DNA from: Amycolatopsis sp. WQ 127309
GTDB lineage: Bacteria; Actinomycetota; Actinomycetes; Mycobacteriales; Pseudonocardiaceae
DNA length: 64,000 nt
Assembly (NCBI RefSeq): GCF_023023025.1
Contig: NZ_CP095481.1
Coordinates: forward strand, 6,275,001-6,339,000
Reading direction: 5' to 3'
Shown: piece by piece, positions 1 to 64,000 of the stretch
Layout: each line of letters starts with the position of its first letter
Position numbering within the stretch: position 1 is the first letter of the stretch
The notes under the pieces: generated by a model
Database searches by the model: none
Told to the model about the DNA's origin: nothing
Seen by the model: the letters and a program-made list of their open reading frames with translations, nothing else
Translations under genes and position numbers: made by a program

Positions 1-697
1 CGCGGCGGCCCCGCACGACACCGCGGCGCCGTTCGCGGAAAGCGACCTCGGGGCCCCGGTCCCGGCGCCGCGCCAGATCTTCGGCGTCGGCCTCAACTAC
101 CGCGACCACGCCGCCGAAGCGGGCCTCGGCCTGCCGGACTCACCGACCGTCTTCACGAAGTTCGCGAGCAGCCTGACCGGCCCGTCCGGGGCGATCGCGC
201 TCCCCGGCCCGACGGACTGGGAGGTCGAGCTGGTCGCCGTCATCGGGGTGCTCGCCCGCGACGTCCCGGCCGAGCGCGGCTGGGAGCACGTCGCCGGGCT
301 GACGGTCGGGCAGGACCTCTCCGACCGGACGTTGCAGCTGGCCGGGCCCGCGCCGCAGTTCAGCCTGGGCAAGTCGCGTCCCGGTTTCGGGCCGATCGGG
401 CCGTGGGTGGTGACGCCCGACGAGTTCGCCGACCCGGACGACCTCGCGCTCGGCTGCGCGGTCAACGGCGAGTCCGTGCAGAAGAGCCGGACCGGCGAGC
501 TGATCTTCTCGGTGCCGGAGCTGGTGGCCCGCCTCTCGGCCGTGCTGCCTCTGTGGCCGGGTGACCTGATCTTCACCGGGACGCCGGCCGGGGTCGGCAT
601 GGCGCGCAGCCCGCAGCGGTTCCTCGGCCCGGGCGACGAGCTGGTCAGCACCATCGAGGGCATCGGCCGGATGCACCACCGGTTCACCGCGCCGTGA
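1..697 (+). CDS. Fumarylacetoacetate hydrolase (FAH) family hydrolase, 5' end off window
   Basis: The window opens inside this gene; 231 codons remain, ending at a TGA at 695. FAH-fold enzymes break C-C bonds next to a carbonyl, or decarboxylate or hydrate such compounds, using a divalent metal. The fragment shows GLNYRDHAAE (about residue 29), the acidic metal-binding stretch DWEVELVAVIG, and LWPGDLIFTGTPAGVG near the end, all typical of the family. The next gene starts inside its stop codon (GTGA, 694-697), so the two are translationally coupled. With the flavin reductase, monooxygenase and extradiol dioxygenase downstream, it most likely processes an aromatic ring-cleavage product. That role is inferred from context; the exact substrate is unknown. 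Confidence 0.85.
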   Translation, partial: AAAPHDTAAPFAESDLGAPVPAPRQIFGVGLNYRDHAAEAGLGLPDSPTVFTKFASSLTGPSGAIALPGPTDWEVELVAVIGVLARDVPAERGWEHVAGLTVGQDLSDRTLQLAGPAPQFSLGKSRPGFGPIGPWVVTPDEFADPDDLALGCAVNGESVQKSRTGELIFSVPELVARLSAVLPLWPGDLIFTGTPAGVGMARSPQRFLGPGDELVSTIEGIGRMHHRFTAP

Positions 698-1227
698 CGA
701 CCCCCGATCCGGACCGCTTCCGCGCGGTGATGGCGGCGGTGTGTGCGCCGGTGACGATCGTGACGACGGTTTCCGGGGACGGCCGCCCGTGCGGCGCGAC
801 GGTCAGCTCGTTCACGTCCCTGTCGCTCGACCCGCCCCTGGTCGGCGTCGCCTTCGACCGGCGATCGGCGCTGCTGGCCTCGATCCGGGCTCGTGGTCGC
901 TTCGGCGTCAACCTGCTCGGCCACGGCCAGGACGACCTGGCCGTGCTGTTCGCCACCCGAGGAGCCGACCGCTTCGGCGCGGAAACGGCGTGGTTCGCCG
1001 ACGACGGCCTGCCGAGGCTGCGCGACGCCGCCGGCTGGGTCGGCTGCGACCTGGACCGCACGGTCGAGGCGGGCGACCACCTGCTGCTGTTCGGCGGGGT
1101 CACGGCGCTGGGCCGAGCCGAGCGCCCGCCGCTGGTCTACGCGCACCGCACGTTCGGCACCCACTCGAAGTTCGCCGAACGGCCCCGGCCGCCCATCACG
1201 GACCTGATCGCCGCCTGCGCCCGCTAG
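694..1227 (+). CDS. Flavin reductase component (HpaC/HsaB-like)
   Basis: A 177-residue protein of the flavin reductase-like domain family, which makes reduced FMN or FAD from NAD(P)H for a partner monooxygenase. The N-terminal half carries the usual flavin-contact region (GATVSSFTSLSLDPPLVGV, about residues 33-51), followed by GRFGVNLLGHGQ. Length fits the family (about 160-190 aa). The GTG start at 694 overlaps the FAH stop codon. The likely partner is the monooxygenase at 1429-2625, about 200 nt downstream, because two-component systems usually keep both parts together. Which flavin and which nicotinamide it uses cannot be read from sequence. Confidence 0.85.
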   Translation: MTTPDPDRFRAVMAAVCAPVTIVTTVSGDGRPCGATVSSFTSLSLDPPLVGVAFDRRSALLASIRARGRFGVNLLGHGQDDLAVLFATRGADRFGAETAWFADDGLPRLRDAAGWVGCDLDRTVEAGDHLLLFGGVTALGRAERPPLVYAHRTFGTHSKFAERPRPPITDLIAACAR

Positions 1228-1254
1228 CGGCCGTGAGTGGCCCGCCCGCCGCTT

Positions 1255-1284
1255 GTGCCCAGGCAGCCGACCGGTCCTGGGCAC
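1255..1284 (+). other. Hairpin between flavin reductase and monooxygenase genes
   Basis: GTGCCCAGG (1255-1263) and CCTGGGCAC (1276-1284) form a perfect 9-bp stem with a 12-nt loop. No T-run follows, so it is not a clear terminator. It may dampen or stabilise the message between the two halves of the monooxygenase system. The rest of the roughly 200-nt gap (1228-1428) is C-rich with no convincing gene. Confidence 0.45.
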
Positions 1285-1428
1285 CCGGCCAGGCCCAGCC
1301 CTCGGGCCCCAGCACCCCAACCCACCGACCGCCGCCGGCGCCCCAGCCGACCGGGCCCGCGAACCCGGCCCGCCGCCTGCACGACCAGCCGCGGCAGAAG
1401 GACCAGTCTGCGAAAGGACAACGACGTC

Positions 1429-2625
1429 ATGACCATCGCGACCGAACAGCCCGCGCCCACCACCGAAACCGTCCTGGCCCGGATCCGGGACATCCAGCCG
1501 CTGCTCGCGAAGAACGCCGCGCAGGGCGAGACCGACCGGCGGGTCACCGAGGAGAGCATCGCCGCGCTGACCGACGCCGGCGCCTTCAAGATCGCCCAGC
1601 CTCGCCGCTACGGCGGCTACGGCCTGCCCGTGCGGTCGATGCTCGAGGTGTCCGCGGCGGTCGGCGAGGCCGACGGCGGCACCGCCTGGGTCGTCGCCCT
1701 GAGCAACGTCTGCGCGTGGCTGGCCGGGCTCTTCAGCCGGCAGGCGCAGGACGACGTCTGGGGCGCGAACCCGGACGCGAAGGTCTCCGGCGTCCTCGCG
1801 CCGACCGCCGAGACGACCAAAGTGGACGGTGGCTACCGCGTCACCGGGCGCTGGTACTACAACTCCGGCTCCTGGCACGCCGACTGGGCCGGCGTCGGCA
1901 TCCCGCTGACCGACGAGCGCGGCGAGGTCGTCGACCAGGGGATGGCGCTGATCCCGCGCACCGACCTCGGTCTCGAGGAGACGTGGTTCGTCGCCGGGAT
2001 GCGCTCGTCCGGCTCGAACTGCCTGATCGCGCGGGACGTCTTCGTGCCCGATCACCGCGTGATGTCCGTGCCGCCCGCGATCGCCGGGCGGTACGCCGTG
2101 GAGGAGCCCGAAGAAGACCTCTACCGGGCCGCGTTCGTGCCCACCCTCGCGCTCGTGCTCGCCGGGCCGCAGCTCGGCCTCGGCCGCGCGGCGCTGCGGA
2201 TGGTGCGGGAGAAGGCCGCCCGCAAGGCGATCTCCTACACCGCCTACACCACCCAGGCCGAGTCGGCCGCCTTCCAGCTGCAGCTCGCCGAAGCCGCGAT
2301 GCGGATCGACTCCGCGCACCTGCACGTCTTCCGCGCGGCCGACGACATCGACACCGCCGCCGCGAACCGCACCTACCCCGACGCCGAGCTGCGGGCCCGC
2401 GTGCGCGCGGACACCGGCTGGGCCGTCGAGAACGTCACCAAGGCGTTCGACGTCCTGCTGTCCGCCCACGGCGCGGGCAGCTTCGCCGAGGCCAACCCGC
2501 TGCAGCGGATGTGGCGCGACTCGGCCGTCGCCGCGCGGCACGCGATCGTGCTGCCCGCCGTCGGCTATGAGGTCTACGGCAAGGCCCTGCTCGGCCGCGA
2601 CGACCAGATCACCCCGCTCGTCTGA
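1429..2625 (+). CDS. Flavin-dependent monooxygenase, acyl-CoA dehydrogenase fold (HsaA/HpaB-like oxygenase)
   Basis: The protein has 398 residues from the ATG at 1429, chosen because GAAAGGA lies 10 nt upstream (1412-1418); the in-frame sequence further upstream is proline/arginine-rich and not protein-like. It has the acyl-CoA dehydrogenase fold of group D two-component monooxygenases, such as HsaA of steroid catabolism (about 394 aa). Visible features are the N-terminal helical region with RRYGGYGLPVRSMLEV, the central beta domain (VTGRWYYNSGSWHADWAGVG) and a C-terminal helical bundle. It would ortho-hydroxylate a phenolic substrate to a catechol using reduced flavin from the upstream reductase. 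Combination with an extradiol dioxygenase directly downstream (14-nt gap) supports this. The substrate is unknown. Confidence 0.85.
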   Translation: MTIATEQPAPTTETVLARIRDIQPLLAKNAAQGETDRRVTEESIAALTDAGAFKIAQPRRYGGYGLPVRSMLEVSAAVGEADGGTAWVVALSNVCAWLAGLFSRQAQDDVWGANPDAKVSGVLAPTAETTKVDGGYRVTGRWYYNSGSWHADWAGVGIPLTDERGEVVDQGMALIPRTDLGLEETWFVAGMRSSGSNCLIARDVFVPDHRVMSVPPAIAGRYAVEEPEEDLYRAAFVPTLALVLAGPQLGLGRAALRMVREKAARKAISYTAYTTQAESAAFQLQLAEAAMRIDSAHLHVFRAADDIDTAAANRTYPDAELRARVRADTGWAVENVTKAFDVLLSAHGAGSFAEANPLQRMWRDSAVAARHAIVLPAVGYEVYGKALLGRDDQITPLV

Positions 2626-2639
2626 CCCGGAGGAACAGC

Positions 2640-3560
2640 GTGAGCCTGCACCGCCTGACCAAGATCACCGTCGGCGTGCCGAACGTCGACGAGACCGCGA
2701 AGTACTACACCGAGTTCGGCCTGACCCCGACCGGCTCGGGGTTCGCCACCGCCGACGGCGGCGAGCAGCTCGAACTGCGCCCCAGCGCGCAGCGGCGGCT
2801 GCTCACCCTCGGCGTCGGCGCCGACGACCCGGACGACCTGGACCGCGTCGCCGCGTCGCTGGCCCGCCTCGACCTCGGCAGCCGGCGCGTCGGCGACGCC
2901 CTGCACACCAAGGACCCGGTGACCGGCCTCGACGTCGTCGTCTCGGTCGCGCCGCGGCTGCGGCAGGAACCGCCGGAGCCGGTGGTCTACAACCAGCCCG
3001 GTGCGGCCCGACGGGCCAACGTCCGCGCGCCCGCCATCGACCGGGAGCAGGCCGTCCGCCCGCGCAAGCTCGGGCACGTCGTGTTCGGCTCGACCGACCA
3101 GGCCGCCACCCAGAAGTTCTTCACCGAGGGGCTCGGCTTCAAGGTCAGCGACGAGGCCCCCGGCTTCGCCTCCTTCATGCGCTGCTCGACCGATCACCAC
3201 AACGTGCTCGTCCAGCAGGCTCCGGTCAGCTTCCTGCACCACACGTCCTGGGAGGTCGACGACGTCGACGAGGTCGGCCGCGGCGCCACCGCGATGCTGC
3301 AGGGCCACCCCGAGCGGCACACGTGGGGCCTGGGCCGGCACCACATCGGCTCCAACTTCTTCTGGTACCTGCGCGACCCCGCGGGCAACTTCTCCGAGTA
3401 CTACTCCGACATCGACTGCATCCTGGAGGACCAGATCTGGGAGCCGCGGGTGGTGGCGGGGGAGAAGAGCCTCTACGCGTGGGGCCCGCCGCCCCCGCCG
3501 TCGTTCCTGGCCCCGGAGGACCTGGCCGACCTGATGACCGACGCCCACCCGGGAGCCTGA
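2640..3560 (+). CDS. Extradiol (meta-cleavage) ring dioxygenase, two-domain VOC family
   Basis: The 306-aa protein starts at a GTG with GGAGGA 6 nt upstream. It has two vicinal-oxygen-chelate modules (about residues 5-115 and 142-265), as in 2,3-dihydroxybiphenyl dioxygenase and HsaC. The iron ligands expected for the family are visible in the second module: His146 (LGHVVFG), His200/201 (FLHHTSWEV) and Glu253 (NFSEYYSD). TDHHNV (about 185-190) lies where the second-shell histidine is expected. It would open a catechol next to the hydroxyls using Fe(II) and O2. It is the last gene of the set: hydrolase, reductase, hydroxylase, dioxygenase. An FAH hydrolase replaces the alpha/beta hydrolase of the classical Hsa system. 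Confidence 0.88.
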   Translation: MSLHRLTKITVGVPNVDETAKYYTEFGLTPTGSGFATADGGEQLELRPSAQRRLLTLGVGADDPDDLDRVAASLARLDLGSRRVGDALHTKDPVTGLDVVVSVAPRLRQEPPEPVVYNQPGAARRANVRAPAIDREQAVRPRKLGHVVFGSTDQAATQKFFTEGLGFKVSDEAPGFASFMRCSTDHHNVLVQQAPVSFLHHTSWEVDDVDEVGRGATAMLQGHPERHTWGLGRHHIGSNFFWYLRDPAGNFSEYYSDIDCILEDQIWEPRVVAGEKSLYAWGPPPPPSFLAPEDLADLMTDAHPGA

Positions 3561-3579
3561 CGCGTGTGATCATGGACGG

Positions 3580-4404
3580 ATGAGCAAGCCCGTCTTCGTG
3601 CAGCCCAACCTCGACGGCCCGGCGATCGAGCTCGCCGGCGTGGAGGTGCGCGTCGGCCGGACGCCGCTGGTGTCGGGCGTCGACTGGCGGGTCGACTACG
3701 GCCAGCGCTGGGTGGTGCTGGGCCGCAACGGCGCCGGCAAGTCGACGATCCTGTCCGTGGCCTCGACCCAGCGGTTCCCCAGCGCGGGCACGGCGGTGGT
3801 GCTCGGGCACCGGATGGGCGCGGTCGACCTGCGGGACGTCCGGACGCACATCGGGTTCGTCGGCGCGAACCAGCGGCTGCCCGACGCGGAGAACCACCAC
3901 GCGCACACGGTGGTGCTGACCGGGTACAGCGGCAGCGTGCTGCCGCTGTGGGAGCGCTACGACGACACGATCCGCGACCGCGCGGCGAAGCTGCTGGAGC
4001 TGGTCGGGTGCGCCGGCCTCGGCGACCGGCCGGTGCGGGTGTGTTCGCAGGGCGAACGCGCCCGCGTCCGGCTGGCCCGGGCGCTGATGGCCGACCCGCT
4101 GCTGCTCCTGCTGGACGAGCCGTTCGCCGGCCTGGACATGCCGGGCCGCGAGGACCTGCTGCTGGCGCTGGAGAACCTGACCCGGGCGCAGCCGGAGCTG
4201 GCCACGGTGACCGTGACGCACCACCTGGAAGAGATCCCGGCGACGGCGACGCACGCGCTGCTGGTGCGCCGCGGCGCGGTCACAGCGGCGGGGCCGATCG
4301 ACGAAGTCCTGACGAACGACGGGTTGTCGGCGTGTTACGAGCGGGAGGTCGAGGTCCACCGGCTCAACGGCCGGTGGGTGGCGCACGCCCGCGCGGCTAG
4401 CTGA
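3580..4404 (+). CDS. ABC transporter ATP-binding protein (orphan)
   Basis: A 274-residue ABC ATPase. Walker A is GRNGAGKST (48-56), the signature is SQGER (156-160) and Walker B is LLLLLDE with catalytic Glu180, followed by THHLEE as the switch histidine region. The architecture resembles single-domain ModF/YlmA-type ATPases rather than sugar importers. No permease or binding protein is adjacent, so its partner is unknown. The start at 3580 has no clear Shine-Dalgarno site. The 3' end overlaps the convergent HAD gene by 8 nt. Confidence 0.85.
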   Translation: MSKPVFVQPNLDGPAIELAGVEVRVGRTPLVSGVDWRVDYGQRWVVLGRNGAGKSTILSVASTQRFPSAGTAVVLGHRMGAVDLRDVRTHIGFVGANQRLPDAENHHAHTVVLTGYSGSVLPLWERYDDTIRDRAAKLLELVGCAGLGDRPVRVCSQGERARVRLARALMADPLLLLLDEPFAGLDMPGREDLLLALENLTRAQPELATVTVTHHLEEIPATATHALLVRRGAVTAAGPIDEVLTNDGLSACYEREVEVHRLNGRWVAHARAAS

Positions 4405-5053
4405 ACAGCTCCGCCAGCGGGCTGTGGTCGAGGCCGTCGAGCAGGGCCGAGGGGTCGTCGTAGGTCGCCACCGCGCCCGCTTCGGTCAGCTCCGCCGCGC
4501 TGACGCCGCCCGAGAGCACGGCGACGGTGCGCACGCCCGCCTTGGTGGCGGCGTGGACGTCCCAGACGGAGTCGCCGACGAAGATCGTGTCGCCCGGCTC
4601 GGTCCCCGCGCGCTCCAGCGCGGCGTACACCGGCTCCGGGTCGGGCTTGGTGGCCTCGACGTCCTCGCCCGCGACGATGGCGGTGACGACGTCGTCGACG
4701 TCGAGGATCTTGCGCATCACGTCGAGCTCGTCCGGCCCGGCCGACGTCGCGAGCAGGACGCGCACCCCGTGCCCGGCGATGACGCGGATCAGCGCGGCGG
4801 CCTGGTCGAAGGGCCGCAGCATCCCGGCCGTCTCGAGGTAGAAACGGCTGTGGAGGTCCTCGAGCCGGCTGCCGAGCTCGTCGGCGCCGCCTTGCCCGAG
4901 CAGGTCGGCGAGCAGCTTGCCGGACCCCATCCCGATCGCGCGGTGGACGCGCCAGGAGTCGACGTCCCGGCCCAGCTCGCGGAACGCGCGCTGCCAGGCG
5001 TGGACGTGCAAGTAGTTGGAGTCGACGAGCGTGCCGTCGACGTCGAAGAGCAC
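4397..5053 (-). CDS. HAD-superfamily hydrolase (phosphoglycolate phosphatase/beta-phosphoglucomutase-like)
   Basis: HAD phosphatase of 218 aa from GTG at 5053. Motif I is FDVDGTLVDS with the nucleophile and acid/base aspartates, motif II is LLATSAG, and motif IV is GDSVWDVHAA; a helical cap lies between about residues 15 and 80. The substrate is likely a small phosphorylated metabolite, not identifiable here. The start is odd. The only good Shine-Dalgarno sequence, AAGGAGG (5073-5079), is 19 nt from the GTG but 7 nt from an in-frame ATC (5063-5065). The protein may therefore start at that ATC, adding four residues, or the GTG may be used inefficiently. Confidence 0.85.
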   Translation of the reverse strand: MLFDVDGTLVDSNYLHVHAWQRAFRELGRDVDSWRVHRAIGMGSGKLLADLLGQGGADELGSRLEDLHSRFYLETAGMLRPFDQAAALIRVIAGHGVRVLLATSAGPDELDVMRKILDVDDVVTAIVAGEDVEATKPDPEPVYAALERAGTEPGDTIFVGDSVWDVHAATKAGVRTVAVLSGGVSAAELTEAGAVATYDDPSALLDGLDHSPLAELFS

Positions 5054-5154
5054 GGCGGTGGCGATGGCGATCCCTCCTTCGGACGCTCTGGTGATACCCG
5101 GCGGGGCGACCGCGAAACGTCCCGTCGGCCGCTGTGGCGACGTGCGTCACGCGG

Positions 5155-5182
5155 GGAACATTTCCGCAGGCCGTGCGTTGTA
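5155..5182 (+). promoter_or_regulatory. ECF-type promoter of structured RNA copy 1
   Basis: GGAAC (5155-5159), a 17-nt spacer and GTTGTA (5177-5182). The same elements with the same spacing and the same distance to the RNA stem occur before copy 2 (28381-28408), although the spacers differ in sequence. GGAAC/GTT resembles promoters of extracytoplasmic-function or SigH/SigR-type sigma factors. This is a prediction by comparison of the two copies. Confidence 0.55.
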
Positions 5183-5184
5183 CG

Positions 5185-5357
5185 GACTGTCGGTACGGTG
5201 GTGTCCCCGGGCCTCACCCAATGCCTTCACGGAGTACCAGTCCGGCTGGAGCCGTGCAGCGCCACTCGCCGCGAGGCGACCCCCGTACCGACGCTTCGTC
5301 TCCCGCTTCTGCTCGCAGGTACCCCCAGCCTTCGCCGAGCGGGAGCGGGTCCTTTTT
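5185..5357 (+). ncRNA. Structured small RNA with intrinsic terminator, copy 1
   Basis: About 173 nt with no convincing reading frame. An outer stem pairs GTCGGTACGG (5189-5198) with CCGTACCGAC (5283-5292) and encloses a TCGCC-GCGA-GGCGA tetraloop hairpin. A 13-bp terminator stem follows: CCCGCTTCTGCTC (5302-5314) with GAGCGGGAGCGGG (5337-5349), then T5. A second copy lies at 28411-28589. Differences between copies keep the pairing (U-G to U-A and U-G to C-G in the terminator, U-A to U-G in the outer stem), which argues for selection on RNA structure. I do not recognise the family; it is not tmRNA, RNase P RNA or SRP RNA. Confidence 0.7.
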
Positions 5358-5617
5358 GTCCACTGTGGACCCGTTTCTTCGAGCGTGCGCTGTCGGGCAC
5401 TCCGTACTTCACCCGGCCGTGGCGATCGGCGTGGGTACCCCTCCGCCATGGGGCAGGCGGTGGAGCGCGGCTCGCCCGTTGGGCGGGGTTGCGCCGGGAG
5501 GACGGGAGGCTACGCTGCGAGGGTACGGTTCAGGCAACAGCCGTTACCCCCATTCCGGTCTGCGTCCGAGCGGGACTCCCGCCCGGCACTTCAATCTGTG
5601 AACGAAGGCGTCTGCCG

Positions 5618-6028
5618 ATGTTGGTTGTGCAGCACCCCGCGACGGCGATCCCCGTGACCCGCGCGGGCGCCGGTGCGTTCGATATCAAGGTGATCCGCCC
5701 CTACTTCGGTGCCGTGATGGTCCGGATCCGGGGCGCCCTCGCCGAAGAGAGCGCCGCCCAGCTCGAGGCCGTCCTGGCCACCTGGGCCCACCGCAAGTTC
5801 CCCGTCCTGGTGCTCGACCTCTCGGCGGTCGACCTCCTGGACGCGGCCGGCCTCGACGCGCTGGCCGACATCCAGGCCCGGACGCAGCGTGAGAGCACCA
5901 CCTTGCGCGTCGTCACGGGCGACAACCGCGTCGTGCGCCGGGCCCTCTCCGACACCGGGCTCGACCACGAGCTCAACGTCAGCCCGCTGCCCGCCGGCTG
6001 GGAGCGCGCGACGGAGATCCCCGTCTGA
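5618..6028 (+). CDS. STAS-domain protein (anti-sigma factor antagonist-like)
   Basis: The protein has 136 residues from the ATG at 5618. It is a single STAS domain: IKVIRPYFGAVMVRIRGAL is the first strand pair, and LVLDLSAVDLLDAAGLDAL is the conserved loop and helix. STAS antagonists normally bind an anti-sigma kinase and are controlled by phosphorylation of a Ser or Thr in D-S/T-S-G. Here the position reads D-A-A-G, so the usual phosphoacceptor is missing. Either it is constitutively active or it is controlled another way. No kinase or sigma factor gene is adjacent; small RNA copy 1 ends 260 nt upstream. Confidence 0.8.
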   Translation: MLVVQHPATAIPVTRAGAGAFDIKVIRPYFGAVMVRIRGALAEESAAQLEAVLATWAHRKFPVLVLDLSAVDLLDAAGLDALADIQARTQRESTTLRVVTGDNRVVRRALSDTGLDHELNVSPLPAGWERATEIPV

Positions 6029-6070
6029 CCCAGGTGGCGTGCGACCCGGCTCCCGGGTGAGACTTCCGGG

Positions 6071-7090
6071 GTGATCACCACCATGCGGGCCTTCGTGCTC
6101 ACCGGCCCGCGGGCGTTCTCGGTGCAGGACGTCCCGGTGCCCGAAGCCGTCCCCGGCGAGGTGGTCGTCGACGTCGAACGCGCCGGCGTCTGCGGCACCG
6201 ACGTCGAGTTCTTCACCGGCGAGATGGCCTACCTGCACCAGGGCCACTCGGCGTACCCGATGCGGCTGGGGCACGAGTGGGCCGGCACCGTCTCGGCCGT
6301 CGGCGACGGCGTCGACCCGGCGTGGCTCGGCCGGCGCGTCATGGGCGACACCATGCTCGGCGACCGGACGTGCCGCCGCTGCCGCAAAGGCCACCAGCAC
6401 ACCTGCGCGCGCCGCGAAGAGGTCGGCATCCGTGGTGGCCGGCCGGGCGCGCTGGCCGAACGCATCGCCGTCCCCGCGTGGTCGCTGCACGCGCTGCCCG
6501 ATTCCGTCGACGCCGTCCTCGGCGCCCTGGTCGAGCCGGGTGGCAACGCCTTGCGCGCGGCGCAGGCCGCCGACGTCGGGCCCGGCGATCGCGCGCTGGT
6601 GCTGGGGCCCGGCACGATCGGGCTGCTCGTGGCCCTGTTCCTGCGCGCGGCCGGCGCCGAGGTGCACCTGCTCGGGCGCGACGAGCCCACCCTCGCCTTC
6701 GCCCGCACCCTCGGCTTCACCCACGCCTGGACCCGCGGCACGCTCCCGGACCGGCCGTTCGACGCGGTCGTCGACGCGTCCAACGCCGTCGAGCTGCCCG
6801 CGCTGGCCCTCGACCTGGTCGAACCGGCCGGCCGGGTCGTCTACATCGGACTGGCCGGACAGCCCAGCCGGATCGACACCCGCGAGCTGGTCCTGAAGGA
6901 CGTCACGGCCGTCGGCATCCTGTCCGCGTCACCGGGCCTGGCCGACACGATCGCCGCGTACGCGAGCGGCGCCGTCGACCCGCGCCCGCTGGTCGCGGCG
7001 ACCGTCGGGCTCGACGACGTCGGCGCCGTCCTCGCCGGGGAGCACCGAGCCGGACCCGGACCGAAGGTCCACGTCGATCCGCGGCGTTAG
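6071..7090 (+). CDS. Zinc-dependent medium-chain alcohol/polyol dehydrogenase
   Basis: A 339-residue medium-chain dehydrogenase. The catalytic zinc region is AGVCGTDVEFF with GHEWAGTV (Cys, His-Glu). The structural zinc loop is partly kept in CRRCRKGHQHTC. The NAD(P)-binding motif is LVLGPGTIGLLVALF. It probably oxidises a sugar alcohol or similar polyol. GTG at 6071 is the assigned start, but ATG 6083 (MRAFVLTGP) is equally plausible because neither has a strong ribosome site. Its end overlaps the convergent GNAT gene by 4 nt. Confidence 0.8.
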   Translation: MITTMRAFVLTGPRAFSVQDVPVPEAVPGEVVVDVERAGVCGTDVEFFTGEMAYLHQGHSAYPMRLGHEWAGTVSAVGDGVDPAWLGRRVMGDTMLGDRTCRRCRKGHQHTCARREEVGIRGGRPGALAERIAVPAWSLHALPDSVDAVLGALVEPGGNALRAAQAADVGPGDRALVLGPGTIGLLVALFLRAAGAEVHLLGRDEPTLAFARTLGFTHAWTRGTLPDRPFDAVVDASNAVELPALALDLVEPAGRVVYIGLAGQPSRIDTRELVLKDVTAVGILSASPGLADTIAAYASGAVDPRPLVAATVGLDDVGAVLAGEHRAGPGPKVHVDPRR

Positions 7091-7560
7091 TCGAGCCGCA
7101 GAATCGTTTCCTCGATCTCCGCGCCCCGGGCGTTCGCGTACCCGGTGTCGGTCCCGACGACGGTGAAGCCCGCTCTCCGCAGGACCCGCAACGACCCGGC
7201 GTTGTCGCTGGCCGCCCGCGCGTGCAGGGGCCGGACCTCGACCGCGTCGAGCAGCAGGGCAAGCGCTTGCCCGGCGATGCCCTGCCCCCACACCGCCCGG
7301 TCGATCCAGTACGTGATCTCGGTGTCGCCCTCCACGACGAACGCGGCGATGCTGCCGACGAGGACGCCGTCGCGGGTCACCGCGCGGTGGGTGATCCCGT
7401 CGGAGAACCGCACCTTCGCCATGTGGGCGTCGAACGCTTCGCGGTCGTCGGGGTCCTTGTGGGTGAACGCGGCCATCCGGACCGCCTCGGGGTCCCGCTG
7501 CTGCTCGAACAACGCGTCGAGGTCGGCGTCCTCGACCGGCCGGAGTGCTATCGCTGCCAC
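7087..7560 (-). CDS. GNAT family N-acetyltransferase (RimJ/RimL-like)
   Basis: 157 aa from GTG at 7560. The acetyl-CoA pyrophosphate loop is AVWGQGIAGQAL and the C-terminal strand is RRAGFTVVGTDTG, both typical of the RimJ/RimL branch. That branch acetylates N-terminal or small-molecule amines. It lies only 4 nt downstream of the amidohydrolase gene on the same strand and is probably the last gene of the acyl-CoA operon. Its role there is not evident. Confidence 0.8.
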   Translation of the reverse strand: MAAIALRPVEDADLDALFEQQRDPEAVRMAAFTHKDPDDREAFDAHMAKVRFSDGITHRAVTRDGVLVGSIAAFVVEGDTEITYWIDRAVWGQGIAGQALALLLDAVEVRPLHARAASDNAGSLRVLRRAGFTVVGTDTGYANARGAEIEETILRLD

Positions 7561-7564
7561 CGGC

Positions 7565-8431
7565 TCAGGATAGGCCGAGCAGCCGGATCGCGTTGTCCTT
7601 CAGGATCATCGGCCGCACCTCGTCCTTGATGTCCAGCTCGGCGAAGTCCGCCAGCCAGCGGTCCGGCGTGATGACCGGGAAGTCCGAGCCGAACAGGACC
7701 TTGCGCTTCAGCAGCGTGTTCGCCGCGCGGACCAGCTGCGGCGGGAAGTACTTGGGCGACCAGCCGGACAGGTCGATGTACACGTTCGCCTTGTGCGTCG
7801 CCACCGAGATCGCCTCGTCCTGCCAGGGCACCGACGGGTGCGCCAGGATGATCGTCAGGTGCGGGAAGTCGGCGGCGACGTCGTCGAGCAGCATCGGGTT
7901 CGAATAGCGCAGCTTGATGCCTCGCCCGCCCGGCAGGCCCGCGCCGATCCCGGTCTGGCCGGTGTGGAACAGCGCCGGGACGCCGAGCTCGCCGATCGCC
8001 TCGTACAGCGGGTAGAACCGCGGGTCGTTCGGCTCGAAGCCCTGCAGGCTGGGGTGGAACTTGAAGCCGCGGACGCCGTGCTCGGTGACGAGCCGGCGCG
8101 CGCGGTGCACGGCGGCCTTGCCCGAGTGCGGGTCGACCGAGCCGAACGGGATGAGCACGTCCGGGTGCGCGGCGGCCGCGTCGGCGATCTCCTCGCTCGA
8201 CAGCGCGGGGTGCCCGGTGGCGGCGGGTGCCTCGACCGTGAACACGACCGCGGCCATGTTGCGGGCGCGGTAGTGCTCGGCGATCGCCGTCACGGTCGGC
8301 GTCCGGTCCTGATCGGCGCGGAAGTACTTCGCGGACGCGTCGAGCAGCTCCTGGTCCAGCGCGAAGCAGCCGTGGCCGTCCTGCTCGACGTGGGTGTGGA
8401 CGTCGAGGGCGGTCAGTGCGGAAAGGTCCAC
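7565..8431 (-). CDS. Amidohydrolase-2 family protein
   Basis: A 288-aa metal-dependent hydrolase or decarboxylase with a TIM barrel. GTG at 8431 is chosen because GGAG lies 7 nt upstream and the protein then opens with the family motif LTALDVHTHVEQ (HxH metal site). Further family features are RGFKFHPSLQGF (lysine/histidine strand), ILAHPSVPW and the C-terminal VLFGSDFPV with the metal-binding Asp. Relatives include ACMSD-like decarboxylases and lactonases. It follows a 3-hydroxyacyl-CoA dehydrogenase-like gene by 29 nt, so it probably acts on a product of the same pathway. Confidence 0.82.
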   Translation of the reverse strand: MDLSALTALDVHTHVEQDGHGCFALDQELLDASAKYFRADQDRTPTVTAIAEHYRARNMAAVVFTVEAPAATGHPALSSEEIADAAAAHPDVLIPFGSVDPHSGKAAVHRARRLVTEHGVRGFKFHPSLQGFEPNDPRFYPLYEAIGELGVPALFHTGQTGIGAGLPGGRGIKLRYSNPMLLDDVAADFPHLTIILAHPSVPWQDEAISVATHKANVYIDLSGWSPKYFPPQLVRAANTLLKRKVLFGSDFPVITPDRWLADFAELDIKDEVRPMILKDNAIRLLGLS

Positions 8432-8460
8432 GGGTATCTCCGTCGTTGGATCGGGATGGT

Positions 8461-9354
8461 TCAGGGCAGGTCGGGCTGCGCGGCCTTGGCGGCCAGCAGC
8501 TGGTCGAGGACGGCGTCGCGCGCGGCGACGAGCCGGGCTTGGTCGGTGTCGGCCAGTTCGGCGTCGACGCCGGCGATGAGCGTCTCGGCGAGTTCCGGCG
8601 TCAGGTGCACCTGGCCTAGGTCGCGCCACCACTCCTCGGTGGGCGGGCCGAGGTGCCGCAGGACGTGGGCCAAGCCGCCGGGACCACCGGAGAGGTGCTG
8701 GTTGACGAACGGGCCGAGCACCGCCCAGCGCAGCCCGGGCCCGTACGCGATCGCCGTGTCGATGTCGGCGACCGTCGCGACCCCGCGTTCGACCAGCGAG
8801 TACGCCTCCTGCCACAGCGCGGCCTGCAGCCGGTTCGCGACGTGGCCGGGCAGCTCGCGCGTCAGCCGGATCGGGCGTTTGCCCACCGAGGTGTAGAACT
8901 CCACCGCCCGGTCGACGACCTCGGGCGCGGTGTCGCGGCCGGGGACGACCTCGACGAGCGGGATCAGGTGCGGCGGGTTGAACGGGTGCCCGATGACGAC
9001 CCGCTCGGGGTGACGCGGGCAGCCGCGGGCGATGACGCTGGGCAGCAGCCCGGACGAGCTGCTCGCCAGGATCACGTCCGGCCGCGCGGCCTCGTCGAGG
9101 GCACCGAACAGCGCGTGCTTGACGTCTTCGCGCTCGGGACCGTTCTCCTGCACGAAGTCCGCGGCGGCGGCCGCTTCCCCGGCGTCGGCGACGAACCGCA
9201 GCCGATCCGTCGGCGTGTCTCCGAGAGCGCCGCGCAACCGTTCTTCGGCGCCCGGTGCCGGATCGGTGGCGACGACGTCGTGGCCGTGGGCGAGGAAGAG
9301 GCCCGCCCAGCTCGCGCCGATCACGCCGGTGCCGACCACCGCGACGGTGCTCAC
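8461..9354 (-). CDS. 3-hydroxyacyl-CoA dehydrogenase family (carnitine dehydrogenase-like)
   Basis: 297 aa. An N-terminal Rossmann domain opens with AVVGTGVIGASWAGLF, and the active-site region is VVIGHPFNPPHLIPLVEVV with the catalytic His-Pro. A C-terminal helical domain follows (GHVANRLQAALWQEA). The single small C-terminal domain is like that of L-carnitine or L-gulonate 3-dehydrogenase rather than of long beta-oxidation enzymes. Reaction: NAD-linked oxidation of a 3-hydroxy acid or acyl-CoA. The start codon overlaps the stop of the upstream synthetase (GTGA, 9351-9354). Confidence 0.82.
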   Translation of the reverse strand: MSTVAVVGTGVIGASWAGLFLAHGHDVVATDPAPGAEERLRGALGDTPTDRLRFVADAGEAAAAADFVQENGPEREDVKHALFGALDEAARPDVILASSSSGLLPSVIARGCPRHPERVVIGHPFNPPHLIPLVEVVPGRDTAPEVVDRAVEFYTSVGKRPIRLTRELPGHVANRLQAALWQEAYSLVERGVATVADIDTAIAYGPGLRWAVLGPFVNQHLSGGPGGLAHVLRHLGPPTEEWWRDLGQVHLTPELAETLIAGVDAELADTDQARLVAARDAVLDQLLAAKAAQPDLP

Positions 9355-11279
9355 GCGCGCGCCCGGAAGTGGTCGAGGGCGGTGGGATCGGCCAGGACGT
9401 CCCGGCCGACGACGTCTTCGGGGCGGGCGCCGAGCAGGAGTTTCTTCACGGGCAGCTCCAGTTTCTTCCCGGTGCGGTTGCGCGGGATCACCGGGACGGC
9501 GGTGATCTCGTCGGGCACGTGCCGCGGCGACAGCGCGCTCTTCAACGTGTTCTTGATGTGGCGGCGCAAGTGGTCATCGAGGGGTGCGCCGTCGCGCAGG
9601 ACGACGTAGAGGCGGAGGTCGCCGTTGCCGCCCGCCGGGTCTTCGAGGTGCACGACGAGCGAGTCGTCGATCTCCGGCAGCTCCTCGACGACCGTGTAGA
9701 ACTCGGCGGTGCCGAGCCGGACGCCGCCGCGGTTGAGGGTGGCGTCGGAGCGCCCGGCGATGACGCAGCCGCCGTCCGGTGAGAAGCGCACCCAGTCGCC
9801 GTGCCGCCAGACGCCGGGGTAGTCGGCGAAGTACGTTGCGCGGTAACGGGAATCCGGGTCCGTGACCGGGAGGTCACTCCAGAACCCGACCGGCATGGAC
9901 GGCATCGGCGCGATGATCACCAGTTCCCCCAGCTCGCCGACCACCGGCTGGCCGCGCTCGTCGAACGCCTGCGCGTCGACGCCGAGGCAGGGACCGGAGA
10001 TCTCGCCGGCCTGCACCGGTTGCAGCGGACTGCCCTGGACGATCCCGCTGCAGACGTCGGTGCCGCCGCTGCCGACGTTGAGCAGGACGCCGGGGAACCG
10101 GTCGGCTACCCACCAGTAGCCCTCGGCGGGCAGCGGGCTGCCCGCCGCGCCGATCTGGCGCAACGCCGAGAGGTCCAGGTCCGCCGCCGGGTCGAGGTCC
10201 GCTTTCCGGCACGCCATCAGGAAACCCGGGCTGGCGCCCAGCGTCGTCGCGCGGGTTTCGGCGGCGAGACGCCACTGCCAGGCCAGGTCCGGGTGCAGCG
10301 GGTTGCCGTCGACGAGCACGATCGACGCGCCGGTCAGCAGCCCGGACACGAGCGCGTTCCACATCATCCAGGCGGTGGTGGAGAACCACAGCAGCCGGTC
10401 ACCGGGGCGCAGGTCCCAGCTGAGGCCGTGGTTCTTGAGGTGTTCCAGCAGGAGGCCGCCGTGGCCGTGCACGATCGGCTTCGGTTTGCCGGTGGTGCCG
10501 GAGGAGAACAGCACGCACAGCGGGTGCGCGAACCCGACCGGCTCGAACCCCGGCTCACCCGGCTGGTCCAGCAATTCCGCCCAGCCGGTGGCGTCGTCGC
10601 CGTACGCGACCCGGACGACGTGCTCGAGGGTCGGCAGCCCGGCCACGATGTCGGCGACCTCGCCGCGGCGGTCGACGTCCTTGGTGCCGTACCGGTACCC
10701 CGAGACGGTCAGCAGCACCTTCGGCTCGACCTGCCCGAACCGGTCGAGCACCGCGCGGGCCCCGAACTCCGGCGCGCAGGACGCCCAGACCGCGCCGAGA
10801 CTCGCCGTGGCCAGGTACGCGACGACGGTCTCGGGGATGTTCGGCAGGTAGGCCACGACGCGGTCACCGCGTCCGACGCCCAGCCGCTTGAGGCCGGCGC
10901 GGGCCCTGGCCACCTGGTCGCGCAACTCCGCCCAGGTCAGCTCAACGCGCGGCCGGGTCTGCGCATACGCGATGACGGCGACCTCGTCGTCGGGCCGGTG
11001 GCTGAGTGCGTGCTCGGCGTAGTTGAGCGTCGCGCCCGGGAACCACTCGGTGCCCGGCATGCGCGGATCGGGCACGACCGCCGTTTCTTTTGTGTGGAAG
11101 CGGACGCCGAAGTAGTCGCGGATCGACGACCAGAAGCCGTCGAGATCCGTCACCGACCAGCGGTGCAGGCTCGCGTAGTCCTCGAAGTCGAGGCCGCGGT
11201 GGGTGGCCAGCCAGCCGAGGTAACGGCCGATCTCCGTGGTGTCGCGGACGTCGGCGGCGACCGGCCGCAGCGGCGTCAC
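9351..11279 (-). CDS. Acetoacetyl-CoA synthetase-like acyl-CoA ligase
   Basis: 642 residues of the ANL adenylating family, length as for acetoacetyl-CoA synthetase. Visible motifs are the P-loop LFSSGTTGKPKPIVHGHGG, the hinge region WVRFSPDGGCVIAGRSDATLNRGGVRLG, and the catalytic lysine region NRTGKKLELPVKKLL at the C-terminus. It activates a short or 3-oxo acid as its CoA thioester with ATP. The start overlaps the stop of the enoyl-CoA hydratase gene (GTGA at 11276-11279). It is the second CoA ligase of the operon, suggesting that both a parent acid and a fragment are activated. Confidence 0.85.
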   Translation of the reverse strand: MTPLRPVAADVRDTTEIGRYLGWLATHRGLDFEDYASLHRWSVTDLDGFWSSIRDYFGVRFHTKETAVVPDPRMPGTEWFPGATLNYAEHALSHRPDDEVAVIAYAQTRPRVELTWAELRDQVARARAGLKRLGVGRGDRVVAYLPNIPETVVAYLATASLGAVWASCAPEFGARAVLDRFGQVEPKVLLTVSGYRYGTKDVDRRGEVADIVAGLPTLEHVVRVAYGDDATGWAELLDQPGEPGFEPVGFAHPLCVLFSSGTTGKPKPIVHGHGGLLLEHLKNHGLSWDLRPGDRLLWFSTTAWMMWNALVSGLLTGASIVLVDGNPLHPDLAWQWRLAAETRATTLGASPGFLMACRKADLDPAADLDLSALRQIGAAGSPLPAEGYWWVADRFPGVLLNVGSGGTDVCSGIVQGSPLQPVQAGEISGPCLGVDAQAFDERGQPVVGELGELVIIAPMPSMPVGFWSDLPVTDPDSRYRATYFADYPGVWRHGDWVRFSPDGGCVIAGRSDATLNRGGVRLGTAEFYTVVEELPEIDDSLVVHLEDPAGGNGDLRLYVVLRDGAPLDDHLRRHIKNTLKSALSPRHVPDEITAVPVIPRNRTGKKLELPVKKLLLGARPEDVVGRDVLADPTALDHFRARA

Positions 11280-12043
11280 CGGGCGACCTTCGCCGCGCGC
11301 TTGTCCAGGAACGCCCGCATCCGGTCCTGGGCCTCGGTGCTGCCGGTGGCGACCGCCGCCATCAGCGCCTCCAGCAGGTAGCCCTCCGCCGGGTTGGCCT
11401 CGGCGATGCGCGGCAGCGCCTGCAGCACCGCGAACGTCGTGATCGGCGACGTCGTGGCGATCTTGCGGGCCAGGCCGAGCGCGTGCTCCAGGCCCTCACC
11501 CGGCTCGACGCGGTAGTGCGACAGGCCGGCCGCGTGGCCCTCGTCGGCGTCGAGGACGCGGCCGGTGAGCATCAGGTCGGTCATCCGGTGGGCACCGATC
11601 AGCCGCGGCACCCGCACCGAACCGCCGCCGCCGACGAACAGGCCGCGCTGGCCCTCCGGCAGCGCGTAGAACGCCGTCGACTCGGCGACGCGGATGTGCG
11701 TGGCCGACGCGAGTTCGAGGCCGCCGCCGATGACCGCGCCCTTGAGCACCGCGACGACCGGGACGCGGCCGCGCTCGATCCGCTCGAACGCGCGGTGCCA
11801 CATCATCGAGTGCTGCAGGCCCTCGAACGCGTCCCGCTCGGTCAGCTCCGAGAGGTCGAGCCCGGCGGAGAAGTGGTCGCCTTCGGCGTCGAGCACGACG
11901 GCTTTGACCTCGGCCGGCGGGTTGCCGAAGAAGGTCTCTAGGGCCAGGACGGTGGCGTCGTCGAGCGCGTTGCGCTTCTTCGGCCGCGACAGCCGCAGCA
12001 CGGCGACGTCGTCGTGCAGTTCGAGGTGCAGCGTGCTGGTCAT
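11276..12043 (-). CDS. Enoyl-CoA hydratase/isomerase (crotonase family)
   Basis: The protein has 255 residues. The crotonase oxyanion-hole motifs are HFSAGLDLSEL and GAVIGGGLELASATHIRVA; YALPEGQRGLFVGGGGSVRVPRLIG follows, at the catalytic-acid region. It would hydrate or isomerise a 2-enoyl-CoA. ATG at 12043 overlaps the stop of the upstream ligase gene (ATGA). It lies between two CoA ligases and upstream of the dehydrogenase, which fits stepwise beta-oxidation-like shortening of one acid. Confidence 0.85.
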   Translation of the reverse strand: MTSTLHLELHDDVAVLRLSRPKKRNALDDATVLALETFFGNPPAEVKAVVLDAEGDHFSAGLDLSELTERDAFEGLQHSMMWHRAFERIERGRVPVVAVLKGAVIGGGLELASATHIRVAESTAFYALPEGQRGLFVGGGGSVRVPRLIGAHRMTDLMLTGRVLDADEGHAAGLSHYRVEPGEGLEHALGLARKIATTSPITTFAVLQALPRIAEANPAEGYLLEALMAAVATGSTEAQDRMRAFLDKRAAKVAR

Positions 12044-13527
12044 GGGGCTCCGTAGGTTTGTGCGGCTTGCTCGCGCAGCTCGACGCGGCGGATCTTGCCG
12101 GTGGCGTTGCGCGGCAACGCTTCGACGAACCGGACGTACTTCGGCACCTTGTAGCGGGCCAGGTGTGCTTCGAGGTGCGCGCGGAACGCGGTTTCGTCCG
12201 GCTCCGCGCCGTCGCGGGCGACGACGTAGGCGGCGCCGACCTCGCCCCAGCGCTCGTCCGGCACGCCGACCACGGCACAGGCGTCGACGGCGTCGAGCTG
12301 GACGGCGATCGCCTCGATCTCGGCGGGGTAGACGTTCTCGCCGCCGGAGATGATCAGGTCTTTGACCCGGTCGACGATGTGCGCCCAGCCGTCGTCCTCG
12401 ACGCGGACGACGTCGCCGGTGCGGAACCAGTGCTCGCCGGCGAAGCTCGCGGTCGTCTCCTCGGGCCGGTTCCAGTAGCCGGTGAAGACGTGCGGGCCGC
12501 GCACGAGCAGCTCGGCGGGCTCGGCGCTCAGCGGCTTGCCGCCGTCGGCGGCCACGTCGGTGAAGAAGTGCGGCACGCCGGCGGCGACGGGGTGGCCGAG
12601 CGTGCCGTCGTGGGTGGCCATGAAGACGCCGGGGGAGGCCTCGGTCATGCCGTAGCCCTGCAGCAGCCGGACGCCGCGGTCGAGCCACGCCCGCGCGACG
12701 CGTTCGGCCACCGGCGAGCCGCCGTAGAGGACGCAGGTCAGCGAGCCGAGGTCGGTGGCCGCCCACGTTTCGTGGCGGCACATCAGCTCCAGCATCGTGG
12801 GGACGGCGGAGAAGCTCGTGATCCCGGCTTCGGCGATGCGCGCGAGGATCGTCCCGGCGTCGAACCTGGCGACCGGCTCGACGCTGCCGCCCTTGAACAG
12901 CGTCGGCAGCGTGATCTGGCCCAGGCCGACGCAGTGGAACAGCGGCGCGATGCAGAGGGCCTTGTCGGTGCCGAGGACGTCCAGGTGGGCGAGCTGGTTG
13001 ACGGTGTTCCAGGTCAGGTTGCCGTGGGTGAGGACCGCCGCCTTCGGCCGGCCGGTGGTGCCGGAGGTGTAGAGCAGCAGGCACGGGTCGTAGAGGCCGA
13101 CGTCCGGGCTCGGCGGCGGTCCGTCGGTCGTGGTTTCCCCGGCCTTCATGGTCGCGATCTCGTGGGGTCCGGCCGCCGCGACGAGGGCGTCGGCGTCCGG
13201 GCTGTGCACGAGGACCGACGCGCCGCTGTCGCCGAGCATGTAGCGGATCTCGGCGGGGGCGAGCCGGTAGTTGAGCGGCACGAAGATCGCGCCGCAGCGA
13301 GCGGTGGCGAAGAGCGTCTCGAACACGGCGATGTCGTTGACGCCGAGGTAGGCGACCCGGTCGCCGGGTCGCACGCCGCGCCGGGTCAGGTCACCGGCCA
13401 GCCGGTCGACGCGGCCGGCGAGCTGCGCGTAGGTGAGGGTGCGCCCGGCCTGCGTCAGCGCGACGCGGCCCGGGTCGATCCGGGCGCGCCGCGCGGGCCA
13501 GCTGCCCAGGCCGAAGTCCGCGCTCAT
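12040..13527 (-). CDS. Fatty-acyl-CoA synthetase-like AMP-dependent ligase
   Basis: 495 aa from ATG at 13527, chosen over a GTG two codons earlier because AGGAGG is then 7 nt away. The P-loop is LLYTSGTTGRPKAAVLTHGN, the adenine-binding segment is LLQGYGMTEASP, and the C-terminal lysine region is EALPRNATGKIRRVELR. It activates a carboxylic acid to its CoA thioester. It is the first gene of an operon continuing to 7087. A palindromic operator covers its leader, so the pathway is probably induced by the acid or its CoA ester. Confidence 0.87.
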   Translation of the reverse strand: MSADFGLGSWPARRARIDPGRVALTQAGRTLTYAQLAGRVDRLAGDLTRRGVRPGDRVAYLGVNDIAVFETLFATARCGAIFVPLNYRLAPAEIRYMLGDSGASVLVHSPDADALVAAAGPHEIATMKAGETTTDGPPPSPDVGLYDPCLLLYTSGTTGRPKAAVLTHGNLTWNTVNQLAHLDVLGTDKALCIAPLFHCVGLGQITLPTLFKGGSVEPVARFDAGTILARIAEAGITSFSAVPTMLELMCRHETWAATDLGSLTCVLYGGSPVAERVARAWLDRGVRLLQGYGMTEASPGVFMATHDGTLGHPVAAGVPHFFTDVAADGGKPLSAEPAELLVRGPHVFTGYWNRPEETTASFAGEHWFRTGDVVRVEDDGWAHIVDRVKDLIISGGENVYPAEIEAIAVQLDAVDACAVVGVPDERWGEVGAAYVVARDGAEPDETAFRAHLEAHLARYKVPKYVRFVEALPRNATGKIRRVELREQAAQTYGAP

Positions 13528-13537
13528 AGCCACGCCT

Positions 13538-13559
13538 CCTGATATCAGGGAACCTGATA
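13538..13559 (-). promoter_or_regulatory. Overlapping palindromic operators before the acyl-CoA operon
   Basis: Three half-sites overlap. CCTGATATCAGG (13538-13549) is a perfect 12-nt palindrome, and TATCAGG (13543-13549) with CCTGATA (13553-13559) forms a 7-3-7 inverted repeat. The site lies just downstream of the predicted promoter and overlaps the ribosome site. This is as expected for a TetR- or GntR-type repressor that responds to the acid or acyl-CoA. No regulator gene is directly adjacent. Confidence 0.6.
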
Positions 13560-13565
13560 AGACTC

Positions 13566-13595
13566 AGGATGCGCGCGGACCGCGGCGGGTGTCAA
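13566..13595 (-). promoter_or_regulatory. Predicted promoter of the acyl-CoA operon
   Basis: On the minus strand a perfect -35 TTGACA (13590-13595) is followed after 18 nt by CATCCT (13566-13571), a partial -10. Transcription would begin right at the operator palindromes. It lies between the P450 stop codon (13601) and the ligase start, so the two units are probably transcribed separately. Confidence 0.5.
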
Positions 13596-13600
13596 GGGGG

Positions 13601-14641
13601 TCAGTGGCGCACGACGCGCAGGTCGGCCACCTCCAGCAGGCCGTCGAGGTCGACGTGCCCCTTGAGCTGCCGCGGGTCCGGCACCAGCCCTTCCGCGCGG
13701 ACGACGTCCAGCAGGCGGCTGGCCAGCGGCAGCACCATGTGACGGCCCCAGCAGCGTTCACTCACGTGGCCGAACGGCAGGTAGCCCGGGTGGGTGTCGG
13801 CGTCCAGGTCCGCCCAGCGCTCGGGGCGGAACTCGTCCGGGTCGTCCCAGAGCGCGGGGGAGCGGTGGCTGACGATCGGCAGCAGCAGGACGTCGTCACC
13901 AGGGGTGATCCGCGCGTCGACCTCGGTGTACTCCGGCGAGCGGACGCGCAGGATGTTCCACGACGGCGGCAGCAGCCGCAGGGCTTCGTCGAGCACGTGC
14001 TCGTTCGGGACGTCGTCGGCGAACGGCGCGCCGAGCCAGACCGCGTTGGTGACCAGAGCGGCGACGGTGAAGCAGATCGGCGCGGCGACGCGGCGGTAGA
14101 GGTACATCCGGAAGCGCCGCTCGGCGAAGCCGTCCGCCGCGAGGACCTGGCGCGCGAGGGTGGACAGCTCCCGGCCCTCGGGGGACGGCGGGAGCACCGC
14201 GGACCCGGTGGTGACGGCCGACCAGGTCAGCTTCGGGGTCAGCTCCAGCCGTCGGTCGACGAGTGTCCGGAACCGGCGGGTTTCGGGGCCGAAGACCAGG
14301 TCACGCAGGTGGGCGTGCGGCACGGCCGGCCACTTCCCGGTGAGGTCGGGCCGGCCGGCGGGCTTCTTCAGGGCGGCCCGGACGTCCGCGCCGACGGCCT
14401 GCATCAGGCTCGCGGACTCCGTCCGGGTGACGCGCCGGCCGAGGACGGGCTTGAACGTGGGCCGTTCCTCGGCGTTCGCCGGGCGGGCCAGGAGCAGGGC
14501 GTTCATCAGATCGGGGTCCGCGACGCCGATGGTGTCCGGTTCGAGCCGGAAGAGCTCGCCGCCCCGGTGCTCCCGCAGCAGCCGGTCGATCCGGGGTGCG
14601 AAGACAGTGTGTTTTGTCCGGTTGCCGGCGGCGATGACCAC
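13601..14641 (-). CDS. Cytochrome P450, candidate RiPP cross-linking enzyme
   Basis: 346 residues, shorter than most bacterial P450s (about 400), mainly at the N-terminus. The K-helix ExxR is Glu219-Arg222 (DEALRLLPPSW), followed by FRPERW (271-276). The heme cysteine is Cys297 in LPFGHVSERCWG. That loop departs from FxxGxRxCxG: the conserved Gly is Val293 and the Arg/His position is Glu295. The I-helix reads AALVTN, keeping Thr198 but lacking the usual acidic residue. The gene is preceded by a 25-codon peptide gene rich in Trp and Tyr and a hairpin; no other enzyme is linked. P450-only RiPP pathways (atropopeptides, biarylitides) cross-link aromatic residues in exactly such peptides, so this is the likely role (inference). 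Confidence 0.85.
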   Translation of the reverse strand: MVIAAGNRTKHTVFAPRIDRLLREHRGGELFRLEPDTIGVADPDLMNALLLARPANAEERPTFKPVLGRRVTRTESASLMQAVGADVRAALKKPAGRPDLTGKWPAVPHAHLRDLVFGPETRRFRTLVDRRLELTPKLTWSAVTTGSAVLPPSPEGRELSTLARQVLAADGFAERRFRMYLYRRVAAPICFTVAALVTNAVWLGAPFADDVPNEHVLDEALRLLPPSWNILRVRSPEYTEVDARITPGDDVLLLPIVSHRSPALWDDPDEFRPERWADLDADTHPGYLPFGHVSERCWGRHMVLPLASRLLDVVRAEGLVPDPRQLKGHVDLDGLLEVADLRVVRH

Positions 14642-14669
14642 GCTTCCGTGCTCCTTCGGGGGAATCGGT

Positions 14670-14700
14670 GGGCCGGTTCCGGGATGCCCGGAACCGGCCC
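14670..14700 (-). other. Hairpin between precursor peptide and P450 genes
   Basis: Arms at 14670-14683 and 14687-14700 form a perfect 14-bp stem with a 3-nt loop. No U-run follows. It lies between the peptide stop codon and the P450 ribosome site. Such intercistronic hairpins can act as a partial terminator or as a 3' stabiliser, giving more precursor message than enzyme message. Confidence 0.6.
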
Positions 14701-14716
14701 GATCCGATGGTGCGGA

Positions 14717-14794
14717 TCAGATCCAGCCGTACCAGGCGTAGGCCTTCAGGCTCTTTGCGGGGAGCGCTTTCTTGACGAGACGAACCAGCTTCAC
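14717..14794 (-). CDS. 25-aa RiPP precursor peptide, atropopeptide-like (core near AWYGWI)
   Basis: GTG at 14794 is preceded by a near-perfect AAGGAGG (14801-14807) with a 6-nt spacer, and the frame ends with TGA at 14717-14719. The peptide starts MKLVRLVKKALPAK and ends SLKAYAWYGWI: a basic leader followed by an aromatic C-terminus. The last six residues A-W-Y-G-W-I match the A-W-Y-x-W pattern of the tryptorubin A core AWYIWY, an atropopeptide made from a tiny precursor by one P450. Here a P450 is the next gene on the same strand. The gene is too short for usual gene callers. What I see: strong ribosome site, codon bias and adjacency. What I infer: the leader/core boundary and cross-linking. 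Confidence 0.8.
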   Translation of the reverse strand: MKLVRLVKKALPAKSLKAYAWYGWI

Positions 14795-14851
14795 CGACGT
14801 CCTCCTTCGTTCGTGTGAAAGGGATCCCGCGTCCGCGATCATCCGGGGACC

Positions 14852-14882
14852 ACATTACGGGGACGGTGTGCCGGTTGGTCAA
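14852..14882 (-). promoter_or_regulatory. Predicted promoter of the peptide-P450 unit
   Basis: On the minus strand a -35 TTGACC (14877-14882) and a -10 TAATGT (14852-14857) are separated by 19 nt, slightly long. Transcription would start about 50 nt before the peptide GTG. Both hexamers stand out in very GC-rich surroundings. Confidence 0.45.
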
Positions 14883-15109
14883 GAACGAACTTGCGGTTGT
14901 CCATTCCCTGTCCGGTCGCCGGTGAGCGGGAATGCCCTACGAACGTCGGTATTGATCGAATTCGCCTTCGATGCTACGGAATGGATTTACACACACGTAT
15001 TTCATTCTTCACATTCGTGTCTCCGGCGGCATGTTCGAGACGGCCCTCGGGTGGGTAGCCAGGGGGTGTGGTGGGCGACGTCCGCCGATACGAGTGGAGA
15101 GGTGAAGCC
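14883..15109. other. Low-GC intergenic region upstream of peptide-P450 unit
   Basis: The stretch from about 14940 to 15020 is much richer in A and T than the rest of the window and contains no gene I can support. It separates two divergent units, so it probably holds their regulatory DNA. The composition shift might also mark a border of the peptide-P450 locus. Confidence 0.5.
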
Positions 15110-15877
15110 ATGGGCGACGCTGCGGTCGGGCAACGAGTGAAGACGGCGGCGGCCGGCGTGCGAGAGCTCGCCGTCGAGGCCGCGCGAGTGGGCGCGGACG
15201 CGGCCGCACGGGCGGTGGAGATCACCGACCGGAAGCTGACCGAGGGGGCCGACGAGCTGGCTCAGGTCGGCCGCAAAGCGACGAAGGACTTCGACAAGGG
15301 CACGAAGGCGTCCCGCCGTGAGCTGCGGGTGAACTCCGTCGCGGCGCGTGACGAGGTGCTGGCCCGTGCGGTGAAGATGCGCGACCCGGGCCGCAAGGCC
15401 GCCGAGGCGGTCGCGGCCGTCGTCGGTTCGAGGGGTGATTCCGGCCGGAAGCGCCGCAAGACGGTGGCGACGGCGAAGAGGGACCTGACGGCGGCGCTGG
15501 CCGAGGCCAAGAGCGCGGCCAAGGGCGAGCGGTCGAAGAAGGCCCGCTGGCCGTGGCTGCTGGGCATCGCGGTCCTCGCCGCGGGTGCGGCGGCGGTGCT
15601 GCGCGCCAAGCGGGGCAACCCGCTGGCGGAACCGCAGCTCCACGAGGCCGACGCGGCCGCGGAGAAGGCGGCCGCGCAGGCCAACGGCAACGCGCCGAAG
15701 CCGCCGGTGACCCCCGCGACGCCGCCGCCGGCCCCGCAGAACGGCGCGAAGACCCCGGTGGCGAAGCCCCCGGCGGCGCCGACGAGCAGCGGTGTGAAGC
15801 CCGCGGTCGTCCCGCCGAAGCCGGCGGTGACCCCGCCGAAGCCCGCGCCGAGCCCGGAGAACAGCCCGAAGAAGTAG
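15110..15877 (+). CDS. Membrane-anchored Ala/Lys-rich protein with Pro-rich tail, unknown function
   Basis: The protein has 255 residues from the ATG at 15110, with GGAGAGG 7 nt upstream. Residues 1-140 are a long, charged, alanine-rich helical region. One membrane segment follows (WPWLLGIAVLAAGAAAVL, about 145-162). The C-terminal 90 residues are a low-complexity Pro/Ala/Lys tail. The order suggests a cytoplasmic helical domain, one membrane pass and an extended tail, similar to small envelope or cell-wall-associated proteins of actinomycetes. No enzymatic motif is seen. It ends in two TAG codons followed by a terminator. Confidence 0.7.
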   Translation: MGDAAVGQRVKTAAAGVRELAVEAARVGADAAARAVEITDRKLTEGADELAQVGRKATKDFDKGTKASRRELRVNSVAARDEVLARAVKMRDPGRKAAEAVAAVVGSRGDSGRKRRKTVATAKRDLTAALAEAKSAAKGERSKKARWPWLLGIAVLAAGAAAVLRAKRGNPLAEPQLHEADAAAEKAAAQANGNAPKPPVTPATPPPAPQNGAKTPVAKPPAAPTSSGVKPAVVPPKPAVTPPKPAPSPENSPKK

Positions 15878-15888
15878 TAGTAAGCACG

Positions 15889-15930
15889 AAAGGCTCCGCG
15901 ACGCACCAAGTGTGCGCCGCGGAGCCTTTT
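15889..15930. terminator. Intrinsic terminator, probably bidirectional
   Basis: AAAGGCTCCGCG (15889-15900) pairs with CGCGGAGCCTTT (15918-15929). An inner CGCAC/GTGCG pairing extends the stem, and it is followed by TTTT. The matching A-run on the other side makes it usable in both directions. It closes the membrane-protein gene. From there to 16117 I see no gene. Confidence 0.75.
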
Positions 15931-16117
15931 GCGTTCACCCGCACGGCAATGAGGCGCGTACGTCTCCAGTGGGTTCAGCTGGTCCGCCGCCCCGGTCGGG
16001 GCACTCGCGCGCGCCGACCTGTCCAGGCCGCGACCAGCGCCGCGAAGCCGGGCAGCTCCCGTTCACGAAGCTCCCGCTGACCCAGGACCGCGTGTGGCTC
16101 GCTCTGACCGAGGCGCC

Positions 16118-16735
16118 CTAGGCGGTCGCCCGCACCAGCGGCAGGAACAGCTCGTCGACGATCGCCTCGATGCGCTCGGGCTTCGGGGGTTCGAGGCCCA
16201 TCACCAGGTCGTGGCGGACCAGGTCGAACGGCATGGCGAGCACCGTGGCCGGGATGCGCGCCAGGTCGATCTCGCCGCGGTGGTGGGCGCGCTGGTAGAG
16301 GGCCCGGCCGTGGGGGAGCGGCTGGTCGCCCATGACCTGGTCGCGGACCTGCGCCGGGGTCAGGCCGGTGTCGGCGAGCAGCCCCGAGAAGGCGGTGGCC
16401 ACGGCGATGGCGAAGAACGCGGCCAGTGCTTCGCTCGCGGCCGTCAGCTGGGCGATCAGGTCGCCGCGCAGGGTGCCGGTGTCGGGTTGCGCTACCGGGT
16501 GGGCGCCCCGGTGGTGCTCGATCGCGGCGAGCACGAGCCGGTCCTTGTTGGCCCAGCGGCGGTAGAGCACGGCCTCGCTGGTGCGGGCGCGGACGGCGAT
16601 CGACTCCATGGTCAGGCGGCCGTAACCGACCTCGACCAGCTCGTCCCACCCGGCGGTGAGCAGCGCGGCCTCGAGCTGCTTGCCGTGACGGCGACGGCGG
16701 GCGGGTTCGGCTGACTCGGTGACCACCCGGCCCAC
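16118..16735 (-). CDS. TetR family transcriptional regulator
   Basis: 205 residues from GTG at 16735; a TTG at 16762 would add nine residues but lies inside the operator region. The N-terminal HTH is typical: AALLTAGWDELVEVGYGRLTMESIAVRARTS with VLYRRWANKDRLVLAAIEHH. The C-terminal ligand domain is divergent, as usual. It is divergently transcribed from the flavin hydroxylase gene at 16816 with a palindrome in between. It most likely represses that gene and itself until an aromatic or antibiotic-like substrate binds. Confidence 0.82.
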   Translation of the reverse strand: MGRVVTESAEPARRRRHGKQLEAALLTAGWDELVEVGYGRLTMESIAVRARTSEAVLYRRWANKDRLVLAAIEHHRGAHPVAQPDTGTLRGDLIAQLTAASEALAAFFAIAVATAFSGLLADTGLTPAQVRDQVMGDQPLPHGRALYQRAHHRGEIDLARIPATVLAMPFDLVRHDLVMGLEPPKPERIEAIVDELFLPLVRATA

Positions 16736-16755
16736 GATAGAAAGCCTTTCCTTTC

Positions 16756-16799
16756 TTGGCAAGCCGCTCTACTCTGACGTTAGAAAGAGATTCCTTTCT
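16756..16799 (+). promoter_or_regulatory. Promoter and TetR-type operator of the flavin hydroxylase gene
   Basis: The -35 TTGGCA (16756-16761) and -10 TTAGAA (16780-16785) are 18 nt apart. The inverted repeat AGAAAG-N6-CTTTCT (16782-16799) overlaps the -10, and related CTTTC half-sites lie toward the TetR gene (16745-16755). This layout fits repression by the divergent TetR protein. Confidence 0.5.
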
Positions 16800-16815
16800 T
16801 GAGATGGAGGACGAG

Positions 16816-18309
16816 ATGACCACGGTGCTGATCGCCGGCGCGGGCCCGACCGGGTTGACGCTGGCCTGCGTGCTCGCCCGCGGCGGCGTCCCCTTCCGCC
16901 TGGTCGACGCCGCTGCCGGTCCGCAGCCCGGCTCGCGCGGCAAGGGCGTCCAGCCGCGCAGCCTCGAGGTGTTCGACGACCTCGGCGTCGTCGAGCGGGT
17001 GCTCGCGCACGGCCGGATGGCGATGCCGATCCGGACGACCGCCGCCGACGGCCAGGTGACGCTGAGCGGCACCGAGCCGGTCGCGGCGCACCCCGACATC
17101 CCGTACCCCGCGAGCCTGATCACGCCCGAGTGGCGGATCGAGGAAACGCTGCGGCTCCGGCTCGCGGAACTCGGCGGCGCGGTCGAGTTCGGCACCGCGC
17201 TCGAGAGCTTCGAGCAGTCGGACGACGGCGTGTCGGCGGTCGTCGTCCGGGACGGCGTGGCCGAGACGGTCACCGCGCGCTGGCTGGTCGGCTGCGACGG
17301 CGGCCACAGCGTCGTCCGCAAGCAGGCCGGTATCGCGTTCGAGGGCGAGACCCGGGACGCGGTGCGGATGATCGTCGCCGACGTCGGGGTCGACGGCCTC
17401 GATCGCGACGCCTGGCACATGTGGCGCCACGAGGACGGCATGATCAACCTCTGCCCGCTGCCCTCGACCGGCGTCTTCCAGTACCAGGCGAGCATCGCGC
17501 CGGGACAGGATTCCGAGCCGGGCCTCGCGAACATGCAGGCGATCCTCGACCGGCGCAGCGGCCGCGCGGACATCCGGCTCCACGAGCCGGCGTGGACGTC
17601 GTTGTGGCGCGCCAACATCCGCCTCGTCGACCGCTACCGCGCGGGGCGGGTGTTCCTCGCCGGCGACGCGGCGCACATCCACTCGCCCGCCGGCGGCCAG
17701 GGGATGAACACCGGCATCCAGGACTCGTACAACCTCGGCTGGAAGCTCGCGGCGGTCGCGAACGGCGCGTCGCCGGCGCTGCTCGACACCTACGAGGCCG
17801 AGCGCCGCCCGGTCGCGGCCGGGGTGCTCGCGCTGTCGGACGCGCGTCTCAAGGACGCGATCGAGCAGAAGGGCCTCGTCGTCCGCAGTGACGCGAGCAC
17901 GAAGCAGCTCGGCGTCGGCTACCGCGACTCCGCCTTGGCCCGCGACGACCGCGACGAGACCGCGCGGCTGCGCGCCGGCGACCGCGCCCCCGACGCGACC
18001 GGGCTGACGACCCAGGAAGGCGAACGCCGGCTGTTCGACCTGACCCGCGGCGGCCGCTTCACGCTGCTGAGTTTCGGCGCCCCGCCGGCGCTCGACGTCA
18101 CGACCCTCCACGTCGTCGAAGCACCGGCCGCCCCCGGCGACGTCGCCGACCCCGAAGGCCACCTCGCCGACGCGTACGGCGCGGGTGCCCGCACCCTCGT
18201 GCTGATCCGCCCCGACGGCTACATCGCCCTGATCTCCGACGCGGGCGACGCCTCGGCGGTCGCGGGCTACCTCACCGAGATGGTTAGTAGTACTAAGCAG
18301 ATGCTATAG
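16816..18309 (+). CDS. FAD-dependent aromatic hydroxylase (class A monooxygenase)
   Basis: The protein has 497 aa from the ATG at 16816 (GGAGG 5 nt upstream; an ATG four codons earlier is possible). It is a PheA/MhpA/RdmE-type hydroxylase. The FAD dinucleotide motif is LIAGAGPTGLTLACVLARGG at the N-terminus, the DG motif is RWLVGCDGGHSVVRK, and the second FAD motif is VFLAGDAAHIHSPAGGQGMNTGIQD. A thioredoxin-like C-terminal domain follows. Reaction: NAD(P)H-dependent hydroxylation of a phenolic or polyketide-type substrate, possibly inactivating a drug. It is controlled by the divergent TetR gene, and its last codons contain the MarR palindrome. Confidence 0.85.
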   Translation: MTTVLIAGAGPTGLTLACVLARGGVPFRLVDAAAGPQPGSRGKGVQPRSLEVFDDLGVVERVLAHGRMAMPIRTTAADGQVTLSGTEPVAAHPDIPYPASLITPEWRIEETLRLRLAELGGAVEFGTALESFEQSDDGVSAVVVRDGVAETVTARWLVGCDGGHSVVRKQAGIAFEGETRDAVRMIVADVGVDGLDRDAWHMWRHEDGMINLCPLPSTGVFQYQASIAPGQDSEPGLANMQAILDRRSGRADIRLHEPAWTSLWRANIRLVDRYRAGRVFLAGDAAHIHSPAGGQGMNTGIQDSYNLGWKLAAVANGASPALLDTYEAERRPVAAGVLALSDARLKDAIEQKGLVVRSDASTKQLGVGYRDSALARDDRDETARLRAGDRAPDATGLTTQEGERRLFDLTRGGRFTLLSFGAPPALDVTTLHVVEAPAAPGDVADPEGHLADAYGAGARTLVLIRPDGYIALISDAGDASAVAGYLTEMVSSTKQML

Positions 18310-18317
18310 TCTACTAA
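18284..18317 (+). promoter_or_regulatory. MarR-type palindromic operators
   Basis: TTAGTAGTACTAA (18284-18296) is a perfect 6-1-6 palindrome at the end of the hydroxylase gene. A second half-site TACTAA (18312-18317) follows, both continuing into AAGCA. Position 20-50 nt before the MarR start suggests autoregulation. Confidence 0.55.
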
Positions 18318-18335
18318 GCAATTGGGAGGTGGGCC

Positions 18336-18770
18336 GTGAGCGAGCACGTCGAGTACGTCGACGACGTCGGAGCGGAGCTGCGGCGCGCGGTCGTGCGGCT
18401 CTACAGCCGGTTCCGGTCCGAGCGCCTGGAGGGCGAGGTCTCCGAGGAGGCGCTGCTCGTGCTCATCGTGCTCGACAAACAGGGCCCGCTGAGCCTGAGT
18501 GACCTGGCCGCGACCGCGAAGGTCACGCTCGGCTCGATGAGCCAGACGGTGCGGCGGCTCGAGCAGCTCGCCTACGTCACGAAGGCCCGCGGGATCGAAG
18601 ACCGGCGCAAGGTCCTGTTCACGTTGACCGGCGAGGGCCGGACCGCGGCCACGGCATCGCGTCGCCACCGGCAGGACTGGCTCAACGGCCTGCTCGCCGA
18701 GCTCACCGCCGCCGAGCGCGCCGACCTCCTGCGCGTCACCCCGCTCCTCCTCCGCCTCGCCGACTCCTGA
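18336..18770 (+). CDS. MarR family transcriptional regulator
   Basis: 144 residues, typical MarR length. The winged HTH covers LSLSDLAATAKVTLGSMSQTVRRLEQLAYVTKARGIEDRRKVLFTLT in outline (about residues 50-97), including the wing motif EDRRK. GTG start with GGGAGG 6 nt upstream. The palindrome TTAGTAGTACTAA lies just upstream and suggests autoregulation. It may also control the PEBP gene 28 nt downstream. Confidence 0.85.
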   Translation: MSEHVEYVDDVGAELRRAVVRLYSRFRSERLEGEVSEEALLVLIVLDKQGPLSLSDLAATAKVTLGSMSQTVRRLEQLAYVTKARGIEDRRKVLFTLTGEGRTAATASRRHRQDWLNGLLAELTAAERADLLRVTPLLLRLADS

Positions 18771-18798
18771 CCAGGCCGACTCTCGAACAGGACCCGCC

Positions 18799-19368
18799 AT
18801 GCACCCCGTCGAAGCCCTTCTCGTCCCCGTCGGCCGGTTGCTGCGCAACCGGCGTCCCGACGAAGCCGCGAGCATCGCCAACGCCCCCGGGCTCGCGACC
18901 GGCAACCGCATCACGCTGACGTCGCCCGCCTTCCGCGACGGGGAGGTCGTGCCCGCCGCGCACTGCGGGCAGTTCATCGGCGCCGACGTCTCACCCGCTC
19001 TCACGTGGAGCGCGCTGCCCGAGGGCACCCAGGGCCTGGTCCTCGTGCTCGAGGACCTCGACAGCCCCGGTGCCGCCCCCGGCATCCACACGATCGCCGC
19101 GTTCGCGCCGCTCGACGGCGGCCTTCCGGAAGGCGCCCTGACGCCGGCCGACCCGCGCTTCCGGTTCGTCCCCAACCACCGCCGTCAGGCCAAGTACGTC
19201 GGACCGCGGCCGCTGCCCGGCCACGGCACGCACCGCTACCGCTTCCACCTCTACGCCCTCGACGCCGCCGTCGACTTCACCGGCGTCGCCGACGCGCAGG
19301 CGGTGCCGGCGGCGCTCGCGGGACACGTCCTGGCGTCGGGAACCCTCACGGGCACGCGGACGACCTGA
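18799..19368 (+). CDS. YbhB/YbcL family PEBP-like protein
   Basis: A 189-residue phosphatidylethanolamine-binding-protein-like fold, common in bacteria as YbhB/YbcL. Conserved ligand-pocket features are DVSPALTWSALPEGTQGLVLVLEDLDSP (about 64-91), PGIHTIAAFAP and the GPRPLPGHGTHRYRFHLYALD strand. No signal peptide is present, so it is cytoplasmic. The physiological role of this family is not settled. It follows the MarR gene by 28 nt and probably shares its transcript. Confidence 0.82.
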   Translation: MHPVEALLVPVGRLLRNRRPDEAASIANAPGLATGNRITLTSPAFRDGEVVPAAHCGQFIGADVSPALTWSALPEGTQGLVLVLEDLDSPGAAPGIHTIAAFAPLDGGLPEGALTPADPRFRFVPNHRRQAKYVGPRPLPGHGTHRYRFHLYALDAAVDFTGVADAQAVPAALAGHVLASGTLTGTRTT

Positions 19369-19771
19369 CCCGGCTCGCCGGGCATTGCCACCGGACTCCG
19401 GATATTCGTGTTTTGCGAACAACGCGCACACTTGGTGGCATTGCCGCGAAGTATTTTCCGGCCGTCGCCGGGACAGTTGTGGCCGAGGCTCCGGGGTGCT
19501 CGGACATAAATGGTCGCGACGCCGGTACGTCGATGGTCGGCACGGCTCTGACCTGTGTCGATGGTGATCGACGCCCGGGACATAAATGGCGCGGTACCGA
19601 GACGTTCCAAAACGACCAGGGGTGAATGCTCCGAAAGGTGGAATGGATTCCGGCGGCGATGCCGAAAAGGCTCCGCCGCGGGTACTCTCCCCTCGTTCCC
19701 ACGGAACGTTCTGCGGAGCGACACCATCTTGCGGTCGAGTTCGAAGACCGGTCCCCGGAGGTTAAGCGCGT
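19369..19771. other. 403-nt intergenic region with short direct repeat
   Basis: I find no gene here. GGACATAAATGG occurs twice (19502-19513 and 19578-19589) about 76 nt apart, each followed by GCG-rich sequence and a GGTAC element, so a short imperfect duplication is likely. GGAAC at about 19702 may be part of a promoter for the sensor gene downstream. Confidence 0.4.
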
Positions 19772-20722
19772 ATGGCGACCCCGACGTCCGTCCCCGCCGA
19801 GACTGACTTTCGGCACCAGAGCTGCGTCTACGGCAGCGACGCGGAGTTCCTCGCGATGGCGGTCCCCTTCGCGCAGGCCGGGCTGTGCCGGGGCGAGCCG
19901 GTGCTCGTCGGCACGACGGAGGCCAACCAGGAGCTGCTCGACGACGTGCTGGGGCCCGACGCGGGCAGGATCGTCCTGGTCGAGCCGGCCTGCTTCGAAC
20001 GCCGTCCGCCGCAGCTCGCGGCCGCGTTGCACCGGTACTGGACGCGCTACCGTTCGACGGCGCCGGGCAGCACCGTGCGCGTGCTCGCCGAACCGGCCCG
20101 CGTCGGCGCGGCCGGGTGGCCGCACACCGAGGCCGGGTTCAACGTGGCCCTCGCCGACACCGGGATCTGGATGCTCTGCCCGTACGACACCAGGATCTTC
20201 GAGGCCGGCGCGATCGAAGACGCCCGGCGCGCGCACCCGGAGCTGCTCGTCGGCGGCAAGGCCGAGCCGTCCGCGCAGTTCGCCGCGCCCGAGCGGGTCG
20301 AAGGCCTTCCCGCGTCCCCGCCGCCGCTCGGCGAAGCCGCCGACATCTTCCGCTTCGAGGGCGACCTGGTCGCCGTGCGGCGCTACGTGCTCGAGAAGGC
20401 CGGCCCGCTGCTGCGGCCCGAGAACGCCGTGGCCATGTTCGGCATCGCCGTCGGCGAGGCCATCACCTACCTGACCGAGCACGGCATCGGCCGCGCGGCC
20501 GTGTGGGTCCGCCCGGCCGCTGGGCGCGTGGTCTGCACGCTGCACAGCGACGAGCCGCTCGACCTGCCCCCGTTCTTCGGCTCGCGGCCGCCGGACCTGC
20601 GCTGCTCCGACACCGGGCTGTGGCTGACCGACCAGATCTGCGAGTGGCTCGACATCAGCTCCGACGCGTCGGGGTGCACCATCGAGCTGGCGACGCCGGG
20701 ATCGTGGGCGAGCGAGAACTGA
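19772..20722 (+). CDS. MEDS-domain sensor with C-terminal HATPase (anti-sigma regulator-like)
   Basis: 316 residues. The N-terminal part (about 12-165) fits the MEDS sensory domain: HQSCVYGSDAEFLAMAVPFAQAGLCRGEPVLVGTT. The C-terminal part (about 195-312) fits a RsbW-type HATPase: VRRYVLEKAGPLLRPENAVAMFGIAVGEAITYLTEHG, with the N-box-like GIAVGEAITYL, and GLWLTDQICEWLDI as the G-box region. Actinomycetes have many such fusions, thought to sense small molecules and bind sigma or anti-sigma-antagonist partners. ATG at 19772 has GGAGG 10 nt upstream. No partner gene is adjacent. Confidence 0.78.
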   Translation: MATPTSVPAETDFRHQSCVYGSDAEFLAMAVPFAQAGLCRGEPVLVGTTEANQELLDDVLGPDAGRIVLVEPACFERRPPQLAAALHRYWTRYRSTAPGSTVRVLAEPARVGAAGWPHTEAGFNVALADTGIWMLCPYDTRIFEAGAIEDARRAHPELLVGGKAEPSAQFAAPERVEGLPASPPPLGEAADIFRFEGDLVAVRRYVLEKAGPLLRPENAVAMFGIAVGEAITYLTEHGIGRAAVWVRPAAGRVVCTLHSDEPLDLPPFFGSRPPDLRCSDTGLWLTDQICEWLDISSDASGCTIELATPGSWASEN

Positions 20723-20750
20723 CGTCCGGACACTTGTGTCCGCGGCGGCC

Positions 20751-20966
20751 TCAGCGCAGCGGCACGTCACCGAACTGCTCCTGGATCCGGCGCAGCTCAC
20801 GCAGCCGCGGCTCGGTCTGCCCGCCGATCCGGCGGTTCACCGTCTTCACCGGCACCCCGAGCCGCCGCGCGGCGCGGACCAGCCGGGCCCGGTGCCGGAG
20901 CAGCGTTCGGCGTGGCCGGAGAAGTGCGAGCTGTGCGGTACGTCGGTCGCCTCGCGCCACGGCCAC
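20751..20966 (-). pseudogene. Possible C-terminal gene remnant, unknown
   Basis: The minus strand can encode a 71-residue product whose last 45 residues (LGVPVKTVNRRIGGQTEP, RELRRIQEQFGDVPLR) look protein-like. The first 25 are arginine-rich and not convincing. I do not recognise the family. It abuts the DUF5947 remnant on the other strand, so it may be the tail of a gene truncated by the same deletion. Confidence 0.25.
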
Positions 20967-21153
20967 CTGGTCGACACCGGCCGCCGCGGCGGGCGTCGCG
21001 GCGTTCCGCCCGGGCCCGGCGGGGGCCGCCGAAAGCCTGGTGACCCTCGACCTCCGGACCGAGCCGTCCGCCGGCCACTCGCTGCTCGCGGCGGCCGAGC
21101 CCGAGGTCGAGGCGATCCTGTTCCACGACGCCGGGAGCGGGCCCGGCCGCTGC
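20905..21153 (+). pseudogene. Decayed DUF5947-like gene (hydrogenase-associated)
   Basis: Two pieces in different frames resemble DUF5947: EKCELCGTSVASRHGHLVD, with its CxxC, and then AFRPGPAGAAESLVTLDL and LLAAAEPEVEAILFHDAG. The 80-90 residues normally between them are missing and the frame changes at about 20990. Neither a sensible start nor a stop is present. DUF5947 proteins accompany group 1h-type NiFe hydrogenase genes in actinobacteria. This looks like the remains of such a cluster (from memory of the family, not searched). Confidence 0.45.
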
Positions 21154-21171
21154 GGTGACGCTCAGTCCGCT

Positions 21172-22332
21172 CTAGCTCCTGGCAGGCACCGGCTCGTGCT
21201 TGCGGATCAGCTCCTCGCCGCGCTCGTAGTCGTCGTCGGCTTCGTGGGTGAGGACGCCGACCGCCGCGCCGTCGCGTTCGTACCAGACCGTGAAGCCGCC
21301 GCCGTCGCGTTCGACCAGGTGGGCGTGGTCGAAGCCGTCGCCCCAGGCGGCGTACTTCAGCACCCGGTCGCCGATCTCGGACCAGAAGCCCGGGACGTCG
21401 TCCCAGGTCTCCGACTCGCCGGCGGCGTTGCGGCCGGCGATCGCGCCCATCGCCAGGCCCTCGCCCCAGTGCTCGACGGCCAGGGCGCGGCCCGCGGCGG
21501 TGTTGTCCGCGAAGGCGACGTCGCCGGCCGCGAAGACGTCGGGCGCGCTGGTGCGCAGCCGGGCGTCGGTGCGGACGCGGCCCTGTTCGATCGTCAGCCC
21601 GGCCTTCTCGGCGAGCGTGCTCCGGGGCCGGATGCCGGTGGCGAGCAGCACGAGCCCGGCGTCGAGCACCGGCACCAGGTCGGAGCGGATCCGGTGGCCG
21701 GCCTCGATCGACTCCAGCGTCGTGCCGCGCAGCACGCTGACGCCTTCGGCCTTGAGCCACCGCAGGATCCGGATCCCGGCGTCGCGGCCGAGGCGGGCTT
21801 CCTGCGGGACGTCCTCCTGGCAGACGACGGTCACCTGCACCCCGAGACGCACGAGCGAAACGGCGGCCTCGCAGCCGATGAACCCGGCGCCGACGACGAT
21901 CGCGCTACGGGCGTCGGACGCGACCTTCTGCAGCTCACGCGCCGACTTCGCCGAGCGCAGCACCAGCACGTCGACGTGCTCCGCGCCGGGGATGTCCGGC
22001 CGCACGGGTTCGGCACCGGTCGCGAGGACACAGCGGGTGAAGGCGTGCTCCAGACCGGCGGCGGTGCGCACGCGGTGATCACCGAGCTCGACGACCGGAT
22101 CGCCCAGCGAGACCGAAATGTCCTGCGAGGTGAAGAACTCCTCGCTCTCCATGCCGATGTCGTCGGTTTCGCCGCGCAGGAAGTCCTTGGACAACGGCGG
22201 TCGCTCGTAGGGCGGATCCGTGTCGGCGGTGAGCAGCCGGACATCGCCGCGCCCACCGGCTTCGCGATACGCCCGGGCGGCCGACACCCCGGCCGCGCCA
22301 CTGCCGATCACTACCAGGCTTTCGGAGGTCAT
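21172..22332 (-). CDS. NAD(P)/FAD-dependent oxidoreductase (ferredoxin reductase-like)
   Basis: 386 residues. FAD motif LVVIGSGAAGVSAARAYREAG at the N-terminus, NAD motif AIVVGAGFIGCEAAVSLVRLG (about 146-166), and FAAGDVAFADN as the second FAD-binding motif. It fits the ferredoxin/rubredoxin reductase family that passes electrons from NAD(P)H to ferredoxin, often for P450s or dioxygenases; no ferredoxin gene is adjacent. AGGAGG touches the ATG directly (no spacer), which should weaken translation, but no better start exists. Confidence 0.85.
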   Translation of the reverse strand: MTSESLVVIGSGAAGVSAARAYREAGGRGDVRLLTADTDPPYERPPLSKDFLRGETDDIGMESEEFFTSQDISVSLGDPVVELGDHRVRTAAGLEHAFTRCVLATGAEPVRPDIPGAEHVDVLVLRSAKSARELQKVASDARSAIVVGAGFIGCEAAVSLVRLGVQVTVVCQEDVPQEARLGRDAGIRILRWLKAEGVSVLRGTTLESIEAGHRIRSDLVPVLDAGLVLLATGIRPRSTLAEKAGLTIEQGRVRTDARLRTSAPDVFAAGDVAFADNTAAGRALAVEHWGEGLAMGAIAGRNAAGESETWDDVPGFWSEIGDRVLKYAAWGDGFDHAHLVERDGGGFTVWYERDGAAVGVLTHEADDDYERGEELIRKHEPVPARS

Positions 22333-22365
22333 CCTCCTGCGTACCCACCACGAGCCGGCGTAATC

Positions 22366-22525
22366 GTCAGGCGACGGGTTCCTGCCGCAACGTACGAAGC
22401 AGCGTGGCGAGCCTGTCCGGAGCGCGGCCGTCGAGCCGGCCGCAGGTCAGGCGACCGGTTCTTCCCGCAACGTGCGAAGCAGCGCCGCCAGCCCGTCCGG
22501 AGCGCGGCCGTCGAGGCGGGCGCTC
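22366..22525. repeat. 80-bp tandem duplication at the 3' end of the glycosyltransferase gene
   Basis: Units 22366-22445 and 22446-22525 are about 85-88% identical over their first 74 positions. The second unit is the coding 3' end of the glycosyltransferase, including its stop codon. The first is a decayed extra copy lying outside the gene. Eighty is not a multiple of three, so the copies are in different frames. Confidence 0.75.
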
Positions 22526-23151
22526 GTGCGGACCACCGCCGCGGGCTCGACCCGGCAGTGGAACCCGGCTTCGCCGAGGCGGCGCCACAGGTCGTGGTCC
22601 TCGCCCGTGCGGCAGACGCCGAAGCCGCCGACCGCGTCGAACGCGTCCGCGCGGACTCCGAGGTTGGCGCCGTAGACGTTCACCCCGCCCGCGACCACCC
22701 CGTGGTAGCGGCGGGCCGCGTCCGGTGACCCCGGGAACGGTGCCGCCAGCTCGGCCGGGCCGGTGACCGCGTGCGCGCCCCGCTCGACGCGGCGCACGTG
22801 CTCGCGCGCCCAGCCGACGCCGACCCGCGTGTCCGCGTCCGTGTTGAGCAGCAGCACCTGCGACGCCGCGTGCCCGGCCAGGCCGGTCCGCACCGCGTGG
22901 GCGCCGAGGTCGCGGACCTCGCCGATGGTCCGCTCCCGGCCGGTGACCACGACCCGGCCCGTCGCCCACCCGCCGAACACGGCACGGGCGCGGGCGGCGG
23001 TGTCGTCCGCGCAGCGGTCGGCGACCACGCACACCGCGCGTTCGACCCGCGCGGGCAGCCGCCACAACGCCTGCCGCAGCGCGCGCAGGCACGGCTCGAT
23101 CAGGTCCCGCTCGTCCCGCGCCGGGACGACGACGCCGACCGCCGTGATCAC
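22447..23151 (-). CDS. Family 2-type glycosyltransferase
   Basis: 234 residues with a GT-A fold. Start region VGVVVPARDERDLIEPCLRAL (nucleotide-sugar binding), the metal site LLNTDADTRVGVGW (DxD-like), and GANLGVRADAFDAVGGF plus TGEDHDLWRRL at the acceptor side. It probably transfers a sugar to a small acceptor; no membrane segments are seen. GTG at 23151 overlaps the stop of the PIG-L/methyltransferase gene, so the two are coupled. The last 74 nt are duplicated just downstream. Confidence 0.83.
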   Translation of the reverse strand: MITAVGVVVPARDERDLIEPCLRALRQALWRLPARVERAVCVVADRCADDTAARARAVFGGWATGRVVVTGRERTIGEVRDLGAHAVRTGLAGHAASQVLLLNTDADTRVGVGWAREHVRRVERGAHAVTGPAELAAPFPGSPDAARRYHGVVAGGVNVYGANLGVRADAFDAVGGFGVCRTGEDHDLWRRLGEAGFHCRVEPAAVVRTSARLDGRAPDGLAALLRTLREEPVA

Positions 23152-24416
23152 CGGCGCCTCAGCACGTGCAGCAGGAACGCCTCGTCCGTGTGGGCCACCA
23201 CCTGGTCGAACGCCGGGTGCGCGAGCAGCCGTCCGTGCGCTTCGGCGGCGTCGCGGGGCGCCTCCGGGGCCCACGGCCGCCAGTGGACGGCGACCAGCTC
23301 CCCGCCCGGCCGCAGCGCCGCCGCCGACGCCTCGATGGTCGCGGTGAGGTCGGCGTCGTCCAGGTAGTACAGGAGTTCGCTGTACACCAGCAGATCCACC
23401 GGTCCACTCGGGAGTCCGGAAGGGACGGATCCACTGTGGACGTCCACATGCGACAAGCCGGACACCGAAGAAGTGGCCCGCGTGACGGCTTCGGGAACCG
23501 GGTCGAACGCGACCAGCCGGTCACAACGCGCCGCCAGGTCGCGGGTCAGCAGCCCGAGGCCGCACGCCGGCTCGACGATCGTGCCGTAGTGCTCCTGCGG
23601 CAGGGAAGCGAGCAGCACCGCGCGTTTGCGCCGCTCGTACCAGCCGTCGGCGACGTGCCACGGGTCGTCGTCGGCGGCGTACAGCTCGGCGAACCGGCTC
23701 ACCGGCGCCGACCGCGCGGGCGGTTCGCGGAAGAACGTCTCGGCCGGCCGGTCGAAGTGCGCGAGGACCTCCGGCGGCAGGATCGGGTCCTCACCCCGGG
23801 GCCCGGGCTTGAGCTGGGAGGTGAACGCCGCGACGGCGGCGGCCTTGGCGGCGCGCTCGGCGCCGGTCAGCCGGTAGGACCGGGCCCGCGCCCAGGGGAT
23901 CCCGGTGTCCGCGGGGGAGTGCCAGTGCCACAGCCAGATCGGGTAGGACCAGCGGTGGGCGGTCACCGGCGCGGCGGCGAGCGCGGCCCGGCCGGCCGCG
24001 CGGTGGTCCGGGTGCGGGTCCTCCGGCCACGGCAGCAGCACGAGGTCGCGGCCCTCGGCGTGCTCGCGCAGCGCGTCGGTCATCGCCTCCTCGTGCTCGG
24101 CGAGCCCGGAGTCGGGCAGGCCGAGCCAGACCGGTTCGACGTCGGAAAGTCCCTGCTCCCGCAGGGAGTCCCGCAGCTCCCGGCGCCGGGTGCGGCCCAG
24201 CTCCCGGCGTTCGTCGGGCCCGGCGTCGGGGAACGCGGCCTCGCCGTCGGTGGCGACGACGAGCGTCACGGCGGTGCCTGCGCGGTGCAGGTGCTGCAGC
24301 AGGCCGCTCGCGCCGAGCGTCTCGTCGTCCGGGTGGGCGGCGACGACCAGCGCGCGGGCGAACGCGTCGTCCGTCCACCCGGGAAACTCCCGGGTCCACG
24401 CCTCTTCGGGTGTCAC
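23148..24416 (-). CDS. PIG-L deacetylase-methyltransferase fusion protein
   Basis: 422 aa in two domains. Residues about 15-215 are a PIG-L/LmbE-type zinc deacetylase: LVVAAHPDDETLGASG (the AHPDDE metal motif) and LPWPEDPHPDHRAAGRAAL, with the second histidine cluster. Residues about 235-420 are a class I SAM methyltransferase: IVEPACGLGLLTRDLAARCDRLVAFDP, then VDLLVYSELLYYLDD. The pair would remove an N-acetyl group and methylate the same or a related substrate. Starts and stops overlap the neighbours on both sides (GTGA), making a tight three-gene operon. Confidence 0.85.
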   Translation of the reverse strand: MTPEEAWTREFPGWTDDAFARALVVAAHPDDETLGASGLLQHLHRAGTAVTLVVATDGEAAFPDAGPDERRELGRTRRRELRDSLREQGLSDVEPVWLGLPDSGLAEHEEAMTDALREHAEGRDLVLLPWPEDPHPDHRAAGRAALAAAPVTAHRWSYPIWLWHWHSPADTGIPWARARSYRLTGAERAAKAAAVAAFTSQLKPGPRGEDPILPPEVLAHFDRPAETFFREPPARSAPVSRFAELYAADDDPWHVADGWYERRKRAVLLASLPQEHYGTIVEPACGLGLLTRDLAARCDRLVAFDPVPEAVTRATSSVSGLSHVDVHSGSVPSGLPSGPVDLLVYSELLYYLDDADLTATIEASAAALRPGGELVAVHWRPWAPEAPRDAAEAHGRLLAHPAFDQVVAHTDEAFLLHVLRRR

Positions 24417-25414
24417 ACGTCCTCCACGGCGTCCAGCACCTGCCGGCCCAGCGCGGCGAGGTCGCGCTCGGCGTGGTGCTGGCGGACGTAGACGCTCAGG
24501 TCGGCCAGCCGCTGCGCGAACCGGCGGTCGCGGCCCAGCGGGGTCGCGCCGGTCAGCCGGGGCGCGTGGTCGAGGATCTCGCGGACGGCGTGCTCGACGC
24601 CCGCGCGGCACGTGCTGGCGACGTGCCACGGGTCGGCGGCCTGCTCGATGGTGCCGGCCGCCTGCAGCAGCAGCGTCTCGGCCGAGCGCAGCGCGGCGTG
24701 CATCGCGCCCAGGTGGGCCAGCTGGTGGTCGTCGGCGCGGCCGGACTCGCGCAGGTACGCCACGACGCCGTCGAAGACGCCGGCCGCGCCGCCGAGCCAG
24801 ACGGCGGCGACCCCGCCGCCGCCCAGTGCGAAGCCGGGCCGTCCGATGTACCAGTCCGGCGGGCCGATGTGCGCGTCGGCGGATACCAGGATGCCGTCGA
24901 AGACGACGTCGCCGCTGTCGGAGGCGTCCATCCCGACCGCCTGCCAGGTGTCCGGGTGCCGCTGCACGCCGGGGTCGGTGAGGTCGACGTCGACCAGCCG
25001 GTCGCCCGCCGCGACGAGCGCCCGGTCCAGGAGGGACAGTCCGGAGCAGAACCGCACGGTGCCGCCGAGCCTGCCGTCTTCGAGGGTCGCGCCGGTGCCG
25101 CCGGACTTCGCCGCCCAGACGCCGTAGAGCGCGCCGGGCACCGGGATCAGGCCGGCTTCGCCGAGGATCGCGACGGCGTCGGTGTGCCCCTCGGCCAGCC
25201 GCGCGAGGGTCAGGTCGATCCGGCCGAGCGCGGCGAGCGCGGCCCAGCGGCCGACGAGCCCGCCGGTGCCGGGCTGCGGCAGGTCGAGTGCGCCCGCCGC
25301 GTACAGCGTGCGGAGGTCGGACCCGATCGAAGCGGTGGAGCGGGGCAGCGGCAGCGGTTTCGGCGGAGCGTTTTCCAGCAGACCGTGCGCCGGTCTGGCC
25401 TCCCACGTGATCAT
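24413..25414 (-). CDS. Acyl-CoA dehydrogenase-fold protein
   Basis: The protein has 333 residues from the ATG at 25414, somewhat short for the family (about 380). The middle domain is recognisable (GGTVRFCSGLSLLDRALVAA, DASDSGDVVFDGILV) and the C-terminal helices hold AALRSAETLLLQAAGTIEQAA. The usual catalytic glutamate context is not evident, so it may oxidise an unusual substrate or have a different role. It starts the operon with the PIG-L/methyltransferase and glycosyltransferase genes. That trio suggests modification of a glycosylated small molecule (inference). Confidence 0.75.
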   Translation of the reverse strand: MITWEARPAHGLLENAPPKPLPLPRSTASIGSDLRTLYAAGALDLPQPGTGGLVGRWAALAALGRIDLTLARLAEGHTDAVAILGEAGLIPVPGALYGVWAAKSGGTGATLEDGRLGGTVRFCSGLSLLDRALVAAGDRLVDVDLTDPGVQRHPDTWQAVGMDASDSGDVVFDGILVSADAHIGPPDWYIGRPGFALGGGGVAAVWLGGAAGVFDGVVAYLRESGRADDHQLAHLGAMHAALRSAETLLLQAAGTIEQAADPWHVASTCRAGVEHAVREILDHAPRLTGATPLGRDRRFAQRLADLSVYVRQHHAERDLAALGRQVLDAVEDV

Positions 25415-25481
25415 GCGGCACGAGTACCCCGATTCCGGGCGATCATGCGTGGACCGGCGCCGGGCCGGGTAGTCGCGGCGG

Positions 25482-26585
25482 GTGGACCAGATGACATCGG
25501 CGGCCGGCGACGACGTCCTCGGCCAGGGCGTCCGGACGCCGCTGGGCTGGCTGACGCGCGCCTTCCGCGTCCCGGGCCGGGAACGCCACGTCCTCGTGCA
25601 GGCCGCGAAGGCGACCCTCGCGGCCACCGGGGCGTGGTTGCTGGCGACGGCGGTGCTGCACCTGCCGCAGCCCTTCCTGGCGCCCTACGCCGCGGTGTTC
25701 CTCGTGGAGACGACGGTCTACCGGTCGGTGCGCGGCTGGGCGCAGCAGGTCGGCGCGGTCGCCGCCGGCGTCGTCCTGGCCGGGATCGCCGGGCAGCTGA
25801 TCCTGTGGCCCGCGGTGGCGCTGGGGCTGGTGGTGTTCCTGGGGCTGCTGGCCGGGTCGTGGCGCCGCTTCGGCGACTCCGGCGTCTGGGTCGGCGTCAC
25901 GGGCATGCTGCTGATCGCCTACGGGACGCCGACGGTCCTGCTCGGCGACCGGCTGATCGAGACGGCGCTGGGCGCGGCGATCGGCGCCGCGGTCAACGCG
26001 CTGGTGTACCCGCCGCTGTTCGGGCAGCGCATCGCGGCGGCCGCCGGCCGGCTGGCCACGGCGATGGCGGCGTTCCTCGACAGCACGGCCGCGCTGATCC
26101 GCGCCGAGGAGCCGCCCGACGACGTCGAGGACTGGCTCGGCGAGGCCCGCGAGCTGCGCAGCCTGGTCACGGCGGCCACGGACGCCGTCCGGCAGACCCG
26201 CGAGGAGCGCGTCCTCAACCTGCGGCGGCGGCACCCCCGCTCCGGCCACGACCACGACCGCCGGACCGGGACCCTGATCGCGCTCTGGCCCCCGGTGGAG
26301 CAGCTGATCGGCGCGGTCCGGACGGCGTCGGAGCACGAGGAGACGTTCGTCCTGCCGTGGCCCGACGCCCGCGACGCGCTGGCCGAGCTCATCGAGAGCG
26401 TCGCCGACGTCGTCCGCGCCGTCGGCACCACCGGGCACCCGGTGGACCTGGACCGCGGCCGCGAACTGCTGGCCCGGCTCGAGCGGCGGCTGGCGGCCCC
26501 GGACGACGGTGTGACGCCGGCGCTGGGCCTGGGCGCGATGACGCTCCCGGTCCGGCACCTGCTGGAGCGACTGGCCGGGCGCTGA
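25482..26585 (+). CDS. FUSC/aromatic acid exporter-type membrane protein
   Basis: 367 aa. Five or six membrane helices fill residues about 35-190 (for example ATGAWLLATAVLHLPQPFLA, VGAVAAGVVLAGIAGQLIL, VALGLVVFLGLLAGS). They are followed by a long cytoplasmic helical region. This matches FUSC/ArAE-family exporters, which expel aromatic acids or other anions. It is divergent from the acyl-CoA dehydrogenase-like gene with a 67-nt gap. The C-terminus is convergent with a hypothetical gene. Confidence 0.75.
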   Translation: MDQMTSAAGDDVLGQGVRTPLGWLTRAFRVPGRERHVLVQAAKATLAATGAWLLATAVLHLPQPFLAPYAAVFLVETTVYRSVRGWAQQVGAVAAGVVLAGIAGQLILWPAVALGLVVFLGLLAGSWRRFGDSGVWVGVTGMLLIAYGTPTVLLGDRLIETALGAAIGAAVNALVYPPLFGQRIAAAAGRLATAMAAFLDSTAALIRAEEPPDDVEDWLGEARELRSLVTAATDAVRQTREERVLNLRRRHPRSGHDHDRRTGTLIALWPPVEQLIGAVRTASEHEETFVLPWPDARDALAELIESVADVVRAVGTTGHPVDLDRGRELLARLERRLAAPDDGVTPALGLGAMTLPVRHLLERLAGR

Positions 26586-26586
26586 G

Positions 26587-26991
26587 TCAGGCGCCGATCG
26601 CCTGGTTGAGGACGTCGGCGACCAGGTCGGGCTCGGCGATCGTCGCCGTCAGCGAGGGGTGCCGCAGCAGCCCGGACGGCTCAATGCCGGGCACCGGGTC
26701 CCGGAACCGGACGCAGAGGCCGCGCGCCGAGTTCGTGCCGAACGTCAGGCCGCAGTCGGCCAGCGACAGGCGCACGCCGAGTGCGCGCCAAGGCTTGAAG
26801 GGCCCGCTGACCTCGGCGCCGGCCAGGTTGGCCAGCGGCGTCGAGACGGACCAGGGCCCGAGGTGGACGTGCAGCCCGGTCGCGTCGAGGTCGAGGCCGC
26901 TGTGGCGCTCGAGCCACGGCTGCAGCCAGGACGGGCCGGCGAACTTCGCGTGGAGGCGGTGCCGGACGACGGCGTCCTCGTCTGGGCTCAT
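26587..26991 (-). CDS. Conserved hypothetical protein
   Basis: 134 residues with no signal peptide or membrane segment. Beta-rich in appearance, with HVHLGPWSVSTPLANLAGAEV, FKPWRALGVRLSLADCGLTFGT and a C-terminal SLTATIAEPDLVADVLNQ helix. It resembles small actinobacterial proteins that evaluate as PH-like folds, but I cannot name the family. It ends 2 nt from the convergent exporter stop. Confidence 0.65.
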   Translation of the reverse strand: MSPDEDAVVRHRLHAKFAGPSWLQPWLERHSGLDLDATGLHVHLGPWSVSTPLANLAGAEVSGPFKPWRALGVRLSLADCGLTFGTNSARGLCVRFRDPVPGIEPSGLLRHPSLTATIAEPDLVADVLNQAIGA

Positions 26992-27030
26992 GCTCCAGGG
27001 CTACCCGCGGGAGCCGGGGACAAACGAGCG

Positions 27031-28284
27031 TCAGCCGACCGGGAGGTGGCCGCCGAGGGACTCGATCCGGCGGATCGCCGGTTCGGCGAGGATGCCGTGC
27101 ACCACCACCGACAGCGCGACGGCGAGGGCGCCGATCCGCCACAGGACGTCCGGCCGCGGCACCGGGAACCGGTCGAGGGCGTAGGCGAGGTAGAACAGCG
27201 TGCCGATCCCGCGCACGCCGAAGAACGCGATGGCGGGGGAGGCGTGCCGCCCGGCCGACGAGCCGAGCAGCGACAGCCAGCCGAGCACCGGCCGGACCAC
27301 CAGGACCGCGACCACCGTCAGCACCACCTCGACGACCGTGATGCCCTGCAGCAGCCCGTCGCCGATGGCCAGGCCGAGACCGAGCAGCGCGATCGCGACG
27401 AAGAGCCGTTCCAGCTGCCGGCCGAACGAGTGCAGCACGCCGTGGTACTCGTGGGACCGCTCCTGCGTCCGCACCGCGACGGCGGCCACGAAGACCGCGA
27501 CGAACCCGTTGCCGTGCACCAGTTCCGCGACCGCGTACGGCAGGAACGCCAGGGCGAGCAGCACGAGCCCGTCGGCGTACTCGGCCAGCCGCAGCCGCGA
27601 CGACGGCGCCCGGAACATCGCCCAGCCCAGCACCCAGCCGGCGGCCAGCCCGACGAGCACGCCGACCGCGACCGGCAGCACGAGGTCGACCAGGATCCAC
27701 CGCAGGTCGACGCCCGCGCGTTGCCCGGCGAGCGCGAGGGCCAGCAGGACGAACGGCATCGTGAGCCCGTCGTTGAGCCCGGCTTCGGTGGTCAGGGTGA
27801 ACCGGATCTCGTTGTCCCGCGCCAGACCCGGCTCGACGTCCGGTGACGGCACCCCGACGTCCCCGGCCAGCACCGGGTCGGTCGGCGCGAGCACCGAGCC
27901 GAGCAGCAGCGCGGCGCCGGCGGGCAGCGCCAGCCACCACCAGCCGAGCACCGCGACCACGACGATCATGGCGGGCATCGTGATCCCGAGCAGCCGCCAG
28001 GTCGACGCCCAGGCGCGGAACCCGAACGGGCGGTCCACGGACAGCCCGGCGCCGGCCAGGGACGCCAGGATGCCCAGCTGGGCGAACGATTCGACGCTCT
28101 CCAGGTGCGCGGTCGGGTCGGTCCAGCCGCCGCCGTAGGGCGCGGGCAGGGGGAGGAGCCCGAGGCCGATGCCGGCGACGAGCATCACGAGCGGGGTCGA
28201 GAACGGCCGTTCGGCGACCAGCTTCGGCAGCACCGCGGCGGCGAGCGCGAGCAGCCCGGCGACGCCGAACAGGACGGTCAACAT
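27031..28284 (-). CDS. Na+/H+ antiporter (CPA1/NhaP type)
   Basis: 417 residues from ATG 28284; a GTG at 28317 would add 11 residues and neither has a good ribosome site. About 12 membrane helices. The ion-binding core is visible as LGSVLAPTDPVLAGDV (the TDP motif) and TTEAGLNDGLTMPFVLLALA (the ND motif), characteristic of CPA1 exchangers. It exchanges protons for sodium or potassium at the cytoplasmic membrane. It is divergent from small RNA copy 2. Confidence 0.85.
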   Translation of the reverse strand: MLTVLFGVAGLLALAAAVLPKLVAERPFSTPLVMLVAGIGLGLLPLPAPYGGGWTDPTAHLESVESFAQLGILASLAGAGLSVDRPFGFRAWASTWRLLGITMPAMIVVVAVLGWWWLALPAGAALLLGSVLAPTDPVLAGDVGVPSPDVEPGLARDNEIRFTLTTEAGLNDGLTMPFVLLALALAGQRAGVDLRWILVDLVLPVAVGVLVGLAAGWVLGWAMFRAPSSRLRLAEYADGLVLLALAFLPYAVAELVHGNGFVAVFVAAVAVRTQERSHEYHGVLHSFGRQLERLFVAIALLGLGLAIGDGLLQGITVVEVVLTVVAVLVVRPVLGWLSLLGSSAGRHASPAIAFFGVRGIGTLFYLAYALDRFPVPRPDVLWRIGALAVALSVVVHGILAEPAIRRIESLGGHLPVG

Positions 28285-28380
28285 GGACAAGGGAGCTCTT
28301 TCGTTCGGCGTGGTCACCGGAATACCCGGGGGTGCACCGGGCAAACCCCGGCGCTAGTGCCGCACGTCACCGTGCGGCGC

Positions 28381-28408
28381 GGAACACCGCGTTCTCCCTG
28401 ACGTTGTA
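28381..28408 (+). promoter_or_regulatory. ECF-type promoter of structured RNA copy 2
   Basis: GGAAC (28381-28385), 17-nt spacer, GTTGTA (28403-28408). Identical in elements, spacing and distance to the first RNA stem (6 nt) to the promoter of copy 1 at 5155-5182. Confidence 0.55.
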
Positions 28409-28410
28409 AG

Positions 28411-28589
28411 GAGTGTCGGTACGGGTGGGTCCCCGGGCCTCACCCCCAGCCTTCACGGAAGTCCGGTCCGCCGGAGCCGTGTCGCGCCACTCGCCGCGAG
28501 GCGACCCCCGTACCGGCTTCGAACTCCCGCTTCCGCTCGCAGGCGACTCCCCCTCAGCCTTCGCCGAGCGGAAGCGGGACTTTTCTTTT
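28411..28589 (+). ncRNA. Structured small RNA with intrinsic terminator, copy 2
   Basis: Second copy of the RNA at 5185-5357. Outer stem GTCGGTACGG (28415-28424) with CCGTACCGGC (28508-28517), the same TCGCC-GCGA-GGCGA hairpin, and a terminator stem CCCGCTTCCGCTC (28526-28538) with GAGCGGAAGCGGG (28566-28578) followed by TTTTCTTTT. Loops differ in length and sequence between copies while stems pair in both. It lies between an antiporter gene and a TetR gene and ends before the TetR start, so it is probably an independent transcript, or a leader with termination. Confidence 0.7.
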
Positions 28590-28646
28590 ACGCCAATTCT
28601 TTCTTGCGTCACCGGGGAAACGCCGGCGCGTCGGTAGGCTTCCGGC

Positions 28647-29258
28647 ATGCCGACTGGAAGCTCGTCCGGCGACGTCCCGGCGGTCGGCTTGCGCGAGCGC
28701 AAGAAGACCATCGCGAAGCAGGCCCTCCGCCGGGCCGCGTTCGACCTCTTCACCACCCAGGGCTTCGAGGCCACCACGGTCGAGGACATCGCGCGGCGCG
28801 CCGACGTCTCCCGGGCCAGCTTCTTCCGCTACTTCACGGCCAAGGAGGACGTCCTCGCCGCGGACGACGCCGAGCGGCGCGAAGCGTTCTTCGCCTTGCT
28901 GGACAAGGAAAACAAGCCGTTGCTCGCCGGCCTGCACGCCGCGGTGTCGGCCTACCTGGCGGGGATGGACGCCGAAGCGCTCGCGCACGCGGCCGCCTAC
29001 ACCCGGATCATGGTCAGCTCCCGCGTGGTCCTCGGCCAGGCCTACGAAAACCGCATCAGGTGGCTGAGCGAGCTCGAGACGCACGTCCGCGGGCGGCTGG
29101 CCGGCGCGGCCGACCTGGACGTCGTCGCGCCGCTGGTCGCCGACCTCACGCTCGGCGTGCTCGAGACGGCGTTCCGGCTCGCGGCCGTCCGGCCGGGCAC
29201 GCCGTTCGAGAAGGTCGTCGACCACGGCTTCCGGATGCTCGGCGCCGTCGACTCGTAA
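28647..29258 (+). CDS. TetR family transcriptional regulator
   Basis: 203 residues. The N-terminal HTH is clear: LRRAAFDLFTTQGFEATTVEDIARRADVSRASFFRYFTAKEDVL. The C-terminal domain is helical and of unknown ligand specificity. The start follows small RNA copy 2 by 57 nt without a strong ribosome site. The next gene downstream has its own operator, so this one may act elsewhere. Confidence 0.82.
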   Translation: MPTGSSSGDVPAVGLRERKKTIAKQALRRAAFDLFTTQGFEATTVEDIARRADVSRASFFRYFTAKEDVLAADDAERREAFFALLDKENKPLLAGLHAAVSAYLAGMDAEALAHAAAYTRIMVSSRVVLGQAYENRIRWLSELETHVRGRLAGAADLDVVAPLVADLTLGVLETAFRLAAVRPGTPFEKVVDHGFRMLGAVDS

Positions 29259-29259
29259 G

Positions 29260-29296
29260 CCGTTTGATCGCTATGCTCGATCAAACGGTCAAACGA
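29260..29296 (+). promoter_or_regulatory. Operator before the DeoR/LacI hybrid regulator gene
   Basis: CCGTTTGATCG (29260-29270) and CGATCAAACGG (29278-29288) form a perfect 11-bp inverted repeat with a 7-nt spacer. Overlapping it, CGGTCAAACGA (29286-29296) is the reverse complement of TCGTTTGACCG found before the binding-protein gene (30382-30392). The shared element suggests that the regulator controls itself and the transport operon. Confidence 0.65.
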
Positions 29297-29310
29297 GCAA
29301 GCAGGGTGGC

Positions 29311-30411
29311 GTGATGCGGGAGACGGGTGCGGACCGGCGGCAGCGGGTCCTGGCCGTGGTCGAGGCGCGCGGCGAGGTGCGGGTCACCGACCTCGCCGCC
29401 GAGCTGGAGGTCTCGGTCATCACGGCCCGCCGGGACGTCGAAGACCTCGCCCGCGAAGGCCGGCTTCGCCGCGGTCACGGCGTCGCGCGGTCGCTGGTGC
29501 CGGTGCGGCGGGCGCCGGTGCCGGGGGAGCGGGGCACCGGCGTCGTCGCGCTGGTCGTGCCCGAGCGGCACGCCTACCTCAACGAGGTCGTCCACGGCGC
29601 CCGCGAAGCGCTGGAGGAGGCCGGCACGCGGATCGTGCTGCACCCGGCGCCGCAGGTCGCGGGGGCGGAGCGGCCGATCGTCGAACGTGCGCTCGCCGGC
29701 GACGACGTCCGCGGCCTGCTGATCGCGCCGCGCTGGCGCACCGTCGCGGCCGAAGCCGCGGACGACGGCTGGCTGGCCGGCGTCGAGGTGCCCGTGGTCC
29801 TGCTGGAACGCCGTCCCCGCCGGGGAAGTGCCCTGCACGCGCGGGATTCGGTGTGCACGGACCACTGGTTCGGCATGCACCTCGCGGTGGCGCACCTGGT
29901 CGCGCTCGGGCACCGGCGGCTGGTGCTGGCCGCGCGTGACGACAGCCCGACGGCGCGGGCGCTGCGCGCCGCCTTCGCCGAGATCTGCGCCGCGCGGCCG
30001 CAGGTCGAGGACGCGGCCGCGGTGCTCAGCGCGCCGGACGCGGGCGCCGACCCGGCCGCCGTCGCCGCCGGGCCCTCGCTGGCCGACGTCGTGCGCGAGC
30101 GCGGGACGTCCGGGGTGGTCATGCACGGCGACGTCGACGCGCTGATGCTGGTCCGGCAGCTGGCCGAGGCCGGCATCGCCGTGCCGCGGGACTGCTCGGT
30201 CGTGGCCTACGACGACGTCGTCGCGGCGCTGGGGAGCCCGCCGCTGACCGCGGTGGCGCCGGCCAAGGCCGAAGTGGGCCGGCTCGCGGCCGGGCTGCTG
30301 CTCGAGCGGCTCGAAGCGGGCGCCGGGCCGGCGCGTCAGGTCGCGGTGCTGCCCGAGCTGAAGGTGCGCGGCTCAACGCGATCGTTTGACCGAGTTGAGC
30401 GGAATTATTGA
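29311..30411 (+). CDS. Hybrid regulator: DeoR-type HTH with LacI-type sugar-binding domain
   Basis: 366 residues. The first 60 are a DeoR-type winged helix (RQRVLAVVEARGEVRVTDLAAELEVSVITARRDVEDLAREG). The rest (about 75-355) is a LacI/ribose-binding-like effector domain (VVALVVPERHAYLNEVVHGAREALEEAG, MHLAVAHLVALGHRRLVLAAR, VPRDCSVVAYDDVVAALGSPPLTAV). The normal LacI hinge HTH is absent. GTG at 29311 and ATG at 29314 are both usable. It is followed by a binding protein and two permeases and most likely senses the imported sugar. Confidence 0.83.
   Translation: MMRETGADRRQRVLAVVEARGEVRVTDLAAELEVSVITARRDVEDLAREGRLRRGHGVARSLVPVRRAPVPGERGTGVVALVVPERHAYLNEVVHGAREALEEAGTRIVLHPAPQVAGAERPIVERALAGDDVRGLLIAPRWRTVAAEAADDGWLAGVEVPVVLLERRPRRGSALHARDSVCTDHWFGMHLAVAHLVALGHRRLVLAARDDSPTARALRAAFAEICAARPQVEDAAAVLSAPDAGADPAAVAAGPSLADVVRERGTSGVVMHGDVDALMLVRQLAEAGIAVPRDCSVVAYDDVVAALGSPPLTAVAPAKAEVGRLAAGLLLERLEAGAGPARQVAVLPELKVRGSTRSFDRVERNY
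30371..30400 (+). promoter_or_regulatory. Operator before the sugar-binding protein gene
   Basis: GCTCAAC (30371-30377) and GTTGAGC (30394-30400) are inverted repeats. They enclose TCGTTTGACCG (30382-30392), the same 11-mer present (inverted) in the operator at 29286-29296. The site lies at the end of the regulator gene, 70-100 nt before the transport operon. Confidence 0.55.
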
Positions 30412-30472
30412 CCGAAAAACGTTCAGGTGATCAGACTGTGGGCGTCCCCGTAACGCACCACAGGAGGCGACG

Positions 30473-31759
30473 ATGCCTGCAAGCCGCCGAGCCGTGCTGG
30501 CCGCGGGCCTGGCCCTGCCCCTGGCGGCCGCGTGCTCGGCGCCCGGTGGTTCCGGCGGCCCGGCCCGGATCACGTTCTGGTCGGCGCTGCGCGGCAGCCA
30601 GCAGGTCGTCGACGCGTTCAACCGCACGCAGAACCGCATCCGCGTCGACTTCCAGCAGATCCCGTCCGGCGACCAGGGCGGTTACGCGAAGCTGAGCAAC
30701 GCCGCCCGCGCCGGCAACGCCCCCGACGTCGCCACGATCGAGTACCCGCAGGTGCCCGGCTTCGCGATCGACGGCGTCGCCCGCGACATCACGGACCTGG
30801 TGAGCGACCGCCTCCGCGCGAAGCTGCTGCCGCAGGCGTTGCGGCTGACGACGTTCGCCGGCCGGGTGTTCACCGTGCCCTTGGACGTCGAGCCGATGAT
30901 GCTGCACTACCGCTCGGACCTGTTCGGTGGGCCGGTTCCCCGCACGTGGGACGAGTTCGCCGCGGCGGCCCGCCGGATCCGCGACGGCCGCCGCCGGATC
31001 GCGCTGTTCCCGACCGACGGCGCCCTGCAGTTCGCCGCGTTCGCCTGGCAGGCCGGAGCGCGCTGGTTCGACACGTCGGCGGGCGCGTGGAACGTCTCGC
31101 TCGCCGACGCCGCGACCCGGCGCGTCTCGGCGTACTGGCAGGGCCTGATCGAGGACGGCCTGGTCTTCACCAACGCGTCGCTGAGCCGCCAGAGCGACGC
31201 GCAGATCGGGCAGGGCCTGGTCGTGGCCCGGCTCAGCGGCGCGTGGGACGCGGGCGCGCAGATGAAGGCGCGCCCCGGCCAGAAGGGCAAGTGGGCGATC
31301 GCACCGCTGCCGCAGTGGGACCCGGCCCACCCGGCGGTCGGCACCCACGGCGGCTCGACGTTCGCCATCACCAAGGACAGCGCGAACCCGGAGGCGGCGA
31401 TGGAGTTCATCGAGTGGCAGGTCTCCCACCCGGACGCCTTGCGAGCGCGCCTGTCGAGCGGCACGAGCAGCCAGTACCCGGCGGCACCGGCCCTGGTCGA
31501 GGTGGGCGGCAAAGCGTTCGACCGCAGCTACTACGGAGGCCAGGACATCTACCGCCTGTTCGACGACCAGGCCCACCTCATCCGCGACGGCTGGCTCTGG
31601 GGCCCCCGGATGAGCGCAACCCAACGAGTCCTGCAAGACGGCTTCGCCCGAGCGGGCGCCGGCCAAGGCACAGTGCTGGACGCGGTCCGCGACGCCCAGA
31701 AGGCGACGATGCCGGACCTGACAGCCCTGGGCTTGGCCACCACCGAGCACGAAAGCTGA
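30473..31759 (+). CDS. ABC sugar transporter substrate-binding lipoprotein
   Basis: 428 residues, family 1 solute-binding protein. The N-terminus SRRAVLAAGLALPLAAACSA has a twin arginine and a lipobox with Cys at about 21, so export may be by Tat, with lipid anchoring. The mature part shows RITFWSALRGSQQVVDAFNR and later GSTFAITKDSANPEAAMEFIEW. AGGAGG is 5 nt before the ATG. It delivers a sugar or oligosaccharide to the two permeases downstream; the ligand is unknown. Confidence 0.87.
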   Translation: MPASRRAVLAAGLALPLAAACSAPGGSGGPARITFWSALRGSQQVVDAFNRTQNRIRVDFQQIPSGDQGGYAKLSNAARAGNAPDVATIEYPQVPGFAIDGVARDITDLVSDRLRAKLLPQALRLTTFAGRVFTVPLDVEPMMLHYRSDLFGGPVPRTWDEFAAAARRIRDGRRRIALFPTDGALQFAAFAWQAGARWFDTSAGAWNVSLADAATRRVSAYWQGLIEDGLVFTNASLSRQSDAQIGQGLVVARLSGAWDAGAQMKARPGQKGKWAIAPLPQWDPAHPAVGTHGGSTFAITKDSANPEAAMEFIEWQVSHPDALRARLSSGTSSQYPAAPALVEVGGKAFDRSYYGGQDIYRLFDDQAHLIRDGWLWGPRMSATQRVLQDGFARAGAGQGTVLDAVRDAQKATMPDLTALGLATTEHES

Positions 31760-31770
31760 GGGGGTTCCCG

Positions 31771-31974
31771 ATGACCACGCGCACGCGCACGACGCCCGAC
31801 AGCTGCCCGCCCACCGCCGTCCTCCCGAAGTCCGTGAATGCCACATTCACGGACACTATGTCCCTCAATGTGGCATTCACGGACTTCAAGCGCGGCGAGC
31901 AGCCGCAGGTGAGCCGTCTCGCGGAGCTCGGGCCCGGCGGCGACCGGGCCCGAGCGACCGGAGGTCGTCGATGA
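31771..31974 (+). CDS. Small coupled ORF carrying the palindromic element
   Basis: A 67-codon frame from ATG 31771 (AGGGGG 6 nt upstream) that ends in the permease start codon (ATGA, 31971-31974). Its beginning, MTTRTRTTPDS, resembles the permease start MTATLTRP. Its middle is encoded by the nested palindrome. It may be translated to couple the permease to the binding protein, or be the original permease start split by insertion of the repeat. I do not claim a functional product. Confidence 0.35.
   Translation: MTTRTRTTPDSCPPTAVLPKSVNATFTDTMSLNVAFTDFKRGEQPQVSRLAELGPGGDRARATGGRR
31828..31886. repeat. Nested palindromic (REP-like) element
   Basis: Arms AAGTCCGTGAATGCCACATT (31828-31847) and its exact reverse complement (31867-31886) flank a 19-nt centre containing GGAC/GTCC. 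The arms also contain smaller palindromes (CCGTGAATG...CATTCACGG). Composition is much more AT-rich than the surroundings. As RNA it would form a very stable hairpin between the binding-protein and permease genes. Confidence 0.8.
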
Positions 31975-32918
31975 CCGCCACTCTCACCCGCCCGGCCAAG
32001 CCGCCCGCGAAGACCGCAACCCCGCGCCGACGCGACAAAGAGCGGTCCGCGGCCGCGATCCTCATGGCGCCCTTCTTCGTGCTCCTCCTCGTCGTCTTCC
32101 TCATCCCCGTCGGGACCGCCGTGTGGCTGAGCTTCTTCGGCGCCGACGAACCCGGGCTCGGGTTCGGCCCCGAACACACCGTCTTCGTGGGCCTGCGCAG
32201 CTACCTCGCCGTGCTCACCGATCCCACCTTCCTCAGTGGACTCGGCGTCATCGCCCTCTACTGCCTGATCTACCTGCCGCTGCTGGTCGTCGCGTCGCTC
32301 GGGCTCGCGCTGCTGCTCGACTCCGCCGCCGCGCGGCTCACGTCGCTCGCGCGGCTCGGGCTCTTCCTGCCGCACGCCGTGCCCGGGATCATCGCCGCGA
32401 TCATCTGGCTCTACCTCTACACCCCCGGCCTCAGCCCGGTCGTCGACCTGCTCGGCAAGGCCGGGCTCACCGTCGACTTCCTCGGCTTTCACGCCGTCCT
32501 CCCGGCGATCGTGAACATCGCCCTGTGGAGCAACCTCGGCTACAACGTCGTCGTCTTCTACGCCGCCCTCCAAGCCGTGCCGCGCGAAGTGCTCGAAGCC
32601 GCCGTGGTCGACGGCGCCGGGCCGGTGCGCACCGCGCTGCGGATCAAGACGCCGCTGATCCGTTCGAGCGTCGTGATGGTCGTGCTGTTCACGCTCATCT
32701 GGTCGCTGCAGCTGTTCACCGAGCCGATGCTGCTGTCGCAGTCCACGCCGGTGATCACCGCGCGCTTCTCGCCGAGCATGTACATCTACGACGCCGCGTT
32801 CACCCGCAACAACTACGGCCTCGCCGCGGCCGCGTCCGTGATCCTCCTCGCCTGCACGATCGCGCTGTCCTACGGCGTGACGCGCTGGACCAACCGCACC
32901 CGGGAGGTGAAGCCGTGA
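31971..32918 (+). CDS. ABC sugar transporter permease (MalF-like)
   Basis: 315 residues with about six membrane helices, the first at about 28-50 (AAAILMAPFFVLLLVVFLIP). The EAA loop that docks the ATPase is VLEAAVVDGAGPVRTALRIKTPLI (about 205-228). It forms the channel with the next gene product. Its GTGA junction with that gene shows tight coupling. No ATPase gene is in the operon. Confidence 0.87.
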   Translation: MTATLTRPAKPPAKTATPRRRDKERSAAAILMAPFFVLLLVVFLIPVGTAVWLSFFGADEPGLGFGPEHTVFVGLRSYLAVLTDPTFLSGLGVIALYCLIYLPLLVVASLGLALLLDSAAARLTSLARLGLFLPHAVPGIIAAIIWLYLYTPGLSPVVDLLGKAGLTVDFLGFHAVLPAIVNIALWSNLGYNVVVFYAALQAVPREVLEAAVVDGAGPVRTALRIKTPLIRSSVVMVVLFTLIWSLQLFTEPMLLSQSTPVITARFSPSMYIYDAAFTRNNYGLAAAASVILLACTIALSYGVTRWTNRTREVKP

Positions 32919-33748
32919 AGCTGCTCAGCCGCACGGCCGTCAACACCGTCGTCGGGATCTCCGTGCTCTACACGCTCCTGCCGGTGCTGTGGCTCGTCCT
33001 CGCCGCGGCCAAGAACGGCGACGCGCTCTTCGGCAGCGATCTGTTGTCCCTGAACGGGTTTTCGCCGCTGGACAACCTCAAAGACCTCTTCGCGACGGAC
33101 AAGGGGATCTACGGCCGCTGGTACGCCAACAGCCTCTTCTACGCCGTCGTCGGCGGCGCGCTCAGCTCGCTGATCAGCATCGCCTGCGGGTACGCCTTCG
33201 ACAAGTACCGCTTCAAGCACAAGGAAAAGCTCTTCGGCCTGGTGCTCGCCGCGGTGATGGTGCCGCAGACCGTGCTCGCGCTGCCGCTGTACCTGATCGC
33301 CTCGGGCACCGGGCTCGTCGACACGCCGTGGGCGGTGTTCGTGCCGGTGCTGTTCAATCCGTTCGGCGTCTACCTCGGCCGCGTGTTCAGCCAGGGGTAC
33401 GTCCCGGACGAGGTTCTCGAAGCCGCCCGCATCGACGGCGCCGGCGAGCTGAAGACGTACTTCCGCGTCGCGCTGCGGATGCTCGGACCCGGCGTGGTCA
33501 CGGTGTTCCTCTTCCAGCTCACCGCGATCTGGAACAACTTCTTCCTGCCCATGGTCATGCTCTCGAACCAGAAGCTCTACCCGGTCAGCCTCGGCCTCTA
33601 CACCTGGAACAGCTCGGCCACCGTGTCGCCCGAGTACTACCCGGTCGTCATCATGGGCTCACTCCTGGCCGTCCTCCCCCTGCTGCTGGCTTTTGTTCTC
33701 CTGCAACGCTTCTGGCGTTCCGGGCTCACCGCGGGATCCGTCAAGTGA
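32915..33748 (+). CDS. ABC sugar transporter permease (MalG-like)
   Basis: 277 residues from GTG 32915 overlapping the previous stop. Six predicted membrane helices; EAA loop VLEAARIDGAGELKTYFRVALRML (about 169-192). Second half of the importer membrane domain. Its stop overlaps the start of the 2-hydroxyacid dehydrogenase (GTGA, 33745-33748), placing transport and catabolism in one transcript. Confidence 0.87.
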   Translation: MKLLSRTAVNTVVGISVLYTLLPVLWLVLAAAKNGDALFGSDLLSLNGFSPLDNLKDLFATDKGIYGRWYANSLFYAVVGGALSSLISIACGYAFDKYRFKHKEKLFGLVLAAVMVPQTVLALPLYLIASGTGLVDTPWAVFVPVLFNPFGVYLGRVFSQGYVPDEVLEAARIDGAGELKTYFRVALRMLGPGVVTVFLFQLTAIWNNFFLPMVMLSNQKLYPVSLGLYTWNSSATVSPEYYPVVIMGSLLAVLPLLLAFVLLQRFWRSGLTAGSVK

Positions 33749-34710
33749 TCCGCGCCGCCCTCGCGATGAGCCGGGACGCGGCCCACGCCGTCCTCGACGA
33801 CGAAACCCTGACCGAGCTGCGCGGCCTCGTGGACCTGACCGACGGCGTGATCGACGACTTCGCGGGCGACCCGCTGCGGGACGTCGAACTGCTGGTCACC
33901 GGCTGGGGCTGCCCGCCGCTGGACGCCGCCGCGCTCGCCGCCGCCCCGAAGCTGCGCGCGATCGTGCACACCGCCGGGTCGGTCCGCGCGCACGTCACCG
34001 AGGCGTGCTGGGACCGCGGCATCGAGGTGACGTCGGCGGCCGCGGCCAACGCCGTGCCCGTCGCCGAATACACCCTCGCGATGATCCTGCTGTCGGGCAA
34101 ACGCGTGCTCGAACGCGCCCGCGAATACCGGGAAAACCGGACCCGCGACGACTGGCTCCGGGACGTCGGCAACTACCGCCGGACGGTCGGCATCCTCTCC
34201 GCGTCGATGATCGGCCGCCGGGTGATCGACCTGCTGCGCCCCCACGACCTGCGGATACTGGTGCATGATCCCTATGTGACCGAAGTGGAGGGAGCCGAGC
34301 GGGTGGGCCTGGCCGAGCTGTTCGCGCGCAGTGACGTCGTCAGCGTCCACACACCCCTGCTGCCCGAAACCCGCGGCCTGGTCAGCCGGGGGCTGATCGG
34401 CTCGATGCGCCCGGACGCCGTGCTGATCAACACCGCCCGCGGCGCCGTCCTCGACCAGGACGCCCTCGCCGAGGCCACCGGCGCCGGGCGGCTCCGCGCG
34501 ATCCTCGACGTCACCGACCCCGAGGTCCTGCCGCCCGCGCACCCGCTCTGGGACGACCCCCACGTGCTGATCACCCCCCACCTGGCGGGCTCGCAGGGCA
34601 ACGAGATGGGCCGGCTGGCCGCGCTGGCCGTCGCCGAGGTCACGCGCTGGGCGGCCGGCGACGGCTTCGCCCACCCGCTGCACCGCGACCGGATGGGGTT
34701 GATCGCGTGA
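33745..34710 (+). CDS. D-isomer-specific 2-hydroxyacid dehydrogenase family protein
   Basis: 321 residues. The NAD domain shows VGILSASMIGRRVIDLLRPHDLRILVHDP (a GxSxxG variant of the GxGxxG loop). Substrate-domain features are PEHSV-like VHTAGSVRAHVT; the catalytic Arg lies in LINTARGAVLDQDAL, the Glu in DVTDPEVLP and the His in ITPHLAGSQG. It would reduce or oxidise a 2-keto or 2-hydroxy acid. Coupled to permease and DUF2264 genes, it probably acts on a product of the imported sugar or sugar acid. Confidence 0.82.
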   Translation: MIRAALAMSRDAAHAVLDDETLTELRGLVDLTDGVIDDFAGDPLRDVELLVTGWGCPPLDAAALAAAPKLRAIVHTAGSVRAHVTEACWDRGIEVTSAAAANAVPVAEYTLAMILLSGKRVLERAREYRENRTRDDWLRDVGNYRRTVGILSASMIGRRVIDLLRPHDLRILVHDPYVTEVEGAERVGLAELFARSDVVSVHTPLLPETRGLVSRGLIGSMRPDAVLINTARGAVLDQDALAEATGAGRLRAILDVTDPEVLPPAHPLWDDPHVLITPHLAGSQGNEMGRLAALAVAEVTRWAAGDGFAHPLHRDRMGLIA

Positions 34711-36500
34711 AGCTGCCGCCTGAGGACCGCGAACTGAGCCCGCACACCGGCTACACGCGCGACCACTGGGTCGCCGCCGCGGACGGCCTCCTCGACGCCG
34801 CGTGGCGCTGGGCGAGCCCCCGGAAAGCCCGGCTCGACCTGCCGGGACCCGCGTCGGCCAGCGGCGTCCGCTCGGACGGGCTCGAAGGCTTCGCTCGCAC
34901 CTTCCTCGCCGCCGGCTTCCGCGTGGCCGGGGGCGGTGACCCGCACAACTGGCTGGAGCGCTACGCCGAAGGCCTCGACGCGGGCACCCGCACCCCCGGC
35001 CGCGACGACGCCGAGTCGTGGCCGGTCATCCTCGGCCACGACGTCGCCGGGCAGCCGATGGTCGAGTCCGCGTCCGTCGCCCTCGGCCTCCGCCTGACGC
35101 GCCCGTGGCTCTGGGACCACCTCGGCGAAGACGTCCAGGACCGCGTCGAAGCCTGGCTGCGCGGCGCACTGCGGCACGTCCCGGCACCGAACAACTGGTA
35201 CCTGTTCCCGTTCACCGTCGCCGGTTTCCTCGACGACGTCGGCCGCGGCGACGCCGAGACCGCGCGGGCCCGCGACCGCGCGCTGGAGCTCCTGGAGGGC
35301 TGGTACCGCGGCGACGGCTGGTACGCCGACGGCGACGGCCGCGCGTTCGACCACTACAACGGCTGGGCCCTGCACCTCTACCCGGTCCTCGACGCCCACC
35401 TCGCCGGAGAACCGCCCCGCCACGGCGGCCGGCTGTACGAGCACCTGGAAGGCTTCAAGCTGTGGTTCGCCGCCGACGGCGCCCCGCTCCACTTCGGACG
35501 GTCCCTGACCTACCGCTTCGCCGCCGCGTCGGCGGTCGGCCTCGGCGCGGTCACCGGCGACACCCCGCTGCGGCCCGGCGTGTCACGACGGCTGCTCAGC
35601 GGCGCGCTCAAGTACTTCCTCGACCGCGGCGCCGTCGATGACAACGGCCTCCTGAGCCTCGGCTGGCACGGCCCGCACGCGCCGACCACGCAGTTCTACT
35701 CCGGCCCGGGCTCGCCGTACTGGGCGTCGAAGGCCTTCGTCTGCCTGCTCGCCCCGGCCGATCATCCACTGTGGACGTCCACAGAGGAATCGGACGACGC
35801 GGACACGGTACGCGCGGAGCCCGCACCGGGCTTCCTGCTGCAGAAGGCGGACGGCGTCGTCCGGCTGCACAACCACGGCAGCGACCACCTGAGGCCCCAC
35901 GAAGCCGAGTCGGCCGACGGCGACGACCCGCACTACGGCCGCTTCGCCTACTCCACCCACACCGGCCCCACGGCCAAGGACAACGCGGCCGACAACCACT
36001 TCGCCGTCGTCGTCGGGGGAGTGCGCAGCGTCCGCCGCCGGATCCACCCGCTCGGTGCGGGACAAGGCGACGGCTGGGGCTGGGCCGCGTCCTGGCACCG
36101 CCCGATCTTCACGACGGCGGCCGTACCGGGGTTGCGGGTCGAGAGCGTCACCGTGGTGCGCGGGCACGACGAGGTGCGGGTGCACCGGGTGGTCGGCGGC
36201 CCGCCGGGAGCGACCGCCGAGCAGACCGGCTGGGCCACCGCTCCCGGCGAGTCCGTCCTCCGCCCCCTGAGCGGCTGGACCGGTCAGGACGAGGTCCGCG
36301 CGCCGCACGGCACCGCGTACGTCCCCTCCGTGACCTTGACCCGGCTCACCGGTCCCGCCGAGGGCACGGCGGTCTTCATCGCCCACGCGGTGCTCGGCAC
36401 CGAGGCCGCAGACCTGGCCGTCACCGAAGAAGAGATCCGCTGGCCGGACGGCTTCACCGTCCGGATCGGCTTCGACCCCCTGGACGTGACCGCCGGATGA
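34707..36500 (+). CDS. DUF2264 domain protein, candidate glycan-degrading enzyme
   Basis: 597 residues, cytoplasmic (no signal peptide). The N-terminal two thirds match DUF2264, which looks like an alpha/alpha-barrel (GWYADGDGRAFDHYNGWALHLYPVLDAHL, HFGRSLTYRFAAASAVGLGAV). The C-terminal third is beta-rich. That layout is shared with polysaccharide lyases and unsaturated glucuronyl hydrolase-like enzymes, but the reaction of this family is not established as far as I know. It overlaps the dehydrogenase stop (GTGA) and closes the operon, so it probably acts on the imported oligosaccharide. Confidence 0.75.
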   Translation: MKLPPEDRELSPHTGYTRDHWVAAADGLLDAAWRWASPRKARLDLPGPASASGVRSDGLEGFARTFLAAGFRVAGGGDPHNWLERYAEGLDAGTRTPGRDDAESWPVILGHDVAGQPMVESASVALGLRLTRPWLWDHLGEDVQDRVEAWLRGALRHVPAPNNWYLFPFTVAGFLDDVGRGDAETARARDRALELLEGWYRGDGWYADGDGRAFDHYNGWALHLYPVLDAHLAGEPPRHGGRLYEHLEGFKLWFAADGAPLHFGRSLTYRFAAASAVGLGAVTGDTPLRPGVSRRLLSGALKYFLDRGAVDDNGLLSLGWHGPHAPTTQFYSGPGSPYWASKAFVCLLAPADHPLWTSTEESDDADTVRAEPAPGFLLQKADGVVRLHNHGSDHLRPHEAESADGDDPHYGRFAYSTHTGPTAKDNAADNHFAVVVGGVRSVRRRIHPLGAGQGDGWGWAASWHRPIFTTAAVPGLRVESVTVVRGHDEVRVHRVVGGPPGATAEQTGWATAPGESVLRPLSGWTGQDEVRAPHGTAYVPSVTLTRLTGPAEGTAVFIAHAVLGTEAADLAVTEEEIRWPDGFTVRIGFDPLDVTAG

Positions 36501-36505
36501 CGCGC

Positions 36506-37507
36506 TCAGGCGGACTCGCGGACCACCAGCTCGGTCGGCAGGATCAGCGACGTCGGCTTCTCGCCGTCGATCAGCCGCACCAGCATCCGCGTCATCTCCC
36601 GGCCCAGCGCCTCGATCGGCTGCCGGACCGTGGTCAGCGCGGGGTGCGTGTGCTGCGCGGTGACGATGTCGTTGAACCCGACCACCGCGACGTCGTCGGG
36701 CACCGAGCGCCCGTGCGAGCGCAGCACCTTCAGCGCCCCGGCCGCCATCGCGTCGGACGCGACGAACACGGCGTCGAGATCCGGGTGCTCGTCGAGCAGC
36801 CGCGTCATCCCCTCGACGCCGCTGGCTTCGCTGAAGTCGCCGTGCGCGACGCGGTCGTCGGGCAGCCCGGCCAGCGCGAGCGCCTCCCGGAACCCGAGGT
36901 ACCGGTTGACGCCGGCGTGCTGGTCGGTCTGCCCGGTGATCGTCGCTATCCGCTGCCGCCCGAGCGAAACCAGGTACTCCACGGCCTGCCGGGCGCCGCC
37001 GCGGTTGTCGGCGTCGACGTAGTGCGGGGGAGTGCGGTCGAGCGAGCGCCCGCCGTGCACCACCGGCACCTGGCCCTCGTCGGCGATCTTCGACAGCGGG
37101 TCGTTCTCCCGCAGCGCCAGCAGCATGATGCCGTCGGCGGCGCGCGACTGCAGGATCCGCGTCAGCCGCGAGCGGCCGCGTTCGGACGCCGCGAGCACCA
37201 GCATCAGCTGGAGGTCGGTCTCCTCGATGACGGCGTTGACCCCGGCGATCACCTCGGCGAAGAACTGGTTGGCGAACAACGCCGGGTCGTCGCTGGAGAT
37301 GGCCAGCACCACCGCGCCTCGCCGCGCCGTGGCCAGCGACCGGGCCGCGGTGTTCGGCACGTACCCGAGCTCTTCGATCGCGCGTTGCACGGCTTCGCGC
37401 GACTTCGTGCTGACGTGCGGGGCGTTGTTGATCACCCGGGACACGGTGCCGGTGGACACCCCGGCCAGGCGCGCCACTTCCTCGAGCGTCGACGGCCGGT
37501 TGCTCAT
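36506..37507 (-). CDS. LacI family regulator (CelR/CebR-like)
   Basis: 333 residues. LacI HTH TLEEVARLAGVSTGTVSRVINNAPHVS at the N-terminus with hinge AARSLATARRG, then a sugar-binding domain ending DDVAVVGFNDIVTAQHTHPALTTVRQP. It lies 55 nt downstream of the beta-glucosidase gene on the same strand. A 14-nt palindrome TGTGAGCGCTCACA sits in that gap. Palindromes of the same type precede the importer/cellulase genes (42153) and the isomerase gene (45514). It probably represses cellulose use until cellobiose is present, as CelR and CebR do. Confidence 0.85.
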   Translation of the reverse strand: MSNRPSTLEEVARLAGVSTGTVSRVINNAPHVSTKSREAVQRAIEELGYVPNTAARSLATARRGAVVLAISSDDPALFANQFFAEVIAGVNAVIEETDLQLMLVLAASERGRSRLTRILQSRAADGIMLLALRENDPLSKIADEGQVPVVHGGRSLDRTPPHYVDADNRGGARQAVEYLVSLGRQRIATITGQTDQHAGVNRYLGFREALALAGLPDDRVAHGDFSEASGVEGMTRLLDEHPDLDAVFVASDAMAAGALKVLRSHGRSVPDDVAVVGFNDIVTAQHTHPALTTVRQPIEALGREMTRMLVRLIDGEKPTSLILPTELVVRESA

Positions 37508-37553
37508 CGTGCTCGCCTCCCCCAGATCGATCGGACAGTCAGCTTAACAAGGG

Positions 37554-37567
37554 TGTGAGCGCTCACA
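37554..37567. promoter_or_regulatory. LacI-type operator TGTGAGCGCTCACA
   Basis: Perfect 14-nt palindrome between the beta-glucosidase and LacI genes, overlapping the beta-glucosidase stop codon. Resembles the TGGGAGCGCTCCCA box known for CelR/CebR. It probably mediates autoregulation of the LacI gene. Confidence 0.7.
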
Positions 37568-38885
37568 GGCCGTGCCGGGCGATGACGGCGGCGTACCAGC
37601 GGGCGCTGTTCTTGAGCGTGCGCTCCTGCGTCTCGTAGTCGACGTGCACGAGCCCGAACCGCTGCGCGTACCCGAAGGACCACTCGAAATTGTCGAGCAG
37701 CGACCACGCGAAGTACCCCTTGAGCGGCACCCCTCGGTCGATCGCGGCCGCGCAGGCCCGCAGGTGACCGTCCAGATAGGTCACCCGCGCCCGGTCGTGC
37801 ACGGGTTCGTCGAACGCCGCGCCGTTTTCCGTGACGTACAGCGGAATGGCCGGGTAGTCCCGCTTCAGCCGGGTCAGCACGGCCAGCAGGCCGCCCGCGT
37901 CGATCTCCCAGCCGATCGAGGTCCGGGGGTGGCCGCCGTCGACCTGGGCGACCCGGTCCGAGCCGACGTAGGCCGACGGCCGGGGCGCGCCGCCGCCGGC
38001 GACGAGCATGGGGGAGTAGTAGTTGACGCCGAGGAAGTCCAGCGGCGCCGAGATGGTCTTCAGGTCGCCCGGGAGCACGTGGTCGAACGACGTGACGCCG
38101 GCCAGGTCCGACTGGACGTCGGCCGGGTAGTCGCCGAGCAGCACCGGGTCGAGGAACAGCCGGTTCTGCATGCCGTCGATCCGGCGGGCCGCGTCGACGT
38201 CGGGCGTGCCGCGGGTCGCCGGGGTGACCTCGGTCAGGTTGAGCGTGAGGCCGACCGTGCTGCCCGGCATGGCTTCCGCGGCGAGGCCGTGGCCCAGCAG
38301 CAGGTGGTGGGCGGCGCGCACGGCGGCGCCGGGCTCCTGCCGGCCCGGCGCGTGCCGTCCGGTGGCGTAGCCCAGGAACGCCGAGCACCACGGCTCGTTC
38401 AGCGTCGTCCAGTGGGTGACGCGGTCGGCGAGCGCGTCGTGCACGATCGCCGCGTACTCGGCGAACCGCTGCGCGGTGTCGCGGTTCGGCCAGCCACCGG
38501 CGTCTTCCAGGGGCTGGGGCAGGTCCCAGTGGTAGAGCGTCGGCCACGGCTGGATACCCCGCTCCAGCAGCGTGTCGACAAGTCGCCGGTAGAAGTCGAG
38601 GCCGCGCGGCTCGGCCGCGCCGGACCCGGCCGGCTGGATCCGCGGCCAGGCGATCGAGAACCGGTACGCGCCGAGGCCGAGGTCCTGCATGAGCGCGACG
38701 TCGTCGCGGTAGCGGTGGTAGTGGTCGGCGGCGACGTCGCCGGTGTCGCCGCGGTCGACCTTGCCCGGGGTCGCGGCGAAGGTGTCCCAGATGGACGGAC
38801 CCCGCCCGTCCTCGGCCGTCGCGCCCTCGATCTGGTAGCTCGACGTCGCCGCGCCCCAGAGAAAACCGGGTTCGAACGTGCTCAC
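37563..38885 (-). CDS. GH1 beta-glucosidase
   Basis: 440 residues, intracellular (no signal peptide). Family GH1 signature [20 protein letters not shown] at the N-terminus, acid/base Glu164 in TTLNEPW and nucleophile Glu353 in [11 protein letters not shown]. It hydrolyses cellobiose or short beta-glucosides after import. The GTG start overlaps the stop of the second permease (GTGA, 38882-38885), so uptake and hydrolysis are on one transcript. Confidence 0.93.
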
Positions 38886-39703
38886 GCCTTGACCGCTCCT
38901 TCCATGATGCCGCCGATGATCTGCTTGCCGAAGGCCAGGAAGACCAGCAGCAGCGGGACGCAGGCGACGAGCGCGCCCGCGAACATCAGCGTGTAGTCGG
39001 TGTAGTAGCTCGTGGACAGCTGGTTCAGGGAGAACTGCACGGTCGGGTTGTCGTTCTCCAGCACCGCGATCGGCCAGAGGAACTCGTTCCAGGTGCTCAT
39101 GAAGGTGAACAGCGCCAGCACCGACGCGCCCGGCCGCAGCGCGGGCAGCACGACCGTGAGGTAGATCCGGAACGTCGAGCAGCCGTCGATGCGCGCGGCC
39201 TCGATCAGCTCGTCCGGCACCGAGCGCTCGGCGTACTGCCGCATCATGAACACGCCGAACGCGGATACGAGGAACGGCACGATGACCGCCTGCAGCCGGT
39301 TCTGCCAGCCCAGCTGCACCATGATCATGTACAGCGGGATGATGCCCATCTGCACCGGGATCATCATCGTCCCGAGGATGACCACCAGCAGCCCGTTGCG
39401 GCCGCGGAAGCGCAGCTTGGCGAAGGCGAACCCGGCCAGGGTGCTGAAGAACACGACGCAGACGGTGACGACCACCGACGCGATCGCCGAGTTCGCCATG
39501 CCCAGCAGGAAGTTCGCGTCCTCCGCGGAGAACAGCCGGCCGATGTTGCCGAAGAGGTTGCCCCCGGGCAGCAGCGGTGGCGGCCAGTCGCCGACGATGT
39601 CGTTGGTCCGGGTGGCGACCACGAACAGCCAGTACAGCGGGAACGCCGAAAGCGCGATCCCGGCCAGCAGCGTGACGTAGACCAGGGGAGAAGTCTTCCG
39701 CAT
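38882..39703 (-). CDS. ABC sugar transporter permease (MalG-like)
   Basis: 273 residues from ATG 39703, which overlaps the stop of the first permease (TGATG). Six membrane helices; EAA loop [24 protein letters not shown] (about 172-195). Forms the inner-membrane channel for beta-glucoside oligosaccharides with its partner. An upstream in-frame start is possible but would only add non-membrane sequence inside the neighbouring gene. Confidence 0.87.
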
Positions 39704-40662
39704 CACTTCGACGACCTCCGGGTGATGAGGAAGTTGACGACCGCGAGGATGGTGATGAGCAGGAAGATCATCCACGCGATGGCCGAGCCGTACCCGAGGT
39801 CGGCGTCGCGGAAGGCCTTCTCGAACATGTACATCGACACGGTCTGGAACTGGCGCAGGGAGCCGCCGGAGATGGCGTAGGTGCCCTGGCCGAAGATCAG
39901 CGGCTCGGTGAACAGCTGCATGCCGGCGATGGTCGACATGATCACCGTGAACACGATCGCCGGGCGGATCATCGGCACCGTGATGCTGCGGAACTGGCGG
40001 ATCTTGGACGCGCCGTCGACCGTGGCCGCTTCGTAGAGCTCACGCGGGATCGACTGCATCGCGGCCAGGTAGATCAGCGAGTTGTAGCCGGTCCAGCGCC
40101 AGTCGACCATGGTCGAGATGGCGATCCAGGACGACCACTTGTCGGCCCGCCAGTCGACGGGGGCGACGCCGACGAGGTGGAGCAGGCCGTTGACCATGCC
40201 CGCGTCGCGGTCGAAGATCTGGCTGAACACGATGCCGACCGCGGCCACCGACGTGACGATCGGCAGCAGCACGCCCATCCGCAGCAGGAGCCGGGCCCGC
40301 AGCTGCTGGTTCAGCAGCGCGGCCACGACCAGCGCGAGCAGCAGCTGCGGCACGGTGGCCAGCACCAGCATGCCGAGGGTGTTGACGACGGCGTTCCAGA
40401 AGTCCGGGTCGCCGAAGAGAGTGGCGTAGTTGTCGAGGCCGATGAAGCCGCCGTCCCCGCCCAGGTCCCAGTCGTGCAGCGAGACCCACGCCGTGTAAAG
40501 CAGCGGGAACAGGCCGAAGACCGCGAAGAGGAGGAAGAACGGAGCGATGTAGAGGTACGGCGAGGCCTTGAGGTCCCACCGGGACAGCAGGCTGCCGCGT
40601 TCCCGCGGACGCGGCGGCGCCGGGGGTTTCGCGGCCGCGCGGGGCCGTTGCTGGGTGACCAA
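39703..40662 (-). CDS. ABC sugar transporter permease (MalF-like)
   Basis: 319 residues from TTG at 40662 with AAGGA about 12 nt upstream. First membrane helix [23 protein letters not shown] loop [24 protein letters not shown] (about 207-230). It is separated from the upstream binding-protein gene by a strong hairpin, as often seen where binding protein must be made in excess. Confidence 0.87.
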
Positions 40663-40682
40663 CTGGGGTGTCCTTAATGGAG

Positions 40683-40723
40683 GCCGGGCGGGCGCACGGA
40701 CTGATCGCGTGCGCCCGCCCGGC
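40683..40723 (-). other. Strong hairpin between binding-protein and permease genes
   Basis: GCCGGGCGGGCGCACG (40683-40698) pairs perfectly with CGTGCGCCCGCCCGGC (40708-40723), 16 bp with a 9-nt loop. No T-run follows. It probably stabilises the binding-protein message or causes partial termination. Confidence 0.7.
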
Positions 40724-40726
40724 GGG

Positions 40727-42016
40727 CTACTTGACCAGGCGCTTGGCTTCGTCGATGGCTTTCGCCCACGCCTCGTCCGGCTGGAGCTTGCCTTGCTCGA
40801 CGGCGAGCAGCGCGTTGGTGAACCGGTCGCCGATGGCGACGTTCGCCGGGCCGAGGTACACCGGCTTCACGGCCTTCGCGCTGGCGCCGAAGATCTTCCC
40901 GACCGGCGCGCCGCCGAAGTAGGCGTTGGTCAGCCCCTGCACGACCGGGTCGTCGATGGCCTGCGGCGACGACGGGAAGTTGCCCTTGGCCTGGAACGCG
41001 CCGATCTGACCCTTGGCGCTGGTCAGGAACTTCACCAGCTCGACGGCCTGGTCCTGGTGCTTGCTCTGCTTCGGCACCGCGAGGAACGAGCCGCCACGCA
41101 CCGCGCCGTTGCCCGGCACCTTGGCGACGTCCCACTTGTCGGCGTTCTCCGGGCCGGCCTGCTTCTGGATGGTCGCCAGCATCCACGACGGGCACGCGAT
41201 GGTGGCGAACGTGCCCTTCTTGAACCCGGCGTTCCACTGCGGGCTGTACTGGTCGAGGTTGGCCGACAGGCCGCCCTGGATCATCCCGACGGTCTGGTCG
41301 TAGGCGCTGCGCACGGCGGGGTTGCTGTCCGCGACGAAATTGTTGGCCTTGTCGTAGTACGTGTGATCACCCTGCTGCATCAGGATGTTCTGGTACATGC
41401 CGCTGGAGGAGTCGTAGAACTTCGCGCCGGTGTTCGCGGTGAGAAAGCGCTTTCCTGTGGCCAGGTAGGCGTCCCAGGTCGGCCACAGAGCACCGACCTG
41501 CTCGCGGTCGGTGGGCAGCCCGGCTTTCTGGAACAGGTCCTTGCGGTAGCACATCCCCTGGGCGCCGATGTCGGTGCCGAGCCCGATCAGCGTCTTGCCG
41601 TCGGCGGTCAGGGCCTGGTTCCACTTCCAGTCCAGGTAGTCCGGCTTGAGGGAGTCCGCACCCTTGTCGAGGAGGTTGACGAACTTGTCCGGCTTCGCGA
41701 CGTACTGGCTGATGATGCCCTCTTCGAGCGCCACGACGTCGCCGGCGCCGGAGCCCGCGGTCATCCACTGCTGCAGCTTGGGCGAGTAGTCGCCCAGCTT
41801 CCCGATGTTCTCCTCCTTGATGGTGACACCGGGGTGGCTCGCCTCGTACTGCTTGTACAGGGCGTCGTAGCCGAACTGGCTGAACGTCTTCACCACGAGG
41901 GTGACCGGGCCGGACGCGCTCTGCTGATCGTCGCTCGCTCCGCCGCAGGCCGCGGCGGTGACGAGGGTGGCGGCCATGGCGGTGGCCAGCAGTGTTCGCC
42001 TGAGTCTGGCAGGCAT
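40727..42016 (-). CDS. ABC sugar transporter substrate-binding lipoprotein (cello-oligosaccharide type)
   Basis: The protein has 429 residues from the ATG at 42016 (GGAGG 4 nt upstream). Lipoprotein signal LRRTLLATAMAATLVTAAAC with Cys at about 24. Mature part: VTLVVKTFSQFGYDALYKQYEA and GGSFLAVPKQSKHQDQAVELVKFL. As first gene of the operon with two permeases and a GH1 beta-glucosidase, it most likely binds cellobiose or longer cellodextrins. A palindrome GAAAGCGCTTTC (41443-41454) inside the gene resembles the LacI operators. Confidence 0.87.
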   Translation of the reverse strand: MPARLRRTLLATAMAATLVTAAACGGASDDQQSASGPVTLVVKTFSQFGYDALYKQYEASHPGVTIKEENIGKLGDYSPKLQQWMTAGSGAGDVVALEEGIISQYVAKPDKFVNLLDKGADSLKPDYLDWKWNQALTADGKTLIGLGTDIGAQGMCYRKDLFQKAGLPTDREQVGALWPTWDAYLATGKRFLTANTGAKFYDSSSGMYQNILMQQGDHTYYDKANNFVADSNPAVRSAYDQTVGMIQGGLSANLDQYSPQWNAGFKKGTFATIACPSWMLATIQKQAGPENADKWDVAKVPGNGAVRGGSFLAVPKQSKHQDQAVELVKFLTSAKGQIGAFQAKGNFPSSPQAIDDPVVQGLTNAYFGGAPVGKIFGASAKAVKPVYLGPANVAIGDRFTNALLAVEQGKLQPDEAWAKAIDEAKRLVK

Positions 42017-42152
42017 GAAACCTCCACTTACGAGGCCGATTCCGGAACCGCTAACAGTCCGTACGGCCTTCATCACGACTTTGTGAAAACACCTTCACCT
42101 GCTGCGACGCTGCGGCTGTGCCGGTGAGACGCTGGCTGGCTTGCGCCAGAAT

Positions 42153-42166
42153 TGGAAGCGCTTACA
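42153..42166. promoter_or_regulatory. LacI-type operator TGGAAGCGCTTACA
   Basis: An imperfect 14-nt palindrome with the AAGCGCTT core in the divergent region (42017-42318) between the binding-protein gene and the GH9 cellulase gene. It is placed to control both directions. The rest of the roughly 300-nt region holds promoters but no gene that I can see. Confidence 0.65.
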
Positions 42167-42318
42167 GGACTGTAACCCGGAGTTGGCGCGGTTGTGAAGA
42201 GGCATCTGTCAAGACCCCGCGACGGTTGACACACCGGCCGCCCGGAGCGCACCATCCCGCATTGACGCTGTGGCGTGCCGGCTCCTCCGATCCCCGCTCG
42301 ATCCCCAGGAGAACCGGT

Positions 42319-44526
42319 ATGTCCGTAAGACCCAGGCTGCTCGCGGCCTGTTTGCCCGTCGTGCTCGTCGTGTCGCTGGCCCCGGCCGCACACGCCGACG
42401 CACCGTACGAACGCGTGCTCAACGGCACGTTCGACACCACCAAGGCCCCCTGGTGGAGCAGCGGGACCACACCGTCCCGAGTGGACGCCGGCCGCCTCTG
42501 CGCCGACGTCCCCGCCGGCACGGTCAACCCGTGGGACTCGATGCTCGGCGAGAACGACATCCCGCTCGAAGCGGGCCAGCCGTACACGCTGCGATTCACC
42601 GCGACGGCCACCGCCGACGTCACGATCCGCGCCGGCCTCGGCCTCGCGGTCGCCCCGAGCACGACGATGTTCTCGAAGACCGCCGCCGTCACGAGCACCC
42701 CGAAGACGTTCACCTTCACCGGCAACTCCAGCCTGTCCACCCTCCGCGGCCAGGTGAACTTCCAGTTCGGCGGCGCCACCAAGCCGTACACGTTCTGCGT
42801 CGACGACGTCTCGCTCACCGGCGGCGCCATCGCGCCGGGCGGCGGCAAGGACTACGGCTCACCCGTGCGGGTGAACCAGGTCGGCTACGCGACGACCGGG
42901 CCGAAGGAGGCGTCCATTGTGGATGCTTCGGCGAAGCCGGTGCCGTGGGAACTTCGCGACAGCGCGGGCAAAGTCGTGAAGAAGGGCCGGACCCAGGTGC
43001 GGGGCGACGACGCCGCGTCCGGCGACCACGTGCACATCGCGGACTTCGGCGACTACCGCAAGGAAGGGACCGGCTACACCCTCGCGGTCGGCACCGCCGT
43101 CAGCGCGCCGTTCGACATCGCGCGCAACCCGTACGACGGCCTGCGCAAGGACTCGCTGGAGTACTTCTACCTCGTCCGCAGCGGCACCCCGATCGACGCT
43201 GCCTACGCCGGTGACGCCTACGCGCGCCCGGCCGGGCACCTCGGCGTCGCGCCCAACAAGGGCGACACCTCCGTGCCCTGCCTGCCCGGCACCTGCGACT
43301 ACTCCCTCGACGTCAGCGGCGGCTGGTACGACGCCGGCGACCAGGGCAAGTACGTCGTCAACGGCGCGCTCGCCGCGTGGCAGCTCATGGACAGCTACGA
43401 GCGCTCGCTGTCCACAGGGGACTGGGCGAACCTGAAAGACGGCCTGCTGAAGGTGCCCGAAGCGGGCAACCGCGTCCCCGACGTGCTCGACGAGTCACGC
43501 TGGGAGGTCGAGTTCCTGCTGAAGATGCAGGTCCCGGCCGGGCAGCCCCTCGCGGGCATGGCCCACCACAAGATCCACGACCTCGCCTGGACCGCGCTGC
43601 CGACCCAGCCCCAAGCCGACGCGCAGCCGCGTTACCTCCACCCGCCGTCCACCGCGGCGACGCTCAACCTGGCCGCCGCGGCCGCCCAGTGCGCCCGCGT
43701 CTGGCAGCCCTACGACCGCGCGTTCGCGGCGAAGTGCCTGGCCGCGGCCAAGACGGCGTGGCAGGCCGCGCTCGCCCACCCGGCGATCTACGCGCCCGAC
43801 GAGGACAGCGTCGGCGGCGGGGCGTACGACGACACGAACGTCACCGACGAGTTCTCCTGGGCCGCGACGGAGCTGTACGCCACGACCGGCGACCGGACCT
43901 ACCTGAAGTCCATGACCGGCCGGATCACCGCCGACGGGTTCTCGTGGCGCGACACCGGCGCGTTGACCGACCTCACGATCGCCCGCCTCCCGTGGCGCTT
44001 CCCCCTGGATCGCGTCCTGGGTGCCCGGCAGCGGGTGCTGAACGTCGCCGACCAGTACGTCCGCAACGTCGACTCGCAGGGTTACCCGAACCCGTTCAAG
44101 GACGCGGCCTACCCGTGGGGCTCGACCAGCTCCACCACCAACAACGCCTTGGTGATCGCGACGGCGTACGACCTGACGCACCGTCAGGGGTACCGCGACG
44201 CCGTCCTCGAGTCGATGGACTACCTGCTCGGCCGCAACGGGCTGAACCAGTCGTTCGTCACCGGCTATGGCGAGCGGGCCAGCACCAACGAACACGGCCG
44301 GATCTGGGCCCACCAGCTCGACCCGAAGCTGCCGGCCCCGCCGCCGGGCTCGCTGGCCGGCGGCCCGAACAGCGGGCTGCAGGACCCGGTCGCCCAGCAG
44401 AACCTGCCCGGCTGCGCGCCCGCGAAGTGCTACATCGACGACATCTTCTCGTACTCCACGAACGAGACGGCGATCAACTGGAACTCGTCACTCGCCTGGA
44501 TCGCGGCGTTCGCCGCCGGTAAGTAA
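42319..44526 (+). CDS. Secreted GH9 endoglucanase with N-terminal carbohydrate-binding module
   Basis: 735 residues. Signal peptide about 1-27 (LLAACLPVVLVVSLAPAAHADA). CBM4/9-like module at about 28-168 (ERVLNGTFDTTKAPWW ... TFCVDDVSLTGG), Ig-like N-terminal cellulase domain about 180-268 (VRVNQVGYATTGPKEA). GH9 catalytic domain from about 275 with the base in DAGD (338-341) and the acid Glu716 in NETAINWN. It hydrolyses cellulose outside the cell. AGGAG precedes the ATG by 6 nt. A GH6 gene follows 26 nt downstream. Confidence 0.92.
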   Translation: MSVRPRLLAACLPVVLVVSLAPAAHADAPYERVLNGTFDTTKAPWWSSGTTPSRVDAGRLCADVPAGTVNPWDSMLGENDIPLEAGQPYTLRFTATATADVTIRAGLGLAVAPSTTMFSKTAAVTSTPKTFTFTGNSSLSTLRGQVNFQFGGATKPYTFCVDDVSLTGGAIAPGGGKDYGSPVRVNQVGYATTGPKEASIVDASAKPVPWELRDSAGKVVKKGRTQVRGDDAASGDHVHIADFGDYRKEGTGYTLAVGTAVSAPFDIARNPYDGLRKDSLEYFYLVRSGTPIDAAYAGDAYARPAGHLGVAPNKGDTSVPCLPGTCDYSLDVSGGWYDAGDQGKYVVNGALAAWQLMDSYERSLSTGDWANLKDGLLKVPEAGNRVPDVLDESRWEVEFLLKMQVPAGQPLAGMAHHKIHDLAWTALPTQPQADAQPRYLHPPSTAATLNLAAAAAQCARVWQPYDRAFAAKCLAAAKTAWQAALAHPAIYAPDEDSVGGGAYDDTNVTDEFSWAATELYATTGDRTYLKSMTGRITADGFSWRDTGALTDLTIARLPWRFPLDRVLGARQRVLNVADQYVRNVDSQGYPNPFKDAAYPWGSTSSTTNNALVIATAYDLTHRQGYRDAVLESMDYLLGRNGLNQSFVTGYGERASTNEHGRIWAHQLDPKLPAPPPGSLAGGPNSGLQDPVAQQNLPGCAPAKCYIDDIFSYSTNETAINWNSSLAWIAAFAAGK

Positions 44527-44552
44527 ACCCATCGAAAACAAGGAGGTCCACA

Positions 44553-45494
44553 ATGCGGTGGACAGCCCGCGTCATCGCGGTGTCGGCGCTCTTGCTCGTC
44601 GGCACCGCGGTGCCCGCGAACGCCGCCAGTCCGCTCGACCTGACCAGTGGCTTCTACGTCAACACGGGTTCGGCGCCCGCCCAGTGGGTGGCGTCGCACT
44701 CGAGTGACTCGCGAGCCTCGAAGATCAACGCGTCGATCGCGTCGAAGCCGATCGCGAAGTGGTTCGGCAACGACAGCGCCATCGGCACGTCGGTGGCGAG
44801 TTACGTCAGCGCCGCCGACAGCCACGACAAGCTGCCGGTGCTGGTGGCGTACAACCTGCCCGGCCGTGACGCGTGTGGCGGCGAATCCGGCGGGGGAGCC
44901 GGGAGTCTCGGCGCGTACAAGACGTGGATCTCGAGCTTCGCGGCCGGTGTCGGGACCCACCCGGCGGTCGTGGTCATCGAGCCGGACGCCCTCGGTGACT
45001 TCGACTGCATGAGCAGCGCGCAGATCGCCGACCGGAACACGATGCTCACGTACGCGACGCAGATGTTCAAGCAGAAGGCGCCGAACACCTACGCCTACCT
45101 CGACGGCGGCAACGCCGGCTGGGTGGCGGCGGCGACCATGGCGAGCCGCCTGAAGGCCGCCGGGGTGGCCAACGTCCGCGGCTTCTCGGTGAACGTGTCG
45201 AACTACTACACGACCAGCCAGTCGATCAGTTACGCCAACTCCGTGAAGTCGGGGGTGGGCGGCAGCGCGCAGTTCGTCATCGACACCAGCCGCAACGCCA
45301 ACGGCTCCAACGGGAACTGGTGCAACCCGGCCGGGCGCAAGCTCGGCGTCACCGCCCAGGCCGGCGGCGGCGCGGAGATGCTCCTGTGGGTGAAGACGCC
45401 CGGTGTTTCCGACGGCCAGTGCGGCATCGCGCCGACGGTGCCGGCGGGGACGTTCAGCCCGGACATCGCCGTCCGGCTGATCGACGGGACGTGA
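44553..45494 (+). CDS. Secreted GH6 cellulase
   Basis: 313 residues, catalytic domain only. Signal peptide about 1-24 (VIAVSALLLVGTAVPANA). GH6 features are VLVAYNLPGRDACGGESGGGAG and VVIEPDALGDFDCMS with catalytic Asp145; SVNVSNYYTT and GTFSPDIAVRLIDG close the barrel. Length fits endoglucanase-type GH6 proteins. AAGGAGG lies 6 nt before the ATG. Working with GH9, it would release cellobiose for the importer on the opposite strand. Confidence 0.92.
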   Translation: MRWTARVIAVSALLLVGTAVPANAASPLDLTSGFYVNTGSAPAQWVASHSSDSRASKINASIASKPIAKWFGNDSAIGTSVASYVSAADSHDKLPVLVAYNLPGRDACGGESGGGAGSLGAYKTWISSFAAGVGTHPAVVVIEPDALGDFDCMSSAQIADRNTMLTYATQMFKQKAPNTYAYLDGGNAGWVAAATMASRLKAAGVANVRGFSVNVSNYYTTSQSISYANSVKSGVGGSAQFVIDTSRNANGSNGNWCNPAGRKLGVTAQAGGGAEMLLWVKTPGVSDGQCGIAPTVPAGTFSPDIAVRLIDGT

Positions 45495-45513
45495 AACGCT
45501 TGACACACAACAC

Positions 45514-45527
45514 TGTAAGCGCTTACA
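45514..45527. promoter_or_regulatory. LacI-type operator TGTAAGCGCTTACA
   Basis: Perfect 14-nt palindrome 28 nt before the isomerase gene. Shares the AAGCGCTT core with the site at 42153. It could be read by the window's LacI protein or by another paralogue. Confidence 0.7.
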
Positions 45528-45554
45528 AAGGAGGCTGAGCGAAGGAGGTCGTCG

Positions 45555-46328
45555 ATGGGCTGGCGGTTCGCCGTGAGCACGCTGGGCATGCCGGGCATCC
45601 CGGTGCGCGAGGCCGCGAGTACGGCGTCGGCACACGGGTGCGAAGGTCTGGAGCTGCGGGTGCACGCGAGCGAGGAAGTCCACTTGGGACTGCCGGGCCG
45701 GGCCGTCGACGACCTCCGTTCTCTTCTCTCCGGTCAAGGGCTCGCCGTCGCGTGCCTGGCCGGGTACGCGAAGGTCTGCCGCCCCGGCCCCGACGGGCCG
45801 GTGGTCGGCGAGCTGCGCGCGCTGATCGAGCTGGCGCACCGGATCGGCGCGCCGGCCGTGCGCGTCTTCCCGGGCGGCGACGGCGACGCGCGGTCCCGGA
45901 TCGAAGCCGTCCTCGACGACCTGCGTGACTCCGGGGTGCGCCTGCTGCTCGAAACGCACGACTCGCGTCCCACCGGCGCCGCGGCCCTGGCGGTCGTCGA
46001 GCCGTTCGGCGACCCGGACCTGGTCGCCGTCCTGTGGGACGCGGTGCACCCGTGGCGCGCCGGCGAGGAACCGGCCGTCACCCGCGAGGTGCTGGGCCGC
46101 TACCTCGGCTACTTCCAGGTCAAGGACGCCGTGGGCCGCGACGACCCGACCCCGGTGCCGCCGGGCGACGGCGCGATCCCGCTCTCCGAGTGCGGCGAAC
46201 TCCTGCGTTCGTGGTCGGGCTGGATCTCCCTGGAGTGGGAGAAGGCCTGGTACCCGGCGCTCGCGCCGATCGACGTCCCCCTGCGCGCGGCCGCGGCCTG
46301 GTTCCGCCGGTACACGCTCCCCGAATGA
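45555..46328 (+). CDS. Sugar phosphate isomerase/epimerase (xylose isomerase-like TIM barrel)
   Basis: 257 residues. AP endonuclease-2/IolE-type TIM barrel: FAVSTLGMPGIPVREAASTA, GCEGLELRVHASEEV, VRLLLETHDSRPTGAAAL with a metal-binding Glu, and VLWDAVHPWRAGEE with Asp and His. AAGGAGG lies 6 nt before the ATG. It is 10 nt upstream of a Gfo/Idh dehydrogenase and follows a LacI-type operator. The pair probably converts a sugar or inositol-like compound; substrate unknown. Confidence 0.8.
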   Translation: MGWRFAVSTLGMPGIPVREAASTASAHGCEGLELRVHASEEVHLGLPGRAVDDLRSLLSGQGLAVACLAGYAKVCRPGPDGPVVGELRALIELAHRIGAPAVRVFPGGDGDARSRIEAVLDDLRDSGVRLLLETHDSRPTGAAALAVVEPFGDPDLVAVLWDAVHPWRAGEEPAVTREVLGRYLGYFQVKDAVGRDDPTPVPPGDGAIPLSECGELLRSWSGWISLEWEKAWYPALAPIDVPLRAAAAWFRRYTLPE

Positions 46329-46338
46329 CGAGGTGGAA

Positions 46339-47490
46339 ATGACGAAACACAGCCTGGGCGTCGTGCTCAACGGCGTCACCGGCCGGATGGGCTACCGCCA
46401 GCACCTGGTGCGCTCGGTCCTGGCGATCCGCGAGCAGGGCGGCGTCCTGCTCGCCGACGGCTCCCGCGTGCAGCTCGAACCGCTGCTCGTCGGCCGCAGC
46501 GACGACAAGCTGTCCGAGATCGCGAGCCGGCACGGCCTGACCCGCTGGACGACCGACCTCGACACCGCCCTCGCCGACAAGGACTTCCCGCTGTACTTCG
46601 ACGCGCAGCTGACGTCGGTCCGCGAGAAGTCGATCAGCCGGGCGATCGACGCCGGCAAGCACATCTACACCGAGAAGCCCCTGGCGGAATCCGTCGAGGG
46701 CGCGTTGACGCTCGCCCGGCAGGCGGCCGCGGCGGGCGTGAAGAACGGCGTCGTGCACGACAAGCTGTACCTGCCCGGCCTGCGCAAGCTCGCGCGGCTG
46801 GTGGACAGCGGGTTCTTCGGGCGGATCCTGTCCGTGCGCGGGGAGTTCGGCTACTGGGTCTTCGAAGGCGACTGGCAGAGCGCGCAGCGGCCGAGCTGGA
46901 ACTACCGGGCCGAGGACGGCGGCGGCATCGTCGTGGACATGTTCTGCCACTGGAACTACGTGCTGGAGAACCTGTTCGGCGCGGTCCGCGCGGTGACCGC
47001 GCGCGCCGTGACCCACATCCCGTCCCGGGTGGACGAGCAGGGCACCACCTACGACGCGACGGCCGACGACGCCGCGTACGCGATCTTCGAGCTGGACGGC
47101 GGGATCGTCGCGCAGCTGAACTCGTCGTGGTGCGTGCGCGTGCACCGCGACGAGCTGGTCGAGTTCCAGGTGGACGGCACGCGGGGGAGCGCGGTGGCCG
47201 GCCTGCACAAGTGCGTCGTCCAGCCGCGCGAGGTGACGCCGAAGCCGGTGTGGGACCCGGACCTGCCGGAGACGCGGGACTACCGCGCGCAGTGGCAGGA
47301 GGTGCCGGACAACGCCGAGTTCGGCAACGGCTTCAAGGCGCAGTGGGAGCAGTTCGTCCGCCACGTCGTCGCGGACGAGCCCCACCCGTACGACTTCCTG
47401 GCCGGCGCGCGCGGCATTCACCTGGCCGAGGCGGGGCTGACGTCGTCGCGTACTGGTCGCCGGGTGGAGCTGGCGGCGCTGAAGGCGTGA
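46339..47490 (+). CDS. Gfo/Idh/MocA family oxidoreductase
   Basis: The protein has 383 residues. N-terminal Rossmann fold in a long variant (LGVVLNGVTGRMGYRQHLVRSV), catalytic motif EKPLAES (about 110-116), and a C-terminal beta domain with GGGIVVDMFCHWNYVLENLFG. It oxidises or reduces a cyclic polyol or sugar with NAD(P). It forms an operon with the isomerase and ends at a strong terminator. Confidence 0.83.
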   Translation: MTKHSLGVVLNGVTGRMGYRQHLVRSVLAIREQGGVLLADGSRVQLEPLLVGRSDDKLSEIASRHGLTRWTTDLDTALADKDFPLYFDAQLTSVREKSISRAIDAGKHIYTEKPLAESVEGALTLARQAAAAGVKNGVVHDKLYLPGLRKLARLVDSGFFGRILSVRGEFGYWVFEGDWQSAQRPSWNYRAEDGGGIVVDMFCHWNYVLENLFGAVRAVTARAVTHIPSRVDEQGTTYDATADDAAYAIFELDGGIVAQLNSSWCVRVHRDELVEFQVDGTRGSAVAGLHKCVVQPREVTPKPVWDPDLPETRDYRAQWQEVPDNAEFGNGFKAQWEQFVRHVVADEPHPYDFLAGARGIHLAEAGLTSSRTGRRVELAALKA

Positions 47491-47497
47491 AACGACA

Positions 47498-47530
47498 CCG
47501 AGCCCGGCAGCGTGTCGCTGCCGGGCTCGG
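47498..47530. terminator. Intrinsic terminator between convergent genes
   Basis: CCGAGCCCGGCAGCG (47498-47512) pairs perfectly with CGCTGCCGGGCTCGG (47516-47530): 15 bp, 3-nt loop. No U-run, as common in actinomycetes. It serves the Gfo/Idh gene and the opposing lipoprotein gene. Confidence 0.7.
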
Positions 47531-47542
47531 GGGTCGGTCGGG

Positions 47543-48286
47543 TCAGGCGCCCGGGCCGGAGTAGATCTCGGAGGCCTTCGGCGCGGTGACCGTCGTCGGC
47601 TTGTCCCAGTCGCTGAACTCCATCGTGCCGCTCTTCGGTTCCTGCATGCGCAGCAGGTAGTGCGGCTCGGCGGCGGCCACCGTCGCGGTGCCGTCGGAGC
47701 TGGTGAAGTTCAGGGCCGGGACGCCGCCCGCGGTCGTCTGCTCGCCGCCGGAGAAGGTCGCCGAGTCGATCTCGCCGATGGTGTTGTCGGTGAAGGTCTT
47801 GTAGTCGAGGAACTGCTTGAACGCCTCGCCCATGCCGGCGCCGATCTGGGACGTCGAGGGCACCCACTTGTCCTTGAGCGGCTTGCTCAGCGACGCCGGG
47901 ATCCCGGCCTCCTTGATCAGCGACTCGCTGAACCGGAAGTAGTACTTGTCCCCGACGCGCAGCACCGGGACCTCGAGGCCGTCCTTCACGATGGTGCCGC
48001 TCGCGCTGTCCGGGTTGAGCTGCAGGTCCAGGTTGATGTTCCCGCCCTCGGAGACGGTGCCCCGGACGTGCACGGCCTTGGCCTGCTTCGCGGCGGCGAC
48101 CACGGCGGTCCCGGCCTGCTTGGCGTCGAGCGACGCGGCCTTGGCCTCGGCGGAGGTGGACGCGGCGGCGGGAGCGGCGGACGCGCCGGCCGGCTCGGCG
48201 GTCCCGGAGGTGCTGGAGCACCCGGTGGAGATCAGGGCGGCGACGGCCCCGGTGGCGATGAGCGCTCCCAGGCGGAGTCGAGACAT
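47543..48286 (-). CDS. LppX/LprG-like lipoprotein
   Basis: The protein has 247 residues from the ATG at 48286. Lipoprotein signal LGALIATGAVAALISTGCSS with Cys at about 21, then an alanine-rich linker. The folded part (VRGTVSEGGNINLDLQLNP, GLEVPVLRVGDKYYFRFSES) looks like the LppX_LprAFG lipid-carrier or DUF-type half-barrel. It is probably anchored outside the membrane. Role here unknown. Confidence 0.72.
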   Translation of the reverse strand: MSRLRLGALIATGAVAALISTGCSSTSGTAEPAGASAAPAAASTSAEAKAASLDAKQAGTAVVAAAKQAKAVHVRGTVSEGGNINLDLQLNPDSASGTIVKDGLEVPVLRVGDKYYFRFSESLIKEAGIPASLSKPLKDKWVPSTSQIGAGMGEAFKQFLDYKTFTDNTIGEIDSATFSGGEQTTAGGVPALNFTSSDGTATVAAAEPHYLLRMQEPKSGTMEFSDWDKPTTVTAPKASEIYSGPGA

Positions 48287-48519
48287 GAGCGATGGGTCCC
48301 CTCGTGAAGGTCCGGGCGTCCCGGACACGAACGGACTATCGACCAAGCGGGTGATCCGTTACGCCCTGTTGGAGGAGATCACCTTCATCGCCCGAAAGGT
48401 GCGGTATCGACGTCTTCGACGTAGCCGCGTGCTCACCTTCCGCAATGTCTCCCGAGGTGTCACAAACTCCGGTCCGGCGGCATCTCGAGGTCGATCACCG
48501 AGACCTCAAGGAGAACCCC

Positions 48520-48906
48520 GTGAACCTCGCACTGTGGATCGTCGCCGGGCTGCTCGCCGTCGTCGCGCTGACCGGTGGGATCAGCAAGACCTTCGTGGCC
48601 AAGGAGAAACTGGCCGGGATCCCCGGCGGGCAGTGGACCGGGGACTTCGGTGCCGGCTTCGTGAAGACCCTCGGGGTCCTCGAGCTCCTGGCCGCGATCG
48701 GCCTGGTTCTGCCCGCTCTCACCGGCGTCGCGCCGGTGCTCGTGCCGGTCACCGCCGCCTGCTGGGTGGTGCTGATGATCGGCGCGATGATCACCCACCT
48801 CCGCCACGACGGTGCCAGCCGGTTCGTGGCGCTGAACCTGACCTACCTCGCGCTCGCGGCGTTCCTGGCGTGGGGCCGGTTCGGTCCCGCGCCGTTCACC
48901 GCCTGA
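48520..48906 (+). CDS. DoxX-like membrane protein
   Basis: 128 residues from GTG 48520 with AAGGAG 7 nt upstream. Four membrane helices: LALWIVAGLLAVVALTGGIS, a helix around LGVLELLAAIGLVLPAL, VLVPVTAACWVVLMIGAMI and LNLTYLALAAFLAWG. Matches the DoxX/DoxX-like 2 family. Function poorly defined. It is convergent with the carbonic anhydrase gene. Confidence 0.78.
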   Translation: MNLALWIVAGLLAVVALTGGISKTFVAKEKLAGIPGGQWTGDFGAGFVKTLGVLELLAAIGLVLPALTGVAPVLVPVTAACWVVLMIGAMITHLRHDGASRFVALNLTYLALAAFLAWGRFGPAPFTA

Positions 48907-48912
48907 ACGCCG

Positions 48913-49401
48913 TCAGGCGACCTCGTTCAGCTTCCCGGTCGCGACGTCGAAGACGAACCCGCGCACCGAGTCCTTCTTGGGGATGTACGGGCTGTTCTTG
49001 ATCCGCGCGATCGACTGGCGGACGTCGGTGTCGGGGTCGGTGAAGGCCTCGGCGGCCCACGCGGGCTTGACGCCGACGTCCTCCTGGATCGACTTCTTGA
49101 AGTCGTCGTCGGTGAAGGTCAGCATCCCGCAGTCGGTGTGGTGGATGAGGATGATCTCCTCGGTGCCGAGCAGCCGCTGGCTGATGGCCAGCGACCGGAT
49201 CTCGTCCTCGGTGACGACGCCGCCGGCGTTGCGGATGACGTGGGCTTCGCCTTCGTTGAGGCCGAGGACGCCGTAGACGTTGATGCGGGCGTCCATGCAG
49301 GCCAGGACGGCAACGTGCTTGGCGGGCGGCAGCGGCAGCGGCCCGGAGAACTGCGCGGCGTACTCGGCGTTGTTGGCCAGGAGGTCGTCGGTGACCGACA
49401 T
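48913..49401 (-). CDS. Beta-class carbonic anhydrase
   Basis: The protein has 162 residues from the ATG at 49401 (GGAAGGA upstream). Zinc ligands Cys35 and catalytic Asp37 in ACMDARINVYG, then His88 and Cys91 in LIHHTDCGM. It interconverts CO2 and bicarbonate in the cytoplasm. Length fits short actinobacterial beta-CAs. Confidence 0.92.
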   Translation of the reverse strand: MSVTDDLLANNAEYAAQFSGPLPLPPAKHVAVLACMDARINVYGVLGLNEGEAHVIRNAGGVVTEDEIRSLAISQRLLGTEEIILIHHTDCGMLTFTDDDFKKSIQEDVGVKPAWAAEAFTDPDTDVRQSIARIKNSPYIPKKDSVRGFVFDVATGKLNEVA

Positions 49402-49759
49402 GGTGGTCCTTCCGCGGTAGTAGTGGCTCGGCCGAGTGGACCCTTCCATGCAGCCATGCGCAACCGTGCCCATGACCTGGGACCGGACTGGCCCGAACGG
49501 GTGCCGCACCCATCCGCGCGGGCCGCCGCGCCGAACGCGCGTGTCCGTCCACTCCGGACGCGGTCTGCGCCGAACGGGGCATAACGCCTCGCCGTCGCAG
49601 ATCGTATGACCCCGGTGGCCTGCGACGACGTGCTCCGACCCGTCGAAAGTCGCTGCCGCACAAGAGAAAGCCCGGCCTGACCTCCGGTGGCCCGCGGACG
49701 GCGTCCTCCCCGCTCCCTGCCGTCCGCGCGGATCCCTTCGCCGACGAGGAGATGCCGAG
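49402..49759. other. Intergenic region, no gene seen
   Basis: Upstream region of the carbonic anhydrase gene. I see no convincing coding sequence, repeat or RNA in it. Confidence 0.4.
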
Positions 49760-50191
49760 ATGGAGATCCGCCGGGTGCAGGCCGGCCGCGCGGCGCCCCG
49801 GGCCGCCGCGCAGAAGCACACCTTCTGGGGGCCGGAACCCCAGCTCGCGCCGGCGCCACGGCCTGGTCGTGACCCAGAGCGTCACGCCGAGTCCGCGGAT
49901 CTCCAACTCATCGGACGTCCAGAGCGGGCTCGACGAGGGCTGGGACATCTTCGAGCTCTACTCGACGCGCAACCCCGCGACCGGCAACGCCTACTACTGC
50001 GCGGACGCGCGGGGCGCGGTGTTCGAGTCGGGCTCGCTGCGGCTGCGTGCCCACCGGGCAGTGGGTGGCGGCGTCGGCGACGAACTCGCCGCCGCGGCCC
50101 ACCGCGAACCCGCGGCCCGCCGACTACGACTGCTCGACGCTGCGGTTCGAGGTGCCGTCGCCGAGCAGCACCTGGCGCGTGACCGTCTGAG
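49760..50191 (+). pseudogene. Possible broken gene, unknown product
   Basis: Protein-like stretches appear in different frames of the plus strand: VTQSVTPSPRISNSSDVQSG, DIFELYSTRNPATGNAYYC, then after a frame change CVPTGQWVAA, DYDCSTLRFEVPSPSSTWRV, ending at TGA 50189-50191. Joined, they could be the C-terminal part of a small secreted-type protein, but no family is recognised. It overlaps the extended 3' end of the LysR pseudogene. Confidence 0.25.
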
Positions 50192-51077
50192 ACCGGGGTG
50201 AACGCCGGCCCGGCGAGCACCACGACGACCGCGGCGACCGCGGCCACCGGTGTCAGCTCAGCCGGCCGGTAGCAGAGCCGCAGCTCCTGCCACAGGGGCG
50301 CGCCTTCGATGGCCCGCACGACGATGGTGGCCGGCAGGTCCTCGCGCGTCGCGAGCGCCGGTGCGACGGCCATGCCGGCCCGGACGAGGTCCTGCAGCGT
50401 CGCCAGGCACTGCGGCTGGTCGAGCGCGACGCCGTGCCGGCGGCACACCCGCTGCAGGTAGGCCGACCACCGCGTGGTGCCCGGCGGGTCGTCCGCCCAC
50501 GGGTGCTCGGCGAGCCCGGCGAACGGCACGGTCCGGTTCCGCGCCAAGGGGTGGTCGTGCGCGAGGATCACGAACACCGGCTCCCGCGGGTGCACGACGA
50601 CGCTCCCGGCGCCGTCCGGCACGACCGCGTCCGGCAACGGCGGGAGGTAGACCAGCGCCAGGTCGAGCGAGCCCGCGGCGACCCGCGCCGACGCCACGGC
50701 CTCGTCCTGGTTCTCCTGGACGCTCACGCCGTGGCACCACGGCTGGTCCCGCAGCCACCGCGAGACGGCCAGGTGCAGGAAGCCGCAGTACCCGCCGACG
50801 CGCAACGGCCCGGCGGGCGCCCGCTGTTCGCCGATCCGTTCGGTCAGCGCGGAGACGCCGGCGAGCACGGTGCGGGCTTCGGCGACGACGTCCGCGCCCA
50901 GCGGCGTCGGCACGCAGCCGGTGGGGGGAGCGACGAACAGCAGGCCGCCGACCGAGCGCTCGACCCGCCGCAGCAGCCCGGACAGCACGGGCTGGAAACC
51001 CGCAGCACCCGGACGGCCCGGGTGAAACTGCGCGTATCGGCCACGAGCGCGTGCAGGTGACGCAGTTCCAGCTCCAC
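49882..51077 (-). pseudogene. Frameshifted LysR family regulator gene
   Basis: The start MELELRHLHALVADTRSFTR is a LysR HTH. The frame then changes near 50993, where one C appears to be missing, and continues as LSGLLRRVERSVGGLLF and a full effector domain (RVGGYCGFLHLAVSRWLRDQ, LCYRPAELTPVAAVAAVVVV). Two residues also seem missing in the HTH. The open frame continues about 100 residues past the normal LysR end, so the stop is lost too. Either a pseudogene or a sequencing slip at the C-run. Confidence 0.6.
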
Positions 51078-51174
51078 GGCCCCTCCGGCGGTCGGGGTGA
51101 GCTCACTTTAGTCCGCGTGATCACCCCGGACACCCGACTTGAGTCGCTACTCCACGCCGTCACTCATACCTCGG

Positions 51175-51636
51175 TCACTCGACCGTCCGGGCCAGGATGC
51201 CGAGGGTGGCGCGCAACGCCGTTTCGGGGATGATCGGGAAGGTGATCTTGTCCCGGTACCGCTCCTCGATCTGGCTCCAGTCGTAGTACGACGTCACGAG
51301 CGTGCCGGTGCCGTCCGCCTCGAGCCGGTAGCCGTAGAGGTGCCGGATCGGTGGCTGGATGGTGCCGGAGATCGTCCACTCCAGCCGGCTGTCCTGCTCG
51401 TAGCGGGTGATGATCACCGTGACGTCGTACTTGCCCATCGGCACGTCGTTGAGGGACTCGCGGTCCATGTGCACGACGAACTCGTCGCCCACCCCGCGGA
51501 CCGGTTCGCCGTCCGCGGACTGCAGCATCCCGGAGCTGTCGATGGCGACGTGCCCCCGGGGGTCGGTCAGCAGGGCGAACACCTTCGCCGGCGGCGCCTC
51601 GACCTTGCGGGTCACTTCGAACCGTTCTGACGTCAT
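51175..51636 (-). CDS. SRPBCC (START-like) family protein
   Basis: 153 residues. Opens FEVTRKVEAPPAKVFALLTD, the usual first strand and helix of polyketide cyclase/AHSA1-like folds, and closes with a long helix IIPETALRATLGILAR. Hydrophobic-pocket proteins of this fold bind lipids or aromatic ligands. No catalytic residue can be named. Separated by 45 nt from the reductase remnant on the same strand. Confidence 0.78.
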   Translation of the reverse strand: MTSERFEVTRKVEAPPAKVFALLTDPRGHVAIDSSGMLQSADGEPVRGVGDEFVVHMDRESLNDVPMGKYDVTVIITRYEQDSRLEWTISGTIQPPIRHLYGYRLEADGTGTLVTSYYDWSQIEERYRDKITFPIIPETALRATLGILARTVE

Positions 51637-51681
51637 GGTCCCGAGACTGCCACGGCTCTCGCGAGTACGCCGTCCGGGCGG

Positions 51682-53371
51682 TCACAGGTCCAGCACCAGG
51701 TCCGACCGCGGCCGGGCGCAGCACACCAGCGCCGTGCCCGGTGGTGGGTCCTCCAGCGGGTCGGGCTCGTAGCCGACCTCGCCCGACAGCACCGGCGTCA
51801 CGCACGTCTGGCAGACGCCGGACCGGCACGACCAGCGGGTCGGCACGTCACACGCCTCGGCGAACTCCAGGACGTTCGGGTAGTCCGCGCTCCACGGCAC
51901 CGTCAGCCCGCTGCGGGCGAACGTGACCCGGGGGCCGGTGCCCGGCGGCGTGGCCGGTGGGTGGGGTGGCGCGTGGACGGCGTCGACGATCCCGGGGTTG
52001 ATCGCCGGCAGTGCGCCGAACAGTTCACTGTGGACCCGGCCGGGTGCCAGGCCGAGCCCGACGAGCGCGTCCCGCGTCGCGGACATGAAACCCTCGGGAC
52101 CGCAAACGTATGCGGTCGCGTCGATCGGCAGGTCCAAAGTGGACAAAGCGGCCCGGTCGAGCCGGCCCCGCCGGGCGCCCGCGGTGCCGGACGGCGGGGT
52201 TTCCGTCGTGTAGTAGACGTGTTCGCGGGCGTGGGGGAGACCGGCGAGCAGCGTGTGCGCTTCGGCGGCGAAGGCGTGCTCGGCGGCCGAGCGGCTGGTG
52301 TGCAGCCAGCGTGTGCAGCATCGCCAGGACCGGCGTGACGCCGATGCCGGCGGAGATCAAGAGCACCGGCGAGTCGTCTTCGGCCAGGACGAAGTCACCG
52401 CGGGGCGCGGCGACCGGCAGGACCGCGCCGGCGGTCAGCCGGGTGTGCAGGAAACCGCTCACCGCGCCGTGGTCCTCCCGCTTGACGCTGATGCGGTACT
52501 CGGTGTCCGAAGGCATCGCCGAGAGTGAGTAGCTGCGGACCGGCGCCGGGTCGCCGGCCCCGGGGACGCGCAGCGTGAGGAACTGGCCGGGCTCGGGCCG
52601 GGGCAGCGGTGCGCCGTCCGCGGCCGTGAGGTGGATCGACGTGACGGTGGTGCTCTCCGGCACGACGCGGGACACGCGCAGCTCGCGGAACCCGGTCCAG
52701 GCCACGGTTTCGGGCTTGTGTTCGTGTTCGTGCCCGGCGAGCAGGTCGCGGAACGACCCCTGCCAGCCGGGACTGAGCGCCGGGATGTCGACGGCCTTGC
52801 GGAGATCGGCGGTGTCGCGCCCGGGCAGGTAGAGGAGCGCGTCGATGTCGGCGACGCTCATCTCGTGACGCCCGGTCCGGGTGCGGACGATCTCGTCGCC
52901 CGCCCGGACCTGGCCTTCGCGGATCACCCGCAGGTAGAAGCCGGGCCGGTGGTGCGCGACCAGCAGCGCCGGGATCCGCGGCTCGCCGAGGCGCATCCCC
53001 ACCCGGAAGCACGTGACGCGCGGCTGTGTGACCTCGAGCTCGGCCTCCCCGATCCGGTACCGGTCGCCGATGTGCACCTCGTCGTCGGACAGGCCGTCGA
53101 CGGTGAAGTTCTCGCCGAACTGGCCGTATTCGAGGTCGTCCCGGCCCAGTTCGGCGCGCCAGAAGTCGTAGGACTGGCGCTGGTAGACGAGCACCGCGCG
53201 GTTCTCGCCGCCGTGGCCGCCCAGGTCACCTTGGCCGTCACCGTCGATGTTGAGCCGGCGGACCATCGCCGGGCCGTCGACGGGGTACTTGAAGATTCCG
53301 GTGTGGACGGTCCGGCCCTGCCAGGGCACGTCCTTCGGTTTCCCGACGTTGAGGGACAGCAGTCTGGGCAC
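51682..53371 (-). pseudogene. Frameshifted MOSC-ferredoxin reductase fusion gene
   Basis: Residues about 1-200 are a MOSC/YiiM domain (GDLGGHGGENRAVLVYQRQS, GQFGENFTVDGLSDDEVHIG, QPRVTCFRVGMRLGE). An FAD/NAD reductase follows (VRSYSLSAMPSDTEYRISVK, GIGVTPVLAMLHTLA), then a C-terminal plant-type 2Fe-2S domain (CDVPTRWSCRSGVCQTCVTP). Such fusions are intact elsewhere in actinobacteria. Here the frame shifts near 52300, exactly at a direct repeat GTGTGCAGC (52298-52306 and 52311-52319), and the EVWW-type strand expected there is missing. A deletion between repeats is likely. It follows the CGNR gene by 4 nt. Confidence 0.65.
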
Positions 53372-53375
53372 GGTT

Positions 53376-53879
53376 TCACTCCGCGGGTTCGGCGCGCGAG
53401 CGCTGGTAGTGCCGCCGGGCCTTCATGCGGTTGCCGCAGACCGCCATCGAGCACCAGCGGGCGCTGTTGGGTTTGCTGTGGTCGATCAGGAACAGCCGGC
53501 ACTCCGGGTTCGCGCACGGGCGCAGCCGGTTCCCGCCGGCCTTCGTGAGGTCGGCCCAGGCGAGCACGGCCCGGGACGCGGCGGAATGGCCCGGCGCGGG
53601 GTCGAGCTCCCACTGGATCTCGTCGTCCGCGAAGTGCGCCCGGTAGCTCAAGCCTTCGACGAACGGCGCGGCCGACGCCGCCGGGTCCTCGCCGCGCACG
53701 ATCCGCTGCAGCACGGCACGCGCCTCGCGCAGCGCCTGCCACTCCGCTTCGGAGGCCGGCTGGCCGTGGGCGGCGAGCCAGCTGCGGCCGAGTGCCGCGT
53801 CGGCCAGGTCGTCCTCGGGTGCGCCGTTGCGCACGGGGGTGCTGTTCAGCAGGTCGAGCAGCAGCTTTTCGAAGCCCAT
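53376..53879 (-). CDS. CGNR zinc finger/ABATE domain protein
   Basis: 167 residues. N-terminal ABATE-type region, then a C-terminal zinc finger with RPCANPECRLFLIDHSKPNSARWCSMAVCGNRMKARRHY in outline: Cys pairs and the CGNR motif at about 148-151. These proteins are thought to be stress-linked transcription regulators. First gene of a unit with the MOSC-reductase gene and divergent from the DUF427 operon. Confidence 0.83.
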   Translation of the reverse strand: MGFEKLLLDLLNSTPVRNGAPEDDLADAALGRSWLAAHGQPASEAEWQALREARAVLQRIVRGEDPAASAAPFVEGLSYRAHFADDEIQWELDPAPGHSAASRAVLAWADLTKAGGNRLRPCANPECRLFLIDHSKPNSARWCSMAVCGNRMKARRHYQRSRAEPAE

Positions 53880-53981
53880 CGGTCTAACCTCCCAACTCGT
53901 AGTTGACAGGTTACACCCTCCTGTGGTTCCGTGTCTAACCAGTAAAGCTGATCGATGGGGTTAGTCGGAAAGGGGCAGGTC

Positions 53982-54869
53982 ATGGGACTGTCATGGCAGC
54001 AAGGACCGCTCTCGGAGCGGTCGGTCGGGCACTTCCTGGTGCCGCAGCCGCTGCCGGAGCGGCTGCTGTTCGCCGAGCCACTGCGCCGCCGGATGCGCGT
54101 CCGCTTCGGCGGGCAGTGGGTGGCCGACAGTGAAGACGTCGTGCTCCTGCACGAGCCGAACCGCTACCCGGTGGCGTACTTCCCGCGCGCCGACGTCGCC
54201 GAAGGCTTGCTCGGCACCGAACCGCGCACGACGACCCACCGCGAGCTCGGCCCGGCCGCGTGGTTCACCGTGCGGGCGGGGGAGCAGGAGGCGCCGCGGG
54301 CGGCCTGGCAGTACACCGGGCTCCCGGACCACGCCGCTGTGCTGCGCGACCGCGTCGCCTTCGCCTGGCGGGCGATGGACGCCTTCTACGAGGAGGACGA
54401 GCGGATCCTCGGGCACGCGGCCGACCCGTACCACCGCGTCGACATCCGGCGGACGTCCCGGCACCTCGTGGTGCGCGACGGCGATCGCGTCGTCGCCGAC
54501 ACCCATCGCCCGGTCGTGCTCTACGAGTCCGGCTTCGCGCCGCGCTGGTACGTGCCGCGCGAAGACGTCGACCAGGCGGCCCTGACCCCGGTCGAGGGGC
54601 AGACCTTCTGCCCCTACAAGGGTTTGGCCGGCTACTTCGACATCGGCTCCCGCAAGCGCGCCGCGTGGTCGTACCCCGAGGCGTGGCCCGAGGTGGCCCG
54701 GGTGTCCGGGTTCGTCTCGTTCGAACCGGACCTCGTCGACGTCCACCTCGACGACCGCAAGCTGGCCCTCGAACCGGGCCAGTCCGTGTCCCCGCACGGC
54801 GTCGACCGCGGCCTCGATCCCGACGAGCTGCGGTCCCGCGCCGCGGCCGCACCCACCGGAACGGAGTGA
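53982..54869 (+). CDS. Tandem DUF427 protein
   Basis: 295 residues from ATG 53982 with AAAGGGG about 9 nt upstream. Two DUF427 modules: about 20-125 (VRFGGQWVADSEDVVLLHEP, YPVAYFPRADV) and about 150-265 (VRDGDRVVADTHRPVVLYESG, RWYVPREDVDQAAL, TFCPYKGLAGYFD). The family function is not established; the conserved PYKG/YF pattern is present only in the second module. It heads a plus-strand unit with SDR and VOC genes. Confidence 0.8.
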   Translation: MGLSWQQGPLSERSVGHFLVPQPLPERLLFAEPLRRRMRVRFGGQWVADSEDVVLLHEPNRYPVAYFPRADVAEGLLGTEPRTTTHRELGPAAWFTVRAGEQEAPRAAWQYTGLPDHAAVLRDRVAFAWRAMDAFYEEDERILGHAADPYHRVDIRRTSRHLVVRDGDRVVADTHRPVVLYESGFAPRWYVPREDVDQAALTPVEGQTFCPYKGLAGYFDIGSRKRAAWSYPEAWPEVARVSGFVSFEPDLVDVHLDDRKLALEPGQSVSPHGVDRGLDPDELRSRAAAAPTGTE

Positions 54870-54871
54870 TC

Positions 54872-55588
54872 ATGTCCACCACCCTGAAAGACCGCCGCGT
54901 GCTCGTCATCGGCCGCGGCAGCGGGATCGCCCGCGCCGTCACCCTGGCCCTGCGGGAGGCGGGCGCGACGGTCGTCGTCGCCGGCCGCGACCCGGAAGCC
55001 CTCGCCGCGGCGTACGACGACCCGGGCGTCACGGCCGAGCAAGCCGATCTCACCGACGAAGCCGGCGTGGCCGCGCTGGCCGAACGGCTCGGCCGGGTCG
55101 ACCACGTCGTGTCGACCGCTTCGGCCCGCGCCCGCGGCGCGGTCGGCGACCTCGACCACGACACCGTGCTGAAGTCGTTCGAGGTCAAGGTGCTCGGCCC
55201 GATCCTGCTGGCCAAGTACCTCGCGCCGCGGATGCCGGAGGACGGCTCGTTCGTCTTCTTCTCGGGCTCGTCCGCCCGCAAACCCGCCGCCGGCATGCTC
55301 GCGGTGGGCGCCACCAACGCGGCCGTCGACGTGGTGACGCGCGGCCTCGCGGTCGAGCTGGCGCCGATCCGCGTCACGGCGGTCTCACCGGGCACGATCG
55401 ACACCGGCGCCTACGACGGCCTCGGCGCGGACAAGAAAGCCGAGCTGTTCGCCACTCGCACGGCCACGAACCCCGCGCGGCGCATCGGCCACCCCGGAGA
55501 CATCGCCGACGCGGTCGTCTTCGCGCTCACGAACACCTTCCTGACCGGCGTCACGCTCGGCGTCGACGGCGGCGAACCCCTCGTCTGA
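54872..55588 (+). CDS. Divergent short-chain dehydrogenase/reductase
   Basis: 238 residues. Rossmann start RVLVIGRGSGIARAVTLAL (GRGSGIA instead of TGxxxGIG), ADLTDEAGVAAL for the cofactor pocket, and PGTIDTGAYDGL near the end. The catalytic YxxxK is missing: the position reads GMLAVGATNAAVD after the SGSSARK serine. So it may bind NAD(P) without classical SDR catalysis. Lies 2 nt after the DUF427 gene and 11 nt before a VOC gene. Confidence 0.8.
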   Translation: MSTTLKDRRVLVIGRGSGIARAVTLALREAGATVVVAGRDPEALAAAYDDPGVTAEQADLTDEAGVAALAERLGRVDHVVSTASARARGAVGDLDHDTVLKSFEVKVLGPILLAKYLAPRMPEDGSFVFFSGSSARKPAAGMLAVGATNAAVDVVTRGLAVELAPIRVTAVSPGTIDTGAYDGLGADKKAELFATRTATNPARRIGHPGDIADAVVFALTNTFLTGVTLGVDGGEPLV

Positions 55589-55599
55589 AAGGAGCACTC

Positions 55600-56079
55600 A
55601 TGTCCACCCCGACGCCGCGCGACGCCCGCGCCATGGACTACCGCATCGAGGTCGTCACCCTGCCCGTCGCCGACGTCGACCGGGCGATCCGGTTCTACAC
55701 CGGCCAAGCCGGCTTCGCCTTGGACGTCGACTACCGGCCGAACGACGGGTTCCGCGTCGTGCAGCTGACCCCGCCCGGCTCGGCGTGCTCGATCCAGCTC
55801 GGCACCGGCCTGACCGACGCGGCCCCCGGCTCGGCCCGCGCCGGTTACCTGGTGGTGGCCGACATCGAAGCCGCGCACCGCGAACTGGCCGGCCGCGGTG
55901 TCCCCGTGAGCGAGGTCCGGCACAAGAAATCCGTGGACTGGCAAGGGGATTTCGCGCCCGGAGCCGATCCTCGGCGGCGGGACTACGCGAGTTTCCTGGA
56001 CTTCGCGGACCCGGACGGCAACACGTGGGTCGTCCAGGAACGCGGATTCAGCGCGCCTTCCAGTAGCCGCAGAACATGA
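55600..56079 (+). CDS. Glyoxalase/VOC family protein
   Basis: 159 residues, one VOC module: YRIEVVTLPVADVDRAIRFYTGQAGFALDVD, then a second half closing with FLDFADPDGNTWVVQERGF. Metal ligands are not certain. Possibly a small dioxygenase, isomerase or binding protein. Its 3' end overlaps the convergent siderophore-interacting protein gene by 32 nt. Confidence 0.8.
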   Translation: MSTPTPRDARAMDYRIEVVTLPVADVDRAIRFYTGQAGFALDVDYRPNDGFRVVQLTPPGSACSIQLGTGLTDAAPGSARAGYLVVADIEAAHRELAGRGVPVSEVRHKKSVDWQGDFAPGADPRRRDYASFLDFADPDGNTWVVQERGFSAPSSSRRT

Positions 56080-56869
56080 CGTCGTCCTTGGGGATCCCGG
56101 CCCGCACCCAGTGCCGGCGCAGGGCGACGGCCATGGCCGATTCCCCGACCACCCAGCCGTGCACCGGAACCGCCGGCACGGGCGTGTCCTGGGCGGCGGC
56201 CAGCACCACCTGTCCGGCGGCGGCGCCGCGGCCGCGCGCCAGCCAGGTGACCTCGACCCCGGGGGGTGCGTCGAGCGGCTGCTGATCCTCGGCGTCGGGG
56301 AGCTCGATCAGGGCGTGCCCGGTCGCGTCGCGGGGGAGTGCGGCGAGCACGCCCGCGATCGCCGGCAGGCCGGTCTCGTCGGCGACGAGCAGGAAGTGCT
56401 CGCGGCCGGGTGCCGGGTTGAAGCCGATGCCCTCGTCGAGGATCGCGACGGCGTCGCCCCGCGTGCAGTGCTGCGCCCAGGTCGCGGCCGGGCCCGCGGT
56501 CCCGTCCGCGGCGGAGCCGTGCAGGACGAAGTCGACGTCGAGCTCCGGTCCGTCGGGGCCGTCGGGCCGGTACGCGCGGACGGAGTAGCTGCGCAGCACG
56601 GGCCGGCTCGTCTTGGTGATGGTCAGGAACCTGGCGTACGCCAGCGCGTTGAGCTTGTTCGGCAGCCTGTCGAGGGACCCCTCCGCCACCGGGATGAACA
56701 GCCGGAACCACTGGTCGAACCCCATCGGCGTGAACGAGTCGACGTCGTCCTGCCCGAGGGTGACCCGCGCGAAGTGCGGCGAGAGCCGTTCACGGCGAAG
56801 CACCCGCATGGTGAGCAGTTCGGTGGTCTCCGGCTTGATCCGGGTGGCCGTCAGGTTCTGCCGCGCCAT
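56048..56869 (-). CDS. Siderophore-interacting protein (ferric-siderophore reductase)
   Basis: 273 residues. FAD-binding half shows RLSPHFARVTLGQDD and RPVLRSYSVRAYRPD (RxYTxR-type motif). NAD(P)-binding half has GREHFLLVADETGLPAIAGVLAALP, and the C-terminus ends in the family motif (DDVMFCGYWKAR). It reduces iron from ferri-siderophores in the cytoplasm. An IdeR/DmdR-type iron box (56882-56900) lies 12 nt upstream, so it is probably repressed by iron. Confidence 0.9.
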   Translation of the reverse strand: MARQNLTATRIKPETTELLTMRVLRRERLSPHFARVTLGQDDVDSFTPMGFDQWFRLFIPVAEGSLDRLPNKLNALAYARFLTITKTSRPVLRSYSVRAYRPDGPDGPELDVDFVLHGSAADGTAGPAATWAQHCTRGDAVAILDEGIGFNPAPGREHFLLVADETGLPAIAGVLAALPRDATGHALIELPDAEDQQPLDAPPGVEVTWLARGRGAAAGQVVLAAAQDTPVPAVPVHGWVVGESAMAVALRRHWVRAGIPKDDVMFCGYWKAR

Positions 56870-56881
56870 CTCGACCCCCGG

Positions 56882-56900
56882 TTAGGTTAGGCTGTCCTTT
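56882..56900 (-). promoter_or_regulatory. IdeR/DmdR-type iron box
   Basis: TTAGGTTAGGCTGTCCTTT matches the first 12 positions of the consensus TTAGGTTAGGCTAACCTAA exactly and part of the second half. It sits directly upstream of the siderophore-interacting protein gene. Confidence 0.75.
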
Positions 56901-56912
56901 GTTCGAGTCACC

Positions 56913-58049
56913 CTAGTACACCGACCGCAGCAGTTCCACGGTCTCCGCCTCGGAGGGGTGCCGTGGGGCGTTCTTGGTCACCGCGTCGGCCAGCGCGCCC
57001 TCGGCGATCGCCGGGATCAGGTCCGCCGTGACACCGAGGTCGCGCAGCGGGCGCTTGATCCCGAGCGCGCCCGAGACCTCGCGGACCGCCGCGATCGACG
57101 CCGCCGCCCAGTCCGGTTCGGGCGTGACCCGCAGTGCGCGGCCCACCGCCTCGTACGCGGCTTGAGCGGTCGGCGCGCTGAAGGCCATCACCTCCTCGAG
57201 CACCGCGGCCAGCGCGACGCCGTGGGGGGTGCCCGTGTGGGCGGTCAGCGCGTGGCCGAGGCCGTGGACCAAGCCGAGGCCCGACAGCGTCAGCGCGTGG
57301 CCCGCCAGGTGGGCCCCGAGCATCAGCTGCGAGCGCGCTTCCAGGTCACCGCCGTCGCGGTGGGCGACCGGCAGCCAGCGGCCGACCAAGGTGACCGCCT
57401 GGGCCGCGTAGGCCGCGGACACCGGGCTCGACCCGCGCGAGGCGAGCGATTCGATGCCGTGCACGAGCGCGTCCAGGCCGGTGGCCGCGGTGACCGCCGG
57501 TGGCAGGCCGACGGTCAGCTCCGGGTCCAGCACCGCGATCCGCGGCTTCACCGACGGGTGTCCGATGTAGACCTTCCGGCGGGCGCACAGGTCTTCCGTG
57601 ACGCCGAAACCGTTGGTCTCGGCGCCGGTGCCCGACGTCGTCGGGACGGCGATGAGGGGCAGTCCCTCCGCCGCGTCCCACAGCCGGTCCGCGTCCGCGG
57701 CCGCCGCGCCGGGGTTGCCGGCGAGCAGCGAGATGCCCTTGGCCGCGTCCAGCGCCGAGCCGCCGCCGAGGGCGACCACGGCGGCGTCGCCGAACTCGCG
57801 CAGCCGCGCGGCACCGCGGTCGAGCTCGGCGGTCGACGGGTTCGGGCCGACGTCCTCGTGGACGGCGTGCTTGAGCCCGGCCGCGGCCAGGATCTGCTCG
57901 ACGCGCCCGACGATCCCGGTGGCCCGCAGGCCCCGGTCGGTGACCACGAACGCGCGGGTCCGCCCCAGGGTGTCGACGTAGGCGGGCAGGTCGGCGACCA
58001 CACCCGGGCCGAACTCCGTCCGGCCGGTGGGTTCGATGCTCAGTCGCAC
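56913..58049 (-). CDS. Iron-containing alcohol dehydrogenase (maleylacetate reductase-like)
   Basis: 378 residues. NAD site VVALGGGSALDAAKGISLLAG, then PTTSGTGAETNGFGV. Metal-binding histidines lie in LDALVHGIESLAS, HGLGHALTAHTGTPHGVALA and the following helix. It oxidises or reduces an alcohol or semialdehyde. GTG at 58049 lies 1 nt after the ALDH stop, so it is in the same operon as ALDH and the enolase-family gene. Confidence 0.87.
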   Translation of the reverse strand: MRLSIEPTGRTEFGPGVVADLPAYVDTLGRTRAFVVTDRGLRATGIVGRVEQILAAAGLKHAVHEDVGPNPSTAELDRGAARLREFGDAAVVALGGGSALDAAKGISLLAGNPGAAAADADRLWDAAEGLPLIAVPTTSGTGAETNGFGVTEDLCARRKVYIGHPSVKPRIAVLDPELTVGLPPAVTAATGLDALVHGIESLASRGSSPVSAAYAAQAVTLVGRWLPVAHRDGGDLEARSQLMLGAHLAGHALTLSGLGLVHGLGHALTAHTGTPHGVALAAVLEEVMAFSAPTAQAAYEAVGRALRVTPEPDWAAASIAAVREVSGALGIKRPLRDLGVTADLIPAIAEGALADAVTKNAPRHPSEAETVELLRSVY

Positions 58050-58050
58050 G

Positions 58051-59556
58051 CTAATCCTCCGGGAGCGCGAGCCAGGTGGTCTTGAGGGCGGTGTAGGCGT
58101 CCAAGGCGTGCAACGACTTGTCCCGGCCGGCGCCGGTCGCTTTGAAGCCGCCGAACGGGGTGATCACGTCGCTGGCGTCGAAGGTGTTGATCCACACCGT
58201 CCCGGCGCGCAACCGGCGCGCGACGCGGTGGGCGGTGGTGACGTCCCGCGTCCAGACCGACGCGACCAGCCCGAAGTCGCTGTCGTTGGCCAGCCGGACG
58301 CCTTCGCCGACGTCGCCGTCGTAGGTGAGCACCGACAGGACCGGTCCGAAGACTTCCTCGCGGGCGATGGCCATCCCGGGCCGCACACCGTCCACGATGG
58401 TCGGTTCGAGGTACGTCCCGCCGGTCTCGGTCAGCACCCGCTCGCCGCCGTGGGCGATCGTCGCGCCGTCGGCCCGGGCGCCGTCGAGGTAACCCAGGAC
58501 GCGGTCCAGCTGGACGTCGTCGACGAGCGGGCCGAGCACGGTCGCCGGGTCGAGCGGGTCGCCGATCCGGAACGTCGAGTCCGTGATCGAGACGACCTCG
58601 GCGAGCAGTTCGTCCTTCAACGCGGTGGGCACGACCAGGCGCGAACCCGCGTTGCAGGTCTGCCCGGCGTTGTAGAAGATGCCCCACGCGACCGCCTGTG
58701 CCGCCGCCGCGAGGTCGGCGCCGGGCAGGACGAGCTGCGGTGACTTGCCGCCCGCCTCGACGGCGACCTGCTTGCCGTTGGACTCCCCGGCGTAGACCTG
58801 GAACAACCGCGCGACCTCGGCCGAGCCGGTGAAGGCGATCTTGTCGACGTCCGGGTGCCGCCCCAGCGCCTGGCCGACGACCTCGCCGCGGCCCGGGACG
58901 ACGTTGAGCACGCCGTCGGGCAGCCCGGCCTCGGTCGCCAGCCGGGCCAGCAGCAGCGTCGCCAGCGACGTCTGTTCGGCGGGCTTGACGACGACGGAGT
59001 TGCCGGTGGCCAGCGCCGGGCCCAGCTTCCAGGACGTGATGAGCAGCGCGTAGTTCCACGGGACGACGACGCCGATCACGCCGAGCGGCTCCCGGGTGAT
59101 CCACGCCAGCGCGTCGCCGGGGGTGGGCGCGACCTCGTCGTAGGTCTTGTCGATCGTCTCGGCGTACCAGGCGATCGTCTCGGCGGCCTTGGTGACGTCG
59201 ACCCGCCGCGCCTCGCCGACCGGCTTGCCCATCTCGAGGGAGTCGAGCAGCGCCAGCTCGTTCGCGTTGTCCACGATGGACTCGGCCCAGCGCAGGAGCA
59301 CACGTTTGCGCTCGCGCGGTGCGAGGCCGCGCCACCGGCCGTCCTCGAACGACTCCCGCGCCACGCGGACCGCCCGGTCGACGTCTTCGGCGCTCCCGGC
59401 CGGGATGCGTGTCAGCTCCCGGCCGTCGCGCGGGGACGTGCTCGCGAACGTTGTGTCCGAAGTGGACTCGACGGGCCGGCCGCCGACGAACGGCCGGGTC
59501 TCGAAGGTCAGCTTGTCCGCCAGGGCCTGCCAGTCCTGGTGCGTCAGATCCGCCAC
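58051..59556 (-). CDS. Aldehyde dehydrogenase family protein
   Basis: 501 residues from GTG 59556, overlapping the upstream gene by 13 nt. NAD site GVIGVVVPWNYALLITSWKLGP, IAFTGSAEVARLF, catalytic Glu in VAVEAGGKSPQLVLPGAD and catalytic Cys in FYNAGQTCNAGSR. It oxidises an aldehyde to the acid. The closest functional analogues are gamma-glutamyl-gamma-aminobutyraldehyde or betaine aldehyde types, by general pattern only. In this operon it may oxidise an acid-sugar semialdehyde. Confidence 0.9.
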   Translation of the reverse strand: MADLTHQDWQALADKLTFETRPFVGGRPVESTSDTTFASTSPRDGRELTRIPAGSAEDVDRAVRVARESFEDGRWRGLAPRERKRVLLRWAESIVDNANELALLDSLEMGKPVGEARRVDVTKAAETIAWYAETIDKTYDEVAPTPGDALAWITREPLGVIGVVVPWNYALLITSWKLGPALATGNSVVVKPAEQTSLATLLLARLATEAGLPDGVLNVVPGRGEVVGQALGRHPDVDKIAFTGSAEVARLFQVYAGESNGKQVAVEAGGKSPQLVLPGADLAAAAQAVAWGIFYNAGQTCNAGSRLVVPTALKDELLAEVVSITDSTFRIGDPLDPATVLGPLVDDVQLDRVLGYLDGARADGATIAHGGERVLTETGGTYLEPTIVDGVRPGMAIAREEVFGPVLSVLTYDGDVGEGVRLANDSDFGLVASVWTRDVTTAHRVARRLRAGTVWINTFDASDVITPFGGFKATGAGRDKSLHALDAYTALKTTWLALPED

Positions 59557-60653
59557 CGGGCCACCGCCTCCTCGTCCAGTTCGATGCCGAGGCCCGGTCG
59601 TGCCGGGACCTCCAGGGTGCCGTCGGGGGTGATCATGAGCGGCTCCGCCAGCATGAAGTCGCGCCGCTGCGGCGTCCAGCCGGGCGGGTCCCACGGGAAC
59701 TCGAAGAACGGCCCGCCGCCGACCCCGGCGGCCACGTGCAGGTTGGCCAGCACGCCGATGCCGTTGGTCCAGCTGTGCGGGGTGAAGGCCCGGTGCTTGA
59801 GCTGGGCCACTTCGGCGAGCGTGCGCGCCCGGTGCATGCCGACCGCGAGCACGACGTCCATCTGGTAGACGTCGAGGACGTCGTGTTCCAGGTACCGCAG
59901 CAGTTCGGGCACCGAGTGGTGCATCTCGCCGGCCGCGATCCGGACGCCCGGGTTCTCCGCCCGCAGCGTCCGGAAGCCGTCGACGTCCTCGTAGGGGAGC
60001 GGCTCCTCGACCCAGAAGACATCCAGCTCGGCCAGCCGCCGCACGATCCCGCGGGTCTTGGCGAGATCCGACGCGGCCGCCGTGTCCCCGGCCATCCGCC
60101 AGGACTGGTTGAGGTCGACCATGATCGCGAAGTCGGGCCCGAGCGCGTCGCGCACCGCGGTGACGGCGGCGATCCCGTCGGCGACGTGGTCCCGGTCGAT
60201 GCGGATCTTCATCGCCCGGAACCCGGCTTCGCGCGCCCGCAGCGCGGTCTCGACCCGTTCCGCGGGCGGCTTCAATTCGGCCGACGACGCGTACGCCGGC
60301 ACCGCCTTGGCCGCGTTGCCGAACAGCGTCGCGACCGAGAGCCCGGCGACCTGGCCGATGACGTCCCAGAGCGCGGCCTCCAGCGGCCAGAAGCGGCCGC
60401 CGTGGAAGTTGGCCGTCTCGATGGCCTTCACGTGCCGCACGATGTCGAGCGGGTCTTCGCCGAGGAACAGGTCCTTGACGGCGTCGAACCCGGCCATCGT
60501 GTCGCCGGACCCGATGCCGGTGACGCCTTCGTCGGTGTGGACGCGCACGATCGTCGCGTCGAAGTGGCGCCGCGGCCGCGGGTCCCACGCCGCGCGCAGC
60601 GGCGGGTCTAGGTCGAGCCGCAGCCGGTCCAGGACGATGTCGGTGATCTTCAT
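59544..60653 (-). CDS. Mandelate racemase/muconate lactonizing enzyme (enolase superfamily)
   Basis: The protein has 369 residues from the ATG at 60653. The capping domain precedes a barrel with AMKIRIDRDH (KxR in place of KxK), metal ligands in IMVDLNQSW (Asp), FWVEEPLPYED (Glu) and RIAAGEMHHS (Glu), and FTPHSWTNGIG with a likely catalytic His. It probably dehydrates or epimerises a sugar acid. It is the first gene of a unit with aldehyde and alcohol dehydrogenases, divergent from an IclR regulator. Confidence 0.88.
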   Translation of the reverse strand: MKITDIVLDRLRLDLDPPLRAAWDPRPRRHFDATIVRVHTDEGVTGIGSGDTMAGFDAVKDLFLGEDPLDIVRHVKAIETANFHGGRFWPLEAALWDVIGQVAGLSVATLFGNAAKAVPAYASSAELKPPAERVETALRAREAGFRAMKIRIDRDHVADGIAAVTAVRDALGPDFAIMVDLNQSWRMAGDTAAASDLAKTRGIVRRLAELDVFWVEEPLPYEDVDGFRTLRAENPGVRIAAGEMHHSVPELLRYLEHDVLDVYQMDVVLAVGMHRARTLAEVAQLKHRAFTPHSWTNGIGVLANLHVAAGVGGGPFFEFPWDPPGWTPQRRDFMLAEPLMITPDGTLEVPARPGLGIELDEEAVARWRI

Positions 60654-60705
60654 CGGCTTCGACGTTATGAGCCGCCACGGGACGCGGCAAGGGGCGGCGG
60701 CACAT

Positions 60706-60721
60706 CGCAACGCGCGTTGCG
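60706..60721. promoter_or_regulatory. IclR-type palindromic operator
   Basis: CGCAACGCGCGTTGCG is a perfect 16-nt palindrome between the divergent enolase-family and IclR genes, 26 nt from the IclR start. It is well placed to control both. Confidence 0.65.
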
Positions 60722-60747
60722 CTGAGACCAACTGTTAACGTCCGGAG

Positions 60748-61566
60748 ATGACGCTCCCGGCCGACGCGGCCCGGCCTTCGGGCCACGGTCTGCGCCGCGA
60801 CCTGGACCTGCTGGAGGCGCTCGCCTCACCCGAAGCGCAGCGGGTCGGCGGGCTCGGCGTCGTCCGGCTGGCGCAGCTGACCGGCCGGGAGAAGAGCCAG
60901 GTCTCACGGGCGCTGAAGGCCCTCGCCGAAGAGGGTGTTGTCGAGCGCGACCCGGACACCCTCGGCTACCGGCTGGGCTGGCGGCTGTTCTCCCTGGTCG
61001 CGCGCACGGTGGAGGATCGGCTGGTGCGCGCCGCCGAGCCGGTGATGCACGCGCTGTCGGCGGAGCTGGAGGAGACCAGCCACCTGTGCGTCCTGCGGGA
61101 GCAGGAGGTGCTGACGCTGCTCTCGGTGTCCGGGCACTCGTTCCGCGCCCACGACTGGGAGGGACGCGGGGTGCCCGCGTACTGCACGTCGGCCGGGCGG
61201 GTGCTGCTGCTCGACGCGACCCCGGACGAGCTGTACGTCCGCTTCCCCGCCTTCGACGCCGACGACCCGCGCTCGGAGGTCCGCACGCTGCCGCAGCTCT
61301 GGGCGAAGATCCAGGAGTGCCGCCGCGACGGCTTCGCCCGCGTCCACGAGGAGTTCGAGGAGGGCCTGGCCGGAGTATCGGCCCCGGTCCGCGACTTCCG
61401 CGGCCGCGTGGTGGCGGCACTGAACATCTCCGCGCCGGCGGCCAGACTGGCGAACCGCCTGGAGGCGGCCGGCCGGAGCACAGCGGAGGCGGCGGCCCAG
61501 GTTTCGGAGCACCTGGGGTTCGCGGCGGAGCGGAAGCCACTGCCCCCACGCACACGGCTCACCTGA
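60748..61566 (+). CDS. IclR family transcriptional regulator
   Basis: 272 residues. N-terminal winged HTH (LDLLEALASPEAQR, VVRLAQLTGREKSQVSRALKALAEEGVVERD), then the effector domain with VPAYCTSAGRVLLLDATPDEL and RVHEEFEEGLAGVSAPVRDFRG. It probably responds to an acid of the divergent operon. GGAG touches the ATG, so translation start is not ideal; no better start is nearby. Confidence 0.87.
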   Translation: MTLPADAARPSGHGLRRDLDLLEALASPEAQRVGGLGVVRLAQLTGREKSQVSRALKALAEEGVVERDPDTLGYRLGWRLFSLVARTVEDRLVRAAEPVMHALSAELEETSHLCVLREQEVLTLLSVSGHSFRAHDWEGRGVPAYCTSAGRVLLLDATPDELYVRFPAFDADDPRSEVRTLPQLWAKIQECRRDGFARVHEEFEEGLAGVSAPVRDFRGRVVAALNISAPAARLANRLEAAGRSTAEAAAQVSEHLGFAAERKPLPPRTRLT

Positions 61567-61576
61567 GACCGCCCGC

Positions 61577-61918
61577 CGCGCGGGCGGCTGAGTCCGAGCT
61601 GGTGCGCAACGGCCCGCCGATCGGCCAGGGATGGGAAGCACGAAGCCACGACTACAGCGGCAGCGGGCGGTTGAATCCGATCTGGCGGGCAACAGCCCGC
61701 CGATCGCTTGGGGGAGGGAAGTACGAAGCCCACGTCCGCAGCGGCGGCGGGCGGCTGAGTTCGATCCTGCGCACAACAACTCGCGGACGGAAAGCACGAA
61801 GCCCACGTCCGCAGCCGCCGCGCGGGCAGCTGAGTCTGATCCGGCGCGCAACAACCCGATCAGTGCGCACCGACCCACTTGAGGGCGGGAAGCATCAAAC
61901 TCACGTCCACAGTGGACG
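61577..61918. repeat. Four imperfect tandem repeats, about 73-90 bp each
   Basis: After the IclR stop, a unit beginning GGGCGGCTGAGT, containing GCGCAACA and ending AAGCACGAAGCCCACGTCC occurs about four times with decay (starts near 61579, 61664, 61745 and 61826). No convincing gene is present. The last copy ends at GTCCACAGTGGAC. Length variation rules out a CRISPR array. Confidence 0.6.
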
Positions 61919-61939
61919 TGGGTGGTCAGCTGGGCGAGA

Positions 61940-62083
61940 TCAGTCCTTCGCGGGCGGGTCCAGCTGCGCCAGGTGCTCGGTGATCTCCGTCAGCAGGCCT
62001 GTCGCCGCTTCGCCCAGGGCCGCCAGCTCGGCCAGCGTCGCGCGGGTGCCCGGCGCGGGCGGCGTGTCGGTGGTGGCGGACAT
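61940..62083 (-). CDS. Small acidic protein, 47 aa, unknown
   Basis: 47 codons from ATG 62083, overlapping the stop of the upstream gene (TGATG). Mostly helical in appearance (LAELAALGEAATGLLTEITE). No family recognised. Tight coupling and good codon use support it as real. Confidence 0.55.
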   Translation of the reverse strand: MSATTDTPPAPGTRATLAELAALGEAATGLLTEITEHLAQLDPPAKD

Positions 62084-62418
62084 CAGATCTCCTGGATGAC
62101 GTCGTGGTGGGCGCCGATGGCGTCGGCGAACGCGGTGTGGACCCGGAGGTACTCGTCGAGGGGGACCGAGGTACCCGCCCACTCGTGCCAGCGGATGTGG
62201 GCCTGCGCGGCACTCAGCCGCGCGGCCGCGGCCACGCTCGCCGGATCGCCGCCGGCGAGGATCGCGCGGTGCATGATCGGCGGTGTCGACCGCCGGGCCA
62301 GATCGGCCAGGGCCGCGAGCCTCGTGAGCTCGGCGGAGGGGTCGCCTCCGTCCGGCCGGCGCTGCTGCGGGGGGACCCGGCGGGCGTTTTCGCGGCCGCC
62401 GGTCAGGACGCTGGTCAT
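62083..62418 (-). CDS. Small protein with HTH-like helix pair, unknown
   Basis: 111 residues. A basic N-terminus followed by helices, including ILAGGDPASVAAAARLSAAQ, which looks like a helix-turn-helix, then WAGTSVPLDEYLRVHTAFAD. It resembles small helix-turn-helix accessory proteins of actinomycetes (often with XRE regulators), but I cannot name a family. It is coupled to the 47-aa gene. Confidence 0.6.
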   Translation of the reverse strand: MTSVLTGGRENARRVPPQQRRPDGGDPSAELTRLAALADLARRSTPPIMHRAILAGGDPASVAAAARLSAAQAHIRWHEWAGTSVPLDEYLRVHTAFADAIGAHHDVIQEI

Positions 62419-62543
62419 GCGAACGACTCCTGGGAGAAGTGAACCAACCCGGACGCAGTCCGGTTACCCGGCCGGTGCACCGGTAAACGCCGGCACTCGT
62501 GATCTCCATCTCACCGGTTCGGGGAATACGGTTGGATGTCCCG

Positions 62544-63023
62544 ATGACCGACAGCGACCTCGACGCCCACGCGCGGGACCTGATCGAGACGAACCGCTAC
62601 CTGACCCTGGGCACGACCGGCCCGGACGGCGCGCCCTGGCTCACCCCCGTCTACTTCGCCCCGGCGGGTGATCGCGAGTTCGTCTGGGTCTCGGCCCTCG
62701 ACGCCCACCACTCCCGCAACCTCGCCGAACGCCCGCGGGCGAGCGCGGTCGTCTTCGACTCGACGGTCCAGCCGTACCACGGCCGCGCGGTGTACGCGGC
62801 GGGCGAAGCGCGGGAACTCGCCGGTGACGACCTCGAACGCGCCCTGGCCGGCTACCCCCGGAGTGACGGCGCCGCGGACATGAGCCTCGGCGACGTCACG
62901 GCGCCGTCGGCGTACCGGCTGTACGCGTTCACGGCGTCGGAGATGTGGGTGCTCTGCCCGCGCGAGCCCGGAACGCCTTGTCAGCGGCACGGCCGGAGTG
63001 ACGACCACCGCGTCGAGCTGTAG
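62544..63023 (+). CDS. Pyridoxamine 5'-phosphate oxidase-like flavoprotein
   Basis: The protein has 159 residues from the ATG at 62544. Split-barrel flavin-binding fold: NRYLTLGTTGPDGAPWLTPVYF, then LAERPRASAVVFDSTVQPYHGRAVYAAG and YRLYAFTASEMWVL. Such proteins bind FMN, F420 or heme. The reaction is unknown. Confidence 0.78.
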   Translation: MTDSDLDAHARDLIETNRYLTLGTTGPDGAPWLTPVYFAPAGDREFVWVSALDAHHSRNLAERPRASAVVFDSTVQPYHGRAVYAAGEARELAGDDLERALAGYPRSDGAADMSLGDVTAPSAYRLYAFTASEMWVLCPREPGTPCQRHGRSDDHRVEL

Positions 63024-63054
63024 CGGTCAAGACCCGGATGGGTGGCTTCGAGAG

Positions 63055-63090
63055 AGTCAATCTTGATTCATTCCAGATTATCGGGCAGAC
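63055..63090 (+). promoter_or_regulatory. Probable furA promoter/FurA operator
   Basis: The stretch with TTGATTCATTCCAGATTATC (63064-63083) lies 16 nt before the furA start. It resembles the AT-rich operator/promoter region known before actinobacterial furA-katG genes. The assignment is by resemblance. Confidence 0.5.
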
Positions 63091-63098
63091 TCGCCGCC

Positions 63099-63521
63099 GT
63101 GCCCACGACATCGGAGTTCGAGCGGATGCTGCGCGGGGTGTCCCTGCGCGTCACGCGTCCACGGCTGGCGGTGCTGACCGCGGTGCACGGCCACCCGCAC
63201 GCCGACACCGACTCGATCATCGGCGTCGTGCGCGGCGACCTCGGCGAAGTGTCCCACCAGGCCGTCTACGACGTCCTGCGGGCACTGACCGGCGCCGGGC
63301 TGCTCCGGCGCATCCAGCCCCCGGGTTCCGTGGCGCGCTACGAAGCCCGGGTCGGGGACAACCACCACCACGTCGTCTGCCGGTCCTGCGGGGCCATCGC
63401 CGACGTCGACTGCGCCGTCGGCAGTGCGCCCTGCCTGACCGCCTCCGAAGCCCACGGTTTCGTCATCGACGAGGCCGAGGTCGTCTACCGGGGCCTGTGC
63501 CCCGACTGTTCCAGTTCCTGA
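63099..63521 (+). CDS. furA: Fur family regulator FurA, controls katG
   Basis: 140 residues from GTG 63099 (a longer in-frame ATG at 63042 lies in the promoter region). FERMLRGVSLRVTRPRLAVL and SHQAVYDVLRALTGAGLLRRI form the winged HTH. RYEARVGDNHHHVVCRSCGAIADVDC holds metal ligands and the first CxxC; the second is CPDC at the end. Family members sense iron and peroxide and repress the adjacent katG. KatG starts 24 nt downstream. Confidence 0.9.
   Translation: MPTTSEFERMLRGVSLRVTRPRLAVLTAVHGHPHADTDSIIGVVRGDLGEVSHQAVYDVLRALTGAGLLRRIQPPGSVARYEARVGDNHHHVVCRSCGAIADVDCAVGSAPCLTASEAHGFVIDEAEVVYRGLCPDCSSS

Positions 63522-64000
<479 letters not shown>

Follow-up and report, generated by a model that had tools for sequence, protein, structure and literature searches.

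The locus described here lies in a stretch of 64,000 nucleotides from Amycolatopsis sp. WQ 127309 (contig NZ_CP095481.1), which we call the window, and consists of a very small gene and a cytochrome P450 gene on the minus strand, separated by 75 nt, with a stem-loop in the gap between them (Table 1). The small gene is a frame of 25 codons whose translation is VKLVRLVKKALPAKSLKAYAWYGWI, followed by a stop codon. The first-pass annotation of this DNA had proposed a 25-codon gene with a near-perfect ribosome site, followed by a P450 on the same strand, and the frame, the ribosome-binding site and the order and strand of the two genes are all confirmed; a 25-codon RiPP precursor had been correctly picked out from the raw sequence alone. 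The start codon of the precursor is GTG in 22 of 23 related rows and ATG in the remaining one. There is also a longer frame of 41 aa, which begins at an upstream ATG; among the 30 loci from the taxonomic family, a long frame like it is found only in the nearest relative (L010). The P450 matches Pfam PF00067 with 52.7 bits over residues 215-302, and Cys297 and the ExxR pair do not vary across 28 aligned sequences, that of the window among them. When its AlphaFold2 model (mean pLDDT 83.3) was compared with solved chains, the 50 nearest listed were all P450s, at modest TM-scores, roughly 0.4 to 0.6, and with large rmsd. The closest protein to the P450 is 99% identical and belongs to Amycolatopsis sp. 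NBC_00348.

Table 1. Features of the precursor-P450 locus, in window coordinates.
Feature	Position	Strand	Evidence
Atropopeptide precursor gene, 25 aa; leader VKLVRLVKKALPAKSLKAY, core AWYGWI	14717..14794	-	Translation, NF038372, conservation, pN/pS
Ribosome-binding site AAGGAGG of the precursor gene	14801..14807	-	Sequence; 6 nt before GTG start
Stem-loop between precursor and P450 genes: perfect 14-bp stem, 3-nt loop	14670..14700	-	Folding
Ribosome-binding-site-like AAGGAG of the P450 gene	14651..14656	-	Sequence
Atropopeptide-modifying cytochrome P450, 346 aa, GTG start; Cys ligand C297, ExxR E219-R222	13601..14641	-	Pfam, tree, alignment, AlphaFold2

Downstream on the same strand, Pfam (used alone for these assignments) places an acyl-CoA ligase-like protein, an enoyl-CoA hydratase, an acetyl-CoA-synthetase-like protein and a 3-hydroxyacyl-CoA dehydrogenase, and upstream, on the same basis, a frame without Pfam assignment, a TetR regulator and an FAD monooxygenase. 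No protease is present among the 8 neighbouring ORFs scanned with Pfam, 2 of which are without a Pfam match. A search for seven of the neighbours in the best 80 of 118 named loci, with flanks of 5 kb at most, matched the FAD monooxygenase alone, once, at 34%. This enzyme, encoded 2 kb upstream, could in principle serve as a tailoring enzyme, an association that is not conserved. Also in the vicinity is a 269-aa frame rich in Ala, Lys and Pro (15068-15877) with no Pfam match. The gap from the P450 gene to the acyl-CoA ligase gene that comes next contains a palindrome, CCTGATATCAGG (13538-13549), which we take to resemble the operator of a regulator.

The peptide passes the NCBIfam model NF038372, 'tryptorubin family RiPP precursor', with 44.3 bits against a cut-off of 33 (E 1.6e-11), and four other precursors used as a check pass it too (37.8 to 53.3 bits). 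On searching the organism's own 11.1-Mb genome with this model the peptide was the sole match at E<=1, and the same search on control genomes gave matches below the cut-off in 4 of 14. The pooled pairwise pN/pS of 23 related precursors (L024 dropped), uncorrected for multiple hits, is 0.227, indicating purifying selection, and this codon conservation speaks for translation of the frame. Among 390 genomes from the taxonomic family, 32 carry a relative of the P450 at E<=1e-40 (33 matches); 30 of these matches make up the taxonomic-family locus set, the 3 weakest being without a locus. A precursor relative lies upstream of the P450 relative in all 30 of these loci and is intact in 29, the exception being L024, where a stop falls on the core Trp. 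The best 80 of 118 named loci likewise have a precursor relative upstream of a P450 relative in 80 of 80 cases, with 78 precursors intact by pattern, one recognised by eye (L072, motif KNLK) and one with a stop codon (L046); the two sets overlap in organisms, and L024 and L046 are the same copy from Amycolatopsis echigonensis. Besides actinomycetes, these best 80 include the linked pair in Xanthomonas, Dyella, Collimonas and Luteibacter. The conservation of the peptide next to P450 homologues, on which the first-pass annotation had made its proposal depend, holds in both sets. In the A. echigonensis copy (strain JCM 21831, L024:1200-1500) the stop falls at the conserved core Trp and the P450 frame is open, which may be due to recent loss or to an error in the sequencing. 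This relative, together with the shortness of the frame, would be the argument for regarding the small frame as no gene, or the pair as a decayed remnant; but both frames are intact in the window, the peptide passes a curated model and the pN/pS is low, and we give this alternative practically no weight. A mere chance frame is ruled out by the same model match and pN/pS, along with the conserved place of the frame upstream of P450 relatives.

Atropopeptides have been defined by a P450 of the class, a KSLK leader motif (or a listed variant) and a Trp at core position 2 (PMC11450843). The window precursor carries KSLK at residues 14-17 of its leader, where 23 of 23 related precursors have KSLK or RSLK, and has Trp as the second residue of its core, A-W-Y-G-W-I. 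Its P450 falls, with support 100, in a clade of 29 rows that includes SvaB, the characterised varsorubin P450, in a tree of 92 rows (88 from the family and 4 other P450s of the organism's own genome as outgroup) built by a quick method with SH-aLRT support, whose outgroup branches are very long and whose root is unsure. This tree samples 9 of the 30 taxonomic-family loci, with L114 left out for its cut P450 and L099 entered as a 108-residue fragment, and ScaB, TryB and the P450s of biarylitide, cittilin and other RiPP families lie outside it. SvaB is represented by the Streptomyces varsoviensis locus L060 (core SWYQWL), which agrees in contig and position with the sva cluster of PMC11450843. 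Cores in the clade are intact AWYGWI in 24 rows (hand count), the rest being AWYGWV, AWYGWL, AWYNWI, SWYQWL and the broken A. echigonensis core, and one Gly core, AWYGWY (L034), is found outside it. The atropopeptide-type identification made at first pass is thereby supported by the precursor model, by the leader motif with Trp2 and a class P450, and by the grouping with a characterised atropopeptide P450, within the tree sampling just described. That the P450 does not act on the peptide and stands beside it by accident is barely credible against a linkage of 30 of 30 and of 80 of 80 (best 80 of 118), in actinomycetes and four other named genera, and against the published expression of sva (PMC11450843), whose P450 is in the same clade. 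A pair of some other P450-RiPP family (biarylitide, cittilin or ApyO-type aminopyruvatide) is suggested by the best NCBIfam match of the P450, which is ApyO (61.2 bits), an enzyme of the P450 type that joins two Tyr of a different RiPP (PMC13192836). This match spans 98 residues and scores far too low for the cut-off, which is 525 bits, and an ApyO-type pathway is rejected because of it; the precursor has both KSLK and WxxW, it clears the threshold of the tryptorubin-family model, and its 25 residues contrast with biarylitide precursors, which are pentapeptides (PMC13417212). Membership of another such family is, in our judgement, very improbable. We read the locus as an Amycolatopsis gene pair of the minimal kind for making an atropopeptide (RiPP), with the mechanism and products proposed below, and put the probability of this at about 0.96.

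The atropopeptide family was named in 2022 (PMC12352619) and over 650 clusters of it have been predicted (PMC11450843); the gene pair is an ordinary member of this already described family. That such a small gene is easily missed by annotation, as had been stated at first pass, applies less now, since antiSMASH 8 has a new rule for atropopeptides (PMC12230676) and the NCBI precursor model NF038372 exists, and with these the loci are less easily overlooked.

AWYGWI is the core in 29 of the 92 distinct precursors tabulated, and core position 4 varies widely. Judged by the 29-row clade and by these precursors, the Gly core is a common and large sub-group of atropopeptides, to which the window adds a member, and the view taken at first pass, that Gly and the terminal Ile depart from the family, does not hold. 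Both residues had also been expected to alter the cross-linking options. This has to be given up for Gly, which offers no side chain for linking but sits at a core position outside the bonds described: the three-bond pattern of varsorubin B1 uses the two Trp, the Tyr and one backbone amide (PMC11450843), so that Gly4 need not change which side chains join. In ScaA, nine of ten tested changes at core 4 were accepted, Gly not being among those (PMC12352619). For Ile the expectation stands, as the fourth link of laurentirubin B is an aryl ether with the last Tyr (core 6), made by a second P450 (PMC11450843), and is ruled out here by Ile at core 6; Tyr at core 6 and a second P450 are both absent at this locus.

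In the described members of the family, the leader guides the precursor to its P450, which forms one to three bonds involving the two Trp, the Tyr and a backbone amide, and proteases release the core, often minus its first residue (PMC11450843, PMC12352619). By analogy with them, the two genes of the window would probably be on one transcript, the KSLK-bearing leader would dock the precursor on the P450, and the P450 would oxidatively join the aromatic side chains of AWYGWI (Trp2, Tyr3 and Trp5, possibly also a backbone amide), after which host proteases encoded elsewhere would remove the leader and perhaps also the first Ala. The products of the sva pair are varsorubin B1, which is WYQWL less 4 H, and varsorubins B2a and B2b, which are WYQWL less 2 H, SvaB making from one core products with different links (PMC11450843). 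By analogy with SvaB in the same clade, products minus 4 or 2 H may be expected, and the likely product would be a cross-linked WYGWI (computed [M+H]+ 720.3140 minus 4 H and 722.3297 minus 2 H) or AWYGWI (791.3511 and 793.3668, respectively). By the same computation AWYGWI is equal in mass to WYQWL, the varsorubin peptide. The number of links here is uncertain because ScaB makes mostly one link, and trimmed tetrapeptides (PMC12352619). On the jum cluster it has been noted that the structure of a product is poorly predicted by where its P450 is placed (PMC11450843). Kitasatide 1019/1017 (PMC12299652) was considered as the product and rejected, its masses fitting SAWYFWY minus 2H/4H by hand calculation. 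Neither a mention of AWYGWI, WYGWI or AWYGW nor a product of the sub-group was found in the main texts of the literature searched, figures and supplements being outside the search. On the codon level, the Ala directly before the core Trp is encoded by GCC in 77 of 86 cases and the Ala three codons before the Trp in 30 of 63 (92 distinct precursors), a preference that either a nucleotide-level constraint or relatedness may explain.

The gap between the two genes of the window, folded with 4 flanking bases, has a z of -5.21, and the exact 12-bp-arm sequence of the stem occurs a single time in the genome. Across the family, 67 of 94 precursor-P450 gaps reach z<=-2 and 42 reach z<=-3. Random windows from the same loci do so in 84 and 35 cases, respectively, out of 1096, and control co-directional gaps, taken from rough ORF calls, in 8 and 4 out of 49. 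The 94 gaps are what is left of 109 after taking out 12 duplicates and 3 under 40 nt; their ends rest on P450 starts chosen by script, and related genomes among them are not independent, so that the test values for the comparison with the co-directional gaps cannot be read as true probabilities. Strong folds are over-represented in the precursor-P450 gaps of the family, with a role that is putative. The 27 of 94 gaps with z above -2, some of them without a strong fold (L070, L087, L118), count against a family-wide role. In an alignment of 19 gaps, drawn from 24 by omitting L025 and L029-L032 for their differing stems and hence biased in favour of structure, 18 or 19 rows preserve each of 12 pairs out of 13, but 12 of the 19 rows leave the outermost one unpaired. 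On this alignment, three of five measures lie above all 500 shuffles and the other two are unremarkable (280/500 and 177/500); two-sided changes are seen in two pairs, with 8 of the 10 such cells coming from one pair (UA/CG). No T-run follows the stem, and a terminator scan of the window did not pick it.

Our guess is that the stem acts by partial termination or by protection of mRNA. A tentative proposal, to which we give somewhat under even odds, is that in actinomycete and proteobacterial atropopeptide operons the stem-loop keeps the P450 far below its substrate through partial termination or protection of the upstream mRNA; if true, it would be a family-wide device that sets the enzyme-to-substrate ratio. 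Such a dosage effect would fit the 100-fold rise in yield obtained with a new ribosome-binding site before svaB (PMC11450843). The terms hairpin, stem-loop, terminator, attenuat- and intergenic are absent from the main texts of PMC11450843 and PMC12352619. With the stem-loop, the locus offers a putative regulatory feature in its intercistronic gap that can be put to the test.

Among known systems, the locus of Amycolatopsis xylanica (L097) shares the genus, the layout and the KSLK leader with the window, but its core is AWYIWW and its P450, 57% identical to that of the window, is outside the 29-row clade; A. xylanica is the species named as the amyxirubin producer, and that L097 would be the amyxirubin cluster is taken from the species name. 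The likeness to tryptorubin A lies in the xWYxWx core and in the window precursor passing NF038372, while core positions 4 and 6 are Ile and Tyr in tryptorubin A (core as given at first pass) and Gly and Ile here. The varsorubin genes svaA and svaB of S. varsoviensis (L060) resemble the window in the two-gene pair, in the KSLK leader and in a 14-bp stem between the genes, and SvaB is 63% identical to the window P450 and belongs to the same 29-row clade. The core is SWYQWL there and AWYGWI here, and the varsorubin products have been solved (PMC11450843), whereas those of the window are predicted.
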